Assembly: GCF_003324485.1 (NCBI RefSeq) | Contig: NZ_QODK01000003.1 | Location: 1-64,000 of the forward strand | Length of the DNA stretch: 64,000 nucleotides | Direction: 5' to 3' | Source: Cohaesibacter intestini | GTDB taxonomy: Bacteria; Pseudomonadota; Alphaproteobacteria; Rhizobiales; Cohaesibacteraceae | Shown: positions 1 through 64,000 of the stretch, one piece after another | How the letters are laid out: every line of letters begins with the position of its first letter | Position numbering within the stretch: position 1 is the first letter of the stretch | Made by a program: the position numbers and the translations under genes | The notes under the pieces: generated by a model | What the model saw: only the letters and a program-made list of their open reading frames with translations | Told to the model about the DNA's origin: nothing | Databases searched by the model: none

Positions 1-83
1 GGTCATGGCGAATGTGGCTGTGTGTGCGAGATGGAATGGATAGGTGTAAGCAACCAAATCCTACAACAAATCAACCATTTACA

Positions 84-974
84 CTACATTCGCCAGCCAA
101 ATTCCCGACCTTCATGCATAAGACGGGTTAGACCGGAAGATATGTTCTCAAGTTCACTGGCCGCCCGGTTATTGGCGTAGAAATACAGGCGGTGCTTCTT
201 TGCATGTTCTTCACCCACATGAAAATAGTCAAACGAGAACTCTATAGTCTCTGACCCTATAAGTATCTCTTCAGTGCATTTGCCGCCGACTGACAAAGAA
301 TCGTGGAAATACTGATAAAGGTTAAACTTGACCCCTTCGATTGTTAGCACAAAGTGTTTTGGTATTTTGCGCTGGATGAACTCAATGAGAAAATGATTCA
401 ACACAGCGGAGACAATATCTTCAGCCGTGTGATTGTATTGGCGCTCCTTACCTTCGAGCAAGAAGTAGTCTTCGAAGTCCGCTTTAGGGGAACGCATAAG
501 AACAGTTACGCCGGTATCATATCTATGCTCCCCAGCGCCATCAGCCTCAGAAACGGTTATTAGGTTGTCTTCATCTGAGAAAGGATCATACCTATAGCAG
601 CCTTTCGTCATTACGCCGCTGGCTTGCTCTTGCCCCGTGGAATAGAACACGCGACTGAAGACCTTGAACGCCATGAAGCGCCCAAACCCTTTGCCACCAC
701 GTTCGTATTTATTGCCAGTGAGGGGAGTCAGAAATGCAGCCAAATTAGTCTTGTCAAAACCATTTCCGTTGTCCACCACGGAAACTTCACGCATCTGCGC
801 GTCAAATGTAACCTCAAGCCGTCCGTGTTCTTCCAAGTCACTCTCGAAACGATCTTCGATTGAGTGCATAGCGTTCCAGATCGCTTCATACATAGGAAAC
901 AGAAAGCCACTTAACCCGTCAGGCAATTGCGCCCTTCGAACTTCGGAAGAAAGGTCAATTGCTCTATGCTTCAT
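84..974 (-). CDS. GHKL (Hsp90-like) ATPase, probably C-terminally truncated
   Basis: The protein carries a GHKL/histidine-kinase-like ATP-binding fold. An N-box lies near residue 30 (EAIWNAMHS), the G1 box DNGNGF at 68-73 and the G2 box GGKGFGRF at 93-100. There is no kinase dimerisation domain. From family knowledge, similar ATP-binding proteins are usually much longer and continue past a YANNR-type motif like the one near residue 267. Here the frame stops 30 residues later, so I infer loss of the C-terminal part. The stop lies inside one arm of a 12-bp imperfect inverted repeat (6-17 and 84-95). It starts with ATG at 974 with no clear Shine-Dalgarno. It sits in accessory DNA beside an integrase. 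A phage-defence role is possible but unproven. Confidence 0.6.
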   Translation of the reverse strand: MKHRAIDLSSEVRRAQLPDGLSGFLFPMYEAIWNAMHSIEDRFESDLEEHGRLEVTFDAQMREVSVVDNGNGFDKTNLAAFLTPLTGNKYERGGKGFGRFMAFKVFSRVFYSTGQEQASGVMTKGCYRYDPFSDEDNLITVSEADGAGEHRYDTGVTVLMRSPKADFEDYFLLEGKERQYNHTAEDIVSAVLNHFLIEFIQRKIPKHFVLTIEGVKFNLYQYFHDSLSVGGKCTEEILIGSETIEFSFDYFHVGEEHAKKHRLYFYANNRAASELENISSGLTRLMHEGREFGWRM

Positions 975-1495
975 TTCAAAATGTCCAATTTGGGAGTTAA
1001 TTCTCTGAGGAAACTATCTATCTTCATCTTCACTTCAACTTTGGGAAACCAAAAATAGTGAGGATTGGTCCATCATAAAATCCTCAAAAGTTTAATCTGG
1101 CTTGTCATAATCTCAAAAGTAGAGCTTACATAGCTGATTTCTTGACTTCAATTGGTATTCAACAAAAAATCCCCTATTAGTTGCAATTTGCGCGGTTGTA
1201 TACAATATTTACACGCGGTGCCATGCTCTCTGTGCGATCGATTTGGCTAAATCTCACGTAAGCTGCTGTAGAAATTCCACTCTTTTCAGATGACTTAGCT
1301 TGCGGTCCTTCTGCCAAGGACCACTTCGACCAGATGCAATAAATGATCTATCCGAACGGTGCACAACCACATAATGCTCGATCAGGACATAGGTGCCTGC
1401 AACAGTACTTAGGCGTTTCGAACGGCAACTTCGCCTGAGCGGATCTAAGTGCTGTTGCTATGACGGATGTCAGTTTCCAGTCCATGAGTGCCAAT
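975..1495. other. AT-rich gap with one hairpin
   Basis: I see no convincing gene in this 520-base stretch. It contains a perfect 7-bp inverted repeat, GGTCCTT-N5-AAGGACC, at 1304-1322, with no T-run on either strand, so it is not a typical terminator. The rest is AT-rich, as expected inside a mobile island. Confidence 0.5.
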
Positions 1496-2827
1496 TTAGA
1501 TCTCTTGCCGTACCCAAGTCTTCTCCATCGCTTTCCGCTTTCTCTTCAAAGCTGAGCCTCGACCATAGTTGGCAGCGCTGGATTGATCTGAATGCCCCAT
1601 GATTTCCCTTGCAAGGGTTTCGGGGCAGTCTGTGTCTCGCAGTAGGTCCTTAAATCGGTGGCGAAGGCTGTCGACCGCCTTTTTGTCGTCTTTGATGACC
1701 TTTCTCAGCCGCTTCATCAGCGTTTGAGAACAGGAGTCTTCCCCGCGTACTCGGTCATATCGTGGGAACAGTGGTTCATCTGGGTGATTACCCTTCAGTT
1801 TTTGGAGACCAACCGTAAGATCTTCAGGAATTGGGACATCTCGCTCACTTCCCGAAGTTTTTAAACCTCTATCCCCATAGGAACGGATCGCAATGAAATT
1901 GTTGGCGACATCGAGATCACGGCACCTTAGGCCGACGATCTCACCCAATCGTGCACCCGTGTCTCTCATGGTTTGCCATATCAAACCCAGATCGTCATCG
2001 GTATCCATGATAGGAGCCAGTAGCTTCATATCGTCATTGTCCAATGGAAGGCGTTGGTCTCGCCTATGTTGAGAGTTCGGCACTTCGAGTTTGTGAAACG
2101 GGTTGATCATCTCGAGGTCATATTCGCGAATGGCTTCATTCACAGCAGCACTGATATCGTTCAGGCGACGGCGGACAGATGATGGAGCAAGCCCCGCATT
2201 GAACATATGATCGCGAACTGCTCTTGCATCAATGCGACGCAGGCGAGTGAGCATCTTGTCGTTGACCATGGCCTTTCCCAACGCTTCACGCAAAACTGTT
2301 TTGTGACGTTCAATGGTTGTGACGGTTACCTTCTCCCTTCTGGGATTGGCTTTAATGCGTCTTGCTTGGTAGTCATCCAACGCGCTCTCAAGTGTGACTG
2401 GGATTTGCCCTTCTGAAAGACCTCTAATCAACTCTTCGGGGACCAACGGTTCCGCTGGCTCATTTGCTAAATCGTCAATGAGAGCGCCAAGCGCGTTAGT
2501 GGCACCCATCTCTTCCTTGTTCTTCACGTCTACACCCATTGCCACAGCGGCGACGGTTTGAGCGCGAAGTCCATATTCTTTCATCTTATTAAGGATGATC
2601 GCTTGGTGATTGCCTCCCTCGTTTGGCTTTTGGGAGAACAGGGTCGTAACCAGTCCCTCCAACTCAGCGGCCTTTTTGAGCATGGTGGTGTAGTCTTTGC
2701 CTAAGCTCTCCTTGATCTCCCTCTTTCCAACGTGTTTGCGCAACGGTTCTGGAACTGTTCGACGGTATCGGTATATACCTGTTTTCGTTACAGATACGTA
2801 GGGCGGAAGCTGGCGGAATTTGGGCAT
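1496..2827 (-). CDS. tyrosine-type site-specific recombinase (island integrase)
   Basis: This is a phage-type integrase of the family whose N-terminus resembles DUF6538 (YRYRRTVPEPLR, then KREIKESLG). Numbered from the chosen ATG (443 residues), the catalytic domain shows Arg in ARLGE (about 293), box II as D-S-L-R-H (386-390), His in GHSD (about 412) and the nucleophile Tyr in AANYGRG (about 421). Box II normally reads HxxR, so Asp replaces His here. I prefer ATG at 2827. A TTG at 2899 would add 24 residues, but these cover two GTACCA repeats that look like att arm sites, and neither start has a good Shine-Dalgarno. The gene lies directly beside a 3' tRNA fragment at 2915-2938, so it probably integrates at that tRNA gene. 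Confidence 0.85.
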   Translation of the reverse strand: MPKFRQLPPYVSVTKTGIYRYRRTVPEPLRKHVGKREIKESLGKDYTTMLKKAAELEGLVTTLFSQKPNEGGNHQAIILNKMKEYGLRAQTVAAVAMGVDVKNKEEMGATNALGALIDDLANEPAEPLVPEELIRGLSEGQIPVTLESALDDYQARRIKANPRREKVTVTTIERHKTVLREALGKAMVNDKMLTRLRRIDARAVRDHMFNAGLAPSSVRRRLNDISAAVNEAIREYDLEMINPFHKLEVPNSQHRRDQRLPLDNDDMKLLAPIMDTDDDLGLIWQTMRDTGARLGEIVGLRCRDLDVANNFIAIRSYGDRGLKTSGSERDVPIPEDLTVGLQKLKGNHPDEPLFPRYDRVRGEDSCSQTLMKRLRKVIKDDKKAVDSLRHRFKDLLRDTDCPETLAREIMGHSDQSSAANYGRGSALKRKRKAMEKTWVRQEI

Positions 2828-2840
2828 ATGACTGAACTGC

Positions 2841-2861
2841 TTTGTACCAATTTTTGTACCA
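2841..2861. repeat. direct repeat TTTGTACCA x2, possible integrase arm sites
   Basis: TTTGTACCA occurs at 2841-2849 and 2853-2861, 12 bp apart, just upstream of the preferred integrase start and between the gene and the tRNA fragment. A second GTACCA pair lies at 3664-3689 beyond the broken integrase. The position is where tyrosine integrases usually bind arm-type sites; the binding role is inferred. Confidence 0.4.
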
Positions 2862-2914
2862 GTTTCTTTTGAGGAATCGCAGAAATCAAGTGATCTCAAA
2901 GGGTTGGTTGGCTA

Positions 2915-2938
2915 GTTCGAATCCGCCTCCGGGCACCA
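2915..2938 (+). other. 3' end of a tRNA gene (att core)
   Basis: These 24 bases read as the T-loop TTCGAAT, the 3' half of a T-stem (CCGCC), a 7-base acceptor strand (TCCGGGC), discriminator A and CCA. The matching 5' parts are absent: the bases before it do not pair with the T-stem half, and no GCCCGGA occurs about 80 bases upstream. It is therefore the duplicated 3' fragment left by integration, with the intact tRNA expected beyond the left edge of the window. The acceptor strand would suit a Leu-, Phe- or Lys-type tRNA; I cannot decide which. Confidence 0.65.
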
Positions 2939-3001
2939 TTTTCCCTTTATATTTGAAATTCTTGTAGAAATTCGGGCTGTTATTCGTCGTGATGTAGGGC
3001 T

Positions 3002-3569
3002 ATGCGTACATCCATGAGAGCGAATAAGTCCGAGATGAGCATCAGGAAGAATCTGCGTCAACGAGTCGGTGGCGGCTGGGCCGTCGTCTTCTATGTGCCT
3101 CATCATTTGCGCAGGCTTCTCGATAAGCGCGAGATTGTCAGAGGTCTGGGCACAACGGTTCTCAGGGAAGCAAACAGGCGTAAGACAGCCAAGCTTGCTG
3201 AGATCTACCGCGAGGTGATGCTGAAGGTCGATCCTGTCCAGTTGGGCATTGAAGAGGCCAAGAAATACTATCCTTTCCCCGGATGGAGCCAGCAGGACCA
3301 GACAACAAGTGCGACCACAATTGCGGCAAGGCGCTGAACAAGCTACGGCGTGAGAACTTCCCCGATCAGGAAGAGTTCGATGTCCACTCGATCCGCCGAC
3401 GCTTCTCGTCTGCCTGTGAGGATGCAGGGATCGATGAAATCGTCTGGGATACCCTCATGGGCCACTTTTCAGGCGTCTCGCCAAGAAGGTCTACAACCGC
3501 CGCCACGACCCAAGGAAGAGAACGCGTGAGGCTATGCGGTTGATGTGGCAGGAGTTGGGGGAGGGGTGA
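3002..3569 (+). pseudogene. degenerate tyrosine integrase
   Basis: Three frame fragments add up to the two ends of an integrase. 3002-3337 encodes an N-terminal domain (RVGGGWAVVFYVPHHLRR, then KREIVRGLG) like that of the neighbouring integrase. 3283-3480 in another frame encodes box II with intact HxxR (DVHSIRRRF) and LMGH. A third frame to the stop at 3567 encodes KKVYNRRHDPRKR with the likely nucleophile Tyr. The central SAM-like and early catalytic parts are missing and at least two frameshifts are needed, so it is dead. It reads away from the tRNA fragment about 60 bases upstream, the classical tRNA-int order, which marks it as the integrase of an older island at the same site. Confidence 0.75.
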
Positions 3570-3663
3570 AATGGTGACCCCGGCGCGATGGATACCCCAC
3601 CCCTAGATACCATCGTAAATTATTGAAATATATAGTATATTAGATTATTCGCAACAATCGATT

Positions 3664-3689
3664 CGTACCACGTTTTCGTACCACGTTTT
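3664..3689. repeat. 13-bp tandem duplication
   Basis: CGTACCACGTTTT occurs twice head to tail (3664-3676, 3677-3689). Each copy contains GTACCA, the core also doubled near the intact integrase. It lies in a 290-base gap (3570-3863) with no gene. It may be an arm-type site pair of the older island. Confidence 0.4.
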
Positions 3690-3863
3690 GAACTGGCGAA
3701 AGCCCCTCTCCCAAACTGTATCTCGATAGCTTCTTCGGGCGGAAAGGAGATCATAACCGCATTGCAGTCAGCAACTGACGAACTCTACCGTACAGGCATT
3801 CAAAGCTCTGGCCTTTACAAACCCCAGGATAGCACTGATTTATCTTATAAACCCTAGGTTAAG

Positions 3864-5606
3864 TCATACATCCATCGCCTGGGGCACTGTTTCCATGGCT
3901 TCGCCGTGTGAACCGCCTTCCTCCTTGACCGCTTCTTGCAGGGGTGCGTGGGAACCTTTGTGCACCAGCTCAACGAAAGATCGGAGCCCATCAAGTTTGG
4001 GATCGTCAAACGGCACCGTGGTAAGCAGCTTGTTTACAAACTTTGGGCCGTGCGAACCAAGGCTGCGACAGAAGTTCTCAACTTCTCCCACAGGAACCAA
4101 GTAGATCCCAATGTTTTCAAGCCTCTGTTTTAAAGTGTCGTAATCGCTCTGCGCGTTGCCAGCGGGAATTCCATCCACCCCGAAGCTCTTGACCTGGTTC
4201 CAGGCTGAGGTTTGCTTCATTGCTTCGATAATATCGCTTCTCGGCGGTTTACCGTCTGTCCAACCCTCAATTTTCGAGATCATTTCCTTTTTGATCTGAT
4301 CAATCGACTTGTTTCCCCTCCCACCCTTGACAGCTTTATCGACACGCTCCCAGAGGTCATCGAATTCATCCCACGAGCCGCCAAACGCCAAGACTGTCTC
4401 CTTGACCAAAGACTTGTCGTTAAGGAAATCGATATCGAAGACGGCTTTGATCGGAACCCCAATTTTCCGGAGAACTTCCGCGACTTTCCTAATCCCGTGC
4501 TTGCCGCCTGTAGGGACATATGCTGTATCCTTCCATGGGTTGCTGTCCTTCGAGGCAAGATGGTCCGCGATCGCATTGAACAGGCGGCAGTCGCTGTCGT
4601 CTTCGCAGATGATGGTTTCCTCATGGAAAACACCCTCAAGCGCATTTGAATATCTGAGCTCCGGTTGCGACCATAGCTCCTGGATCACCTGTGGAGCGGC
4701 TTCTGAGACGAAGTTGGCATCTCCTTCACGCCGAATACGTAGAACACGGACTTCACCCTTTGTCCCCTCCAAAAAACCACGCATGATATCGCTACTGTGA
4801 GTAGCGACAATTAGTTGGCCACTGACCTCTGACGCCAGTGTTTCTCCGAGGCGGCGCATTTGCGGCGGGTGAAGGAAGGCTTCTGGTTCATCGAGAAGGG
4901 TAATGCTCAAATCTGACACGACAGCTTCGAATAAAATTCCAGCGTAGCTTTTCATTCCATCGCCCTGCTGGTCCAAGAGAGGATTTGATCGAACTGCGGC
5001 TACATAGGCGTCGCCTACTCGGTCGGCCAATTCTCCGTCTGGCAAATCGCCAACATGGATCGGCAGAACACTGCCACCTCGGAAGTCGAACATCAGGTCC
5101 TTTCCGAAGGCTTTGCGGAACAGTTCGGAAATTTTGCTCATCAACGCTTCATCGTCGTAGAGAACGTGTTGCGGCTTGGATTTTTGTTGTCCAGGTGAGA
5201 TGCTGCTTTGTTGCGCGCAGATTTTCAAGCGGTTATTCGCATCGATGTTCTTGATGAATCCTGGAGCCAATCCGTTTATCAATCCTTCATTGCTCCAAAA
5301 CTTGACGTAATCCGCGTTCAAATGCCAGTCTTTGTATCGGTAGTGACCTCCAACTAATTCTCCGTTCTCTTCCAGGAATGCAGTCAAATTTGCCGCCGTA
5401 CCTGCCTTCTGGATTTCCACTTCACTGACGACTATGGGCCGTTGACCGTCAGGATTTTGGGTCAGAGCCAGCATTTCCCTCAGAGACTGTGATTTCCCAC
5501 TGTTGTTAGGGCCAACCAGGATGATCTTGTCATTTGGATGAAATGTGAACTCTTGCTCACCTGAGAACTTAATCTTTGAAATTGAGGCCGTCGGCTTGCT
5601 TGTCAT
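3864..5606 (-). CDS. OLD-family ATP-dependent endonuclease (ABC ATPase + TOPRIM)
   Basis: The 580-residue protein has Walker A GPNNSGKS at 32-39, a signature-like GDGMKSYAG near 216, Walker B with ITLLDEPEAFLHP at about 235-247 and a switch His in VATHSSD near 270. The C-terminal TOPRIM domain shows its acidic residues in ICEDDSD (333-339) and FDIDF (390-394). This is the layout of OLD nucleases, including the Gabija GajA subunit. No UvrD/GajB-like helicase is adjacent: both flanks (3570-3863, 5607-6510) are non-coding, so it is either a stand-alone OLD or an orphan. ATG at 5606 has a good AGGGG Shine-Dalgarno. Its position in an integrase-bearing island favours phage defence, which is an inference. 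Confidence 0.8.
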   Translation of the reverse strand: MTSKPTASISKIKFSGEQEFTFHPNDKIILVGPNNSGKSQSLREMLALTQNPDGQRPIVVSEVEIQKAGTAANLTAFLEENGELVGGHYRYKDWHLNADYVKFWSNEGLINGLAPGFIKNIDANNRLKICAQQSSISPGQQKSKPQHVLYDDEALMSKISELFRKAFGKDLMFDFRGGSVLPIHVGDLPDGELADRVGDAYVAAVRSNPLLDQQGDGMKSYAGILFEAVVSDLSITLLDEPEAFLHPPQMRRLGETLASEVSGQLIVATHSSDIMRGFLEGTKGEVRVLRIRREGDANFVSEAAPQVIQELWSQPELRYSNALEGVFHEETIICEDDSDCRLFNAIADHLASKDSNPWKDTAYVPTGGKHGIRKVAEVLRKIGVPIKAVFDIDFLNDKSLVKETVLAFGGSWDEFDDLWERVDKAVKGGRGNKSIDQIKKEMISKIEGWTDGKPPRSDIIEAMKQTSAWNQVKSFGVDGIPAGNAQSDYDTLKQRLENIGIYLVPVGEVENFCRSLGSHGPKFVNKLLTTVPFDDPKLDGLRSFVELVHKGSHAPLQEAVKEEGGSHGEAMETVPQAMDV

Positions 5607-6289
5607 TCTAACGCCCCTTTATTTTTGGCACTGCTCGGCTGAAACACAACGTTAAATCGCAGCTATGTCACGCACAGCGCAAGCCAGTGACTGAAGATAT
5701 ATACAACTTTGTCAGAGGGATAAAATAGAGGTTAGCGCCAAGGGCTCATTGGAAAAAGACTAGTCGAAGTCGGCCGTGAAACCGCTAACCACGGAGAACA
5801 AAATGTGCCATCAACATAGTGCTAAACCAAAAGTGTCTTTGTTGTTACTGAAAACTGACGCCAGTTTGACCCATTTCGTTATCTATGTAAGGTTTCGTTT
5901 TCCAGAAAAATTTGCGAGTCAGTATACGTAGAGCTGAATGCTCTGTGTCCCCCTTGCCCCATACTTGCGGCCCTCAACTTCCATCGGCTGCAAACTTCAT
6001 TCGCGTTGGCGTTGCCAACCTCAGCTTCCGTCCGCGCCTCACCATATCCCTTAGCCCATACCTCAACAGTCATTCTCTAGTACCCAGAAAAGTGTGTCCC
6101 TATGGATTGATATGGAATTCTGGACATGATTCTATGCGGTCGTCACCCCTGAGGGCAACTTGAGACTGCCATGACCACTGCCCTTTGTGCTCGCATATCA
6201 ACCGCCGACCAGACCCTTGACCATCAGATCCCCCAAGCAGAACAGGCTGGCTTCCAGTTATATCTGGACCCGTGAAGGTGGGCTGTATC

Positions 6290-6306
6290 TGACGTGATCC
6301 ACGTCA
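6290..6306. promoter_or_regulatory. palindrome TGACGTG-ATC-CACGTCA
   Basis: A perfect 7-bp inverted repeat with a 3-bp spacer and no T-run, which looks like a dimer-binding operator. No gene start lies close to it, so its target is unknown. Confidence 0.3.
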
Positions 6307-6445
6307 CCAAGCGGCCGCCTCCAACTATCAATTTCACTCAGGTGGGTTTTGCTGCTCGGTTTGAATCTTCTGACTCAGGGCATGCGTCAGAGCGCGGGCA
6401 ACTGGGCCGTTGGCTGTCAGCATCGGCGTGACGGGGGCATGACCA

Positions 6446-6463
6446 AAAAGGCAAAAGCCTTTT
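6446..6463 (-). terminator. possible terminator of the LysR gene
   Basis: AAAAGGC-AAAA-GCCTTTT forms a short perfect hairpin about 50 bases past the LysR stop. On the minus strand it is followed by a short T-run. The stem has few GC pairs, so it is weak. Confidence 0.4.
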
Positions 6464-6510
6464 CTCAAGCCCCGCTTCAAAACAAGCCTGCACGAGCGCT
6501 GTGCGAATGA

Positions 6511-7431
6511 CTATACATCTTCCATTCTGTGGGAAGAGTCTGGGGACCCAAAGCCCAGAAAGCCGTCATACTCTTCGCGTATCACTCGCAGCATGGACTG
6601 TACCTTCTCGGTGCGATGCAAATCGACATGGGTGACCAGCCAGACCGGCAAGTCCCAGCTGCGCTGCACCGCCTTGATGCGCTGTATTTGGCCGCTATTC
6701 TTGGCGAAATAATTGGGAAGAAAGCCGATCCCGACGCCAGCTGTCACCGCTTCGAGTGCAATCCTTGGATGCTCGCAATGCACCACGAACCGGTCTGCGG
6801 GTACATTTTCATCCAGCCAGCGATGAAACTCATTGTCTGCAAAGCGTTCGAGATTGCGGATGAAATCGTGGTGTTTGAAGTCCTCCACGCTTTCAGGCAT
6901 GCCCATACGCTGGATATAGCTGTCATGGGCATGCAGGCCAAGCTGGGCATTCTTGAACAGGCTGACGACATAGTCCGGGTTGTCTGGCTTGACCATGTCC
7001 ACATGAAGGGCAATATGGGCCTCGCCATATTCCAGCTTGAGCAAATCATACTGATTGAGCACGGTGATTCTGACACCGGGATGCTGCGCACGGAAGGAAA
7101 CGATGGGGCGCATCAGCATGTGCGACAAGGCGGGAGTCGTGGTCAGGATCAGTTCTCCGGACAATTCTGCATTCTGCATGCGCGCCCGTCCGGCGAAATC
7201 GTTCAACAGGTCATCGGCACGGCTGACAACTGATAAAAAGTCCTTTCCCTGCTCTGTCAGGACATAACCACGTCCATGACGCATGAAAAGCTTGGTGCCG
7301 AGCCTTGATTCAAGGGTTTCAACATGGCGGTTGACGGTTACCCTGTGCACTCCCAAAGCTTGAGCCGCAGCACTGACTGTGCCCAATTTCGCCACTTGAT
7401 AGGCTGTTTGGATCTCGACCCAATTTTCCAT
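6511..7431 (-). CDS. LysR-family transcriptional regulator
   Basis: The 306-residue protein has the usual LysR N-terminal winged helix-turn-helix (residues 8-65: KLGTVSAAAQALGVHRVTV, then ETLESRLGTKLF) and a LysR substrate-binding domain from about residue 90. The length is normal for the family. ATG at 7431 is preceded by AAAGGG at good spacing. The inducer is not predictable. It is divergent from the TPR-sulfotransferase at 7827; the roughly 400 bases between contain inverted repeats (7502-7534) that could be LysR sites, so the neighbour is a possible target. Confidence 0.9.
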   Translation of the reverse strand: MENWVEIQTAYQVAKLGTVSAAAQALGVHRVTVNRHVETLESRLGTKLFMRHGRGYVLTEQGKDFLSVVSRADDLLNDFAGRARMQNAELSGELILTTTPALSHMLMRPIVSFRAQHPGVRITVLNQYDLLKLEYGEAHIALHVDMVKPDNPDYVVSLFKNAQLGLHAHDSYIQRMGMPESVEDFKHHDFIRNLERFADNEFHRWLDENVPADRFVVHCEHPRIALEAVTAGVGIGFLPNYFAKNSGQIQRIKAVQRSWDLPVWLVTHVDLHRTEKVQSMLRVIREEYDGFLGFGSPDSSHRMEDV

Positions 7432-7501
7432 GCATGCCCTTTCTCAGAGTTGCGACCTTACAAGTTACAGATATGTTAATCTCACACACAGTCAACATTC
7501 C

Positions 7502-7534
7502 GATAGGTAATATCTATGCGCAGTGCATGCGCAT
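7502..7534. promoter_or_regulatory. inverted repeats in the LysR upstream region
   Basis: ATAG-N7-CTAT at about 7503-7517 has the dyad layout expected of a LysR box, and ATGCGCA-N5-TGCGCAT (7516-7534) is a second perfect dyad just beside it. They lie 70-100 bases upstream of the LysR start. Autoregulation and control of the divergent gene are inferred from position. Confidence 0.35.
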
Positions 7535-7826
7535 TTCCGTATCTTGTTGATACCGCTATAGCGTCCTTATTTAAGACAACGCGAACGACACATACCTTTC
7601 GCACATCTGGGCTTAATAAGCAGCGCCGCCTTGGCCCCAAACCAGAATGCGAAGCGGAAGGTTGCGACTTTCATCGGACTACGAGCTTTCTGTTTCGGTT
7701 CATCGCGACGATTTGATCAAGAAGACACAAAAAACAATTTTCTTCAAAAGGTTAACTAGATCGCGCCGTCGATGCTGCTCGTTATTTCTGATTGGAAACC
7801 GAATTTTCAGGGATGCTGGCATTCGA

Positions 7827-9425
7827 ATGAATAAAACGATTATCGACCACAATCTGAAGAGTGCAGGGGTCTGCTTGATAAAAGGAGATCTCCTCGCGTC
7901 TCTCGAGAAATACGTAAAGATCCTAAGAGAGCTTCCCGGCAATCAACAAGCTTTGGAAGGCGCTGAAAAAGTGAGAGCCACCATTCACTCCAGTGTAAGT
8001 CAGCCATCCCCGGCGCTTGTCATGCAGGTCAAAAGCCTACTCGACGCGCAAAACTATCCGGCGGCAATCCAGAAGCTGGAGATGCTGACCCGGCAGTTTC
8101 CGCATTCTGCCGAATTGTGGCGCCTGTTGGCCAAGGCCGCAATGCGGATGGGATCACTGAAAAAGGCTGAAAGTGCCTTCAGCAAAGCCATTTTGATAGA
8201 ACCCGATCGGGCCGACGACCATTTTGCCCTGTCTGTTCTATATGAAGAAGAGGGCAAGCTGATCAAGGCAGAGCAATCTTTGCGGACCGCCATCGCACTG
8301 AAGGCCGACTTTCATCAGGCCTATACCAATCTGGGCACCATATTGCAGAAACAGGGCGCTCGGCGCAAAGAAGCGATCGAGGCTTACCGGACGGCCATTG
8401 CGATTGAGCCGCGCGATGCTTTGGCCCATCAATATTTAAGTCAGATGATCCAGTATGACGAAATTGATGGGCAGATTGCTCAGGTTGCTGCCTTGTTGAA
8501 AAAGGGCGGTCTGGACGATGCGCAAACCTGCCACTTGCACCATGCCATGGCGAAGATGAAGGAAGATACCGGCCAGTTGAAGGAGGCGCTGGATCACTAC
8601 AAGGCTGCGGGGCGCTTGCGACAAAAATCCCTTGGTTACCGCTTTGAAACGGATCAGATGCTTTTCACGGTGATCAGGAAGGCTGCACCTGCCATCAAAG
8701 CTGCCGCCCTCAAAGCGCCGAAAAGGAAGGCCAAGTCTACGCCTATTTTCATTCTTGGCATGCCGCGCTCGGGCACGTCTCTGGTAGAGCAGATTATTTC
8801 GAGCCACTCCGATGTCCATGGCGGCGGTGAACTGCGCTTGCTGGGACGTCATGGCCGCAAACTGAGCCTTGGCCAACAGCGCCCAGACAAGCTGGCACTT
8901 GAGCGTTTCCGCAAGGCCTATTTGACCGATCTCGCCAAGGTCGCGGCCAGCAGACCATTCGTGGCCGACAAACTGCCGCAGAACTTCCTCCAGCTTGGAC
9001 TGATCTGCAGTGCCTTGCCTGAAGCCAAAATCATTCACACCATGCGCGATCCAGCCGCCACCTGCTGGTCGAACTTCAAGATCAATTTTCAGGGGCCATT
9101 TTTGGGCTATAGTCATGACCTGAAATCGGTTGCCGACTATTACAGGCTCTATCGTGAGCTGATGCTGTTCTGGCACGCACTGTTTCCGGGGCGCATCTAT
9201 GATCTGGATTATGAACGCCTGACCGTCGAACAGGACGCTGAGACCCGTAAACTCATCAATTATCTTGATCTGGGCTGGCAGGATGCCTGCCTGTCGCCGC
9301 ATCAAAACAAGCGGGCGGTGAAAACCGCTTCGGTTGAGCAGGTACGTCAGCAGGTCTATCAGGGCAGCTCGCAAGACTGGAAGAAGTTCGAGCCCTATCT
9401 GCAAGGGGCCTTTGACGGTCTGTAA
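7827..9425 (+). CDS. TPR-repeat sulfotransferase
   Basis: The N-terminal half (about residues 60-260) is a run of tetratricopeptide repeats, for example SAELWRLLAKAAMRMGSLKKA and the two units after it. The C-terminal half is a sulfotransferase of the tyrosylprotein-sulfotransferase-like group. The PAPS 5'-phosphosulfate loop is FILGMPRSGTSLVEQIISSH (near 310-330) and the 3'-phosphate site is around IHTMRDPAATCWSN (near 410). It would transfer sulfate from PAPS to an unknown acceptor such as a peptide, lipid or glycan. I chose ATG at 7827; the frame is open from 7647, but that stretch is not protein-like and lacks TPR character. There is no signal peptide, so it is cytoplasmic. Confidence 0.8.
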   Translation: MNKTIIDHNLKSAGVCLIKGDLLASLEKYVKILRELPGNQQALEGAEKVRATIHSSVSQPSPALVMQVKSLLDAQNYPAAIQKLEMLTRQFPHSAELWRLLAKAAMRMGSLKKAESAFSKAILIEPDRADDHFALSVLYEEEGKLIKAEQSLRTAIALKADFHQAYTNLGTILQKQGARRKEAIEAYRTAIAIEPRDALAHQYLSQMIQYDEIDGQIAQVAALLKKGGLDDAQTCHLHHAMAKMKEDTGQLKEALDHYKAAGRLRQKSLGYRFETDQMLFTVIRKAAPAIKAAALKAPKRKAKSTPIFILGMPRSGTSLVEQIISSHSDVHGGGELRLLGRHGRKLSLGQQRPDKLALERFRKAYLTDLAKVAASRPFVADKLPQNFLQLGLICSALPEAKIIHTMRDPAATCWSNFKINFQGPFLGYSHDLKSVADYYRLYRELMLFWHALFPGRIYDLDYERLTVEQDAETRKLINYLDLGWQDACLSPHQNKRAVKTASVEQVRQQVYQGSSQDWKKFEPYLQGAFDGL

Positions 9426-9454
9426 TCAGCGGTCCCGGATATCCTCCATTTGTT

Positions 9455-9480
9455 ACCACAGCTAGTCACCACAGCTAGTC
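9455..9480. repeat. 13-bp tandem duplication
   Basis: ACCACAGCTAGTC occurs twice in a row (9455-9467, 9468-9480) and is followed by ACCA, the start of a third copy. It lies 30 bases past the sulfotransferase stop. Function unknown; probably a replication-slippage duplication. Confidence 0.6.
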
Positions 9481-9695
9481 ACCAAAGCACCGTGCCGCAT
9501 GATGATTCATGCGCGCTGGATGCCATCACCTATCCGCCCGTCGGGATGACCGAAACGTTGCTGCCACGGGCGGGAGAGGCGTTGTCCCACAAGGTCAGAC
9601 AAAGGCAAAGTGGATCGCTGAGCGGTTGACGGTTGAACAACGTGAAAAAGCCGGTACAGTGTCGAAAACTGACACGAAGACAATGGAGCAGATGC

Positions 9696-10388
9696 GTGCT
9701 AACCACCTCATTGACACCGGATGAAATCGGTACGCTTCGTCTTGCTCCAATCTTTCGGAGCCTGGCCGAGGAAACGCTGGATGAGTTGCTTCTGTCCGCG
9801 CGGCCACGCCAATATGCCCGTGGCAAGACTCTGTTTGTCCAGAATGAACCAGCTGATTGCTTCTATGTGGTGCTGGAAGGCTGGGTCAAGATTTTCCGCA
9901 TCAATCCCAATGGCGAAGAAGCCGTGATCGGTGTGTTCACCCGCGGCCAGAGCTTCGCTGAAGCGGCAGCCTTTACCGGGGGGGAATTTCCTGCGACGGG
10001 TGAGACGGTGACGGATTGCCGGTTGTTGCGACTGGAATCCGCGCGCTTGATCGCCACAATCAAGAAAAATCCCGAAATGGGTTTGGCCATGCTGGCCTCC
10101 ACCTCCCAGCACTTGCATATGCTGATTCAACAGATCGAGCAGTTGAAGGCCCAAACCGGCGTGCAGCGGGTGGCCGAGTTCCTGCTTGACCAGACATCTT
10201 CCCGCGTAGGCAGCTGCATGGTGCAGCTACCCTATGACAAGGCCCTGATTGCAGGGCGTCTGGGCATCAAGCCTGAGAGCCTCTCTCGAGCCTTCAAGCG
10301 CCTGCGCGAGCATGGGGTCGACATTCAGCAGAATCACGCGGTGATAGACGAGCTGCGCGCATTGCAAAAGCTGATTGACAAGGACTGA
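9696..10388 (+). CDS. Crp/Fnr-family regulator without an Fe-S cluster motif
   Basis: It has an N-terminal cyclic-nucleotide-type beta-barrel (ARGKTLFVQNEPADCFYVV onward), a dimerisation helix (HMLIQQIEQLKAQTGVQRV) and a C-terminal HTH with recognition helix KPESLSRAFKRL. The E-SR pattern there is the one FNR/DNR-type proteins use to read TTGA half-sites. The N-terminal cysteine cluster of oxygen-sensing FNR is missing, so a DNR/NNR-like role (nitrogen oxides or another ligand) is more likely. I chose GTG at 9696, which has GGAG seven bases upstream; a TTG at 9633 is possible but lacks support. It lies directly upstream of the octaheme cytochrome gene, its likely target. Confidence 0.8.
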   Translation: MLTTSLTPDEIGTLRLAPIFRSLAEETLDELLLSARPRQYARGKTLFVQNEPADCFYVVLEGWVKIFRINPNGEEAVIGVFTRGQSFAEAAAFTGGEFPATGETVTDCRLLRLESARLIATIKKNPEMGLAMLASTSQHLHMLIQQIEQLKAQTGVQRVAEFLLDQTSSRVGSCMVQLPYDKALIAGRLGIKPESLSRAFKRLREHGVDIQQNHAVIDELRALQKLIDKD

Positions 10389-10617
10389 GGGATCACGCAC
10401 CCGGTTTGACCATTCGACCCATCGATGCCGCTTGCCCCACTTATCAACAAGTGCGCGAAACATATGGGAAATTGTTTCATAACGGCCATCTGCAACAGTC
10501 GATAATGTCCAAAAATATTGTAGCTGAGAAAGTGACAGTTGCACAATAAGTTGGCATTTTTTGAAACAAGTACGTATTTTACCTATTTTGAATTGCTGCA
10601 ATAAAGGGCAGCGCGAC

Positions 10618-10631
10618 TTAACATATATCAA
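10618..10631 (+). promoter_or_regulatory. FNR-type box (8/10) of the octaheme cytochrome promoter
   Basis: TTAAC-ATAT-ATCAA matches TTGAT-N4-ATCAA at 8 of 10 positions. A TAACAT -10-like hexamer at 10653-10658 puts the transcription start near 10665, about 40 bases from the box centre, the spacing of a class II FNR activator site. The Crp/Fnr regulator encoded just upstream is the natural candidate to bind it. Confidence 0.45.
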
Positions 10632-10653
10632 GAGTCGTACCGCCCACTCCCCT

Positions 10654-10675
10654 AACATTACACTGCTGTAATGTT
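10654..10675. promoter_or_regulatory. perfect 9-bp palindrome over the predicted transcription start
   Basis: AACATTACA-CTGC-TGTAATGTT is a perfect 9-bp inverted repeat with a 4-bp spacer. It overlaps the -10-like hexamer of the octaheme cytochrome promoter, so a protein bound here should repress. It could also form an RNA hairpin, but the stem is AT-rich and no clean T-run follows. The binding protein is unknown. Confidence 0.5.
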
Positions 10676-10785
10676 CCCTTTTCGCATTTTCCTGACCAAT
10701 CAAAAGGTGAATTTGGGGACGATCGCATCGTTTTGCGGGCCCTTTTCCTGAGGCGCGCAGGCGATAAACGGGGAAGGACCATACG

Positions 10786-12339
10786 ATGCCAATGAGTTGG
10801 TTCCGTGTAGGCTGCAGCGGGTTGAAGATGGCGGGGATTGCTGTTTCCGTGTCACTTCTGTTTGCTGTCACCTCGGGCTATGCCCAGGACAACAAGTCCG
10901 CGGCCACCGCGGCCGTGGGCAAAAGCGAAATGAAGGCGGAGGAGCCAGCTCCTCGTCCAACGCCGACTTTCGAAGTGCTCTCCAAGGAAAGCGCTGTTTG
11001 CGTTTCCTGTCACATGAAGGAAAATCCCGCTCTTTACCAACAGTGGGGTGAATCCAAGCATTATGGCGCCAATGTTGGTTGCTATGAATGTCACAAAGCC
11101 GAACCGGGCGATGCAGATGCTGTGCGCCACAAGGACTTCCTGATCTCCACCATCGTGTCTCCCAAAGACTGCTCGACCTGCCACGCGCGCGAGGTTGAGG
11201 AGTTTGACAAGTCGCACCATGCGACCGGTGGCCTGATCATCGGATCCCTCGACAACTTCCTTGCCGAAGTGGTTGAAGGCTCTATCCATGGCAACATGGC
11301 CATTCGCGGTGAATCTGCCGCTGCCGTTCAGGGCTGCTGGCAATGTCACGGCTCTCCGGTCAAGGTTCTGCCTGATGGCAAACTGGACCCGGCAACCTGG
11401 CCAAACAGCGGGATCGGCCGTTTGAATCCGGATGGCACCAAGGGGGCTTGCGTTGCTTGTCACCAGCGTCACAGCTTCAGCCAGGAACAGGCCCGTCGGC
11501 CTGAGGCTTGCGGCAAATGTCATCTGGGACCGGATCATCCTCAGAAGGAAATCTACGAAGAATCCAAGCATGGCATCGCCTTCTACGGCAATGTCGACAA
11601 GATGAATCTGAATTCTTCCAAGTGGATTCCGGGCGAGGACTATAGTGCAGCCCCAACCTGCGCCACCTGTCACATGTCCGCCACCAAGGATCTGCCGATC
11701 ACCCATGACATCGGGGACCGCATTTCCTGGACTTTGCGTCCGGCCATATCCGCGAAAATTGACGAAAAAGCCAAGAAAATGGGCAAGGACGTCAAGAGCT
11801 GGATTGATCGCCGCAAGGACATGAAGTCTGTCTGCACCTCTTGCCATCAGGTCAGCTGGGTCGAGAACTGGTATGAGCAGTTTGATTCTGTCGTTCATAC
11901 CTACAATGACAAGTTTGCCAAACCCGGCAACACGCTCATGAAAATGCTTCTCGATGCAGGCCTGAGAACCAAGACCGCGTTCGACGAGAAAATCGAATGG
12001 ACCTGGTTCTATCTCTGGCACCATGAGGGCCGCCGCGTCCGCCATGGCGCAGCAATGCAGGCACCGGACTATGTCCAGTGGCATGGTTTCTTCGAAGTGG
12101 CCGAACGCTTCTATATGGAATTGATTCCGGAAGCCCGCGAACTGCTTGAAGAAGGCAAGAAACACGGCAAAACCGCTGAGGTCGAGGAAATCGAGAAATT
12201 CATCGCTGAAGTGCTCGATCGTCCGGAACATATGTGGTTCGTCGGCAAGACCGCCCCTGGCAAGAAGGCTCATGCTGAAATGCGCAAGCAGTTCATGAAG
12301 GAGTTCAATGCCAAGAAAGGCTATGGCGACAAGAAATAG
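10786..12339 (+). CDS. octaheme cytochrome c, Hao/hydroxylamine-reductase type
   Basis: A signal peptide (about residues 1-34, ending in SGYAQD) sends it to the periplasm. Eight CXXCH heme sites follow in order: CVSCH, CYECH, CSTCH, CWQCH, CVACH, CGKCH, CATCH and CTSCH. The fold elements THDIGDRISWTLRPA and WFYLWHHEGRR are typical of hydroxylamine-oxidoreductase-like octahemes. The family oxidises hydroxylamine or, in many heterotrophs, reduces nitrite/hydroxylamine. Which applies depends on the heme-crosslinking Tyr, which I cannot place reliably. The next gene encodes a quinol-linked cytochrome, which favours a terminal reductase. Octaheme tetrathionate reductase is a less likely alternative. 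The FNR-type box and palindrome upstream suggest control by low oxygen and a second signal. Confidence 0.85.
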   Translation: MPMSWFRVGCSGLKMAGIAVSVSLLFAVTSGYAQDNKSAATAAVGKSEMKAEEPAPRPTPTFEVLSKESAVCVSCHMKENPALYQQWGESKHYGANVGCYECHKAEPGDADAVRHKDFLISTIVSPKDCSTCHAREVEEFDKSHHATGGLIIGSLDNFLAEVVEGSIHGNMAIRGESAAAVQGCWQCHGSPVKVLPDGKLDPATWPNSGIGRLNPDGTKGACVACHQRHSFSQEQARRPEACGKCHLGPDHPQKEIYEESKHGIAFYGNVDKMNLNSSKWIPGEDYSAAPTCATCHMSATKDLPITHDIGDRISWTLRPAISAKIDEKAKKMGKDVKSWIDRRKDMKSVCTSCHQVSWVENWYEQFDSVVHTYNDKFAKPGNTLMKMLLDAGLRTKTAFDEKIEWTWFYLWHHEGRRVRHGAAMQAPDYVQWHGFFEVAERFYMELIPEARELLEEGKKHGKTAEVEEIEKFIAEVLDRPEHMWFVGKTAPGKKAHAEMRKQFMKEFNAKKGYGDKK

Positions 12340-12340
12340 G

Positions 12341-12380
12341 TCCCTGCGGGAGGCAGTCTCTGCCTTCCGCCATTCAGGGA
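12341..12380 (+). other. intercistronic RNA hairpin
   Basis: An 11-bp stem (GCGGGAGGCAG pairing with CTGCCTTCCGC through one G-U pair) is extended by an outer TCCCTG/CAGGGA pairing. No T-run follows. It sits between the octaheme and nonaheme genes, where such structures often protect or set the end of the upstream message; this role is inferred. Confidence 0.5.
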
Positions 12381-12489
12381 GATGACGGCGTGAACGGTCG
12401 CCATCTCCTTCTTTGCCATCGTGCGCCTGACCAAATATTTGCTCTTTTTGACCGCACCTGAAACGCTCGCCAAGAGAAGGACCAGTTTC

Positions 12490-14586
12490 ATGTATGCCAC
12501 GCTTCGATCGCTTGCGCGCACCGGCCACCAGATCGTGATCGGATCCCTTCTGTTGCTGGGTGCCCTTGGCATCATGGTGCCTGACGCGCTCGCCCAATCC
12601 GGGGCCGATGCACAAAAAAGCGCGACGAATGGCGCGGTATCGCAACCCATTCAGGGGCTTGAACCGATCGCGGTTGACAAGGACACGCCAAATGCCAAAT
12701 GCACCAGCTGTCACGGGGTCGCGGGCTTCGCCGTGCCGACCGGTGCGGATGGTGCGACCGAAAAGAGGCAATTGTCCCTCAACGCAGAAGCCTTCCATTC
12801 AAGTGCCCATGGTGAGCAGCTCTGTGTCAGCTGTCACACGGATATCAAGGCCTTGCCGCATCGCAAGGAGCTGGACCGTGCGGTCGATTGCGTCACTTGT
12901 CACACTGACGTGCATGAAAAGACCCAAGCCGCCATCAAGGCCAAGGAACAGGGCATCGACGGCGATACCATTGCCAATGTGGTCAAGCAGATCGACTTCT
13001 ACATGGCATCGATCCATGCAGCGCCCAACAAATCGGATCCGTCCAAACCCAATGCCACCTGCATCGATTGCCACACCGCGCATTATGTCTATCCGATGGA
13101 AAGCAAGGAAGGCGAGACCTATCGCCTGACCACGCCGAATGTCTGCGGCCGTTGCCACGACAAGCAGTTGAGCCAGTTTACCGACTCCGTGCATGGGGTT
13201 GCCGTGATGCGGTTCGGCAACAAGGACGCAGCTGTTTGTGCGGACTGTCACACCGCCCACCAGATATCAGATGCGGAAAAAGATCCGGCCAAATTGCTGA
13301 TCACCCAGAATTGTGGCTCCTGCCACGACGACGCCTATATGAGCTACCGTCACACCTATCATGGGCAGGTGGTCAGCCTTGGCGAAACCCAGACGGCGAA
13401 ATGCTTCGACTGTCACGAGTCCCACACTGTTCGCGCTGTCAGTGATGTGCGCTCCAAGGTCCATCCGGACAACAAGCTGAAGACCTGCAAGCAGTGCCAT
13501 GAAGATGCACCGGACGGCTTTGCCTCGTTCCATGCCCATGGCAACACCCATGATTTCGAGAAATATCCCTATATGTGGATCGCTCAGAAATTCATGATTT
13601 TCCTGCTGGTCAAGGTTTTCTTCCTCTTCTGGCTTCATTCCGCCCTTTGGTTCTATCGCGAATGGAAAGACAAGAAAGAGGTCAAAAAACGCCTGCTGGT
13701 CAATGGCGATCAACTGGTTGAGGTGCCGCGCCCCGAGCCAAAAGAAAAAGACCCGCTGGCGGGCAAGCATGTGCGTCGTTTCAAACGCTGGGAAATTTGG
13801 GCTCATGGCATTCTGGCGGTCGCCGTCATTATGATGGTGATGACCGGCACGACGCTGCTCTATGCCGAAAGTGCCTGGGCGCCTTACATGATCAAGCTGC
13901 TTGGCGGGGTCAAGGTGGCTGGCATCATCCATCGCGTCTGTGCGACGGCCTTTGCCATCGTCTTCTTTGGCCATATCTTCTATGCCTTCATCAACGTGCT
14001 CTTCATCAAGAAGGACTTCAAGTGGTTCGGGCCTTACTCCCTGTTGCCACGCTGGCAGGATGCGAAAGACATCTGGGCCATGGGCAAATGGTTCTTCGGC
14101 AAGGGGCCACGCCCGGTCTTCGATCATTGGACCTATTGGGAGAAGTTTGATTACTGGGCTCCATTCTGGGGGATGTTCATCATCGGCATTTCCGGTGCGA
14201 TGCTGTGGTTCCACAATATCACCGCCGCCTACCTGCCCGGTTGGGTCTTCAACATCGCCACGATCGTTCATGGCGAAGAGGCCTTCCTGGCGGCCGTCTT
14301 CCTCTTTACCGTGCACTATTTCAACTGCCACTGGCGACCGGACAAGATCCCGCAGGATATCGTGATCTGGACGGGCACCATGCCGCTTGAAGAATTCAAG
14401 CATGAACGCACCGTGGAATATGATCGCCTCGTCGCTTCTGGCGAACTCGACAAATATATCGTTGAGGCGCCATCCAAGCGCATGACTTTCTGGTCGAAAG
14501 TGCTTGGCATGTTCCTCATCGTCGTCAGCGTCATCTTGCTGGTGCTGGTGATTTGGGGCTTCTTTGAGGTGATCGTCTTCGACTAG
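12490..14586 (+). CDS. nonaheme cytochrome c fused to a cytochrome b membrane domain
   Basis: A signal/anchor segment at residues 10-35 is followed by nine CXXCH motifs (CTSCH, CVSCH, CVTCH, CIDCH, CGRCH, CADCH, CGSCH, CFDCH, CKQCH) up to about residue 345. The C-terminal half is a four- to five-helix di-heme cytochrome b of the b561/formate-dehydrogenase-gamma kind; candidate heme b ligands lie in WAHGIL, IIHRVC, FFGHIF, IVHGEE and VHYFNCHW. The protein should oxidise quinol in the membrane and carry electrons through periplasmic hemes to the octaheme protein encoded just upstream. I chose ATG at 12490 (AGAAGG nine bases before it). The frame is open from GTG at 12421, which has no such signal. 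A strong terminator follows. Confidence 0.85.
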
Positions 14587-14630
14587 AGCGCATATCCCGG
14601 CATGCGGTCCGGCCAGATCTGACAAAGGAA

Positions 14631-14666
14631 AGGGCGGTTGTCATCGGCAACCGCCCTGTTCTTTTT
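14631..14666 (+). terminator. rho-independent terminator of the multiheme operon
   Basis: AGGGCGGTTG-N7-CAACCGCCCT is a perfect 10-bp stem followed by GTTCTTTTT, 45 bases past the cytochrome b/c stop. Confidence 0.9.
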
Positions 14667-14751
14667 CGCGCTTGTCCGACTGCCATGCCGATGGCCAGAA
14701 AAGACAATCGAGCGGGTCGGTACTATTTCCTGATATGTTGGAACTGGTCTT

Positions 14752-14783
14752 GTGAAACGTACGCTTGTTACTTTGTGTTTCAC
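14752..14783. promoter_or_regulatory. inverted repeat GTGAAAC-N18-GTTTCAC
   Basis: Two perfect 7-bp arms lie 140-170 bases upstream of the chemoreceptor start, in a 255-base region otherwise without features. It could be an operator; nothing ties it to a known regulator. Confidence 0.3.
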
Positions 14784-14921
14784 GGAGTAGTTGAGAAAAC
14801 ACCTATTGGTTGCAGTGCTTTATGGAAAATTACTCTAGATATTTTGTCAGCCGTAAACGCATTGTTAGCTTTATTTCGGGATTTTGGACAGTATTGCGTG
14901 AGCCAATTTACCGGGGGCCCT

Positions 14922-16634
14922 ATGAACCAGCAGAATTGCAAGGAAGCACTAGACTTCCTCGAAAGCGGAATACCACAAAATCTGAAGACAAACGCTCTGG
15001 ACAAAAATGTAACCAAGGATTTGCCGGATGTTTTGACCGAATTTTACACGGCTCTCGGCAAGAGCTGCATTGCAGAATTGTTGCCAGACAGCCCAAGCGG
15101 GATCAGCAATCTCAAAGGGCGTCAGCAAACCCACTGGGAGCGGCTCTTCTCTCAGCCATTTGATGAAGAATCCGAAGCGCGGGCCTCCAAAACAGGTGCG
15201 ATCCACCAGCGCATCGGCCTGCCGACGGAATGGTATGTCGCCGCCTATGGTCGCGCCCTGATGAAGATGATTCCAAGTGTCACCAAGAAATACAGTTTCC
15301 GCAGCAAGGAACTGGACGGTGTGCTGGCCAATCTGCTCTATCGTGCCTTTGCCGATATGAGTGCTTCGATCTCAGGTTACGAGCGGGCCTCGGTGGACAT
15401 GGCCACCAAAGAGCTGCGTGAAGCCAATCTTTCCAATCTGGGTAAGATGTCCCACTCGATTGCCGAGATCAACGATATCATGTTGCAGGTTGCCCTGCTG
15501 CGCAAAAACTCCGAGGATGTGGCCCGCAACAGCCAGACCATTTCCGCTGCCGCGACCGAAATGGTTTCTTCGGTAGAAGAATTGTCGCGTAACACGGACG
15601 GGGTCAGCTCAGAAGCCAATGAAACCAACTCCAATGTGATCAATGGTCAGGATACGGTGCGGAAAATGTCCAGCACGATGTCCCACATTGCCAACTCGGT
15701 GGATGAGACGTCCCGCCGCGTCGACGAGCTGGCAACCGCTTCCGAGCAGATTGATCAAATCATTGCGGTGATCGAGAATATTGCCGCCCAGACCAACCTG
15801 CTGGCGCTCAATGCCACCATCGAAGCGGCACGCGCCGGCGAAGCTGGCAAGGGCTTTGCTGTTGTGGCCGCTGAGGTCAAGGGTCTGGCCAACCAAACAT
15901 CGCGATCCACCGAAGACATCATTCAGAAGGTGGCGCAGCTGCGCGAGGGCATGGCCAACATCCAGAAAACCATGGAAGCCTCGACCAATGCGGTGCTGGA
16001 TGGCGAAGCTGCGATCAACGAAACCTCGGACCTGATGGAACGGGTATCCGGCCAGATCGGTTCGGTGTCCGGCAACATGCTGGAAATCTCCCATATCCTG
16101 TCCGGTCAGAAAGATGCCAGCGCCGAAGTGGCCGCCAGTATCGGCAAGATCGCAGACATTGCGACGGACAATGATGATATGGTGTCGATGGTTGCCAAGT
16201 CCCTGTCCGAAAGCACGGACTATTTCTCCAACAGCGCCCGTGACATGTTCGAGGAAGACAATGCAGCTTCGCTTTGCTACGTCGCCAAGATTGAACATAT
16301 CCTGTTCAAGCGACGGGTTCTGAATACCTGTACCGGAGATGACAACTGGTCCACCCACGAGGTGCCTGATCATCACAATTGCCGTCTTGGTCAGTGGTAT
16401 GACAAGATCACGGACCCGGCCGTGAGAGAGCTGCAGTCCTTCAGGGATTTGGTCGAACCACACAAAGAGGTGCATGACAGCGCCAAGCGTGCCCTTGAGG
16501 CCCATGCCTCCGGCAACGATGCCAAAATGCTTGAGGCGTTGAGAGAGCTTGATATTTCAAGCAAGAAAGTCGTCGATCGGCTGGACAAGCTGGCGCTGGA
16601 TCTCATCGAGAAGAGCAAACGCGACGCGGCCTGA
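14922..16634 (+). CDS. globin-coupled chemoreceptor with C-terminal CZB zinc domain
   Basis: Residues 1 to about 175 form a protoglobin/globin-coupled-sensor domain. The proximal-His region reads [20 protein letters not shown]. The central part is an MCP signalling domain with the hairpin tip [20 protein letters not shown]. The C-terminus (about 450-565) is a CZB domain with the zinc motif CRLGQWY near 486 and further His residues in IEHILF, EPHKEVH and nearby. There are no membrane segments, so it is a soluble receptor. Heme-bound oxygen or NO plus zinc/oxidant sensing are the family-based expectations. I start at ATG 14922 after a GGGGG purine tract; the frame is open from 14685 but that part is not protein-like. 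The neighbouring multiheme operon makes a respiratory-gas signal plausible. Confidence 0.85.
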
Positions 16635-16667
16635 CCATAAGGGCCTCAACGACGCTTACCCAAAGAC

Positions 16668-16690
16668 GGGCGGCCATCAGGTCGCCCTTT
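16668..16690 (+). terminator. terminator of the chemoreceptor gene
   Basis: GGGCGGCC-ATCA-GGTCGCCC (8-bp stem with one G-U pair) is followed by TTTTCTGTTTT, 35 bases past the stop. Confidence 0.8.
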
Positions 16691-16706
16691 TCTGTTTTCT
16701 GATAAC

Positions 16707-18719
16707 CTATTGGCAAGCACTCGGGTCTGGCGGCACCATGGCCCAGCCGATGCGGAATGGCTTGTCCTTGACCTTCCATTGAAAAAGTTGGATACCGGAA
16801 GCGGCGATCCGTTGCGGGTCAAACGCATAAGCCTCTGGCAGGTGCGGCTCATCGCCGTCCTTCTGTTGCCACAGGATCATCACCCCTTTGCAACGCACCT
16901 GTGCAGGCTCTGCCCATGGACTCTTACCCCAGTCCTCCAGATGCACCAGAGACGGACGTGTCGCGGCATAGAAGGAAACATTGCCTCCGATCCAGGCATC
17001 GCCGCCGACATAGGCCAGGGGCTGATTTTGCTGGCTCTGCCACAGGCTGGCAAAGTGACTGGCGATCTGTGCACCCGGCCAATCCACCCGCAGGGGTTTC
17101 TTGATGACGTATGAGCCAAACAAACCCATCGAGGCAATCACGATGAGGGTGCCGAAATAGACCCCCGCCCAGCCGATTGCCATGAAGCGAAACCGTTCCC
17201 TGAAATAGGCTGTTTTGAGGCTGCCCAGCAGCGCCAGCGCCGAGAAGGAAAACATCGGAGCCGCCCACATTGGCCGCATTTCACTGCCATTGACCACGGA
17301 CAAAAGGATCGTCAGCGCAATCGGCACCAGAGCAATCCAGATCAGGTAGCGCCGCTCGAGCGTTGCCGCAAAGGGGAAGAAGACGCCGGCGCTAATCCCC
17401 TTGCGCCAGAATGGTAGCAAGCCGCCGCCGATGGCAAGGACCAGCAGCAACGCGCCGTGATGGCCAATCTGTATCCCGATGAAGCCAAGTGATCCAAGCA
17501 AACGAGCCACGATGCCTTCAAGTGGTGCCGAACGGGCCGACATATAGGACAGGGACTGAAAATCGCTGTCGATCAACCAATAAAGATGCGGCGCGGCCAC
17601 CAACAGGGCCAACAGGGCGGCCAACCACAATCCCCAGCTTTTGAGCCGTTGCCGGGCACTTGGCTCAACCAGCAGGAACAGCAGCAAGGCCACCACGAGG
17701 ATTGCCATGGAATATTTGATATAGACCGCGAAACCCGTCAGCAGCCCCAGTGCCAGCCACTGCCACAGCTTGTCGTGTTTGAGCGCATACCAACCACAAA
17801 GCGCCATCAGAGCCCAGACAGGCACCTGCAAGACATTGTGATTGAATTCCGGCGTTGGGAAATTATAGAAGTAAATCAGCGATGTCAGGAACACAGACAG
17901 CAAGGCGGCTTGTGCACCCAGAACCGCCCGCCCCAAGCGCCAGATGGCCCAGAAAGCGATGATCATTGACAGCTGGCTGAGCAAATAGGCAGGCCATGCG
18001 CTGCTGCCAAACAGCATGGTCGCCCCTTCCAAAAGCCAAGAGGGCAGGGGCGGATGCTTGAAGTATCCAAGCTGCCATTCATGGCCCCATGTCACCAATT
18101 CGATCACATCCAGCGGCAGATTGCGGTAGAACAGCGTCGGCACCAAGGTCCAGATCACCAGATGAAGCGCCATGAACGTCCAGAAGCAGACAGAGGGATG
18201 CTTCATCACCCGGTCATGCAGGCCGCTGTTGACTGGGGCAAGGTCTGCTGCATCTGCAGTATCTTCACTCTTGTCAAAAAGGGGGGCGGTTGGTTGCGCG
18301 GGCTGCGCGTCTGGCTCCGAAGTGTCCTTGAAGCCCCAAAGGCGGCTTGCAACATAGGAGATGGCCGGAACAATGGCCGCGGCAATCACGACACTGGCCA
18401 CCTTGCTCACCAGCCCGCTCTCTACAAGGCTCAGCAGCACCAGATTGTTCACGCCAAAGGCGCTGGCGGAAATGACGAAATAGCGCCATATCGCCTGTTT
18501 CAGCGGTGCGCCTCTCTGGAAAGTCCAGACGAAATGACCCGTGAAGGCGAACAGGAAAGCGGTTAAGTAGGCGACGAGATTGGCGACAAAGACAGGGGCA
18601 ATATTGAAATGGACCAGCGACGCAGCCACCCCCATATGGACAAGGGTGGCACCAATCCCGACAATGCCGAACCGCATCAGGGTGAGCAACTCTTTGGCGG
18701 AAATGCGCGAGAAGGTCAC
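16707..18719 (-). CDS. GtrA-like flippase domain fused to a GT39/ArnT-like glycosyltransferase
   Basis: The first 135 residues are a GtrA-type four-helix domain (LMRFGIVGIGATLVHMG onward, with NNLVLLSLVESGL). From about residue 160 on there is a GT-C fold membrane transferase: acidic motif region NLPLDVIELVTWGHEWQ, then FKHPPLPSWLLE and about ten hydrophobic segments. In Gtr systems, GtrA-type proteins are thought to flip a polyprenyl-phosphate sugar and a GT-C enzyme transfers it to a glycan or lipid in the periplasm. Here both steps sit in one polypeptide. It starts with GTG at 18719, overlapping the stop of the upstream GtrB-like gene by four bases (GTGA), so the two are translationally coupled. 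Confidence 0.8.
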   Translation of the reverse strand: MTFSRISAKELLTLMRFGIVGIGATLVHMGVAASLVHFNIAPVFVANLVAYLTAFLFAFTGHFVWTFQRGAPLKQAIWRYFVISASAFGVNNLVLLSLVESGLVSKVASVVIAAAIVPAISYVASRLWGFKDTSEPDAQPAQPTAPLFDKSEDTADAADLAPVNSGLHDRVMKHPSVCFWTFMALHLVIWTLVPTLFYRNLPLDVIELVTWGHEWQLGYFKHPPLPSWLLEGATMLFGSSAWPAYLLSQLSMIIAFWAIWRLGRAVLGAQAALLSVFLTSLIYFYNFPTPEFNHNVLQVPVWALMALCGWYALKHDKLWQWLALGLLTGFAVYIKYSMAILVVALLLFLLVEPSARQRLKSWGLWLAALLALLVAAPHLYWLIDSDFQSLSYMSARSAPLEGIVARLLGSLGFIGIQIGHHGALLLVLAIGGGLLPFWRKGISAGVFFPFAATLERRYLIWIALVPIALTILLSVVNGSEMRPMWAAPMFSFSALALLGSLKTAYFRERFRFMAIGWAGVYFGTLIVIASMGLFGSYVIKKPLRVDWPGAQIASHFASLWQSQQNQPLAYVGGDAWIGGNVSFYAATRPSLVHLEDWGKSPWAEPAQVRCKGVMILWQQKDGDEPHLPEAYAFDPQRIAASGIQLFQWKVKDKPFRIGWAMVPPDPSACQ

Positions 18720-19681
18720 TTGGATCCGTCCTGATGGTCAAGGGTGGCGATTACCTCACGCACCAGATAAAGCGGGCGCTCTTTCACTTCGATGAAGATC
18801 CGGCTGACATATTCTCCGATCACGCCCAGAGAAATCATCTGCACTCCGCTCAAGAACAGTACGATGGTGACCAGCGAAGGGTAACCGGGAACATCAGCAC
18901 CGAACAGCAGGGTTTTGGCAATGATGAAGGCGCCATAAAGGAAGGAGATAAGGGCCAGCACAAATCCGGTATAGGTCCAGACCCGCAGAGGCACCGTCGA
19001 ATAGCCGAGCATCCCGTCCAGCGCAAAATTCCAGAGCTTCCAGTAATTCCAGCTTGTAGTCCCGACCGTGCGTTCCGGTCGGGCAAAAGGGATCTCTGTC
19101 GTACGAAAACCGACCCAGGCAAAAATGCCCTTGAGGAACCGGTTGCGCTCCGGCATCACCTTGATGGCCTCGACCACCTGCCTGTCGAGCAGGCGATAAT
19201 CGCCCACATTGTTCGGCAGATGGGTTGGGGAGAGCTTGTTGAACAGCCAATAGAACAGGCCCGCACTGTTGCGCTTCACCGTCGTGTCCTGCGACCGGTC
19301 AACCCGGACCCCATTGACCACATCAAAGCCCTCGCGCCATTTGGCAATGAAATCCGGGATCAGCTCGGGCGGATCCTGCAAATCCACATCCATCGGGATC
19401 ATCACGTCGCCGCTGGCGAAATCAAGCCCCGCCGACAGGGCCGCTTCCTTGCCGAAATTGCGCGACAGATCAATCACCTTGACCCGTCCATCCTTGGCGC
19501 TCGCTGCCCGTAGCGCCATCAGGGTGTTGTCGCGACTGCCATCATTGATGAAGAGGATCTCGCATGCCTGACCCGTGGCCTCGACGATCGGGAGCACCGC
19601 TTCGAGAAAAGGGGCAATGCCGTCCTCTTCGTTGAAAACGGGAACAACCAGAGACAGGGTTATGGTGCGGCTGCGATTCAT
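18716..19681 (-). CDS. GtrB-like polyprenyl-phosphate glycosyltransferase (GT2)
   Basis: A family-2 glycosyltransferase domain spans residues 10-230: SLVVPVFNEEDG, the nucleotide-sugar site FINDGSRDNT, then DVDLQDPPELI with the metal-binding acidic residues. Two C-terminal transmembrane helices follow (VWTYTGFVLALISFLYGAFI and VTIVLFLSGVQMISLGVIGEY). This is the GtrB/DPM1-like layout, which loads glucose or another sugar onto undecaprenyl phosphate on the cytoplasmic face. I prefer ATG at 19681 (AAGGG seven bases upstream) over the GTG at 19741. It is coupled to the GtrA-GT39 fusion, which should flip and use its product. The sugar and acceptor are unknown; surface glycan or lipid modification is likely. 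Confidence 0.85.
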   Translation of the reverse strand: MNRSRTITLSLVVPVFNEEDGIAPFLEAVLPIVEATGQACEILFINDGSRDNTLMALRAASAKDGRVKVIDLSRNFGKEAALSAGLDFASGDVMIPMDVDLQDPPELIPDFIAKWREGFDVVNGVRVDRSQDTTVKRNSAGLFYWLFNKLSPTHLPNNVGDYRLLDRQVVEAIKVMPERNRFLKGIFAWVGFRTTEIPFARPERTVGTTSWNYWKLWNFALDGMLGYSTVPLRVWTYTGFVLALISFLYGAFIIAKTLLFGADVPGYPSLVTIVLFLSGVQMISLGVIGEYVSRIFIEVKERPLYLVREVIATLDHQDGSK

Positions 19682-19915
19682 GTCCGGACCCTTGACGGTC
19701 TGAACAAAGGTTTTCTGTTGATCGGAAGGAGAAGAGGTCACATCAGGTCTCTTTGATCTTTGGCAGGACAGTCCGCCCCAAAGGCGGGTCAGATTGTCCG
19801 TTTCCTACGCTGTTCCGCGCTATGATTCAATCCTCTTTGCCCATTGTGAGGGGGATGGAGTCGGGCGAAAGGGGCAAAGAGCCTGCCGAAAAAGGGAAGA
19901 GAATCTGATAACCCG

Positions 19916-20605
19916 TCAGAAAAGGGAGGTCTGGGCATGCACCGGCTCGATCAGCTGTTCACCCTCGGCCTTGCTGTTGCCCACGGCCCGGTCGACCCGA
20001 TAATGGATCAATTCGCTGTCGCGATGCTCGGACAAGGTGGCTTGAGCCTCCTCCACGGACCGGAAAGGATCAAGCCAGGCCTCATAGGCCTCTTGCTTGA
20101 GGATCACTGGCATCCTTGGATGGATGGATTTGATTTCGGGCACTGCAGGAGCCGTCAGAATTGTGCAACTGAGCAGGTCCAGTCGCTCATTTAAGGCAAA
20201 CAGTCCGGCAAAGGAAAAAGGTTCGAAATCGGGCAAATGCAGCAGATGCGGGTCTTTCTTCTTATCTTGCGGATTGGTGGTCCATTCATAATAGCCATCG
20301 GCCGGAATAAGGCATCTGCCGCGTTTGAAGGCATCGCGGAAGGAGGGCTTGTTCATCACCTCCTCCGATCGGGCATTGAAGGTGGGGTAGCGACTCTGCA
20401 CCTCTTTGGCCCAGTGAGGCACCAGCCACCAGCGCCCCTCCAGCAAAAGATGCTCATGGGCCAGATTGGCGACGAACAGGATATCTTGTGTCGGTGCAAT
20501 ATTGAAGCGGGCAGGGACATTGCGGTTCACGTCTTCAGGCCGAACCAGATTATACATCTGGTGGATTTCAGACCATGATTTTTGCAACGTGAAGCGTCCA
20601 CACAT
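19916..20605 (-). CDS. SRAP/YedK-type SOS response-associated peptidase
   Basis: The protein begins MCGRFTL, with Cys2 as the residue that becomes N-terminal and crosslinks to abasic sites in single-stranded DNA. Further family motifs are FNIAPTQD, FNARSEEV and the block RCLIPADGYYEW with its conserved Glu, followed by a conserved His near HPRMPVIL. The family (HMCES/YedK) protects abasic sites at replication forks. The 229-residue length is normal. ATG at 20605 is preceded by GGGAG ten bases upstream; an upstream start at 20668 would bury the required N-terminal Cys, so it is rejected. I see no obvious LexA box by eye. Confidence 0.9.
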   Translation of the reverse strand: MCGRFTLQKSWSEIHQMYNLVRPEDVNRNVPARFNIAPTQDILFVANLAHEHLLLEGRWWLVPHWAKEVQSRYPTFNARSEEVMNKPSFRDAFKRGRCLIPADGYYEWTTNPQDKKKDPHLLHLPDFEPFSFAGLFALNERLDLLSCTILTAPAVPEIKSIHPRMPVILKQEAYEAWLDPFRSVEEAQATLSEHRDSELIHYRVDRAVGNSKAEGEQLIEPVHAQTSLF

Positions 20606-20799
20606 TGATTCCAGTCTCCCTGTCGTCTTCAATGGCGGCGATCTTACAGACTGTTGGCCCGTCTTCATAGTCTCAGGTCAGCCCGCCTGCTCCCCTTGCC
20701 CGGTGCTACAAAATCGGCTACAACCAAGTGCGAAATAACCTTTGCGTAAAGGGAAGGGTCGCCCCCCATCCCGCGCACCCAATCTCTCAAGGCCTTGCC

Positions 20800-21339
20800 A
20801 TGTATCCCGTCAGCCGGTTGCTGCTTGCCATCCTCGAAGCCAAACGCGGTCAGAAAAAACAATCTCTGGCCTTCGACGCTGTGAGTGAAATTTCTTTCCG
20901 CTGCCGCCCGTGGGACCTCGACATGTTCATGGAAATGAACAATGGCCGCGTTTTGACGCTCTATGATCTGGGGCGTTTTGATCTTTCCATCCGCTGTGGC
21001 CTGATGGATGTGCTCAAACGGCAAAAGTGGGGCCTTGCGGTTGCGGGTAGTTCCGTGCGCTATCGCAAACGGGTGCGGCTGCTCGACAAGGTGACTATGC
21101 GCAGTCAGGTTGTCGGCATGGATGAGCGCTGGTTCTATATTGCCCAAAGCATGTGGGTGGCAGGGGAGCCGACGTCGTCGGTTTTGTTGCGCACCTGTAT
21201 CACCGCTCGGGGTCGCTCCATTCCAACCGCTGAGGTTCGCACGGCGATTGGCGCACCGGACTGGCAACTTGCCATCCCCGACTGGGTCACCAGTTGGAAT
21301 GAAGCCGACAAGATCCGGCCATGGCCTCCTGCGCCGTAA
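20800..21339 (+). CDS. hotdog-fold acyl-CoA thioesterase-like protein
   Basis: The 179-residue protein resembles 4HBT/THEM6-type thioesterases: SFRCRPWDLDMFMEMNNGRVLTLYD (active-site helix region near residues 30-55), then GSSVRYRKRVRLLDKV and a C-terminal strand pattern. The YbgC/FadM group hydrolyses acyl-CoA esters; the substrate here is unknown. The catalytic Asp is probably within WDLDMFMEMN. I chose ATG at 20800 with AAGG upstream over a GTG at 20728. The gene stands alone, divergent from the SRAP gene. Confidence 0.75.
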   Translation: MYPVSRLLLAILEAKRGQKKQSLAFDAVSEISFRCRPWDLDMFMEMNNGRVLTLYDLGRFDLSIRCGLMDVLKRQKWGLAVAGSSVRYRKRVRLLDKVTMRSQVVGMDERWFYIAQSMWVAGEPTSSVLLRTCITARGRSIPTAEVRTAIGAPDWQLAIPDWVTSWNEADKIRPWPPAP

Positions 21340-21712
21340 AAACCGATGGGAAAAACCGATAGGAATAACCGGTCGGCAGTGGACCCTGTGCGATAGTGTC
21401 GCTCCTGGCTGCGGTATAGTTGCCAGAGAGGCATACTTTTGCTTTTACGCAATAATATGTCTCCAAAGTCGTCAGTATGCTGCAAAAATGTCCATGTTGA
21501 TCTCATTTTTGCATTTGTTGTTCGCAAGCTATGCATAATTATGAAAAGAAATGTCTATTATTAGTCCTGTCATCACCCATTGGGGGGATGCCAATCATGC
21601 AACCACAAGCCATATTATTAGACATAACCTGTTACTTTGAATAACCAGTTTGTTTCTTTCTTTTTCGTAGGTGTTGCCTTCGAATGTGAACATAATCGCG
21701 ACAATGATACAC

Positions 21713-21747
21713 AACACCGGGCTCCCGTAAGTCCGGTGTTTCTTTTT
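21713..21747 (+). terminator. rho-independent terminator
   Basis: AACACCGG-N12-CCGGTGTT is a perfect 8-bp stem followed by TCTTTTT. It lies 370 bases past the thioesterase stop, farther than expected for that gene, so an untranslated RNA may end here. Confidence 0.75.
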
Positions 21748-21984
21748 GTGTCGAATTTTTTGCTGAATAGCGGTGATAGCGGCCTTGCATTTCCGCTAGC
21801 AAAAGCGTTACGAGGGGCTGTCGTCCCTTTGCTCCGTCTCACCGTTATATCGGGTCGCTATCTTACCTTCTTGTCGACGCATTTCCTCCGCAGTTTTGCG
21901 ATCACTCAAACGTTCAGCGAGCCCAAAGCCGGATGGACGCGCGTGTGATTGTTCCTATCAGCACCTATGGCAAGGGAAATGCAC

Positions 21985-22226
21985 ATGAAAGGCATTGGTG
22001 ATGACTTGAGAGGTGTAATCGATGCTGAAGAGCCGCGACAAGAAACGAAGATCATGCGCCAAGGTCACGCTTTGAAGCGTACCAGATAGCATCGGCGATT
22101 TGCCGTGAAGAAAATGTCCGCCATGTTGATGGACAAATTGTCATCAACATGGTGATTAGAATCTATGCCAGCCACCAGATTGCCGGACAGATCCGGTCTG
22201 ATGGAATCGATTTCGAGAATGGGTGA
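21985..22226 (+). other. possible small gene with a frameshift, overlapping the MFS start
   Basis: A frame starting at ATG 21985 (AAGGG upstream) runs 34 codons to a TAG at 22087. A second, overlapping frame is open across about 21,035 bases' worth of no other signal but can be read from about 22,030 to a TGA at 22224-22226, encoding FEAYQIASAICREENVRHVD and more; it overlaps a GTG start of the MFS gene as GTGA. Joined by a -1 shift they would make a protein of about 80 residues. Either this is a broken gene or chance; third-position GC is not strongly gene-like. Confidence 0.2.
22121..22152. promoter_or_regulatory. 11-bp inverted repeat upstream of the MFS gene
   Basis: CCATGTTGATG-N10-CATCAACATGG has perfect 11-bp arms, and its centre (GACAAATTGTC) is itself nearly symmetrical. 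It lies 80-110 bases upstream of the MFS start and has no T-run. It is a good operator or RNA-switch candidate. Confidence 0.5.
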
Positions 22227-22231
22227 GTGCC

Positions 22232-23626
22232 ATGACCAAGATGATTGCTCCGGTCGCGTCTCTGTTATTTTCTGTTGCCTTGCTGTTGATTGGCCACGGG
22301 CTACAAAGCACGATCATTCCGCTTGCCTCGCGTATTTTGGATTTTGGCGAGTTGATGATCGGTCTGGGTGCCTCGGCCTACTTTCTTGGTTTCGTCATGG
22401 GCGCCATCATCACTCCGCATGTGGTGGTGCGTGCCGGCCATATCCGTGGCTTTGCTGTCATGGTGTCCTCGATGTCAGCGGCAGCTCTGCTGCACCCTTT
22501 GGTGGAAGATGCCGAGGCCTGGATCCTGTTTCGCTTCATCACCGGCTTCTGCATTTCCGGACTCTATCTGATCATCGAAAGCTGGTTGAATGAGTTCGCC
22601 GATAATTCCAATCGTGGCCTGATCATGTCGATCTATATTGTGGTCAACTATGCTGCATTCACGTCCGGTCAGTTGATGGCAACCCTGACACCACCAAGCG
22701 GTTTTTTGCTGTTCGTGGTGGCCTCGATCATCATTTCCGTGGCCGTGATGCCCGTTGCCATGACCAAGGCGGCCCAACCAGCCCCGATTGCCATCGTCAA
22801 GCTCGAATTGGGCAAGGTGTTCCGAACCTCGCAAGCCGCAATCATTTCGGCCTTCATCATCGGCATGGTGGCAGGCTCGCATTTGACCTTCGCCCCTCTA
22901 TATGCCATCGACAAGGGGTATGATCCCCTGACGCAGGCCCCGGTATTTGCGGCCATGCTTGGCCTTGGCGGGATGTTGAGCCAGTGGCCTCTGGGGCGTT
23001 TTTCTGATCGCGTCGACCGTCGTCTGGTCTTGTTGATGATCAGCATTGTCGGCGTTATCAGTTCCATCGGCATCACCTTGCTTGAGGATGTCGATTTCAT
23101 CGTCTTCCTGATGGTTGGTGCCTTGATCGGCGCAGTGACCCAGCCGGCTTATTCGCTGGCCGCCGCCCACGGCTATGACCATGCCAGCGAAAACGGCTAT
23201 CTGCGTATGGCCGCAGGGTTGCTTGTTGCATTTGGGGCAGGCTCGTCTCTGGGCCCATTCCTGACCGCACTTTTGATGCAGAATTTGAGCCCGGATGCGC
23301 TCTTCCTCTTCCCCGGCTGCCTGTTGGCCTTTCTCGCCTTTTATCTTTGGCAGCGAATCCTGCGCAAGGATGCTGTGGGCGACGATCAGAAGGAAGACTT
23401 CGACATGGCTGCAACATCGGCCTCTGTGGGTGCCGTCGTGGCGCCGGAACTGCCATCGGAAGAGGACCGGTATGTGGTCGTGCCCGATGACTGGGAAGGC
23501 GGTGAGACGTCAGAGGACGAGGCCGATTCCCCGGAGGCTGCAGCAGAGGTTCTATCGGATGAGACCGTTGGGGACGATAGCGAGTCGGAACCCGCTACCA
23601 AGAAGAGTTTTGATCCGGTTATATAG
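22232..23626 (+). CDS. MFS transporter, YcaD-like
   Basis: About twelve hydrophobic segments span residues 8-385 in the major-facilitator pattern. The inter-domain stretch carries the charged motif GRFSDRVDRR before helix 8. Features like GLGASAYFLGFVMGAI and SENGYLRMAAGLLVAFGAGSSLGP recall the YcaD/UMF group, whose substrates are mostly unknown. The last 70 residues are a cytoplasmic tail very rich in Glu and Asp, unusual for the family. ATG at 22232 and GTG at 22223 are both possible starts, with no clear Shine-Dalgarno for either. It converges on the GGDEF-EAL gene with an 8-base overlap of the coding ends. Confidence 0.8.
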   Translation: MTKMIAPVASLLFSVALLLIGHGLQSTIIPLASRILDFGELMIGLGASAYFLGFVMGAIITPHVVVRAGHIRGFAVMVSSMSAAALLHPLVEDAEAWILFRFITGFCISGLYLIIESWLNEFADNSNRGLIMSIYIVVNYAAFTSGQLMATLTPPSGFLLFVVASIIISVAVMPVAMTKAAQPAPIAIVKLELGKVFRTSQAAIISAFIIGMVAGSHLTFAPLYAIDKGYDPLTQAPVFAAMLGLGGMLSQWPLGRFSDRVDRRLVLLMISIVGVISSIGITLLEDVDFIVFLMVGALIGAVTQPAYSLAAAHGYDHASENGYLRMAAGLLVAFGAGSSLGPFLTALLMQNLSPDALFLFPGCLLAFLAFYLWQRILRKDAVGDDQKEDFDMAATSASVGAVVAPELPSEEDRYVVVPDDWEGGETSEDEADSPEAAAEVLSDETVGDDSESEPATKKSFDPVI

Positions 23627-26528
23627 CCGGATCAAATCCCGCCCGTGCATTGACCGCCAACGGAGGAGGGGAGATCTGTTGAACCCGCGGTTCGCGTGGT
23701 TTCAGCGAACCAATATTGCGCTGGTCACGCATCCAGGATGTCATTTGATCAAAGCTCAGGGGACGGGAAACCAGATAACCCTGAATGGAGCAGTTGGCAA
23801 TCTTTGAGACCGCCTCCAGCTGCTGAACGGTCTCGACCCCTTCGCACACCACCCGAAGCTGCATCAATTTTGTCATCGACATCACCAACTCAAGGATGGC
23901 GCGTTGCTTGTCGCCATGAGGAATGGCACTGATCAAGGAGCGATCGATCTTGATCCCGTCAATCGGCAAGCTGGACAGATGGGTAAGGGAAGCATAGCCC
24001 GTCCCGAAATCATCAAGTTCCACATGCACGCCCGCCGCTGACAGGCGATGGAAGATTTCTTCAATATTGCCTTCGGAATCATCCAGCCAGACGCTTTCGA
24101 GCAGTTCGACAGCCAGCAGATCCGGATTGACGTCATATTTGTTAAGGCTATCGCAGAAATCGTCAACCAGTGTCGCCTTCTGGATGTGGCCCGGAGACAA
24201 GTTGATCGCGAGCCGCCCGAAGGACAGGCCTTCGTCCATCCATTTCTTGGCGGCCATCATGGCCTTGTCGAACACTGTTCGGCCCAGCGCAGCGGCGAGA
24301 CCGTGGCTTTCCACCACCTGCATGAAAAGCCCCGGAGGCAACTGGCCTCGCTCTGGATGGTTCCAGCGTACAAGGGCTTCGATTCCGACAATGCTCTCAT
24401 CAAGGGCACTGATCTGTGGTTGGAAATAGAGTTCGAACTGATCCATTTCCAACGCCGAGCGCACACCGAGCTCAATGCGATTGTCGCTGTCGACCTTTTC
24501 CTTCATTTCCGCAGAAAAGAACTGATAGCCGTCGCGTCCCATCCGCTTGGTCTTGTACAGGGCCAGATCGGCATAGATCATCAGCGATTCCAGATCTGTG
24601 GCATCATCTGGATAGGTCGCGATGCCCAAACTGGTCGTCGGCCACAATGTCGTGTCTTCATAGGGAACCGGGACGGCTACAAGGTCGGTCATCTCCTGAC
24701 AAAGCCCTTCAAGATCGAAGTCGTCATCCAGAAGAACGATGGCCACAAATTCGTCGCCGCCCCAGCGATAGGGACGGAACGCCGGTACTTTAGAAGACAG
24801 GAACGACAAGCGTGATCCGGTAACCTTGAGCAAATGGTCCCCCGCCGCGTGACCCATTGTGTCATTGACGCGCTTGAATTTGTCCAGATCGATCTGGACA
24901 ATGGCAAACTTGGTGTTCTGATCCCCTTTGCGCAGCAAGGCTTCAAGATCCTGTTGCCCGTGGGCCCGGTTCGGCAGGGTGGTCAATGAGTCGAAATAGG
25001 CGATATGCTCAAGTGCATCCCGTGTGCGCTTCAGCTCTTCCTCACGCGCCCGCTGGGCGGTGACATCGATCATCGTCGTGATGATATTGCCGTTGGAAAC
25101 ACGTTTCTTCTGCAGCACCACTTTGGTGCCGGGGCGCAGAGTGAGATTGCTTTCCATATGGTCCTGTGTGAGATGCTCATCGACAAGCCGCTTGATCCAG
25201 TGATCGAGATCAGGAGCGTCGTTTGAACTCTTTTTGTCAAAGACGAGCAAGCCTTTTTCACAACTCAGCCGCATGAAGGTTTCAAAGGCCATGCCAGGCA
25301 GGATTTGATCGGCAATCGGGGCATGAAACTCGCGAAACGCCCTGTTGGCGAGCTGCAAATAGCCTTGGGAATCCCATATCGCCAAACCATTATGCATCGA
25401 GTTGATGGAATTGAGCAGTTGCTCATGCGTGCTGGCCTGGATGCGCTGGGCGACCTGCAGTTTTTGCGCGGTCTGCTGCGCTTCTTCATGCTTGGCCTTC
25501 AGATTGCGGATCATCGCGTGACGTTCGGTTACGTCAATGTGGGTCAACAAAAGGCCCTTGTCCCTCAGGGGCCAGCCCTTGACCTCCAGAACCTGCTCGC
25601 TCTTGCCTTCGCAAGTGAAGACATAGGGCAAGTGGGCACGGGCCTGATCGAGATGCTCTTTGATCCTAGCATCGATCTGCTCCGAGGTCATCTTGATGCC
25701 GCACAGATCATTCTGGGCATTGTAGCGCAAGACATCTTCAAGGCTGGTGCCAATGGGAAATGTATCCGCAGGGACGGACAACAACTCGTGGAAGGCTGCA
25801 TTGGACAAGGTCAGTTTGAGATCCTTGTCATAGACCGAAATGGCGCCCGGGAAATTGTCAAAGATCGACTGCAGCAGATGGTTGGACTTCGCAAGTTCGT
25901 CTTTCTTTTCCTTGATCGACGTAATTTCCGTGCGCACGGAAATCAGTTCTTCCAGTTCGCCCTTTTCATTCAAAACAGGCGCGACCGTGGTCTCCACCCA
26001 ATAAAAGCTGCCGTCTTTGGCCCTGTTGCGCACGGTGCCTGACCAGACTTCACCTCTATGAACCGTCTCATACATCTTCTGGAAAAAGCTGTCATCGTGG
26101 TAGCCAGAATTCAGGATGCGATGATTGCGCCCCAGCAGTTCCGCTTCGCTATATTGCGAAATCTCGCAGAACTTGTCGTTGACATAGGTAATCCGGCCCT
26201 TGGCGTCGGTCATCGACACGATGGCATGGGAATCGATACAGAGCTTATGGGAGGTCAGTTTCTTGACAAGCTTGCGCGCCTTGTCCTGTTCTCTGAACAT
26301 AACCTCAAAACGGGACATAACATGGGTGTGGTTGTGACGCGCCAACGCAACAAGACCGACAATGGTTGCAAGCAACAGGCCAGCGGCCGTTCCGGTCAAA
26401 AGGATGGCAATGAGACGATCCGTTTGAAACAGAGCGGCGACCAGCAGACCGGCACTTGATATCATGGCTGCTACAGGCCCGATGCTGGTCCAGCGATCTC
26501 GACCGATCGATCTCAGTGTTTTCATCAT
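23619..26528 (-). CDS. membrane-anchored PAS-GGDEF-EAL protein (c-di-GMP turnover)
   Basis: Two transmembrane helices (about 18-36 and 42-64) anchor the 969-residue protein. A coiled linker and PAS domains follow (first near 95-205, VSMTDAKGRITYVNDKFCEI; two more PAS-like units to about 475). The GGDEF domain has an intact GGDEF motif (YRWGGDEFVAI, near 590) and the EAL domain has intact EALVRW (near 717) and DDFGTGYASL. Both catalytic signatures are present, so it could make or degrade c-di-GMP; in such hybrids one activity usually dominates. The PAS units suggest redox or small-ligand input. It is transcribed away from the MCP gene side, and its end overlaps the MFS gene tail-to-tail. Confidence 0.9.
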   Translation of the reverse strand: MMKTLRSIGRDRWTSIGPVAAMISSAGLLVAALFQTDRLIAILLTGTAAGLLLATIVGLVALARHNHTHVMSRFEVMFREQDKARKLVKKLTSHKLCIDSHAIVSMTDAKGRITYVNDKFCEISQYSEAELLGRNHRILNSGYHDDSFFQKMYETVHRGEVWSGTVRNRAKDGSFYWVETTVAPVLNEKGELEELISVRTEITSIKEKKDELAKSNHLLQSIFDNFPGAISVYDKDLKLTLSNAAFHELLSVPADTFPIGTSLEDVLRYNAQNDLCGIKMTSEQIDARIKEHLDQARAHLPYVFTCEGKSEQVLEVKGWPLRDKGLLLTHIDVTERHAMIRNLKAKHEEAQQTAQKLQVAQRIQASTHEQLLNSINSMHNGLAIWDSQGYLQLANRAFREFHAPIADQILPGMAFETFMRLSCEKGLLVFDKKSSNDAPDLDHWIKRLVDEHLTQDHMESNLTLRPGTKVVLQKKRVSNGNIITTMIDVTAQRAREEELKRTRDALEHIAYFDSLTTLPNRAHGQQDLEALLRKGDQNTKFAIVQIDLDKFKRVNDTMGHAAGDHLLKVTGSRLSFLSSKVPAFRPYRWGGDEFVAIVLLDDDFDLEGLCQEMTDLVAVPVPYEDTTLWPTTSLGIATYPDDATDLESLMIYADLALYKTKRMGRDGYQFFSAEMKEKVDSDNRIELGVRSALEMDQFELYFQPQISALDESIVGIEALVRWNHPERGQLPPGLFMQVVESHGLAAALGRTVFDKAMMAAKKWMDEGLSFGRLAINLSPGHIQKATLVDDFCDSLNKYDVNPDLLAVELLESVWLDDSEGNIEEIFHRLSAAGVHVELDDFGTGYASLTHLSSLPIDGIKIDRSLISAIPHGDKQRAILELVMSMTKLMQLRVVCEGVETVQQLEAVSKIANCSIQGYLVSRPLSFDQMTSWMRDQRNIGSLKPREPRVQQISPPPLAVNARAGFDPAI

Positions 26529-26748
26529 TCAACCCCGGAACGTGACGGTAACCACCCGTCTCGTCATGCTATTTGCATCCCGTCAGGCAAACCAAAGGGC
26601 TGTCATATCTCGCCAATTCACAGCCTTGTTGCCTCCATTGAAGGTGAGAATGCCCGAAAAGTATTGAAATATGGATAAAGCAACTGAATGGACAAACCCA
26701 CTTGTTCACACACCAATCGAGAGTAAAGCTTGTCTAGATGCAACAAAA

Positions 26749-26779
26749 AAGCGCAATCACCTCAAATGATTGCGCTTTT
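26749..26779 (-). terminator. terminator of the Cache chemoreceptor gene (may act both ways)
   Basis: AAGCGCAATCA-N7-TGATTGCGCTT is a perfect 11-bp stem flanked by A-runs and T-runs on both sides, 27 bases past the chemoreceptor stop. Confidence 0.85.
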
Positions 26780-26805
26780 GACTGATGAGACTTGAAAGGA
26801 CCGGA

Positions 26806-28548
26806 TCAGGCTGCCTTGTCACTTCTGTCGTCTTGGTTCTGTTCCCGAATGGTGTTCAGGAAAGTCTCAATCTGGGCAACAAGAACATTCATCTCCTTGC
26901 ACAAACCATCGGCATTTTCAGACATCATGGCTGCCGACTGGCCGTTTTCATTGGCCAGATTGTTCAGCGCGTCCGCATTGTCCGAAACCTCACGACTGCC
27001 TGCGGCAGCCATGGCGATATTCTGGGAAATTTCGCCCGACGCAGTGCCTTGCTCCTCGACGGCCGCTGCAATGGTGCCTGCAATGGCAGTCATCCGGTCA
27101 ATGGTTTTCTCGACCAGCCCGATGGCATCCACAGCGTTGGCAATATTGCTCTGGATAGAGTTGATCTGGCCAGAAATTTCCTCCGTCGCCTTGCCTGTCT
27201 GTGCTGCCAGTTCCTTCACTTCAGAGGCCACCACAGCAAAGCCTTTGCCTGCTTCGCCAGCGCGTGCCGCTTCGATCGTGGCATTGAGCGCCAAAAGGTT
27301 TGTCTGTTCTGCGATATCCTGAATAAGGCCGACAATTCGGCCAATCGCCTGCGACGCATCGGACAAGGTCGAGACCACTTCGGTCGCTTTCTTGACTTCT
27401 TCGACCGCCGAGCAGGCAACATTGCTGGAATCGGATACCTGATTGGCAATCTCGACAATCGAGGCCGTCATTTCTTCCGATGCACACGCCACGGTCTCGA
27501 CGCTGACGCTTGATTCCTCCATAGCAGAGGAGATTGAGTTGACCCGTGAGCTGTTTTCATGAGAGCGGGTGGCCAGCAGCTTGGTTTCGTCACCCAGCTG
27601 GGCAACCGCGGTCTGGACACTGTCAACGATGGCACCCACCTGTTGGTCAAACTGGTCGGCCATATCGAGCAGCATCTGGCGCTGCTTGGCCTCGGCCTCT
27701 TTCTTCTGTGCTTCCTGCTGGGCGCGCAGTTGCGCCCGCTCGCGGCCATTGTCACGGAACACCAGAAGGGCCTTGCTCATGGACCCAATTTCGTCACCGC
27801 GCTCGGTATAGGGAATGTCCATGGAGAAACTGCCCTTCGACAGCATCAGCATGGTCTCGACGATTTTTGCCACCGGACGGGTGATGGACATTGCGAGCAG
27901 GGTGGATGCCAGCGCAATCACCAAGAAGATGACCAGCGTGCTGGTAAACAGGCTGCGCAGGTTGGACCAATAGGTTGCATTGAGATCGTCAATGTAAGTG
28001 CCCGTGCCGACGATCCAGTCCCATGGCTCGAAATAGGAGACATAAGCCATTTTCGGCTGGGGATCTTTATCGCCAGGGCGAGGCCACATATACTCAACCA
28101 GTCCGCCATCGGGCTGCTTGCCGGTTTTGACAAACGCGCGGAACAGATACAGGCCATTTGGATCGGTCGTGTTGCTGTAGTCTTTGCCGACGGCCGATCT
28201 ATCGCCCCCATGCATGACCATGCGATGCTTGGTATCATTGATCCAGAAATAGTCGCCTTTGTTGTATTTCAATATGGCCAGCGCATCCGTGACAGCCACT
28301 TTCGCGTCGGCTTCGGAAATTTTGCCTGCCTGCATATCAGCATATTGCGCTTCGATCGTAGACATGGCGGCTTCGACCAGATGCTTGAGCTCACGCGTTT
28401 TCGAGTCTTCAAGATCAATGCGGCTAAAAATGACCGATTGAAGGGTCAGAACACCGATGCCGATGATTGCAAGAAAAACAATGAAGTAAATTTTAGCCGT
28501 CAAGCCTCGGAAGGATGCAGGCAAAAAGGAAAAGAGCGATGAGAGCAT
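26806..28548 (-). CDS. methyl-accepting chemotaxis protein with sCache sensor
   Basis: An N-terminal transmembrane helix (about 15-35) and a second near 190-212 flank a periplasmic single-Cache domain. It shows typical residues in [18 protein letters not shown] and [25 protein letters not shown] domain and the MCP signalling helix follow; the tip is [21 protein letters not shown], and a family-type DDRSDKAA end lacks an obvious CheR-docking pentapeptide. sCache_2 sensors often bind small organic acids; the ligand here is unknown. Length (580) is normal. It is probably monocistronic, with its own terminator. Confidence 0.9.
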
Positions 28549-29188
28549 GTTTGCAATCTCCGTTGCATATCACCGAGCGATGGCTTCTTCCGGATAGGGG
28601 GAGTCAACCGATGATTGTCCGTCGTCAGACTTATCGATTTTCGTTAACAAAGTCGTAAGCGCATCCTAACTTTCAGTAGAGGGGGCTTTATGTCTAAGTT
28701 AATAGTGGATTGTTGCTTGATAATTCTGACAATATAAATGCCAATATGTCCGTGAAACGAGAAATTCAGCCGTTTGGATTGTAATTCATTGTTGAGGATA
28801 TGGTCTGAAATGACGGGTTGTTGTGTTACAATCCGAATTGGTTGAATGATCTGTTGATTTACGTAGTATTTCTGATGTAATTTTAGGGTGTAATGAATAT
28901 TGGTGTCTATAACGTAAGTAAGAATGCTAACTGTAAATTTATCTCATGTTAAATCGTTGCAACTGCAGTTTGTAATAATTTTGTGCCGAAATTGCGATCC
29001 CATTTGACCATTTATAACCTATGGTTGTTGTTGTCCAAAATCCTGATCATCGATCTTGCGTGCCGTTGTCCATGAGACTGGGGCCAAGAAAAGGGATGCA
29101 AAGCCAGCTCCGACCTGCTAGCAAGAAATGTCCTTTTGATCGGCAACAAATGTTCCAATGCCCGATCTTCATCCGTCAGGAGACTTGA
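28549..29188. other. 640-base AT-rich intergenic region
   Basis: This stretch between two divergent genes is clearly AT-rich and has no open frame with a start signal. I see no strong hairpin, box or repeat in it. It probably holds the promoters of the MCP and MFS genes. Confidence 0.5.
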
Positions 29189-30463
29189 ATGCAGAACAAA
29201 GCCACAAATTCGGTGGATGACTTGTCCGAGCATGGCCAGATTCCTTCATCGAAGGCTGTTGAGCCGAACTTGGCCTTTGGAGAATTCATCGTTCTGATGG
29301 CGCTGTTGATGTCTCTGGTGGCGCTCAGCATTGATGGTATTTTGCCCGCATTGAAGATTCTCGGACCGGAAATGGGAGAGACCGCGCCGCAACAATTACA
29401 GAAGGTCATCACATTCCTGTTTGCCGGTCTTGCAATTGGACAGATGATCTATGGTCCCATCTCCGATCAGATTGGGCGCAAGAAGAGCATCTATATTGGT
29501 CTGACCCTATTCTTTGTTGGCAGCGTCATCAGTTGGGCCTCCGTCAGCTTTGATCAATTGCTGCTGGGCCGTTTTTTGCAAGGTCTCGGTGCCGCCGGGC
29601 CGCGCATTGTCCTGATAGCGCTTGTGCGGGACCTTTATGCCGGTCGGACCATGGCGCGCGTGATGTCCTTTGTCATGGGTGTTTTCATCTTTGTGCCGGT
29701 TATTGCCCCGATCATGGGCCAAACCGTTGCCCAGCTGGCAGGCTGGCGATCGATTTTCTTCTGTTTCATGATCCTGTGTGTCATCAGTGGTCTATGGCTG
29801 ATGGTCCGGCAGAAGGAAACGCTGTTGCCCTCAAAACGCCGCAAGCTGACCCCATCCACCATCTGGCAAGGGATAAAGATCGTCCTGACGACTCCCAGCT
29901 GTGTTGGCTATATGATCGCTACAGGTATCGTCATGGGGCCGTTTTTGCTCTATCTGAGCACGTCGCAGGATCTGTTTCAGAATACCTACCATGTGGGGGA
30001 CCTGTTCCCCTATTTCTTCGCTGCCTTGGCCCTGTCGATTGGGGTGGCCTCCTTCTCCAACTCCAAGCTGGTGATGCGGTTTGGCATGCGCTTTCTGGCC
30101 AGAACGGCATTGTCGGTGATGGTGGGCCTGACGGCCTTGGCTCTGCTGGTCTCGGCACCCAATGGTTTTGTGCCGCCATTGTGGTTGTTCATGTTGCTGT
30201 TCAGCCCGCTTTTCTTCTGCATGGGCCTGCTATTTGGCAATATGAACGCATTGGCGATGGAAGAGGTTGGCCATGTCGCTGGCATGGGGTCGGCGGTTGT
30301 TGGCTCCGTCTCCACCATCATTGCCATGCTCTTGGCCTCCTTGTTGGGGCTTTTCTATGATGGCACCATCATCACCTTGGCGGCCAGTTTCATGTGTTGC
30401 GGAGCCCTCAATCTGGTCATCATCTGGATCACCGAGCGTCTGCGGTCTGTTGCTCCGGCCTAA
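29189..30463 (+). CDS. Bcr/CflA-like multidrug MFS transporter
   Basis: The 424-residue protein has about twelve membrane segments. Early motifs typical of Bcr/CflA drug:proton antiporters are visible: DGILPALKILGPEMG in helix 1, GQMIYGPISDQIGRKKSI after helix 2, and GRFLQGLGAAGPRIVLIALVRDLY. It should export small molecules in exchange for protons; the substrate is not predictable. ATG at 29189 follows AGGAG. The downstream DUF2157 operon is on the same strand 145 bases later and may be separate. Confidence 0.85.
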   Translation: MQNKATNSVDDLSEHGQIPSSKAVEPNLAFGEFIVLMALLMSLVALSIDGILPALKILGPEMGETAPQQLQKVITFLFAGLAIGQMIYGPISDQIGRKKSIYIGLTLFFVGSVISWASVSFDQLLLGRFLQGLGAAGPRIVLIALVRDLYAGRTMARVMSFVMGVFIFVPVIAPIMGQTVAQLAGWRSIFFCFMILCVISGLWLMVRQKETLLPSKRRKLTPSTIWQGIKIVLTTPSCVGYMIATGIVMGPFLLYLSTSQDLFQNTYHVGDLFPYFFAALALSIGVASFSNSKLVMRFGMRFLARTALSVMVGLTALALLVSAPNGFVPPLWLFMLLFSPLFFCMGLLFGNMNALAMEEVGHVAGMGSAVVGSVSTIIAMLLASLLGLFYDGTIITLAASFMCCGALNLVIIWITERLRSVAPA

Positions 30464-30607
30464 ATGTCAGGCTGGCCCAATTTGCGCCTCACTCCTCCGC
30501 TTTCATGTCTGCATGCAAGGCTCGTGGGAAGGATCCTGTCAAACGGCTCGGGATGCGACAAGGCAAGACCGGCTCGAAAGGGCCGCAAGAGGTGGGGATC
30601 TTCTAAG

Positions 30608-31651
30608 ATGCAGAGGCAGAAAAAGCCGCAACAGGCAGAAGCCGTCGATCTGTCAGATATCGTGATTGACCGCTCCATGCTCGATGCGCTGGCAGCAAAG
30701 GGCTCCATCGATGCGGATCTGCGCCGCGCCAGCCTTGAATGGCTTCATCCACCCCATATGTGGGCCCAGTGGGTCGTCCGTTTGCTGTTGGCTTTTGGCG
30801 CCGCCTTGGTCCTGACTGGTATCCTCTTCTTCTTTGCCTTCAATTGGGCGAGCCTGCCTCATCTGGCAAAACTTGGCCTCATTCAGGCAGCCTTGCTGAC
30901 TGCCGCCCTTGGTGCCTGGTGGTTCGGCACAGGCCGGATCGTCGGCCAGTTGCTGCTGATCACCGCATCGGTTCTGGTCGGGGTCTTCATGGCAGCGTTC
31001 GGCCAGATCTATCAAAGTGGCGCGGACGCCTGGACATTGTTTGCCATCTGGGCTGTTGCCATTACCCCATGGACAATCCTCAGCCGCTCGCCATTTCACT
31101 GGCTGGTTTGGTTTGTGCTGGTCAATCTTGCTCTGTCCCTCTGGTGGGACCAGACCATCGATGCAGGCAGCCACAAGCAAGACATGCTGGCCATGCTGAT
31201 GGCTGCATTGAATCTGGGCCTGCTCACCGTGCGTGAAGCGCTGACCCGGGGCAAACCAACCCACTGGCTTGCCCCGCTCTGGACCCGCTGGCTGCTGCTG
31301 GCCGCGATACTGGTATCGAGTTTCCCCTTCCTTTATGAGGGCTATTCCGATCCAGCTGACAGCATGTTGCTGCTGGCCGCCGCAATAATCGCTTCCATCG
31401 TGATTGGCGCCTTGTTTGTGAATTATCGGCTGGCGGTGCCGGACATCCCGGCGCTGGCCATGATCCTGTTGCTGGGTTGCCTGCTGGCTGTGCTGCTCTT
31501 TGCCAATCTGCTCGATGCTCTGGATATGTCGAGCCTCGGCATCACCTTCCTCACCGCTCTTGTCGCCATCGGCGTCTTTGCCTTGTCTGCGGGTTACTTG
31601 CGTGGCCTGCTGGCCAAAGCCGGCGACCGGGAAGGAGGGGCCAATGTCTGA
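30608..31651 (+). CDS. DUF2157 membrane protein
   Basis: An N-terminal cytoplasmic stretch with the DUF2157 pattern (IDADLRRASLEWLHPP) precedes about ten hydrophobic segments. The family has no established function, but it is commonly encoded with DUF4401 and GDYXXLXY proteins, as here. I chose ATG at 30608 after a GAGGTGGGG purine tract; the frame is open from 30464, but that stretch does not look like a membrane protein N-terminus. It overlaps the next gene by eight bases, so the three genes form one coupled operon. Confidence 0.75.
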   Translation: MQRQKKPQQAEAVDLSDIVIDRSMLDALAAKGSIDADLRRASLEWLHPPHMWAQWVVRLLLAFGAALVLTGILFFFAFNWASLPHLAKLGLIQAALLTAALGAWWFGTGRIVGQLLLITASVLVGVFMAAFGQIYQSGADAWTLFAIWAVAITPWTILSRSPFHWLVWFVLVNLALSLWWDQTIDAGSHKQDMLAMLMAALNLGLLTVREALTRGKPTHWLAPLWTRWLLLAAILVSSFPFLYEGYSDPADSMLLLAAAIIASIVIGALFVNYRLAVPDIPALAMILLLGCLLAVLLFANLLDALDMSSLGITFLTALVAIGVFALSAGYLRGLLAKAGDREGGANV

Positions 31652-32891
31652 TCTGTTCCAATGGACGACCAAAGGCAGGGATGCCCGTCAATGGCTGACC
31701 CATATCGATCAAAGCCATGCCCTTGTGTCGACAGAGCAAAAACGCACCATCCTGGATGGCCTTTTTCTGCTGCATGGCCAGCAGCGAGAGGAAACGCCGC
31801 TCTATTTGCGCGCTCTAACCGGCATCGGTGCGATCATTGCCGGTTTTCTGGTCGCCTATCTGCTCTATCTGTTTGGCCTCTTCAGCAGCCAACCCATCAG
31901 TCTCGCCATGAATGGTGTCGGTCTGATGATTGCCGCCATGCTGCTATATCGCCTTGGGATCGTAAAGACCGGTCTTGCGCAAGACTTCGCCCTCCAACTG
32001 GCGCTCACCTTGTTACAGGCGGGCAAGCTGGCCTTGGTCGCCGGGTTGGTGCAATATTTTGAACCCTTGCTCAATATCGGCTGGATCTGGCCGATCGTTG
32101 CAGCCCTTGGGCTGGTCGGCATCCTGAGTTTTGGTTTCTTCCCATCGTCGCTGGAGCGTTTTCTGGCGGCCATGGCCTTTCTGGTCGCCCTTTGGGCTGC
32201 CATGGTCAGTGATGGGTTGGACACATCCGGGGTGATGTCTTTCTCCGGTCTTATTCTGCTTCATCTGTTGGCGCTTGGAGCCTTCCTGCGCTGGAGCGCC
32301 TGGCGTCGGCATCTCACCTCGCTCTATGATGCATTGCTGGTGTCGCTCTGTATCGGAGTGGGTATCGTCGCAACCTTTGTTGATTGGGCCGCCTTCGTCC
32401 TGCCAGATGCTGTCAGCCCTGCTTCGGGCCTCAGCTTCAATGCCTTCTTCTACACCTCGCCAACCCAGATTCTGATGACCGTGGCACTGATCGCGCTGAT
32501 CGTTTGGGCGGGTCGGGGACGTTGGGTGCAATCCGGCCCCATCACGCTCGATCATCCCCTTGTGCTGACTATCATCGGGGGGCTTCTTCTGGGGGCATTG
32601 TCCGATCCCGGAATCCTGCTGGCTCTCGGGCTCTTGGTGCTTGGATATGCGACGCACCGTCCAGCGCATTCGATATTGGGCTTTCTCTTCGCGCTCGGCT
32701 TTGGCGCCCGCTTTTATTATGCGCTCAATCTGACGCTGCTGGAAAAATCGGCCATCCTCGTCGCTTCGGGGCTCCTGCTACTGGCCGCTGCCGGCTATAT
32801 TCAGTGGCGCGGCTGGGCACGGAAGCCCGCTGACTTGTCAAGTCCTCCTCCCTCGTCAGAGGAACAGCAAGGAGACAAGCACCATGCGTAA
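31644..32891 (+). CDS. DUF4401 membrane protein
   Basis: About ten to eleven transmembrane segments follow a short cytoplasmic N-terminus (MSDLFQWTTKGRDARQWL). The product matches the DUF4401 type that accompanies DUF2157. ATG at 31644 lies within the end of the DUF2157 gene (AGGAGGGG upstream), and its own stop at 32889 lies inside the start of the GDYXXLXY gene, so all three are translationally coupled. The function is unknown; an envelope complex is a reasonable guess. Confidence 0.75.
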   Translation: MSDLFQWTTKGRDARQWLTHIDQSHALVSTEQKRTILDGLFLLHGQQREETPLYLRALTGIGAIIAGFLVAYLLYLFGLFSSQPISLAMNGVGLMIAAMLLYRLGIVKTGLAQDFALQLALTLLQAGKLALVAGLVQYFEPLLNIGWIWPIVAALGLVGILSFGFFPSSLERFLAAMAFLVALWAAMVSDGLDTSGVMSFSGLILLHLLALGAFLRWSAWRRHLTSLYDALLVSLCIGVGIVATFVDWAAFVLPDAVSPASGLSFNAFFYTSPTQILMTVALIALIVWAGRGRWVQSGPITLDHPLVLTIIGGLLLGALSDPGILLALGLLVLGYATHRPAHSILGFLFALGFGARFYYALNLTLLEKSAILVASGLLLLAAAGYIQWRGWARKPADLSSPPPSSEEQQGDKHHA

Positions 32892-33399
32892 CTTTGCCAT
32901 TCCACTGATCCTGTTGCCGATCCTCATATTCTTCAATCTTTCCATCTTCCTCAAAGAGGATCTGCGCCGCAATGGCGATCTGATCCTGATCGAACTTGCC
33001 CTTGTCGATCCGCGCTCGCTGATGCAGGGCGACTATATGCGCCTGCGCTATAAACTGATCGAAGAGGCGAACAAGACATTGAATGCTGAGGTCGGGGAAG
33101 AGAGCGCCGACACTCAAGTGACAGCCCTTGTGCTGGCGTTGGCTCAGAACAAGCAGGCGACCTTCAAGCGCCTGCATCATGGTGAAGCTCTGGGTGACGG
33201 CGAACAGCTCCTGTCCGTCCAGCATCGTCGCCTTGCTAAGCCTCAGAGGCTCAAATTGACCCCAACGTCTTTCTTCTTTCAGGAAGGCCATGCCTCACTC
33301 TATCAAGAGGCCCGCTTCGGCCTGATGCGCGTTGCTGCGGATGGTGCTCATCTGCTGGTTGGCCTTGCAGACGATGAGGGGCGACCCATCACGCCCTGA
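32884..33399 (+). CDS. GDYXXLXY-motif membrane-anchored protein
   Basis: A signal/anchor helix at residues 4-22 (IPLILLPILIFFNLSIF) is followed by a periplasmic domain with the name-giving motif GDYMRLRY near residue 49. This small family accompanies DUF2157/DUF4401 pairs. Its start overlaps the DUF4401 stop (ATGCGTAA). It is the last gene of the triad. Function unknown. Confidence 0.8.
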   Translation: MRNFAIPLILLPILIFFNLSIFLKEDLRRNGDLILIELALVDPRSLMQGDYMRLRYKLIEEANKTLNAEVGEESADTQVTALVLALAQNKQATFKRLHHGEALGDGEQLLSVQHRRLAKPQRLKLTPTSFFFQEGHASLYQEARFGLMRVAADGAHLLVGLADDEGRPITP

Positions 33400-33609
33400 C
33401 CTGCCATCGCGAAAGCCTGATATCGAGGCCGGGTTGCCTTGATGTCATGCGCCATTTCCGGGCCAATTAGCCAGTGGTTAACCATATTTCCCCTATGCTG
33501 AGATTTGATTGGGTGCGCCAATATCAAGGCGTCCTGACTTTACCTGCGCAAAAGCCTGACATCGAAACAGGTCTCAAATGGCAGCAGGCGTCAACGAAAC
33601 GGGTTTGAA

Positions 33610-35799
33610 ATGCTGGAACTTGCGCAATTGCTGATGACGATTGCTGGCCTTGGTCTCCCGATGGGGGTACTGTTGCTGCTGTCTGGCCGTGTGAAAAGCC
33701 GTAACGAACTCGACACCGTGACCCGCATCATGACGGCCTTCTGCTTGTCGCTGGTCTGCTTCTGGATGTTCGGGTATGGCCTGTTTGAAGGCGAAAGCTA
33801 TCTCGGCTTCGTCGGGTCCGGCTTCCTGTTGCTCGATCAGATGGAACTGTTCAATGGCGCTGAAGATCTGCGCACCGTCTATCTGTTTTCGATCCCGCCC
33901 ATTCTCGTCACAGCAGCCATGGTTGAGCGCGGCAGTTTTGTTGGTGGGACCATCCTGTCGGTGTTTGTTGCGATTTGTGTCGTGCCGATCGTTGCCCACT
34001 GGGCGTGGGCATCTGGGGCAGGGGAGCCCGGATGGCTCGCAGCGCAGGGCTTCATCGATCATGGCGGCTCTGTTGTCATCTTTGTGTCTGCAGGCTTTGT
34101 CGCGCTTGCCGCCAGCAGTACGATCGGCCCACGGCACAACCGCTTTCCGTTGCAATCAGACCGACCCCGCGGTCACAGCCCCACCTATCAGGCAATTGGC
34201 GTCATTCTGATGATTTTTGGGCTGGCTCTGCTCAGTGCCGGTCAGGTTGAAACCATCGGAGCTATGCCTTCGTTGATGTTCAAGGTGTTGCTCGGTGCCA
34301 GCTTTGCTGCCATTGCTTCCATCTGTCTGCTGCTCATCCGGCCCCAATCGGGCATAGGGTCGGCCATCGATCTTTTGGCAGCCTCGCTGGCAGGAGCGGT
34401 GGCTCTGGTTGCTTTTGCTCAACACAGCACCAATGCCAATGCGGCGCTCACCGGTCTGTTTGCCGGTACAGTTTGCATCGGTTTGCGTCATGTTCTGGTG
34501 ACCATCGAACTTGATGACCCCGGCGATCTGATCGCTTCTTTCCTGTCGGGCGGTCTTATTGGTGGTTTGCTCGCGCCCGCCTTATGGCAGGGCGGTGGCC
34601 TTTCCTCGATTGACCAATTGATGGTGCAGCTGTTGGGCATCGCCGTCATTGCTGCTTGGTCCTTCGCATTGACCTATGTCGCAGCCCAGATCATGACAAT
34701 GGTGACCAATCTGCGGGTCAGCGAAGAAACCGAGGCCCTTGGTCTGTCCCGTGCTCACTTCGGACTGCAAAGCGAGCTCGATTTTCTCGTCTCGCAATTG
34801 CTCGTCTCGACCGGCAAGCAATATGGAACACCAGACAGCAACACCGTCCATCTGACCCAATTGTCCTCCAGCTTCAGCGACGTGGTTGTCAAGCTGCGGA
34901 CGGAAACCCATCGGGCAACGGACCGTATTCAGGCCACCAGCACCGATTCCAAACAGGCCGCACTGATGACCACCAGCATCCGTCTGGCTGAGGACACCCT
35001 GCGGGTCAAGGCCGAAGATATTCTGTTGCTGCTGGAAAACACCCTGAAAGGGCGGAACTCTCAGTTGGGAGGGGCCCAGTTTCAGGCGTGGCTGTCTCAG
35101 GCGCTCGAAATTCTGATGGAACCGGTGATGCGCGATCTGGAGCAATTTGCTCGGCATTTGCAGCTTCAGGCGAATTTGCAGGAAATCGAGACCATTGTCA
35201 TCACCGCTGCGGATGGCATTGCCCGTTGCGCGCACCGCATTGAGTTGATGCGCGATCTCACTGACGCCAGGGCCCGCGGCTTCTTCTCTCGCGATCATGA
35301 ATGCGATCTGGCCGAGATGCTGCAAGAGCAATCCACCTATCTCACCGCTTGTGCCGAGATCCGCAACAGCCCGATCCAGATTGACAGTCCGGGGCCTTCC
35401 GGTCTCTTTGCGGCCGGTGATCACAATGCCTTCAATCGTATTCTATATCTGATGGTCGAGGCGGCGCTCAATCGCCTGAACAGCAAGGACGCCCAACCGG
35501 TGCGCATCGAACTGCGAGAGCAAGGCCACGGGCATGGCATCGTTCTGGAATGCCTTGATACCGGTTCAGCCCTGTCGCCACGGCAAATTCGCGCAATTTT
35601 AGAGCCATTCAAGGAAGAACATGCGCTCGATTCCATCGGTCTGGGGCAGGTACTGCCCTTAATGCTGGTGGCGCGTCTGGTCGATGCTGTTGGTGGCGAA
35701 ATCTCGATTTCCAGTCAGGAAGGCCTTGGCACTCTGGTCCAGTGTCGCTTCCGCAGGATTCAAGCCAAGATCGATCGTGAGCGGCAGCCCGCTGCCTGA
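33610..35799 (+). CDS. ammonium-transporter-like domain fused to a histidine-kinase ATPase
   Basis: Residues 1 to about 385 read as an Amt/MEP fold with about eleven helices: FCLSLVCFWMFGYGLF, then GWLAAQGFIDHGGS with the conserved Asp at 150, a family-type SAGFVALAAS-IGPR block, and the Amt C-terminal signature LRVSEETEALGLSRAHFG (368-385). By eye alignment, the two pore histidines of AmtB (168, 318) fall at Phe158 and Phe311. The C-terminus has a GHKL ATPase domain: an N-box-like segment near 610 and a G2 box GLGQVLPLML near 676 followed by GGEISISSQEGLGTLV. The G1 box (DTGSA) is degenerate and I see no clear phospho-acceptor H-box. Amt-kinase fusions are known as ammonium sensors; this one looks non-conducting. 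Confidence 0.7.
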   Translation: MLELAQLLMTIAGLGLPMGVLLLLSGRVKSRNELDTVTRIMTAFCLSLVCFWMFGYGLFEGESYLGFVGSGFLLLDQMELFNGAEDLRTVYLFSIPPILVTAAMVERGSFVGGTILSVFVAICVVPIVAHWAWASGAGEPGWLAAQGFIDHGGSVVIFVSAGFVALAASSTIGPRHNRFPLQSDRPRGHSPTYQAIGVILMIFGLALLSAGQVETIGAMPSLMFKVLLGASFAAIASICLLLIRPQSGIGSAIDLLAASLAGAVALVAFAQHSTNANAALTGLFAGTVCIGLRHVLVTIELDDPGDLIASFLSGGLIGGLLAPALWQGGGLSSIDQLMVQLLGIAVIAAWSFALTYVAAQIMTMVTNLRVSEETEALGLSRAHFGLQSELDFLVSQLLVSTGKQYGTPDSNTVHLTQLSSSFSDVVVKLRTETHRATDRIQATSTDSKQAALMTTSIRLAEDTLRVKAEDILLLLENTLKGRNSQLGGAQFQAWLSQALEILMEPVMRDLEQFARHLQLQANLQEIETIVITAADGIARCAHRIELMRDLTDARARGFFSRDHECDLAEMLQEQSTYLTACAEIRNSPIQIDSPGPSGLFAAGDHNAFNRILYLMVEAALNRLNSKDAQPVRIELREQGHGHGIVLECLDTGSALSPRQIRAILEPFKEEHALDSIGLGQVLPLMLVARLVDAVGGEISISSQEGLGTLVQCRFRRIQAKIDRERQPAA

Positions 35800-35827
35800 T
35801 GCCGGGCTTGACCGAAGGCCTGCGCAT

Positions 35828-35862
35828 CCAATGCCGTCACCCTTTGGCTGTAACGGCATTGG
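35828..35862. terminator. hairpin between convergent genes
   Basis: CCAATGCCGT-N15-ACGGCATTGG is a perfect 10-bp stem in the 80-base gap where the Amt-kinase gene and the following minus-strand gene converge. There is no clean T-run on either side, so it may act as a processed 3' end or a rho-linked stop. Confidence 0.45.
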
Positions 35863-35880
35863 CCCCATTTCAGGCGAGGA

Positions 35881-37794
35881 TCAATGCAAGGTGCCCTCGG
35901 TGCTTGGCACCCAAACCGGATTGATATGACCGAGCACCTGATCGACCAGCATACTGACTGATCGGGAGGCGTCCAGTTCAACCCAGTTGGTCCAATCGAG
36001 CTTTTCCCCGGCGCTGCCAAGGATCAGATTGCTGTCTCGCGAGAGGCTGTCCTCAAACGGGGGCTTGCCTGCAACGGCGCGGCTGTGGTGCTCCAGATCG
36101 CGGATAAAGGGCTGCACCCGCTCACCATGTCCACTGGCTTTCTGTTCTCCCACCGGGTCAAACAAATGAAAGGCCTGCAACTGGATTGACGGGCCGACTT
36201 CCTGCTGCAACAGGGTCAGATTTTGACGGCTGCTCGGGCTGTCGAACGCACCCGACAGAATGACCGAATAGCCAGCCTCCAGCGCCATTTGGGCCTTGGT
36301 TGCCAGTCGCCGATAGACCAGATGCCAGACTGACCGGCGATGCGCCGATGGGGGCAGATCGCTTTCATGGCGAACATCATACAGCGACAACAGTTCCTGA
36401 TAGGCAGACATGTAAGCCGCGCCGGGCATCCGACCGATGATTGGCGCCAACAGACGCGCCAGATGCGACCGGTTGGCCTGTGTACTGCCTCCAAGCACAA
36501 GCAACTTGGCTTCATCCTGAACCAGACTGTCGCGAGCCGTCTGCATATAGCCGCGGAATTGCTCCTCCTCTTCACTATTGCCGGAAGAACGCACGGATAG
36601 CAGCTCGGACAGCTGGCGGGCCTTTTCAAATGCGCTGACAAACAGATAGAGATCCATCGCCTGCAAGCCATCCACCGCATGGCTGTCGAGCAGATTGTTG
36701 CAATAGTGGGAAAAGACCCAGTTAGCCTGACGGTTAAGCCCACGCGCCCGCATTTCAGCGACCAGCGAAGCAAGGTCATAGAGCGGATCGCCAAACCATG
36801 CCTGACTGCTTGACTCGATCTGACCGACCGCAGGATTGACCAACCGTAAGCCCTTGGGGGTTTGAACCACATTCTCAAGACCGACATTGCCGTGAATCTC
36901 GACGAACAAACCACCCTTGCTGCGGTCCTCAAGATGAGGTTGCAAGGCACCCAGCCGATAGAGTGCACGATTCAGGCAGGCACGGAGTGTCTGTTTCTTG
37001 GTCTTCTGCTCCATTTGCCGAACCACCGGCGAGAAACGTGCCAGCATCTGCGCCAGATGTTGCTGCCAGACGTCGGCCTTCTGATAGTTCACACTTTGGG
37101 CGGCTTCAGGGCTTTTTGCGATCAAATCGGCGAGCTTATGGCATTCGGTGAAGTTCGGGCGATAAATCTCGACACTTTTACTCAGGCTCTTGGAAACGTC
37201 GTAGCGACGCATCTTGATAAGCCATTCGATCACCGGATCCGTATTGGTCCCGGCCATCCGCACGCTACGATTGCTGCCATCCTCGGCCGCAGCATGATCG
37301 ATATAGGGGCCGTCCTCTCTCAGGCGGACCGGCACAAGACCCAAATACAGATCTGGTGCAAAGCTCTTGCCCAACTTGATCTCTTCAAGGGCGCGCTCAC
37401 GGCGTTGCACAAGGCTCAGACGGTGGGTTTGCTCCAAGGGCATTTCGCGCCGCAGCTTGTAACAATGCCTGTCGGTCAGGAACAGCACACAGTCGGCAGC
37501 GTCAACCCGCTCGACCGTCTTGGTCATGGTATGGCTTTTGACATCATCCAGAAAGGCCAGCAGACCCACATCCCCCACCAGCGGCAGGGCGGCCACAGAC
37601 GAGCGACCGCCGTGATGCACGCGATCGTCCTGTTTGCCATCTTGCGGCTTTTGAGCCTCAATTGGGGATATGAGAGGGGCCATCCAATTATGTCCGAAAA
37701 GGGGTATCAATATCGAGGTGGGTCTCAAACGCAACGAAGGGGTGCCCACAACAAAGGTTGGTTCAACATTGGCGGTTGGAAGAAGGAATCGCAT
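35881..37794 (-). CDS. COG2187/COG0645-type double kinase, apparently inactive
   Basis: The layout matches bifunctional proteins with an aminoglycoside-phosphotransferase-like domain followed by a P-loop kinase domain. In the first, APDLYLGLVPVRL and the catalytic-loop region HGNVGLENVV (near 301) are recognisable, but the catalytic Asp of HGD is Asn, and the later metal-binding Asp region reads RLVNPAVGQ. In the second, the P-loop is LGGSTQANRSH (near 430) instead of GxxGxGKS/T, with no Walker Lys. Both active sites therefore look lost while the fold is kept, so I infer a pseudoenzyme. ATG at 37794 is used; ATG at 37683 is an equally weak alternative. Confidence 0.65.
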   Translation of the reverse strand: MRFLLPTANVEPTFVVGTPSLRLRPTSILIPLFGHNWMAPLISPIEAQKPQDGKQDDRVHHGGRSSVAALPLVGDVGLLAFLDDVKSHTMTKTVERVDAADCVLFLTDRHCYKLRREMPLEQTHRLSLVQRRERALEEIKLGKSFAPDLYLGLVPVRLREDGPYIDHAAAEDGSNRSVRMAGTNTDPVIEWLIKMRRYDVSKSLSKSVEIYRPNFTECHKLADLIAKSPEAAQSVNYQKADVWQQHLAQMLARFSPVVRQMEQKTKKQTLRACLNRALYRLGALQPHLEDRSKGGLFVEIHGNVGLENVVQTPKGLRLVNPAVGQIESSSQAWFGDPLYDLASLVAEMRARGLNRQANWVFSHYCNNLLDSHAVDGLQAMDLYLFVSAFEKARQLSELLSVRSSGNSEEEEQFRGYMQTARDSLVQDEAKLLVLGGSTQANRSHLARLLAPIIGRMPGAAYMSAYQELLSLYDVRHESDLPPSAHRRSVWHLVYRRLATKAQMALEAGYSVILSGAFDSPSSRQNLTLLQQEVGPSIQLQAFHLFDPVGEQKASGHGERVQPFIRDLEHHSRAVAGKPPFEDSLSRDSNLILGSAGEKLDWTNWVELDASRSVSMLVDQVLGHINPVWVPSTEGTLH

Positions 37795-38004
37795 TGATAG
37801 AAATCAAGGTAAGTAGCCGACCATATGCGACAATTCCAATATCAAATGTCTCGCCATATCCTGCGAAAACCGTCTGGAAATCAGCGCTTTAAGTCAATTG
37901 GGAGTAGGCTGCACAAAACCCGAGATCGTGCGGCAATTTGGAGCGCTGAAGTAAACAATATTTACTGTGGAAATAACTTGCTGCGGTTTTGTTTGTCAGA
38001 TTGC

Positions 38005-38018
38005 TTGATATGCATCAA
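38005..38018. promoter_or_regulatory. perfect FNR-type box
   Basis: TTGAT-ATGC-ATCAA matches the consensus fully. It sits 33 bases upstream of the 38,052 start, between a TTGTCA (37993-37998) and a TATAGA (38019-38024) that look like -35 and -10 elements with a long spacer. That position suggests repression of this gene rather than activation. It could also serve the divergent gene at 37,794. Confidence 0.6.
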
Positions 38019-38051
38019 TATAGAGCCATTGCACAAAGTAAGGAGGACGCG

Positions 38052-38429
38052 ATGTCTGATGGAATCATGAAGAAAGTTCGGCTTAATCTGGCTCGCAACG
38101 CAGAATATCCTTCTGGCAGTGCACAGCATGGCTATGAGTTTGTTGCACCACTGGATGCGGACGGCCATATCGATGCGGCGGTTTGGAAAAAACACCGGAC
38201 ACAATGCCGGGTGCGCCGTTTCTGGCAGGGCGAAAAGGATGAACATGGTCATCTGATCCATCGCCCCGGAGGCAGCTGGGCCTTCACCTATGACATCGAT
38301 GGGGAAGATGATGACGAGGCAGGTTATCGCTTTGGTCTGCATGCCTTCAAGCCCGGAGAATATGTCTCGATCAAGGATGAAGACGGCGATTTATACACCT
38401 TTCAGGTCGTCACCGTTGACACGCTTTGA
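38052..38429 (+). CDS. conserved hypothetical protein, 125 aa
   Basis: The protein is soluble and has no signal peptide. It contains many charged residues and an aromatic core (RRFWQGEKDEHGHLIHRPGG, then AFTYDIDGEDDDEAG). I do not recognise the family. It has a very strong Shine-Dalgarno (AAGGAGG, five bases before ATG 38052) and a perfect FNR-type box just upstream, so it is probably well expressed and oxygen-controlled. The only terminator in reach is at 38656-38685, beyond a structured stretch with a second FNR-type box. Confidence 0.75.
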   Translation: MSDGIMKKVRLNLARNAEYPSGSAQHGYEFVAPLDADGHIDAAVWKKHRTQCRVRRFWQGEKDEHGHLIHRPGGSWAFTYDIDGEDDDEAGYRFGLHAFKPGEYVSIKDEDGDLYTFQVVTVDTL

Positions 38430-38451
38430 GCGCAAAGTTTTTTTGTGCGAT

Positions 38452-38465
38452 TTGAGAACGATCAA
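38452..38465 (+). promoter_or_regulatory. FNR-type box (9/10)
   Basis: TTGAG-AACG-ATCAA matches 9 of 10 consensus positions and lies 23 bases past the hypothetical gene, where no coding gene follows on this strand. A TAGGGT (38492-38497) would give a start near 38,504, about 45 bases from the box centre, close to class II activator spacing. Confidence 0.5.
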
Positions 38466-38499
38466 TGCGTGGGTCATCGCGAAATGCAATCTAGGGTAG

Positions 38500-38685
38500 T
38501 TCACAGCTTTTCTAATTAGGCCGGTCTAATTACCCTTTCAGGTCCCCACCTACACCGGCCGATGTCATGCTGAAACGGATCAGACAAAACCGTAAGGCAT
38601 GACAAATTGGAGAGAACGGACTGAGGCCGATGCGGCGATCGGTTTCAAAAAGATTGGGAGTATGGGCAATCCATGCTCCCTTTTT
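38500..38685 (+). ncRNA. candidate FNR-activated small RNA
   Basis: Between the FNR-type box and a strong terminator lie about 185 bases with no credible frame but much symmetry: TAATTAG-N6-CTAATTA (38513-38532), a long-range TGTCATGC/GCATGACA pair (38563-38570, 38597-38604) with an inner ACGG/CCGT, and the terminator hairpin. Promoter, structure and terminator together resemble a bacterial sRNA of the FnrS kind in control, not in sequence. It could instead be a structured 3' UTR of the upstream gene. The 5' end is estimated. Confidence 0.4.
38656..38685 (+). terminator. strong rho-independent terminator
   Basis: GGGAGTATGG-GCAAT-CCATGCTCCC is a 10-bp stem with one G-U pair, followed directly by TTTTTC. 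It ends either the candidate sRNA or the hypothetical gene's transcript. Confidence 0.9.
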
Positions 38686-38709
38686 CTTGGTGCGAAGCGC
38701 CGTTTCTTG

Positions 38710-41424
38710 TCATTTCAAGGCGTTGATCTTGTCGCTGATATTGGGCACATCAAATACCATGTGAACGAGGTCAGGGTCATCCGGATCCATGCGTGTCTTG
38801 AACCCGAGCGCCTCGCACATTTCGCGCATGGTGCGGTTTGTGCGCAGCACCTCTCCCTCAACCTGATTAAAGCCGTCTTTCTCCGCATATAGCAGGATCA
38901 GTTTCATCAGCTTCCAGCCCAGTCCCAGACCCTTGAGGTCAGAGCGGACCATCACCGCATATTCACCCCTGTTGTGATCCGCGTCCCCCATCAGTCGAAC
39001 CGAGCCGAGCATGTCGCCAGTCTCCTGATCAAGGGCGATAAAGGCCATCGAGCGGGCATAGTCGATTTGCGTCAGGCGGGCAATGAAAGCATGATTGATC
39101 GACCGGGCTGCGGTGAAAAATCGCAAGCGCAGGTCATCATCGGTGACATGATCGAAGAAATCCGGAAACAGGCTTTCATCTTCCGGCCGCATCGGCCGGA
39201 TAAGGGCAGAACGCCCATCCTTCAACTTGTTCACCTGCTCCCATTCCTTGGGATAAGGTTTGACCGCAAAGCGCTTGTGCGGATGAATGCCGATGCTGGA
39301 AGGTGCCACATGAACACTGGCATCGGTGATCACATAGCCATTGCTATCCGCCAGCAGGGGATTGAGATCGAGGGCGGTGATTTGGGGCAAATCAGCCACC
39401 ATCCTGCTCAGTTTGACGAGGATCGAAGCCAGCTGTTCCCGATCGCACGGAGGGGTGTCGCGATAGCCTGCCAGACGACGGCTCACCCGGGTTTTCCCGA
39501 TCATTCTCTTCGCCGTCAACATGTCCAGCGGCGGCAACTCCAGCGCCTTGTCGCGGATCACCTCGACAGCAGTGCCACCACGGCCAAACACCATAACCGG
39601 GCCGAAAATTGCATCCACATGCATGCCTGCAGTCAGCTCAACCGCGTGAGGCCGCCGGATCATGGGATGCAGTGTGACGCCATGAATGCGACCGTCCGGA
39701 TAGGCAGCCCGTGCCCGATCCATCACAGCAGTGGTTGCCTCGCCCACGGCTTCCGGTGTCACGAGGTTGAGCACCACTCCGCCAATGTCGGATTTGTACC
39801 TCACATCCGGGCTGTCAATCTTGACCACCACCGCCCCATGGCGGGCAATCAGCGGGATAGACAATTGCTGGGCTTCTTGTGCATTCGCAGCAGGGATCGC
39901 GGCGGCAATCGGCAGATCATAGGCTTCAAGAAGGGCAGACACTTCCACCGCCGTCAACCGTTCTTCACCGCGGGCCAGCGCGCCGCCAATCACCTTGCGG
40001 GCAACCTCAAGGTCAGGTTTGCTGTCGTCAAAAGCAGGCGGCATTCGCATCAACTGATCCTGCGCCTGCATATATTTAATCACATAGGAATAGCCCCGCA
40101 TGGCATCAGCCGGGGTGGCATAATGGGGGATGTCGGCCTCTTCGAACATGGTCCAGACCTTGTCCCCGCCGCCCAGCCAACAGGTAAAGACCGGCAGCCG
40201 CCGCTTGCCGTTTTTCTTGCGTTCAGCCAACAGATCGATGACGGCTTGCGCCATTGCGACCGGATCATTCAGTGCCGTCGGGCAATGCATGATCAGGATA
40301 GCGTGGCTGTTCCTGTCCTCCATCAGGATTTCGAGGCTTTGACGATAGGCGTCCGGCCCGGCGGTCCCCAGAATGTTGATTGGATTGGACCGCGACCATT
40401 TCGTCGGCAACACCGCATCAAGCTGGGCAATCACCGCATCATCCAGTTCGGTGAGCGATCCGGCCTGATCGACCAGGTCGTCCGCAGCCAATGCCGTCAG
40501 GCCAGTGCCGTTGCAGATGATGGTTAGGTTCGCCCCGCGCAGCTTGCGCACATGGGTGAGAGTTTCGACCGCATCGAAAAACTCATCCAGATCATGCACC
40601 CGCAATAGCCCCGCCCGATCGAAGGCCGCCTGATAGACGGCATCCTCACTTGGCAAACGATTGTTGCGCCAGGCTGTTGCGGAGACCCCTTCAGTGTGCC
40701 GCCCGGATTTCATCACCACCACCGGCTTGGCGCGGGCAGCGGCCCTGGCCGACGACATGAATTTTCTAGCATCCTGAATGGATTCCACATAGAGCAGAAT
40801 GGCGCGGGTGAAAGGATCCATGGCAAAGTGATCCATCAAGTCACCAAAATCGACGTCGGATTTTTCTCCCAGTGATACAACGCCGGAAAACCCGATCTGT
40901 TTGCGGGTTGCCCAATCGACCACCGACGTGACAATGGCGCCGGACTGGGAAATCATGGCCAGATCACCCTGCAGTCCCGGCAAATGGCAGAAGGAGGCAT
41001 TCAGCCCAGTCCTTGGCGCTAAAATGCCCACGCAGTTCGGCCCGACAACCCGCATGCCATAGCCCGCAGCAATTTGGGCAACATGTTTGGCGATTGATCG
41101 ATCGGCACCGCTCGATTCTGTCGTGATGATGATCGCGCCGCGACAGCCTTTCTTGCCCAACGTTTCGATGACATCGACAACCGACTGGGCTGCGACCGCC
41201 ACCACCGCCAGATCGGGCTTTCCCTCCAGTTCCTCAAGGGAGGAGAGAACGTCATGCCCATCGATCTGGCCACCTTTGGGATTGACCAGCGTCAGCTTGT
41301 CTTTGAACTTGCCCGCAAGAAGATTGCGTACAATCGCATTGCCAATGCTGCCTTCCCGTGCGGAGGCGCCAATCACTGTGACATTGCGAGGTCTGAAAAA
41401 CACGTCGAGATTATAGCTGCTCAT
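38710..41424 (-). CDS. Pat-type protein lysine acetyltransferase (acyl-CoA synthetase-like + GNAT)
   Basis: The N-terminal 700 residues resemble NDP-forming acyl-CoA synthetases: CoA-binding VTVIGASAREGSIGNAI near residue 14, a ligase-CoA part (SQSGAIVTSVVDWATRK) and an ATP-grasp part. The catalytic phospho-His block of active enzymes (SHT-type) reads WRNNRLPSEDAVYQAAF here, so the ligase is probably inactive, as known for Salmonella Pat. The last 170 residues are a GNAT acetyltransferase (VMVRSDLKGLGLGWKLMKL is the acetyl-CoA loop). Pat enzymes acetylate and switch off acetyl-CoA synthetase and other targets. The order synthetase-then-GNAT and 904-residue length fit. Upstream is the universal stress protein gene on the same strand. 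Confidence 0.8.
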   Translation of the reverse strand: MSSYNLDVFFRPRNVTVIGASAREGSIGNAIVRNLLAGKFKDKLTLVNPKGGQIDGHDVLSSLEELEGKPDLAVVAVAAQSVVDVIETLGKKGCRGAIIITTESSGADRSIAKHVAQIAAGYGMRVVGPNCVGILAPRTGLNASFCHLPGLQGDLAMISQSGAIVTSVVDWATRKQIGFSGVVSLGEKSDVDFGDLMDHFAMDPFTRAILLYVESIQDARKFMSSARAAARAKPVVVMKSGRHTEGVSATAWRNNRLPSEDAVYQAAFDRAGLLRVHDLDEFFDAVETLTHVRKLRGANLTIICNGTGLTALAADDLVDQAGSLTELDDAVIAQLDAVLPTKWSRSNPINILGTAGPDAYRQSLEILMEDRNSHAILIMHCPTALNDPVAMAQAVIDLLAERKKNGKRRLPVFTCWLGGGDKVWTMFEEADIPHYATPADAMRGYSYVIKYMQAQDQLMRMPPAFDDSKPDLEVARKVIGGALARGEERLTAVEVSALLEAYDLPIAAAIPAANAQEAQQLSIPLIARHGAVVVKIDSPDVRYKSDIGGVVLNLVTPEAVGEATTAVMDRARAAYPDGRIHGVTLHPMIRRPHAVELTAGMHVDAIFGPVMVFGRGGTAVEVIRDKALELPPLDMLTAKRMIGKTRVSRRLAGYRDTPPCDREQLASILVKLSRMVADLPQITALDLNPLLADSNGYVITDASVHVAPSSIGIHPHKRFAVKPYPKEWEQVNKLKDGRSALIRPMRPEDESLFPDFFDHVTDDDLRLRFFTAARSINHAFIARLTQIDYARSMAFIALDQETGDMLGSVRLMGDADHNRGEYAVMVRSDLKGLGLGWKLMKLILLYAEKDGFNQVEGEVLRTNRTMREMCEALGFKTRMDPDDPDLVHMVFDVPNISDKINALK

Positions 41425-41663
41425 GGTTTCTACGAGGTCCTGTCCAGTGTCTGGTCGTTCATCCGTCGGGTCATCAGGAATAGAAGGTCATCAAACTTCA
41501 ATGCCAAAGCTCACCGGAAGTGGTTGATAGAATTGGGCCTTGTTGCGCGGTCAGCCTCCCACAAATGGTCGTCCGTGGCGAGGACCACTTTCGGTGATAG
41601 GGAGACTTACGGCGCTATCCTGTCTTAAAGCTGTCTTTGTGCTCACTTGATCCCGGGCTGGGT

Positions 41664-41698
41664 ACAAAAAAGGCCGAAGCCACCAACGGCTTCGGCCT
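41664..41698 (-). terminator. terminator of the stress protein gene
   Basis: AGGCCGAAGCC-N6-GGCTTCGGCCT is a perfect 11-bp stem; on the minus strand it runs into a T-tract. It lies 85 bases past the universal stress protein stop, so that gene is transcribed separately from the acetyltransferase. Confidence 0.9.
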
Positions 41699-41782
41699 CA
41701 ATCTCTCGTCCTTCATGCATCACCTGTCATGCAGGTTTCCGAGCTCACATGGGGCAGGGGCATGAGGAACACTCCGGTGATA

Positions 41783-42619
41783 TCAGTGCGCCATGATGCA
41801 AGGCACGGTCATCGATTGCAGCATGCCACGCGTGGCACCGCCCAGAATGAATTCACGCACACGGCTGTGGCCATATCCACCCATCACAGCCAGATCAATC
41901 TGGTTGTCGGAGATATAGTTGAGCAGTGCATCAGAAACCCCGGAGGCCGGTGCCGGAATTTTCTCGACGCTGACCTTGACCCCATGACGAGACAGATACA
42001 CGGCAAGATCGGCGCCCGGATCACCCGGAAGATGCAGCTTCTGGGCTTCCACCATCACAACCAGCACTTCATCGGCCATTTCAAGGATCGGCATGGCCGC
42101 ATGGATGGCGCGGGCTGCTGTTTTGGAGCCATCCCAGGCAACCATGACCTTCTTGGCGGAGAAATGCTCCGTTCCGACATAAGGCACGATCAGGATTGGT
42201 CGGCCGGAATCAAACAGAGCCGCTTCAATCAGTTCGGCGCGCAGAGGCTCGGGCCGGTCCGGATTGTCCTGACCCACCACCAAGAGATCGCACATGCGGG
42301 TATGATTGACGAAAGTGTCCAAACCGCCAGGCGTCAGATCCATCAGCCGTGTTTCGAAGGCGTTGGCTGACCGTTCGCCATACTCGCTGAAGCGTTCCAG
42401 GGCTGAGTGAGCCTTTTCCTGAGCCCGGTTACGGGCATCGGAAATGAACTGATCTGGCACCGGCTGCACCATCAGGGCAGGAACGACGGGCTCGATCAGC
42501 GGGGAAACGCCGGTCAGATGGGCATCGAGTTTGTTGGCTAGCTCACTTGCAATCTGCACCGGAGCAGTTGTCAGATCGGTTTCGATGTCCAGAAGGCAGA
42601 TGATTTCTTTGATGGCCAT
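41783..42619 (-). CDS. tandem-domain universal stress protein (UspA family)
   Basis: Two Usp domains are joined: residues 1-145 and 150-278. The second keeps the ATP-binding pattern G-x2-G-x9-G-x-T (GGYGHSRVREFILGGATRG); the first is more degenerate (VVGQDNP). Tandem Usp proteins often act in hypoxic survival. ATG at 42619 has a good GAGGAGG Shine-Dalgarno. A perfect FNR-type box lies 165 bases upstream with a -10-like TAGTTT at near class II spacing, so anaerobic induction is likely. It has its own terminator. Confidence 0.9.
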   Translation of the reverse strand: MAIKEIICLLDIETDLTTAPVQIASELANKLDAHLTGVSPLIEPVVPALMVQPVPDQFISDARNRAQEKAHSALERFSEYGERSANAFETRLMDLTPGGLDTFVNHTRMCDLLVVGQDNPDRPEPLRAELIEAALFDSGRPILIVPYVGTEHFSAKKVMVAWDGSKTAARAIHAAMPILEMADEVLVVMVEAQKLHLPGDPGADLAVYLSRHGVKVSVEKIPAPASGVSDALLNYISDNQIDLAVMGGYGHSRVREFILGGATRGMLQSMTVPCIMAH

Positions 42620-42783
42620 TTTTGGCCTCCTCTCCCAAATGTGTCCGGTGAATGGGGAGCCGGACTTGATTGGCCTGCAGACGGATCGTCCCGAGCTTGT
42701 CTGTCGCTCAATTTTGATTGGATCCTCGAAGCCGCAGGCGGGGCTTCTGAATAAACTATGGCCTATCGCTTCGGACCCCTGCT

Positions 42784-42797
42784 TTGATAGGGATCAA
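42784..42797 (-). promoter_or_regulatory. perfect FNR-type box of the universal stress protein gene
   Basis: TTGAT-AGGG-ATCAA. On the minus strand a TAGTTT (42758-42753) places the start near 42,746, about 44 bases from the box centre, suitable for FNR-type activation. Confidence 0.65.
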
Positions 42798-43185
42798 GCG
42801 AAAAGGGAATTTGCAAAGGCGTACAAACCACTTTCGTCGTAGAGCTGCGTAGCTGGCCTGTACCGCGTCATGGTGGCAATCTGCAAAGCGGTGATTTGTC
42901 AGGGTACAAACACCACCAAAGCCGCCACCTGCTAGGGATAAAATCGGACAAGTGTCTGGTCTGGCGGTATTTCTTGATGATCACGAGATGATGGACATTT
43001 TTTTGCCGCTTCATGACCAGTTCGAGCGGGCGGCCGCGGTTATGGCGTCGATGTCTCCATACAGGGGGCAGCTCTGCTCCTCATCAGGGTCCTTTGAACT
43101 GGTCGGTTGACAGCACGTCACTTAACGCTGTGGTGCCATCGTCCCACTGATCGCACCAAGGAGGGGATTTCGTTGTTTTGAAGGC
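42798..43185. other. gap without a recognisable gene
   Basis: A 40-codon frame (42987-43109) exists but has no clear start signal and no recognisable product. I see no repeat or strong hairpin. Confidence 0.4.
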
Positions 43186-43749
43186 CTACTCCTGACCAAG
43201 ATACCGCAAGAAGACCAGTTGGGTGTCGCCATAGTTGCGTTGATCAAGGCTTTCAAAGTCCTGCGGGATCGCCAATTCTGCCTTGGCATCCTCTTCCCAG
43301 ACAATCAGGGCGTCGGGGACCAGCCAGCCACCATCAACCGCACTTTGCAGCGCTTGCTCGCCGAGAGCCTTTAGGTAAGGCGGGTCCATGAAGACCAAAT
43401 TGAATGGCTCGATTGTGCCTGCCGCTCCAAGTTTGGTTGCGTCACGCCGAAAGATCTTGGCGACACCATTCAGACCCAACGTCTCCATGTTGGAGCGGAT
43501 CAGGCCGCGCCCCTCGATGCCATCCTCGACAAACAAAGCGGCTTTTGCGCCGCGTGACAAAGCCTCACACCCAAGCGCTCCTGTTCCGGCAAACAGATCC
43601 AGCACCCGTGCATCCGTCACCGCATGATCATAGGAATGGGCCAGAATGTTGAACAGGGTCTCCCGCACCCGATCCGTCGTCGGGCGGATCGACTGGCTTT
43701 TCGGACTGGCGAGGGTCTTGCCTTTGAGGCGGCCACCAACAATGCGCAT
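43186..43749 (-). CDS. rsmD: 16S rRNA (guanine966-N2)-methyltransferase
   Basis: It begins with the RsmD signature MRIVGGRLKGKTLASP and RPTTDRVRETLFNIL. The SAM-binding motif is VLDLFAGTGALGCEALSRGA (near residue 48) and the catalytic motif is MDPPY (near 125). The enzyme methylates G966 of 16S rRNA on the assembling 30S subunit. At 187 residues it is of normal length. It follows the rluB-type gene on the same strand, a common pairing in alphaproteobacteria, but a strong terminator stands between them. Confidence 0.95.
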   Translation of the reverse strand: MRIVGGRLKGKTLASPKSQSIRPTTDRVRETLFNILAHSYDHAVTDARVLDLFAGTGALGCEALSRGAKAALFVEDGIEGRGLIRSNMETLGLNGVAKIFRRDATKLGAAGTIEPFNLVFMDPPYLKALGEQALQSAVDGGWLVPDALIVWEEDAKAELAIPQDFESLDQRNYGDTQLVFLRYLGQE

Positions 43750-43802
43750 GCTTTGGCTTTCTCTTGAGAAGGAGGGCTGGGATTGTGTTTGTGAAGAGAA
43801 GG

Positions 43803-43828
43803 AAAAAGGGGCGATGTCGCCCCTTTTT
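43803..43828 (-). terminator. bidirectional terminator after the rluB-type gene
   Basis: AAAAAGGGGCGA-TG-TCGCCCCTTTTT is a perfect 12-bp stem with A- and T-tracts, 17 bases past the pseudouridine synthase stop. Confidence 0.9.
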
Positions 43829-43844
43829 GGTCTTTCAGTGTGGG

Positions 43845-45848
43845 CTAGTCGCGTCCGCGCGGCCCGCCGGGTTTGCCACCAAACTTGCCAGACGGACGAC
43901 CACCAGACGGACGACCGCCATCACGACCGCCCGGACGACCACCAGAAGAGCGTCCACCCGAAGGGCGCCCCCCATCGCGGCCCCCATCGCGGTTGTCAAA
44001 TGAACGGCCACCTTTGTTGCCAAATTTGCCAGCTGGTTTGCCACCCGGTTTGCCAGTTGGCTTGCCTGTTGTTCTTGCGGCAGGCTTGCGCTTTTCGATG
44101 CGAGCATTCGGGTCGAGCAGATCCGTCTTTTGCGGACGACCACCAACCTTGCGGACTGATTTGCCAACCGGCTTTTTGCCATCGGCCCCTTCTTCACGAT
44201 AGGTGAAGCTGGTCCGGCGTGGCGCTGCCGGGTCAAACGGCTTGCGTTCGGCATACGGAATGGCATTGTAGCTTGGGCGTTCCGGACGATCACCACGATC
44301 ACCACGATCATCGCGATCCCGGCCAAAGCCGCGACCACCGCGCTCTCCGCGATCACCCCGGTCAGGACGGTCACCCCTGTCGCCACGATCAGGGCGATCC
44401 CCACGCTCACCGCGCTTGCCGTCTTTGGTGTCGGAAAAGGCGCGTGCCCCTTCCTTGGCCGACATGAAGCCTGCACGCGTTCCACCGGACGATTTGCGAT
44501 CCTTCTTCTCCGGCTTGACTTCTTCTGGCTTGGGCACTTCGGTCATGATCGGCGCATCGAAATCGGCCCCGGATTCTTCCACCAGACGCTCACCGAGCTG
44601 GTCGCGCAGCACACGGCTCTTCACTTCCGATGCCGAACCTTCCTTCATGTCGAGCAACTGGAAAGGACCATAGGAGACGCGGATCAGACGGTTCACTTCA
44701 AGGCCAAGATGCCCCAAAACCTTCTTCACTTCGCGGTTCTTGCCTTCACGCAGGGCAACGGTGATCCAGACATTGTCGCCGACTTCGCGTTCAATCTGCG
44801 CGTCGATCGAGCCATAGAGCACGCCTTCCAGAGCCACACCCTCGGCCAGCGTATCAAGCTGGGCCTGCGTGACCTTGCCATAGGCCCGCACGCGATAGCG
44901 ACGCAGCCAGCCGGTGGTCGGCAATTCCAGAACCCGCGCCAAACCGCCATCATTGGTCAGTAGCAACAGGCCCTCGGTGTTGATGTCCAGACGCCCGATG
45001 GTGATGACGCGCGGCAAACCCACCGGCAGCTTTTCAAACACCGTTGGCCGACCTTCCGGGTCGGACGTGGTGGTCACCAGACCACGCGGCTTGTGATACA
45101 TCCACAAACGGGTCCGCTCTCGCACCGGCAGCGGTGCGCCATCGACCAGTACCTTGTCTTTGGGGTGAATATTGATCGCCGGGCTGTCAAGCAGCTTGCC
45201 ATTGACGCTCACGCGGCCTGCCTTAATCCAGTTTTCTGCGTCACGACGTGAGCACAGGCCCGCACGTGCCATGATTTTGGCAATCCGTTCGCCTTCTTCC
45301 AGAGCACGGGTCGGTGGTGTGTAGGCCGGGCCTTTGGGCTTGTCGGCTTGGGCGGCTGGACGATCTTTAAATGGGCGATCTTTGAAAGGACGGTCCTTGA
45401 TCGGGCGATCCGGACGGCCACGGCCTTTGTCATTGCGTGGGCCCCGATCATCGCGCGAACCTCTGTCGCTGCGTGGGCCCCGGTCATCGCGGGAGCCTTT
45501 GTCGTAACGGGGGCCTTTGCTGAACCCACGACCCTCTTTGCGGTCATCAAACCGGCGCTCTTCCGACCGGTTTCCGGTCCGGGGCTCGGTCTTGCGATCA
45601 CCTGGCTGGCGCAAGGCGCGCTCATCCGGCGTCTCACGGCGTGCATCGACGTTCGGAGACCAGCCGTCATCCTTGCGGTCGCGGCCGGAAGGCTTGGCGT
45701 TGGGTTTGTCCTTCGTCCATGACCCTTTTTTCTTGAAAGATCCGGACTTTGATGAATGATGGGCGCCATCCCGGCGCGCATGTTTGGATGCGTCTGGCGA
45801 CCTCGCGTCGGCAGAACGGCGTCCTTTTTGAGCAGATTTGCGTTCCAT
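43845..45848 (-). CDS. RluB/RsuA-family 23S rRNA pseudouridine synthase with long basic-acidic tails
   Basis: The core holds an S4 RNA-binding domain (IAKIMARAGLCSRRDAENWI) and an RluB/E/F catalytic domain; the nucleophile Asp lies in GRLDINTEGLLLLTNDG. RluB modifies U2605 of 23S rRNA. About 200 residues before and 210 after the core are low-complexity: RDDRGPRSDRG-like repeats in front, and RGDRPDRGD, GGRPSGGR and KPAGKFG repeats behind. They are probably disordered, RNA-binding RG/RD-rich tails. I chose ATG at 45848 with AAAGG eight bases upstream; a GTG at 45866 is an alternative. The gene is divergent from tadA. Confidence 0.9.
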   Translation of the reverse strand: MERKSAQKGRRSADARSPDASKHARRDGAHHSSKSGSFKKKGSWTKDKPNAKPSGRDRKDDGWSPNVDARRETPDERALRQPGDRKTEPRTGNRSEERRFDDRKEGRGFSKGPRYDKGSRDDRGPRSDRGSRDDRGPRNDKGRGRPDRPIKDRPFKDRPFKDRPAAQADKPKGPAYTPPTRALEEGERIAKIMARAGLCSRRDAENWIKAGRVSVNGKLLDSPAINIHPKDKVLVDGAPLPVRERTRLWMYHKPRGLVTTTSDPEGRPTVFEKLPVGLPRVITIGRLDINTEGLLLLTNDGGLARVLELPTTGWLRRYRVRAYGKVTQAQLDTLAEGVALEGVLYGSIDAQIEREVGDNVWITVALREGKNREVKKVLGHLGLEVNRLIRVSYGPFQLLDMKEGSASEVKSRVLRDQLGERLVEESGADFDAPIMTEVPKPEEVKPEKKDRKSSGGTRAGFMSAKEGARAFSDTKDGKRGERGDRPDRGDRGDRPDRGDRGERGGRGFGRDRDDRGDRGDRPERPSYNAIPYAERKPFDPAAPRRTSFTYREEGADGKKPVGKSVRKVGGRPQKTDLLDPNARIEKRKPAARTTGKPTGKPGGKPAGKFGNKGGRSFDNRDGGRDGGRPSGGRSSGGRPGGRDGGRPSGGRPSGKFGGKPGGPRGRD

Positions 45849-45908
45849 GGCGAAAGCCTTTACCACAGGTTCATAAGAAAAATCGAGAAGAAAGTGGAAA
45901 GGTCAGCA

Positions 45909-46391
45909 ATGTGCAGACCGCATGGTTATCAAGTTGATCGGGCGCAGCGCAAAAGCTTCATGGAATTGGCGCTTGATGAGGCGCGTCAGGCGGCTCTGTT
46001 TGGCGAGGTGCCCATCGGTGCTGTGCTGGTTCATGACGGGCAAGTCATCGCCAAGGCTGGCAACCGAACCATCGCGCTGAATGACCCCACAGCCCATGCA
46101 GAAATTCTGGTCATCCGGGAAGGCTGCACCCACTTCCAGTCCCAAAGGCTGCCCGATTGCGATCTCTATGTGACGCTGGAGCCTTGCCCGATGTGTGCTG
46201 CGGCCATTTCCTTTGCCCGCATCCGGCGGCTTTATTATGGGGCACAGGATGTGAAGGGTGGCGCGGTCGAAAGCGGTTCTGCCTATTTCAGCCAGTCCAT
46301 CTGCCACCACGCGCCGGAGGTCTATTCCGGCATCAATGAAACCCAATCAGCGCGTTTGTTGCGGGATTTCTTCCGCCAGCGCCGTGATTGA
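45909..46391 (+). CDS. tadA: tRNA-specific adenosine-34 deaminase
   Basis: The zinc deaminase signatures are intact: HAE in DPTAHAEILVIR and PCPMC in LEPCPMCAAAI. It converts A34 to inosine in tRNA-Arg(ACG). The 160-residue length fits. ATG at 45909 is preceded by GGAAAGG at good spacing; ATG at 45960 would give the shorter N-terminus common in the family but lacks a Shine-Dalgarno. It ends 23 bases from the convergent XRE gene. Confidence 0.95.
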   Translation: MCRPHGYQVDRAQRKSFMELALDEARQAALFGEVPIGAVLVHDGQVIAKAGNRTIALNDPTAHAEILVIREGCTHFQSQRLPDCDLYVTLEPCPMCAAAISFARIRRLYYGAQDVKGGAVESGSAYFSQSICHHAPEVYSGINETQSARLLRDFFRQRRD

Positions 46392-46414
46392 AGCGATCTG
46401 ATCGCAAGGGCCAC

Positions 46415-46633
46415 TCAGGTCTCATCCTCATCTGGCTGATAGATGAGAATGTCCCCGGGCTGACACTCGAGCACTTCGCATATCTTGCTCAGGGTTTCAA
46501 AGCGAACCCCCTTCACCTTGCCCGATTTCAACAGCGAGACATTCTGTTCGGAAATGCCGATCAGCTCCGACAGGGCCTTGGACTTCATCTTGCGCCGGGC
46601 CAGCATCACATCCAGTTCGACGATTATTGCCAT
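46415..46633 (-). CDS. small XRE-family (Cro/CI type) regulator
   Basis: The 72-residue protein is one helix-turn-helix domain: LARRKMKSKALSELIGISEQ, recognition helix NVSLLKSGKVKG, and an ECQPGDILIYQ end typical of the YozG-like group. Such proteins are almost always encoded next to a DUF2975 membrane protein, as here. AAGGAGG lies 11 bases before ATG 46633. It probably controls its own operon; a palindrome at 47507 upstream of the pair is a candidate site. Confidence 0.9.
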   Translation of the reverse strand: MAIIVELDVMLARRKMKSKALSELIGISEQNVSLLKSGKVKGVRFETLSKICEVLECQPGDILIYQPDEDET

Positions 46634-46765
46634 CGTGCCATTGCCCTCCTTGTCTTTGTCCCTTTGTGGCCGGGAAGGACCAAGCGGGGGCGGGATTCGG
46701 GGTCTGCACCATTCATGTCACATGATTCCTCGTATTCTCCAATGATCGCACAGTGGGGCAAAGCC

Positions 46766-47341
46766 TCAAATGAACTGGTTGTTTTCTTCCTGCAGGCGAG
46801 CCGCTTCGCGCATCACCCAGCCCAGCGTCATGAACATCACACCGAAAATGATGAAGAAGATCTCGCCGCCCTCCAGTTCAATCGCCAACTGTCGCTGGCC
46901 CTCAGGCAGATCAAGGGTGGTCAGCACAGAGGCCACGGGTTCCTCCAGAAAATCCATCACTCCGAAGACGACAAACCAGATCCCACACCAGACCATCGCT
47001 GACAGGGTCTTGGAGGAGAAGAAATCAAGGATTTGCAGCCGGGCAAAGACGCTGCGCATATACCAGAGCGTCATCAGAAACGTCCCGACACAGGCATCAT
47101 AGAAGAAAGCCAGTGTCCAGCGCTGAAGCTGTGGCACATCCCCATAGGTGCGTCCGCTATCGCCAAAGTCGATCACTTCATTGCCTGCTTCGAGCCAGTC
47201 GGGATTGAGCAGCAGCAACAGCACCAGGATGCCAATCAGAAAAACCAGCGCCATGAAGGTCGTCAGAACCCATTTCATGATGCCACTGACCCGCGCGATG
47301 CGGCCAATCCGGACATGCTGTTCACCCGATTGCTTCGCCAT
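46766..47341 (-). CDS. DUF2975 membrane protein
   Basis: Four hydrophobic segments are visible (about 20-45, 85-105, 118-135 and 155-175), including VLTTFMALVFLIGILVLLLL and GEIFFIIFGVMFMTLGWVM. The DUF2975 family has no settled role but is paired with YozG-type XRE regulators, one of which follows 130 bases downstream on the same strand. The pair may form a membrane-linked regulatory unit. Confidence 0.8.
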   Translation of the reverse strand: MAKQSGEQHVRIGRIARVSGIMKWVLTTFMALVFLIGILVLLLLLNPDWLEAGNEVIDFGDSGRTYGDVPQLQRWTLAFFYDACVGTFLMTLWYMRSVFARLQILDFFSSKTLSAMVWCGIWFVVFGVMDFLEEPVASVLTTLDLPEGQRQLAIELEGGEIFFIIFGVMFMTLGWVMREAARLQEENNQFI

Positions 47342-47506
47342 ATCTGTCTTCCCTCAAAGAGTGCCTGAACATTTTCGCCAGAGAAATTGCGGAAATGCTT
47401 GGAGATTTTTGTGAACCGGCCACGCTTTTAGCGCGACCAATGGAAAGTGGACAGTGATTTTTTGAAAAAACCACTTGACTTATGAATGAACATATATGAT
47501 TTAAAA

Positions 47507-47525
47507 ATTATCGTCAAACGATAAT
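47507..47525. promoter_or_regulatory. palindrome ATTATCGT-CAA-ACGATAAT
   Basis: A perfect 8-bp inverted repeat with a 3-bp spacer in the 308-base region between the divergent DUF2975/XRE pair and the porin-like gene. It is a good operator candidate for the small XRE protein. The surrounding DNA is AT-rich. Confidence 0.5.
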
Positions 47526-47649
47526 AAATAAGAAATAAACAGTGATTTATGATCGTTTGAAACTTGGTGGGCAGTGCCGACCGTCTCTATCGCGAGTTGA
47601 CTAGAAAATACATCTGAAAGGGCGCTCAGTATAAGAGCGTAATGAAATC

Positions 47650-48327
47650 ATGGCTTTGAACACCATTTCCTCTCTGTCCCTTGCCGCTGCCGCCGGTTGT
47701 CTCGTTGCATCTCTTTTGCCGATGCACGCCCAGTCCGCGGATTTCCCTGATATGCCCGGCCTCTACAGCACGCAAGGCCCAGCTCCTCAACTTCGTTGGG
47801 AAGGGGGGTATGTCGGCGCACAGGTCGGTGGCGGTCACCTCTTTGGCGAAGTCAAGGCAACCGGCACCAAGGAATATGTTGGAGGCGGCACTGCTGCCGG
47901 ACTCTATGCGGGTTACAACTGGCAGATGTCACGCGCCGTCCTCGGCCTTGAAGGTGACTTCACCTATCTGGGCCACAAAAAGACCCTCAACCACGCCACT
48001 TTGGGCACTGTTCGGGCCAGGAATAACTGGTCCGCAGGCCTGAAGGGACGCGTCGGTCTGCCGATTGATCGCTTCATGCCTTACCTGTCCGCTGGCGTGA
48101 GTTTGGCCGACTTCGAACTGAGTGCCAACGGTGCCAAGAAGGACACCACCAACTTGTCGGTCAATTTCGGGGCCGGTGTCGAATATGCCCTGTCCGACAC
48201 GGTCCATCTGCGGGCTGACTATTCGATCAATGGCGTCAACGACATGCGCAAAAATTTCGGCGGCACCAGCGTCAAGAGCACCGCCGGCAGTCATCGTCTG
48301 ATGCTCGGCGTCAGCTATCAGTTTTAA
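47650..48327 (+). CDS. outer-membrane beta-barrel protein, Omp25/31-like
   Basis: A signal peptide (to about residue 29, LPMHAQSA) is followed by an eight-strand-type barrel. It shows GGYVGAQVGGGHLFG, AGYNWQMSRAVLGLEGDFTY and LKGRVGLPIDRFMPYLSAGV, and ends with a C-terminal Phe (LMLGVSYQF), the outer-membrane insertion signal. Related proteins in Rhizobiales are abundant surface proteins. Two very small genes follow on the same strand. Confidence 0.85.
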   Translation: MALNTISSLSLAAAAGCLVASLLPMHAQSADFPDMPGLYSTQGPAPQLRWEGGYVGAQVGGGHLFGEVKATGTKEYVGGGTAAGLYAGYNWQMSRAVLGLEGDFTYLGHKKTLNHATLGTVRARNNWSAGLKGRVGLPIDRFMPYLSAGVSLADFELSANGAKKDTTNLSVNFGAGVEYALSDTVHLRADYSINGVNDMRKNFGGTSVKSTAGSHRLMLGVSYQF

Positions 48328-48358
48328 CCGAGAACCCGGCAGGCATGGGGACCGAGTG

Positions 48359-48484
48359 ATGAAGTTGCTGGCCAAAAGAAGAGACCATCCACCCCAAGGG
48401 CTTTTGTCGCGGCTTATTGGCTGGCTCAGTCTTTCAAGCCTTTTGGCAGCCTTGATCCTCATGATTGCCTTGCTTGCCGGGTAA
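48359..48484 (+). CDS. small single-helix membrane protein, 41 aa
   Basis: ATG at 48359 follows a GGGGACCGAG tract and opens a 41-codon frame. The product has a basic start (MKLLAKRRDHPP) and one hydrophobic segment (IGWLSLSSLLAALILMIALL), a plausible small inner-membrane protein. It lies 31 bases after the porin gene, so it may be cotranscribed. No family is recognised. Confidence 0.4.
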   Translation: MKLLAKRRDHPPQGLLSRLIGWLSLSSLLAALILMIALLAG

Positions 48485-48509
48485 CCCTTTTTCTCCAAGG
48501 AGAGAGACA

Positions 48510-48608
48510 ATGAATGCTTTGTTTTATCTGAAATGCCTCAGCCTCATCTGTTTGCCGAGCTGGAAAATGAAATGGCAGGCACAAAAGGAATGGCGCTTCT
48601 TTGGCTAA
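48510..48608 (+). CDS. possible small protein, 32 aa
   Basis: A strong Shine-Dalgarno (AAGGAG) lies eight bases before ATG 48510. The frame encodes 32 residues with a hydrophobic-aromatic start (MNALFYLKCLSLICLPSWK) and a basic-aromatic end (WRFFG). It could be a small membrane-associated peptide or a leader peptide of the downstream hydrolase gene. No family is recognised. Confidence 0.3.
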   Translation: MNALFYLKCLSLICLPSWKMKWQAQKEWRFFG

Positions 48609-48691
48609 AGCCCAAGGGCCTCTCCCTTGTGCCTTTGGCTCACCCTTGGCAGGATGGTTGTCACCTTTCCTTGCCAACGGACCCTCAAGTC

Positions 48692-49663
48692 ATGAGCAAT
48701 CTCCAGTCGCCTGCCACCACCGCTTCTTCGCCTTCACGTGACACGTATGATGCTCTGCCCGACATGTTCCCCGGTTTCGAGCGTGCATCACTCACCATTG
48801 ATGACCAGACCTTTTTCCTGCGCACTGGTGGCCATGGCCCGCCTTTGTTGCTGTTGCATGGCTATCCGCAAAATCATGTTTGCTGGCATCGGATTGCCCC
48901 CGACCTTGCTGATCATTTCACGCTGATCATCCCTGACCTGCCCGGCTATGGATACAGCAGCCTGCCAATGGCCACCCCCGAAGAAAAGCCAAGCCACGAA
49001 GCCTATGCCAAGCGTCACTGGGCCGATTTGTGTGTCGGGCTGATGGCCCGGCTGGGCCATGAGACCTTTGCTGTGATCGGCCATGACCGGGGCGGGCGCG
49101 TCGCCTATCGCATGGCCCTCGATCATCCAAAGTGCGTCACCCGGCTCATCTGTCTTGATATCATCCCGACCCTTGATATGTGGCAGGGCATGAACGCTTC
49201 GCGCGGTATGGCGGCCTATCATTGGCAGTTTCTGGCCCAACCCTATCCGCTGCCCGAACGGCTGATTGCAGCCGATCCCGCCATGTATCTCGACCATACC
49301 ATCGCCAGTTGGGCTTTGAATCGTGATCTCTCGGCATTTGATGCCGATGCGATGGCCCATTATCGCGCAACCTTCACCACTCCGGACCATATTCATGGGG
49401 TCTGCGAGGATTACCGCGCCGGGTGGGGGATCGACCAGCAGATCGACCAAACCGACCGGGAGAGGGGCAAAAAGATTGCCTGCCCGACCATGGTGATCTC
49501 TGGCCCGGCCAGCAAAACCTCAGATGCAGATGGCCAACGGGCCATCTGGAGCCAATGGGCAAGTGATCTCACTTGCCACACGGTGACCGCCGGGCATTTC
49601 GTTGCTGAGGAAGCGCCCGAAGACTGCCTTGTATTGATACTGGACTTCCTTTCTCGCGCCTGA
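48692..49663 (+). CDS. alpha/beta hydrolase, haloacetate-dehalogenase-like
   Basis: The oxyanion-region motif LLLLHGYPQ, the nucleophile Asp in IGHDRGGRVAYR and the His in AGHFVAEEAP form the catalytic set. The HW pair in AAYHWQFLAQPYPLPE matches the halide pocket of fluoroacetate dehalogenases. The enzyme could remove halide from haloacetates by ester formation on Asp; an epoxide-hydrolase-like activity is the alternative. Starts at 48692 and 48764 (MFPGFE, the usual family N-terminus) are both possible; neither has a clear Shine-Dalgarno. Confidence 0.8.
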   Translation: MSNLQSPATTASSPSRDTYDALPDMFPGFERASLTIDDQTFFLRTGGHGPPLLLLHGYPQNHVCWHRIAPDLADHFTLIIPDLPGYGYSSLPMATPEEKPSHEAYAKRHWADLCVGLMARLGHETFAVIGHDRGGRVAYRMALDHPKCVTRLICLDIIPTLDMWQGMNASRGMAAYHWQFLAQPYPLPERLIAADPAMYLDHTIASWALNRDLSAFDADAMAHYRATFTTPDHIHGVCEDYRAGWGIDQQIDQTDRERGKKIACPTMVISGPASKTSDADGQRAIWSQWASDLTCHTVTAGHFVAEEAPEDCLVLILDFLSRA

Positions 49664-49804
49664 CATGTCAACGCAAAGCGGACCCGATTGCGCTACGGGG
49701 ATGGCCTGTGGCATCTTCGCGCTCTCATGGGATGCACCGTGCTGATTCTGTTTGTCAGCCTTGCGTCCCCTTTGACCACCAGCCCCCGCAAAGAGCCCGT
49801 ATCC

Positions 49805-51778
49805 ATGACCGAGACCGTCTCAAGCATCCTGCAGCTGGATGAAGCCACCATCAACAAGATCGCCGCTGGCGAAGTGGTGGAACGGCCCGCAAGCGTCGTC
49901 AAGGAGCTGGTGGAAAATGCCATTGACGCAGGCGCGGATCGGATTGAGGTGATCACGGAGGGCGGCGGCAAAAATCTCATTCGGGTGATCGACAATGGCA
50001 AGGGCATGACCCGCGCCGATCTGGGCCTTGCGATCCAGCGTCATTGCACCTCCAAGCTCGATCCGGATGATCTGATGGATATCCGTCATCTGGGCTTTCG
50101 TGGCGAGGCCTTGCCTTCCATTGGCTCCATCGCCCGCCTGACCATTCTGTCACGCCACGCAACCGAACCCCATGCCTGGGAAATCTCGGTGGAAGGGGGC
50201 CGGGAAACAGACCCCAAACCGGCAGCACTGACTGCGGGCACCCGGATCGATGTCGAAGATCTGTTTTTCACCACCCCTGCGCGGCTCAAATTTCTCAAGA
50301 CCGACCGGGCGGAAAACACCGCCATCTCTGATGTGGTCAAACGCATTGCGCTGTCCAATCCTTCCATCCGCTTCACGGTCACCGGCGCGGACCGCTCGCG
50401 CCTTGACTATCCGGCTGCCAAAGGCCCGGACGCCCATCTGGTGCGTATGGGGCAGGTGATGGGCAAGGCGTTCCGTGATAATGCAGTGGAGATCGATGCC
50501 TTGCGCGACACGGTGCGCCTGACAGGCTTTGCTGGACTGCCAACGCTGAACCGCGCCAACAGCCTGCATCAATTCATCTTCGTCAATGGACGCCCGGTGC
50601 GCGATAAGATGATGCTCGGGGCCCTGCGCGGTGCCTATTCCGATTTTCTGGCCGGTGGTCGCCATCCATGCGCGGTTCTGTTCATCGATCTCGACCCTCA
50701 CGAGGTCGACGTCAATGTTCACCCCACCAAGGCTGATGTCCGCTTTCGTGATGCGGGCCATATTCGCGGGCTGGTGGTCGGGGCCATCCGGCAGGCTTTG
50801 CTTGAAGCGGGCCATCGCTCCTCGACTACGGGCGGCGACAACACCCTTGGGGCCTTGCGCCCGGACGGCATGCGCGACACCCAGATGGCACAGGGTCACA
50901 ATTCTGCAGCCCCTTTCCGCCCAGCCCAACCCGATCGACCGCAAGCGCCGATGGACTGGGACTGGCGGCAAAGCGTCTACCGTCCCACCCAAGATCAGGG
51001 TGAGGCGGCGACACCCGGGGCAGCGCCCGCCATGGCGGAGCAACCACAACAGGGTTTCTCACCATTTGCGGATAGCCATGATGGCGGAGTTCCCGCAGCA
51101 TTGGATGTCCCACCCATGCAGGGACGCATGGCTGACGTCGCTGGCCCATCCGCCGACACGCGCGCCAACATGGCAGAACCGAGCCATGAGCAACTGGCCC
51201 GCCCGCTTGGGGCCCCACGCGCCCAGATTTTCGAGAATTATATTCTCGCCCAGACCGATGATGGCTTGGTGATTGTCGATCAGCATGCCGCCCATGAGCG
51301 TCTTGTCTATGAAAAGCTCAAGGCTTCACTGGCCAAAAAGACCATCGCCCGACAGGGTTTGCTGATCCCCCATGTGGTTGAAATGGAGGAAGACGACGTC
51401 GCTCGCCTTGAAGAGGCCAGCGATCAACTGACCGAGCTCGGCCTGACGCTCGAAGCCTTCGGCCCCGGTGCGGTCGCCGTGCGCGAAACCCCTGCCATTC
51501 TGGGTAAACCCAATATCGAAGCGCTCGTGCGTGACATCGCCGACGATCTGGCCGAATGGGACAAGGCCACCCGGATTGAAGAAAAGATCCTCCATGTTGC
51601 CGCCACCATGGCTTGCCACGGGTCAATTCGCTCCGGTCGCCGATTGCGTCCTGAGGAAATGGACGCCCTGCTCAGGGAGATGGAAGCCACCCCCCATTCG
51701 GGCCAGTGCAACCATGGCCGCCCCACCTATGTTGAACTAAAGCTTGGCGATATTGAACGCCTGTTTGGCCGTTCCTAA
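49805..51778 (+). CDS. mutL: DNA mismatch repair protein MutL
   Basis: The GHKL ATPase motifs are classical: ENAIDAGAD (near 40), DNGKGM (near 65) and [10 protein letters not shown] (near 98). A variable, Pro/Gln-rich linker (about 350-470) leads to a C-terminal dimerisation domain with [12 protein letters not shown] and a [11 protein letters not shown] end. No DQHA-X2-E-X4-E endonuclease pattern is evident beyond [12 protein letters not shown], so the endonuclease question is open by eye. MutL couples MutS recognition to strand removal. I chose ATG at 49805; the frame is open from 49688 but that part is not conserved-looking. Confidence 0.95.
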
Positions 51779-51951
51779 GCCTTGGAATATTGCACCTCTC
51801 TTGATCGGCGGCCCTTTCGTCATGTCCCTGTCACACAAAACAGGGAAAGGAAGGTCACCTTGGCGCAGCTACAGCCAGCGTCAGACGATCAAGGCCCCAA
51901 CTCGGTCATTCATGGGCTGGGGCTGGAGCGAGGATAGAGGACAAAATCGGC

Positions 51952-52302
51952 ATGCGGCATCTCCAGCACACCTTCATGGCGGCGCAATATTCCTTTGCGG
52001 GCTTCAGGCGGTTGCTGGAGGAAACGGCGGCGCAGGCAGAGATTATCTTCTTTGTTGGGCTTCTCGGTCTTTATGCGCTTGTCGGGGCCAGTCCGTTGCA
52101 GTTTGTCATTCTGAGCTTCCTGTTTCTCACCACGATCGCTCTGGAAGCGCTGAATACTGCCATTGAGGTGCTTGTGGATCACCTGACAAATGAATATGCG
52201 GAATTTGCCCGACAGGCCAAAGATCTAGGTTCCTTTGCCGTCTTTTGTAGCTTGACTATGATGAGCCTTTTCAGCCTTTATGTCCTATATCTGAATCTTT
52301 GA
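51952..52302 (+). CDS. dgkA: diacylglycerol kinase, DgkA type
   Basis: The 116-residue protein has three membrane helices and the DgkA signature EALNTAIEVLVDHLTNEYAE followed by ARQAKDLGS, close to the E. coli ELLNSAIE/AKDLGSAAV pattern with the catalytic Glu. It phosphorylates diacylglycerol to phosphatidic acid in the inner membrane. GAGGA lies upstream of ATG 51952. The next gene follows 16 bases later on the same strand. Confidence 0.9.
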   Translation: MRHLQHTFMAAQYSFAGFRRLLEETAAQAEIIFFVGLLGLYALVGASPLQFVILSFLFLTTIALEALNTAIEVLVDHLTNEYAEFARQAKDLGSFAVFCSLTMMSLFSLYVLYLNL

Positions 52303-52318
52303 GGACTGCTGCGCATCC

Positions 52319-52843
52319 ATGAGAAAATCAAACCCGCATGTCACTTCCACCCGCAATCATCTTTCCCCTCTTGTCCGGGCGCGAAAAGGTGCGCTGGGCG
52401 TTGCCTTGATGTTTGGCGCCTTTCTGGCCATTTTCGGACCCCGCTCTGAAGTCAGCGTCATGTTGCAAGCCATGATCCTTGCTGGTGGCTTTGTCTGTTT
52501 CGGATTGGGCTGGGCCGGTATCTCGCAGGCCTTGATGGGATGGTCGAAACAATATGACTACGATTTCGAGAAATGCGAAATCCGTCAGGTGTCCGGCACC
52601 ATTTTCGGACGCTCGCGTCCCTATGTCGTGCCCTTCATCCGCATTGAGGGCCTCGAAGTCCAACCGGGCAACATCACCGGTGAAGGGGCTTTGGAAGGCG
52701 AGGGGATGATTGAAGTCATCGCCCCTGACGGTCGTGCCTTCGTTCGCGCAGGTATGTTCGAGACCATGGAAGATGCTGAAGAAATGGCTGTAAAATTGCG
52801 TAGTGCAATCGTCGCTGCCAAGAAAGCAGTGGGGATTGAGTAA
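52319..52843 (+). CDS. small membrane protein with PH-like tail, 174 aa
   Basis: Two hydrophobic helices (about 24-42 and 48-70) are followed by a beta-rich cytoplasmic part (KQYDYDFEKCEIRQVSGTIF, then YVVPFIRIEGLEV) that looks like a bacterial PH-like domain. Function unknown. It follows dgkA closely and may be cotranscribed. Confidence 0.65.
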   Translation: MRKSNPHVTSTRNHLSPLVRARKGALGVALMFGAFLAIFGPRSEVSVMLQAMILAGGFVCFGLGWAGISQALMGWSKQYDYDFEKCEIRQVSGTIFGRSRPYVVPFIRIEGLEVQPGNITGEGALEGEGMIEVIAPDGRAFVRAGMFETMEDAEEMAVKLRSAIVAAKKAVGIE

Positions 52844-53026
52844 AATTACGGCAACCATTTGCATCAGGAATCATGCTGATGCATCTTTTGTCGAAAAAAA
52901 TTTGTAGAATTGGCGTCAGATTTGAGCCATCGCAATTGCCTTGCACCATGGAAGCATGTTTGATGGGGGCTAGTCTTAAGACTCTGCACCCTTCGGCTAA
53001 GATCTTCTAGCAAGGAACCCAGCTCC

Positions 53027-53806
53027 ATGACGATTAAAGTCACCGACCGGCAAATCGAGAAAGCCAAGGTCTTCCACTCCCTGCATGTCAAGGGGCGTCC
53101 CCTTGTCCTGTATAATATCTGGGATGCGGGTGGCGCCAAGGCCATTTCCGATTGCGACGAGAAAGCGGTTGGAACCGGGAGCGCATCAGTTGCAGCTGCC
53201 CATGGCTATGGTGATGGCGAGGAAATCCCGCTCGATCTGGTCATGACGATCGTCGAGCGCATTACCGCGACCGTCGATCTGCCAGTGACCATCGATTTTG
53301 AAGGGGCCTATGCTCAGACCCCGGAAGGGGTTGCGGAGAATGTCTTGCGTCTGGTTGCTGCCGGAGCCATCGGCTGCAATTTTGAGGACCAGATCATTGG
53401 CACCGAAGACCTCTATTCCATCGAGGAGCAGGCCGCACGCATTCGCGCCATCCGCGAAGCAACGGATGCTTTGGGGTTGCCCTTCTTCATCAATGCCCGC
53501 TCCGATATCTTTCTGCATGCCCATGATGACAACAAGCACAAGGACCTGATGAGTGAGACCAAGGAGCGCGCCATTGCCTATACCGAGGCTGGCGCTGATG
53601 GTTTCTTCGTGCCTTGGCTGCGCGACAGTGACCTGCTGGCTGAGTTGTGTAACGACCTGATTCTACCGGTCAACGCCTTCAAACGGCCGGGCATTGCCTC
53701 CAACAAGGATCTGGCCAAACTCGGTATCGCCCGCATCAGCTACGGACCGTCCCCTTACCGTGTGGCGATCGTCGATCTGATCCGGCGCATTCACGAAAAG
53801 GACTGA
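53027..53806 (+). CDS. isocitrate lyase/PEP mutase-superfamily enzyme
   Basis: The TIM-barrel pattern of the ICL/PEPM superfamily is clear: YNIWDAGGAKAI, PVTIDFEGAY with metal-side Asp and Glu, CNFEDQIIG and INARSDIF. The lyase active-site Cys motif (KKCGH-type) is missing from the expected loop, so it is not isocitrate or methylisocitrate lyase. A PEP mutase-like or oxaloacetate/carboxyphosphonate-type C-C or P-C reaction is possible. AAGGA lies nine bases before ATG 53027. A terminator follows. Confidence 0.8.
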   Translation: MTIKVTDRQIEKAKVFHSLHVKGRPLVLYNIWDAGGAKAISDCDEKAVGTGSASVAAAHGYGDGEEIPLDLVMTIVERITATVDLPVTIDFEGAYAQTPEGVAENVLRLVAAGAIGCNFEDQIIGTEDLYSIEEQAARIRAIREATDALGLPFFINARSDIFLHAHDDNKHKDLMSETKERAIAYTEAGADGFFVPWLRDSDLLAELCNDLILPVNAFKRPGIASNKDLAKLGIARISYGPSPYRVAIVDLIRRIHEKD

Positions 53807-53832
53807 ACGGCGTCTTTCCGTCACAACAAAAA

Positions 53833-53863
53833 AAAGCCCAATCCGCAAGGACCGGGCTTTTTT
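53833..53863. terminator. bidirectional terminator
   Basis: AAAGCCC-N14-GGGCTTT with A- and T-tracts on its outer sides sits between the convergent ICL-family and lipoprotein genes. Confidence 0.85.
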
Positions 53864-53881
53864 GATGCATGCAGAAGGCGA

Positions 53882-54514
53882 TCACTTTGATTGGCTGTCA
53901 AAACCGACAAGGACCTGCACATTGCGCTCGGACGGCGTCACGATGGCGATACCGCTGTCGACCTTGGCAAACAAAGCGGAACGGTCCGGCGTGTTCAGCG
54001 ACACCTTGATCTTATGCAGCTTGGAATAAAGGATATTGTCCTGCTGGCGCACAACAATGCGCAGCGGCAATTCGGCTACGGTTTTCTGGGTTGAACGCGG
54101 CCCGCCCAGAACGCGTCCGGCAACGCCGACCTTGATGAACATTTCCGCGCCCAACATGGCGCATTCGCGGGCCGTCTGGTTGATGACGCCTTGATAGATC
54201 AGATTCTGGTCTTTGCTGCCAACACCGCGCTTGTCGAACCGTTGGACCACATTGGTGTCCCCCAGAATGGACACCGAGGGGCAATAGCCGGCAAACTTTT
54301 TCGGATTGCTCAGCATCATCCGGGTTGTGTCGTCGACAATTGCGCCCGCATTGGCCGCTTCGGCCTGCGTCATCTCAACGCCATTGGCCGATGATGTTTT
54401 CTCGGCTTTGCTGCCAAAGGTCGGCAGGCTCACACCACTGGCACAACCCGCCAGCAGGAGACCCAGGGCGCTGACAGCACCAATTGCGCGAAGTTTGGAA
54501 AGGGACACCGGCAT
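53882..54514 (-). CDS. lipoprotein of unknown function, 210 aa
   Basis: A lipoprotein signal with lipobox LLAGC (Cys near residue 24) is followed by a beta-rich domain (LRIVVRQQDNILYS, then IAIVTPSERNVQVLVGFD). Four further Cys or conserved turn residues are not obvious. It should be anchored in the outer membrane or periplasmic face. ATG at 54514 is preferred over a TTG two codons upstream. Similar uncharacterised lipoproteins occur in many Rhizobiales; I do not recognise a role. Confidence 0.75.
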   Translation of the reverse strand: MPVSLSKLRAIGAVSALGLLLAGCASGVSLPTFGSKAEKTSSANGVEMTQAEAANAGAIVDDTTRMMLSNPKKFAGYCPSVSILGDTNVVQRFDKRGVGSKDQNLIYQGVINQTARECAMLGAEMFIKVGVAGRVLGGPRSTQKTVAELPLRIVVRQQDNILYSKLHKIKVSLNTPDRSALFAKVDSGIAIVTPSERNVQVLVGFDSQSK

Positions 54515-54848
54515 TCTCAACTCTTTCTATACTCAAAACCCTGAACTCCATAACAGGAGCCATGCAGACAAGGGCACGTGACGCATTCTTGACCCAGCGA
54601 AGGGAAATAGACAAGGTCACGCTGCCAATTCGGCCACTCTTTTAGCATAAAACTGGCAAAAGGCGATGCTTTAGACACATGTCAGCGCCATTTGTCTTTG
54701 TTGCTGACTTGACAGAAAGGGGCGCAATGCCCTTGTTATCCTCAAGGGTCAAATCAGCGAGGTTTGCGGAGCCAGTTTCCGATCCGGCCTCATCCGAAAA
54801 GAGCCAGCTCGTGCGGGTCAACCAACCGGGCGCAATAGGGAATCAGCA

Positions 54849-55856
54849 ATGACCGAGACAAAGCCACCACTTGATATCTATCTCTGTGCCCCGCGCGGAT
54901 TCTGTGCCGGGGTGGATCGGGCGATCCAGATTGTCGAGTTGGCCTTGGCAACCTATGGCGCGCCGGTCTATGTGCGCCACGAGATTGTCCATAACAAATT
55001 CGTCGTCGAAAGCCTCAAGGCCAAGGGTGCGGTCTTTGTCGAAGAACTGGACGAAGTGCCGGCAACCAAACAGCCCGTGATTTTCTCTGCTCACGGGGTG
55101 CCGAAATCCGTGCCGGAAAATGCCCGCGAGCTGAATTTCTTCTATCTCGATGCCACCTGCCCGCTGGTCTCCAAGGTACATAAGGAAGCGATGCTGCATG
55201 ACAAGCGCGGCCATGAAATCATCCTCATCGGCCATGAAGGCCATCCGGAGGTGATTGGTACCATGGGTCAGTTGGAAGAGGGCGTCGTCAAGCTGATCGA
55301 AACCGTCGAGGATGTCGCCGCCTTCGAGCCGCGCGACCCGAACAATCTGGCCTGGATCACCCAGACCACCCTTTCGGTTGATGATACCGCCGACATCATC
55401 GCGGCTCTCAAGGATCGGTTTCCCGCCATTACGGGACCGAACAAGAATGATATCTGCTATGCCACCACCAACCGGCAGGAAGCGGTCAAGATCGTTGCGC
55501 CGAAGGCCGACGTGATGATCGTTGTCGGTGCACCGAACAGCTCAAACTCCAAGCGCCTGCGCGAAGTGGGCGAACGGGCTGGCTGCCGCCAGTCACTCCT
55601 TTTGCAACGGGCCTCCGAGATCGACTGGGACAGTTTGGGGGCCATTTCTTCGGTGGCCATCACAGCGGGTGCTTCCGCTCCGGAAGTGCTGGTTGAAGAG
55701 GTGATTGAGGCCTTCCGCACCCGCTATGATGTGACCCTCGATGTTGTCGTCACGGCCAAGGAAGACATCATTTTCAATATCCCGCGTGAGTTGCGAGAAG
55801 CGGCCATTGCCGCCGGTGTGCTGGAAGAAGGACCAAAGGCGGTTGCGGTCAACTGA
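54849..55856 (+). CDS. ispH: 4-hydroxy-3-methylbut-2-enyl diphosphate reductase
   Basis: The 335-residue protein shows the IspH signatures: the first cluster Cys in [13 protein letters not shown], then DATCPLV (second Cys), the HxxH-type [11 protein letters not shown], and the third cluster Cys in [13 protein letters not shown]. It makes IPP and DMAPP in the last step of the MEP pathway with a 4Fe-4S cluster. AGGG lies nine bases before ATG 54849. thrB follows 77 bases later, a conserved alphaproteobacterial pair. Confidence 0.97.
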
Positions 55857-55933
55857 CCGGGCCACCATGCCATTGGAACCGAGGCACACGATCAAGACAA
55901 CAAGACAGACAAGAAGAAAGAAAGGGACTGCGC

Positions 55934-56899
55934 ATGGCGGTCTATACTGAAGTCAGCGACGAAGAACTCGATGCTTTCGTTAACAGCTACGATATTGGCG
56001 CGCTGACCTCCTACAAGGGCATCGCCGAAGGTGTCGAAAATTCCAACTTTCTCGTTCAGACCGAAACCGGTCGCTATATCCTTACGCTCTACGAAAAGCG
56101 GGTCAATCCCAATGATCTGCCTTTCTTTCTGGGGTTGAAGGAGCATCTGTCCGAGCATGGCATCAATTGCCCGACACCTTTGCGCAACCGACAGGGCAAG
56201 AGCCTTGGCCATCTGGCCGGGCGCCCTGCAGCCATGGTCACCTTCCTTGATGGCATGTGGGTGCGTCGCCCCAATGTCGATCACTGCGAACAGCTGGGTG
56301 TCGCGATCGCCAACATGCATGCGGCAGCGGCCGATTTTGAATTGACCCGCGAAAATGCCCTGTCGGTTTCCGGCTGGCGTCCGCTTTTTGCCATGTGTGC
56401 CGACCGCGCCGACTCGGTGGAAGCCGGGCTGAAGGCCGAAATCGCTGCAGAGCTCGACTTCTTTGAAGCCAACTGGCCGACCGATCTGCCCAAGGGCGTG
56501 ATCCATGCGGATCTGTTCCCGGACAATGTGTTCTTCCTGCGCAATCAGCTCTCAGGCCTGATCGACTTCTATTTTGCCTGCAATGATCTGCTGGCCTATG
56601 ATCTGGCCATTTGCATCAATGCTTGGTGCTTCGAGCCTGACGACATGTTCAATGTCACCAAGACCCGAGCCCTTTTGAAAGGCTACCAGTCGGTGCGCCC
56701 CCTGACCGAGGCGGAGCATAAGGCAATTCCGCTGCTCGCCCGTGGTGCGGCTCTGCGTTTTCTGCTGACCCGGCTTTATGACTGGCTGACCGTACCGGAA
56801 GGTGCTCTGGTTGTGCCGAAGGATCCGCTGGAATATCTCAAGAAGCTGCGCTTCCATCGCTCGATCCGGTCGTCCGCCGATTATGGCATCGGGATCTGA
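55934..56899 (+). CDS. thrB: homoserine kinase (APH-like type)
   Basis: The 321-residue protein has the phosphotransferase fold of the alphaproteobacterial Thr[13 protein letters not shown], the ATP-site region [17 protein letters not shown], the catalytic loop [14 protein letters not shown] with Asp and Asn, and IDFYFACND with the metal Asp. It phosphorylates homoserine in threonine synthesis. It follows ispH in the same direction and is probably cotranscribed with it. Confidence 0.95.
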
Positions 56900-57087
56900 G
56901 CAAAGCGGCAAGCCCGATATCATCAAGAGGGTATGATCAACATGGCGTGATCATGCCCGCTCTTGTCTCGTGCGGCCTTGGCACGATATAGAGGAGGGGA
57001 GGACGTTCCCCTATCTTTATCAAGCCGCTCTGCCTGCGCCTTTGGAGCGGGTCGAGACGGAAGCAGACAGGCAAAGGGACTGAAGCG

Positions 57088-57732
57088 ATGAGCAGTTGTG
57101 GCACCGGCACCAAAGCCAAGGATGATCCATTCCTCTTTCGCAATCATTTCCCGCTGCCGGTGCGTGTCATGGTCGGTTTGTTCGGCCTTGTTCTTTGGCT
57201 TCTGCCCTATTCCCTGCTGATTGCCCCGCAATGGAACCATTTCAGCTGGTTGTTGATCCCCTTTGGCCTGATCGGTGTGGCCGGGGCTGTCGGAGGCGGC
57301 TTGTTCATTGTCTCGTCACTGATTGGCGAAGCACGCGAAACCCGCCTTGATCTGGTCTGCCAACAACTGGTTCAGACCTCGCGGGACTGGCTGCTGAGGC
57401 GCCATGAGGAACGGGTGCCATTCGCCGATATTTCGATCATCGAGCTGCGTAAACCGGCTTGGGCAAGAGACGAAGAAATCTTTTCCATTCACGCCATGCG
57501 GGACGACGGCACCATGTTGCCCGCCTTCGGGGCCTTTCCCTCCCAGCAGGAAGCCGAAAAGATCACCACCCTGATGGGGCATCGTCCCAACGGCCTGTCA
57601 GCGCTAGATCAGAACTGGACCAAGGCCGAGTTGGCGGCACTCAAGCGCTCGATGGAAGCACAGACCGCTCGATCCTCTTGTGGCACCTGTTCGCCCGGCG
57701 GCATGCCCAAAGACGGCCCTTTGCTGCATTAG
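57088..57732 (+). CDS. membrane protein with PH-like domain, 214 aa
   Basis: Two transmembrane helices (about 25-45 and 52-75, VGLFGLVLWLLPYSLLIAPQ and WLLIPFGLIGVAGAVGGGLF) are followed by a soluble domain resembling a PH-like fold (VPFADISIIELRKPAW). The C-terminus is Cys-containing (SSCGTCSPGG), as is the start (MSSCGTG). Function unknown. Confidence 0.65.
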   Translation: MSSCGTGTKAKDDPFLFRNHFPLPVRVMVGLFGLVLWLLPYSLLIAPQWNHFSWLLIPFGLIGVAGAVGGGLFIVSSLIGEARETRLDLVCQQLVQTSRDWLLRRHEERVPFADISIIELRKPAWARDEEIFSIHAMRDDGTMLPAFGAFPSQQEAEKITTLMGHRPNGLSALDQNWTKAELAALKRSMEAQTARSSCGTCSPGGMPKDGPLLH

Positions 57733-57762
57733 GCCCGCGGCCAAGCCGACGCAGGGCAGGCC

Positions 57763-58182
57763 TTATTCCGGCAAAGCATCAAAACAACGAACCGTGTCGC
57801 GTTTCTCGCTCCAGTCTGGGCGCGACGCAACAAAGATCTGTGCATCGGGAGCGCGCGTGATCGGGGTGTCGAGGCTGCCTGCAGGTATCTGCCACTGCCC
57901 GATCGCCTCGTGGAAATGCGGTAGAGGGGATCCACAGCAAGAACAGAAACTGCGCGCATTGTTGCTGTCCGGCAGCTGATAGCTTTTCACATGCTCCTGA
58001 CCCGAAAGCCAATCAACGGCTCCATCCTTGATGAAAAGATTGGCGCCGTGGGCTGAGCCACTGGCCTTCTGGCATCGATGGCAGTGGCAGAGATAAAAGC
58101 CTGCAATCGTCCCGCTGACGCCAAAGGCAACTGCTCCGCACAGACATGTCCCTGAAAGACGTTCCCTTTGATCCTCTTTCAT
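57763..58182 (-). CDS. GFA-family (CENP-V-like) zinc protein
   Basis: The zinc-binding cysteines of the GFA fold are visible: SGTCLCGAVAF, LCHCHRCQKASG and SFCSCCGSPL. The family includes glutathione-dependent formaldehyde-activating proteins, but most members have unknown substrates. I chose ATG at 58182 with GGGAGG eight bases upstream over ATG 58197. It is on the same strand as the IalB-family gene; a terminator separates them. Confidence 0.85.
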   Translation of the reverse strand: MKEDQRERLSGTCLCGAVAFGVSGTIAGFYLCHCHRCQKASGSAHGANLFIKDGAVDWLSGQEHVKSYQLPDSNNARSFCSCCGSPLPHFHEAIGQWQIPAGSLDTPITRAPDAQIFVASRPDWSEKRDTVRCFDALPE

Positions 58183-58206
58183 GACGGTTCCTCCCATGGT
58201 CAAATG

Positions 58207-58229
58207 AAAAAGGCCTCACAGGGAGGCCT
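58207..58229 (-). terminator. terminator of the IalB-family gene
   Basis: AGGCCTC-N5-GAGGCCT, with a T-run on the minus strand, 30 bases past the IalB-family stop. Confidence 0.85.
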
Positions 58230-58260
58230 CTTAAAGTGATGCGTCAAACAGCTTTGAATA

Positions 58261-58824
58261 TCATTTCAACTGGCTGAACCCGGCCTGAAAGCCATTCAGG
58301 TCAATCGGGATTCCGATGCCTTCTTCCGGGGTCTGGAAAACAATGAAGGTGGCTGTCTTGCCCTGTCCGAGCAGGGAAACCAGCTTGTCATCCATGATGA
58401 CCTCAGCGATGCAGCCCTGCGGCAGACAACGAACGAAGCCCGCGCGGCCCACATCGGTTGCGTCCACCTTCAGGCCCAAACCATGCGGCAGCAATACGCC
58501 CAGAGGGGTGAGAACCCGCAGGATCCGTGCTGATTTGTCAGCGGTTTTCAATACGATCACCGTCAGACCGACATTGTCGCGATCCGATGCGGTCACATAT
58601 TGCATCAAGGCACATTGCTCGGAAGGGGCACCCGGAGGGGTGTCGCAGCGGATTTCCCAATCACCATGAACCGAGCGCACAGCCCCCTGTGCCTCAGCCG
58701 GACCGACCGACAGACCGGAAGCGGCAATTGCCGCCAGACAGGTTACAAGGGCCATCGACAGGCCAAACGGTGCCCGGAGCACCTGCTTGATCGAGGTTAG
58801 AAAAGGCTCGCGCTTGGATCTCAT
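58261..58824 (-). CDS. invasion-associated locus B (IalB) family protein
   Basis: A signal peptide (to about residue 45, VGPAEAQ) is followed by the IalB fold: VHGDWEIRCDTPPG, QCALMQYV and GRAGFVRCLPQGCIAEVIMDD with paired cysteines. The family is named for a Bartonella invasion locus but is common in free-living Rhizobiales, where it is periplasmic and uncharacterised. It has normal length (187). Its promoter faces the cox operon promoter region. Confidence 0.85.
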   Translation of the reverse strand: MRSKREPFLTSIKQVLRAPFGLSMALVTCLAAIAASGLSVGPAEAQGAVRSVHGDWEIRCDTPPGAPSEQCALMQYVTASDRDNVGLTVIVLKTADKSARILRVLTPLGVLLPHGLGLKVDATDVGRAGFVRCLPQGCIAEVIMDDKLVSLLGQGKTATFIVFQTPEEGIGIPIDLNGFQAGFSQLK

Positions 58825-59331
58825 AGGGAACGCACCATGAAGTTTTGCCCAACGATGGGCCGTGAAACAGCTGTATCAGACTAATTGCCTGATTCGTCAA
58901 AGCGATGCTGCAATTTTGCGTGGAGCCGCCTCTCTAACCCCCAATTATGGCAAGAAAACATTGGGGATAATGATAATTTAGGTTCACAAATAGGGGAAAA
59001 CCCGGATAGGAAGTTCGTGGAATTCATTAATGATCATTGGGAAGTGTGTCATGTTGTCGCACTAATTTCCTATCTCTAGAGGTTGCGACAGACGGTCGCA
59101 TGTGCCTCTATAGATATAATTTGATCTGGATCAATAGGGTGGTCCGAACAAAGACCGGAAACCGGATATCGGCTGAGCTGGATCTGGAAAACACCAAGCG
59201 GTTGCTTCAGTCACCCGACGCAGAACACTAACGCAAGACTTGACCGGACCTGCCCATGAAAGTGCGGGTCTATGTCGGGATCGCAAGATCTTCGCAGTGA
59301 CCAAAGCGAAGCAAAAGGGAGGATCAAGGAC
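58825..59331. promoter_or_regulatory. IalB/cox divergent promoter region
   Basis: This 507-base region has no gene. It holds the inverted repeat CCCCAAT-N14-ATTGGGG (58939-58966), a perfect -10 hexamer TATAAT (59115-59120) and, directly after it, a perfect FNR-type box. No good -35 is found at normal spacing. Confidence 0.5.
59121..59134 (+). promoter_or_regulatory. perfect FNR-type box of the cox operon
   Basis: TTGAT-CTGG-ATCAA begins one base after a TATAAT -10 hexamer, so it would cover the transcription start near 59,127. This position fits repression of the aa3 oxidase genes at low oxygen by an FNR/FixK-type regulator. Confidence 0.65.
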
Positions 59332-60252
59332 GTGTTGATCGCCAAACGTCTTACCAAGGCCAACAAGATGGCATGCCAGCTTGGCCAAAAAATCGGTCTG
59401 AATGCAATGGCTGCCATCATGGCGCTGGTTGCTGCATTGCAGTTCGGCAGCAACCGTGCCCAGGCGGCTCAGCCGACCCCATGGGGCATCAATCTGCAAG
59501 AGTCTGCGTCCACCGTGATGGACGACATCCACTGGTTCGGCAATTTTACATTCTGGATCATCGGCGTGATTGTCGTCTTTGTGGCAGCTTTGTTGGCCAT
59601 CGTCCTGCTGCGCTTCAATACCAAGGCCAATCCGACCCCGTCCAAGACTTCGCATCACACCTTGATCGAAGTGGTCTGGACCGTGGTGCCGATCCTGATC
59701 CTGCTGGTACTGGCAGTCCCATCCTTCCGCCTGCTGTATAAGCAGATGGAAATTCCGGCCGCCGACCTCACCGTCAAGGTAACCGGTTACCAGTGGTACT
59801 GGGGCTATGAATATCCGGACAGCGAGGCTGTTTCCTTCGACTCGATCATGCTCAATGACGAGGAGCGTGCCGAAAAAGGCACCAGCGAGCCGCGCCTTCT
59901 GGCCGTCGACAATGAGATGGTCGTGCCAGTCGGCAAGATCGTTCGCCTTCAGATCACCTCCGCTGATGTGATCCATTCCTACGCCATGCCTGCGTTCGGT
60001 GTGAAAATGGACGCCGTGCCGGGGCGCTTGAACGAATCCTGGTTCAAAGCCGACCGGGAAGGCATCTATTACGGCCAGTGTTCGGAACTGTGCGGCAAGG
60101 ACCACGCTTTCATGCCACTGGCTGTGCGCGTTGTCTCCCAGGAACAATATGACGCCTGGTTGGCTGCCGCCGCTGACGATGTTGAAGAAGCCAACAAGAC
60201 GCTTCGGGCATCGCTCTCCACCCAATCCAATCTGAAACTCGCCGCGCAGTAA
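59332..60252 (+). CDS. coxB: cytochrome c oxidase subunit II (aa3)
   Basis: A signal/anchor stretch and two transmembrane helices lead to the periplasmic cupredoxin domain. The CuA ligands are intact in CSELCGKDHAFMP (Cys, Cys, His, Met) with the upstream His in SADVIHSYAMP, and the electron-entry aromatic run is QWYWGYEYP. It accepts electrons from cytochrome c. I chose GTG at 59332 with GGGAGG nine bases upstream; a start at 59272 or ATG 59368 is possible. First gene of the cox operon. Confidence 0.95.
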   Translation: MLIAKRLTKANKMACQLGQKIGLNAMAAIMALVAALQFGSNRAQAAQPTPWGINLQESASTVMDDIHWFGNFTFWIIGVIVVFVAALLAIVLLRFNTKANPTPSKTSHHTLIEVVWTVVPILILLVLAVPSFRLLYKQMEIPAADLTVKVTGYQWYWGYEYPDSEAVSFDSIMLNDEERAEKGTSEPRLLAVDNEMVVPVGKIVRLQITSADVIHSYAMPAFGVKMDAVPGRLNESWFKADREGIYYGQCSELCGKDHAFMPLAVRVVSQEQYDAWLAAAADDVEEANKTLRASLSTQSNLKLAAQ

Positions 60253-61884
<1,632 letters not shown>

Positions 61885-61915
61885 GAGCCGCTTGTTCAAC
61901 TGGCTCGATACGATC

Positions 61916-61938
61916 AGGGATCGCCACTGGCGGTCCCT
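61916..61938 (+). other. hairpin between coxA and ctaB
   Basis: AGGGATCGC-CACTG-GCGGTCCCT pairs fully with one G-U pair and has no T-run. It probably stabilises or separates the coxBA message from the assembly genes. Confidence 0.5.
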
Positions 61939-62019
61939 CCGAATCCCGAAACAATATGCCCGGATCACGCGGTCCAACGGCACACCAGTCGGGGTTCTAT
62001 TCAAGGGAGTTTGAAGACC

Positions 62020-62985
62020 ATGACCATTGTTGACCAGACCAATGACACCGCAGCCCTTGGGGCAACTGACCTTGCGCGCGCCGATTTCGGTGGAGCGGAA
62101 GTGCGCGATTATATCGCGCTGTTGAAACCGCGCGTCATGTCTCTGGTGGTCTTCACGGCCTTTGTCGGGCTGGCCATCGCGCCGGGCCATCTCCATCCGC
62201 TCGAAGCTTTCATTGCCATTGCCTGCATTGCCATTGGCGGCGGTGCCTCTGGCGCGCTTAACATGTGGTATGATGCCGATATCGACCGCATCATGAAGCG
62301 CACCGCCAATCGCCCGATCCCCGCTGGCCGCATCACGCCGGGCGAAGCGCTGAGCTTTGGCCTGACCCTGTCTGTCGCCTCGACCCTGATGCTCGGTCTG
62401 CTGGTCAACTGGCTGGCGGCGGGCCTGCTGGCCTTCACCATCTTTTTCTATGCCGTTGTCTATACCATGTGGCTGAAGCGCTCCACACCGCAGAATATCG
62501 TGATTGGTGGTGCAGCTGGTGCTTTCCCTCCGATGATCGGCTGGGCCGCGGTCACGGGGTCAGTGACGCTGGAATCCATCACTCTGTTCCTGATCATCTT
62601 CATGTGGACGCCGCCCCATTTCTGGGCCTTGGCGCTGATCAAGAATGACGATTACAAGAATGCTGGCGTGCCGATGCTGCCAGTGGTGGCAGGCGAAGCG
62701 GTGACCCGCTCGCAGATCCTGCTTTATTCGCTGGTGGTGGCACCGCTTGGCATGGTGCCTGCCGCTCTAGGCTTTGCCGGCCTGACCTATGCCATCCTGT
62801 CGGGCGTGCTCGGGGCCTTGTTCCTCGTGGCTGCCTTGCGGGTTTATCGCAACCGGGAAGGGGCGCTGGCGCGCAAGTCCGCTGGCCAGATGTTCGCCTT
62901 CTCCATCCTGTATTTGTTTGCGCTCTACGCCACCTTGCTGGCTGAGCATTTGCTGGGACTGTCCATGCTGCCTGCGCTGCTCTAG
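62020..62985 (+). CDS. ctaB: protoheme IX farnesyltransferase (heme o synthase)
   Basis: The UbiA-type prenyltransferase has about seven to eight helices. The first Asp-rich motif is [15 protein letters not shown] (near 85) and the second lies around [14 protein letters not shown]. It farnesylates heme b to heme o, the precursor of heme a for CoxA. I chose ATG at 62020 with GGGAG upstream over TTG 62011. It is in the cox operon. Confidence 0.95.
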
Positions 62986-63024
62986 CGCGACAGCGAGACA
63001 TTCATCCCGATAAGGAGATCTGAC

Positions 63025-63186
63025 ATGACCGAGATCGTTGAAACAATCCATCTGACCGAAGATCAGAAGAAACGCCGCAACAAGCGTTCCCTTGCAATTG
63101 CCCTGAGTCTGGGCGCGCTTGTGGTGCTGTTCTACTCCATCACGCTGGTCAAAATGGGCGCTGAGGTGCTGAACCGCCCGATGTAG
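63025..63186 (+). CDS. small CoxF-like membrane protein, 53 aa
   Basis: A strong TAAGGAG precedes ATG 63025. The product has a charged N-terminus (TEDQKKRRNKRS), one transmembrane helix (IALSLGALVVLFYSITLVKM) and a short end. Its place between ctaB and ctaG is where alphaproteobacterial cox operons carry the small CoxF-type protein (an oxidase assembly or accessory factor). It is too short for many gene callers. Confidence 0.8.
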   Translation: MTEIVETIHLTEDQKKRRNKRSLAIALSLGALVVLFYSITLVKMGAEVLNRPM

Positions 63187-63259
63187 CTGGGCGCCTTGAG
63201 GTCAGGAAACATCCCATAAACAAGATCGACGGTAACAAGCAAGATCAGCGGTAACACGA

Positions 63260-63889
63260 ATGAGCGAACAGACAAAAGAGACGAAACAAGCAGATCCGGG
63301 CCAAACAAACCCGGACAAGGCCAACAAGCGTCTCGCCTATGGTCTCGTCATTTTTGTTGGCTGCATGATCGGCATGGCCTATGCCTCCGTACCGCTTTAC
63401 CGGATTTTCTGTCAGGTAACCGGATATGGCGGCACCACCCAGACCGCTGAAGTCGAGGCTGACGGGGTGATCGACCGCAAGATCACGGTTCGTTTTGACG
63501 CCAACGTGGCGGGCGGCCTGAATTGGGATTTCAAACCCCTCGATAAACCCGTGACACTGAATGTCGGCGAGACCGCGCAGATCGCCTATCAGGTGGTCAA
63601 TCATGCCAGCGTGCCAACCGCAGGCACTTCGACCTTCAATGTTACCCCCGCTGCCGCCGGCATCTATTTCAACAAACTGGAATGCTTCTGCTTCACTGAA
63701 CAGACGGTGGCAGCAGGCGGCACTGTCGACATGCCTGTGGTGTTCTTTGTCGATCCTGACATCGATAATGACCCGCAAATGAAATCAATAAAAACCATCA
63801 CCCTGTCCTACACCTTCTTTCCAGATGAGAAAGAAACGGCCGCGTTCGCCAAGGATCGCGCACGGCCCGAGGTGAAGACGGGCGGATAA
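63260..63889 (+). CDS. ctaG: cytochrome c oxidase assembly protein CtaG (Cox11)
   Basis: One N-terminal helix (YGLVIFVGCMIGMAYASVPL) anchors a periplasmic domain with YRIFCQVTGYGG and the copper-binding motif ECFCF (near 139). It delivers copper to CuB of subunit I. The 209-residue length is normal. It is the gene before coxC in the operon. Confidence 0.95.
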   Translation: MSEQTKETKQADPGQTNPDKANKRLAYGLVIFVGCMIGMAYASVPLYRIFCQVTGYGGTTQTAEVEADGVIDRKITVRFDANVAGGLNWDFKPLDKPVTLNVGETAQIAYQVVNHASVPTAGTSTFNVTPAAAGIYFNKLECFCFTEQTVAAGGTVDMPVVFFVDPDIDNDPQMKSIKTITLSYTFFPDEKETAAFAKDRARPEVKTGG

Positions 63890-63949
63890 ATATCAGACAA
63901 TGCGGCGCTGCGCGCCCAATTGACATCAGGAGCTTGGGAGGACCCAAAC

Positions 63950-64000
63950 ATGGCTGAGGCTCATACCAAAAACCACGACTATCACATTATCGATCCTAGC
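63950..64000 (+). CDS. coxC: cytochrome c oxidase subunit III, 5' end only
   Basis: ATG at 63950 follows a GGGAGG signal. The 17 codons present read MAEAHTKNHDYHIIDPS, the usual start of an alphaproteobacterial subunit III. The rest lies beyond the window. Position after ctaG supports the call. Confidence 0.85.
   Translation, partial: MAEAHTKNHDYHIIDPS

Follow-up and report, generated by a model that had tools for sequence, protein, structure and literature searches.

The available part of PMC8139620 names FnrS, NarS, PaiI, PcrZ, DenR and RoxS as small RNAs of low oxygen or of nitrate respiration, coming from enterobacteria, Bacillus/Staphylococcus, Pseudomonas, Paracoccus and Rhodobacter. 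FnrS of enterobacteria, which is FNR-activated and anaerobic (PMC8139620, available part), resembles the Cohaesibacter RNA analysed here in that a regulator of the Crp/Fnr family and a role in a low-oxygen switch are expected for the latter as well. By description, however, the two are set apart, the Cohaesibacter RNA having C-rich loops, probably a FixK-like regulator, and no Rfam match. PcrZ of Rhodobacter sphaeroides, placed under PrrA and FnrL, is alphaproteobacterial too and is induced at low oxygen, although its control by FnrL may be indirect (PMC8139620, available part); we liken it to our RNA by description, not by sequence. Belonging to the same bacterial class, the spoon-like PmaR of Agrobacterium uses a C-rich single-stranded loop as its target-binding part, and the accessible portion of PMC6234868 has PmaR mostly activating its targets and describes the pairing part as not anti-Shine-Dalgarno; the Cohaesibacter RNA, unlike PmaR, is without an Rfam match. 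Finally, in the part of PMC9410917 at hand, C-rich regions of IsrR of Staphylococcus and FsrA of Bacillus pair with ribosome-binding sites. Here again the likeness is one of description, not of sequence; both come from Firmicutes, and IsrR is Fur-controlled, unlike the Cohaesibacter RNA.

The DNA that we analysed, called the window below, comprises 64,000 nt of Cohaesibacter intestini contig NZ_QODK01000003.1 (GCF_003324485.1), positions 1-64,000 of the forward strand. Our analysis indicates that a conserved RNA gene very probably lies between a gene for a 125-aa protein and a convergent Pat-like gene (Table 1). More specifically, we think it fairly probable that this gene specifies a genus-specific, FixK-activated, trans-acting small RNA with C-rich loops, its transcription, its control by oxygen and its pairing all being predicted from sequence. 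We take Cohaesibacter to be a marine genus of the order Hyphomicrobiales.

Both flanking proteins were detected in 17 of the 18 Cohaesibacter genomes and are adjacent in 16; in the 17th (G007) they sit at the ends of two contigs, and the 18th is 64% complete. For the 125-aa protein, neither Pfam nor NCBIfam gave a match (E up to 0.001), and a search of two other genomes of the family and of the 64%-complete one did not find this protein. In genome G012 the Pat-like protein was matched in two pieces (L036 and L037), one with an internal TGA. A DNA search of the 18 genus genomes returned a match in the window's own genome only (1 of 18), as one copy with no second. Because synteny revealed the orthologous places, DNA similarity was not used as a test of conservation, and the orthologous stretch past the 125-aa gene was inspected in all 17 loci.

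Table 1. Features of the locus in the window (strand and coordinates; promoter elements, RNA ends and helices are predictions).
Feature	Coordinates	Strand	Remarks
Perfect TTGATNNNNATCAA sites in the window	37794-37807, 38005-38018, 42784-42797, 59121-59134
Perfect FNR/FixK-type box, TTGATATGCATCAA	38005-38018	+	upstream of the 38052 gene
Upstream gene, 125 aa	38052-38429	+	kept in 17/18 genus genomes
FNR/FixK-type box, TTGAGAACGATCAA, 9/10	38452-38465	+	22 nt past the stop codon of the 38052 gene
Putative -10 region	38488-38497	+	AATCTA 38488-38493 (at the spacing of most orthologues) or TAGGGT 38492-38497
Predicted small RNA, about 187 nt	38500-38687	+	both ends predicted
P0, closing stem of three-way junction	38508-38614	+	38508-38517 / 38605-38614
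H1	38519-38560	+	stem 38519-38525 / 38554-38560; large loop with CCCC 38544-38547 (GGUCCCCACC)
H2	38563-38604	+	stem 38563-38571 / 38596-38604
H3	38622-38647	+	10-bp stem, hexaloop GCGGCG 38632-38637
Intrinsic terminator	38656-38685	+	hairpin 38656-38680 and T run
Convergent acyl-CoA-synthetase / GNAT acetyltransferase (Pat-like) gene	38710-41424	-	in synteny

An earlier note on this DNA had described a strongly structured stretch with inverted repeats that ends in a terminator, and the folding calculations bear this out. The stretch 38503-38688 has a folding energy of -69.9 kcal/mol (z -4.3), with 0 of 200 shuffles as stable, and the terminator consists of an 11-pair stem followed by TTTTT; a terminator scan of 2 kb gave 5 terminator-like sites versus 2.0 expected. 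The folding is a property of the relatives as well: over the 12 loci that carry a promoter box, the z value of the sense strand averages -4.10 (range -2.86 to -5.84), and in all 12 the sense fold is more stable than the antisense one. For 48 neighbouring stretches of the same length, mostly coding, the mean z is -0.31 and the lowest -2.80.

Conservation of the inverted repeats in relatives, one of the two points on which the earlier note had beforehand let its proposal stand or fall, is what we find, in that H3 and the terminator keep their pairing through changes on both sides. Since a MAFFT alignment of the whole RNA misplaces H1 and H2 of distant clades, pair counts across clades were restricted to H3 and the terminator, the pairs of H1, H2 and P0 being counted only within clades, of which there were two. 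The H3 alignment (10 loci, 9 distinct rows) is gapless through the GCGGCG loop, and 8 of 9 pairs have changed on both sides. In it 77.8% of cells pair versus 56.3% after shuffling, with 0 of 500 shuffles as high, and the covariation score is 0.710 versus 0.309 shuffled (again 0 of 500), slid versions of the helix giving at most 0.330. Weaker measures are the number of double-changed pairs, reached by 31 of 500 shuffles, and the number of pair types, reached by 16 of 500. The terminator stem was scored in 14 loci, which give 10 distinct rows. Here the paired cells amount to 97% (0 of 500 shuffles as high), 6 of 10 pairs have changed on both sides, and the covariation score is 0.391 versus 0.228 shuffled (0 of 500) and at most 0.142 when slid; pair types do not exceed the shuffles (358 of 500). 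A GGGAG/CUCCC terminator stem occurs in 13 of the 17 loci, with a variant in L005, and the GCGGCG motif of H3 is identical in 10 of 17. Where the promoter box is missing, H3 and the terminator are still there in L005 and L006, and L007-L009 are laid out differently, with two or three CCCC runs besides a GCGGCG motif.

The nearest relative illustrates how fast the letters change. Its flanking proteins are 89-91% identical to those of the window, and 126 of 186 aligned bases of the RNA are equal (68%). Relative to it, 29 of the window's 56 pairs are unchanged, 11 have a one-sided change and still pair, 4 carry changes in both partners (one of them in P0 and three in H3) and 12 are lost, 6 of these in two small inner helices. 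Seven of the 9 counted P0 pairs are also possible in the relative's aligned bases, though its own best fold differs from the window's in the P0/H1 part; in the best fold of L004 the window's H1 is not formed. Within the clade of L010 and L012-L014, H1 shows two exchanged pairs, G-C to A-T and C-G to T-A, and in L013 two cells are broken. Since parts of the fold are kept in relatives despite many letter changes, the RNA is probably real. The H3 that RNAalifold placed in alignment A2, which the covariance model R1 described below uses, is probably wrong. The orthologous RNA at L019:1994-2261 carries short tandem repeats (TCTTGAACAT..GGG) in its H2 part.

Upstream of the RNA, the 9/10 FNR-type box claimed in the earlier note is present, as is the perfect box claimed for the preceding gene. 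The motif TTGA-N6-TCAA occurs 5 times in the window versus 1.65 expected, a count that 2 of 100 shuffles reach. When the 73 bases preceding the window RNA are shuffled, an equally good box falls within 2 nt of the observed place in 0 of 1000 cases and anywhere in those bases in 12 of 1000. A box with at most two mismatches to TTGATNNNNATCAA precedes the structured RNA in 12 of the 17 genus loci, at 22 to 109 nt from the stop codon; the remaining five, L005-L009, have none in the first 150 nt past it. Per boxed locus, 0-8 of 1000 shuffles put an equally good box no more than 2 nt from the observed one, and 4-242 put one anywhere upstream; these statistics are not independent because the loci are related, and in 6 of the 12 loci (169-242 shuffles) a box anywhere upstream is common by chance. 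L010 and L013 each have a second, equally good box elsewhere, and there we chose the one that aligns.

As to the -10 element, the TAGGGT of the earlier note does occur, 26 nt after the box, but the 22-nt spacing of most orthologues would make AATCTA the better-placed candidate. The hexamer 22 nt downstream of the box reads GATGCT in five loci, CATGCT in three, and CATCCT, CAAGCT, AATCTA (the window) and CACTCC (L004) in the others; A at its second and T at its sixth position are found in 10 of the 12, and the pattern fails in the window and L004. In those same 10 loci the best fold, computed from 35 nt after the box onwards, already pairs the base at which it starts, a start that was set by hand, so that a helix could begin earlier; the first pair follows at 43 nt in the window and at 49 nt in L004. 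A plain sigma-70 scan found no promoter at this site, its sole match in 37500-39500 being elsewhere on the minus strand.

Which protein might bind such boxes? Perfect TTGATNNNNATCAA sites number 12 in the genome (none for the control pattern), and 4 of them fall inside the 64-kb window: one at the start of a 637-aa gene, the others before the 125-aa gene, a Usp-domain gene and cytochrome oxidase subunits. We inspected by eye the Crp/Fnr-domain proteins (5 PF13545 and 9 PF00027 matches, partly the same proteins) and found among them no convincing N-terminal cysteine cluster of the FNR type; the Crp-domain protein at window position 9642 has two scattered N-terminal cysteines, and in the L081 open frame the cysteines precede the likely start. 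Two of the inspected proteins look FNR-like and are without the cluster, one beside a hemN-like and the other beside a norB-like gene, as we name these genes from reading their sequence. The best NCBIfam match of the hemN-side protein is FixK, at 129.5 bits (cut-off 300), with FnrL at 105.6. Since these FNR-like proteins lack an N-terminal cysteine cluster, we call the box FixK-type. Of the FNR activation put forward in the earlier note, the Crp/Fnr-type box stands; to judge by these protein sequences, a FixK-like protein is the likeliest activator, more so than a true FNR. Activation by a protein of the FixK type appears likely to us.

Some neighbouring features deserve mention in their own right. 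The perfect sites of the window lie near Usp-domain, Pat-like and cytochrome oxidase genes. The 637-aa frame (35881-37794, minus strand) likewise matches nothing in Pfam or NCBIfam (E up to 0.001), and because a perfect FixK-type box reaches its first start codon, its true start is probably further in. At 33610-35796 (plus strand), one protein combines an ammonium-transporter domain with a histidine-kinase-type ATPase domain. The region 9642-14586 (plus strand) holds a Crp-domain regulator and then two genes with multihaem-cytochrome matches below curated cut-offs.

A CCCC run is present in all 17 RNAs, and 29 of the 32 runs have an unpaired probability above 0.5, with a mean of 0.80 versus 0.37 for C overall; three of the 17 contain G-runs. 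In 3 of 17 loci only are C-runs more numerous than in dinucleotide shuffles (5% level). The runs stand out by their placement in loops, not by their number. We searched four genomes for an exact 9-mer, the complement of GUCCCCACC, before ATG, and obtained 9, 8, 7 and 11 matches versus 1, 2, 2 and 3 for the control. We inspected 28 of these 35 matches; each lies inside an open frame of at least 120 codons, with no clear ribosome-binding site. In the three clade-E genomes (G011, G003 and G012), all three have the 9-mer 14 codons into what is apparently the same 352-codon frame.

Rfam gave no match for the window at gathering score, and none at E up to 1 for 12 of the 17 genus loci; FnrS and ar35/PmaR are presumably names present in Rfam. 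The covariance model R1 was built from 9 relatives, with the window and L004 left out. Of the 18 genus genomes it reported 11, but 9 of these had gone into the model, so that only G009 and G001 are new. In the family it reported 11 of 20 genomes, all in the genus (0 of the 2 outside it), and in a sample of 199 genomes of the order, searched with stricter filters, it reported 3, each of them a model member. In the window R1 hits the right place with 16.7 bits (E 0.056), the next window match having 11.5 bits, and L004 and L007-L009 go unreported at E up to 10. Applied to 14 non-Cohaesibacter loci that hold the upstream gene, it gives one match of 12.9 bits (E 0.5), which is chance level. Because whole-genome searches with R1 do not report even the genome of the window itself, they test absence elsewhere weakly. 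In the literature, among the matches listed, no title names this RNA, and none points to a FixK-controlled RNA that combines C-rich loops acting on mRNAs with a GCGGCG hexaloop binding a protein or a second RNA. The locus looks like a small regulatory RNA that has apparently gone unrecorded so far.

How could such an RNA act? We propose an independent Cohaesibacter small-RNA gene of about 187 nt in the window. When oxygen is low, an activator of the Crp/Fnr family, the FixK-like protein beside the hemN-like gene being the likeliest, would bind the box, whose centre would lie about 41 bp before the start, and RNA polymerase would be recruited as at class II FNR promoters. The transcript would end at the 38656-38680 hairpin and fold into H1 with its C-rich loop, H2, H3 with its GCGGCG hexaloop, and the terminator hairpin. 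Acting in trans, its unpaired UCCCC/CCCC stretches would pair with G-rich stretches of mRNAs, in ribosome-binding sites or in coding regions, and would thereby change the translation or stability of these mRNAs in the shift to low-oxygen metabolism. Pairing through the C-loops is our best guess, suggested by the analogies above, and we would put its chances at about even. A two-part version of this proposal, in which a FixK-controlled, genus-specific RNA uses its C-rich loops on mRNAs and the letter-fixed GCGGCG hexaloop to bind a protein or a second RNA, seems rather unlikely. That a protein is the main partner, held by the hexaloop, with the C-runs secondary, we consider doubtful: 10 of 17 loci do have the same GCGGCG on an adjoining stem that changes, but six other loci have GUGCGG or AUGCGG and none is seen in L011, the stem is poor in L007-L009, rows that are included in the H3 count, and no candidate protein is known.

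The RNA might instead be a structured 3' UTR of the 38052 mRNA, or a small RNA derived from it by read-through and processing, with oxygen control coming from the perfect box of that gene. The stop codon only 22 nt before the box, the lack of any plus-strand terminator between 38052 and 38655 in our scan, and the perfect box itself are all consistent with this, and NarS is named in its favour (in a source available in part). We nonetheless judge a 3'-UTR origin unlikely, since in 12 of 17 loci the RNA is preceded by a box despite a distance to the stop codon that varies from 22 to 109 nt; on this sequence evidence, a promoter of its own is favoured. It seems less probable still that the locus holds a bidirectional terminator between convergent genes and otherwise unconstrained intergenic DNA. 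Such a reading would accommodate the fast evolution of the letters next to well-kept flanking proteins, as well as the matches of R1 to the minus strand of the hairpin in relatives, but it leaves the covariation in H3, the recurrence of the box across loci and the better folding of the sense strand in 12 of 12 without a place. A short protein-coding gene under FixK control is the most improbable of these readings. The 97-codon frame that opens at 38599 crosses the terminator into the convergent gene and is without a ribosome-binding-like motif, and the single ORF of at least 10 codons that both starts and ends within the predicted RNA before the terminator has 11 codons, in keeping with the absence of a credible frame claimed earlier. 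The three closely related genomes of L015-L017 share a 23-codon ORF that has a ribosome-binding-like motif, but comparison by eye of 12 of the 17 loci showed no small ORF or peptide common to different clades.

If the proposal of an independent FixK-activated small RNA is true, it adds to the low-oxygen small RNAs a member with a box of the FixK type, from a marine genus of the Hyphomicrobiales and from a neighbourhood rich in such boxes. It would also be a case of a small RNA whose letters change fast while its fold and its promoter box stay, and the conserved fold can guide experiments.
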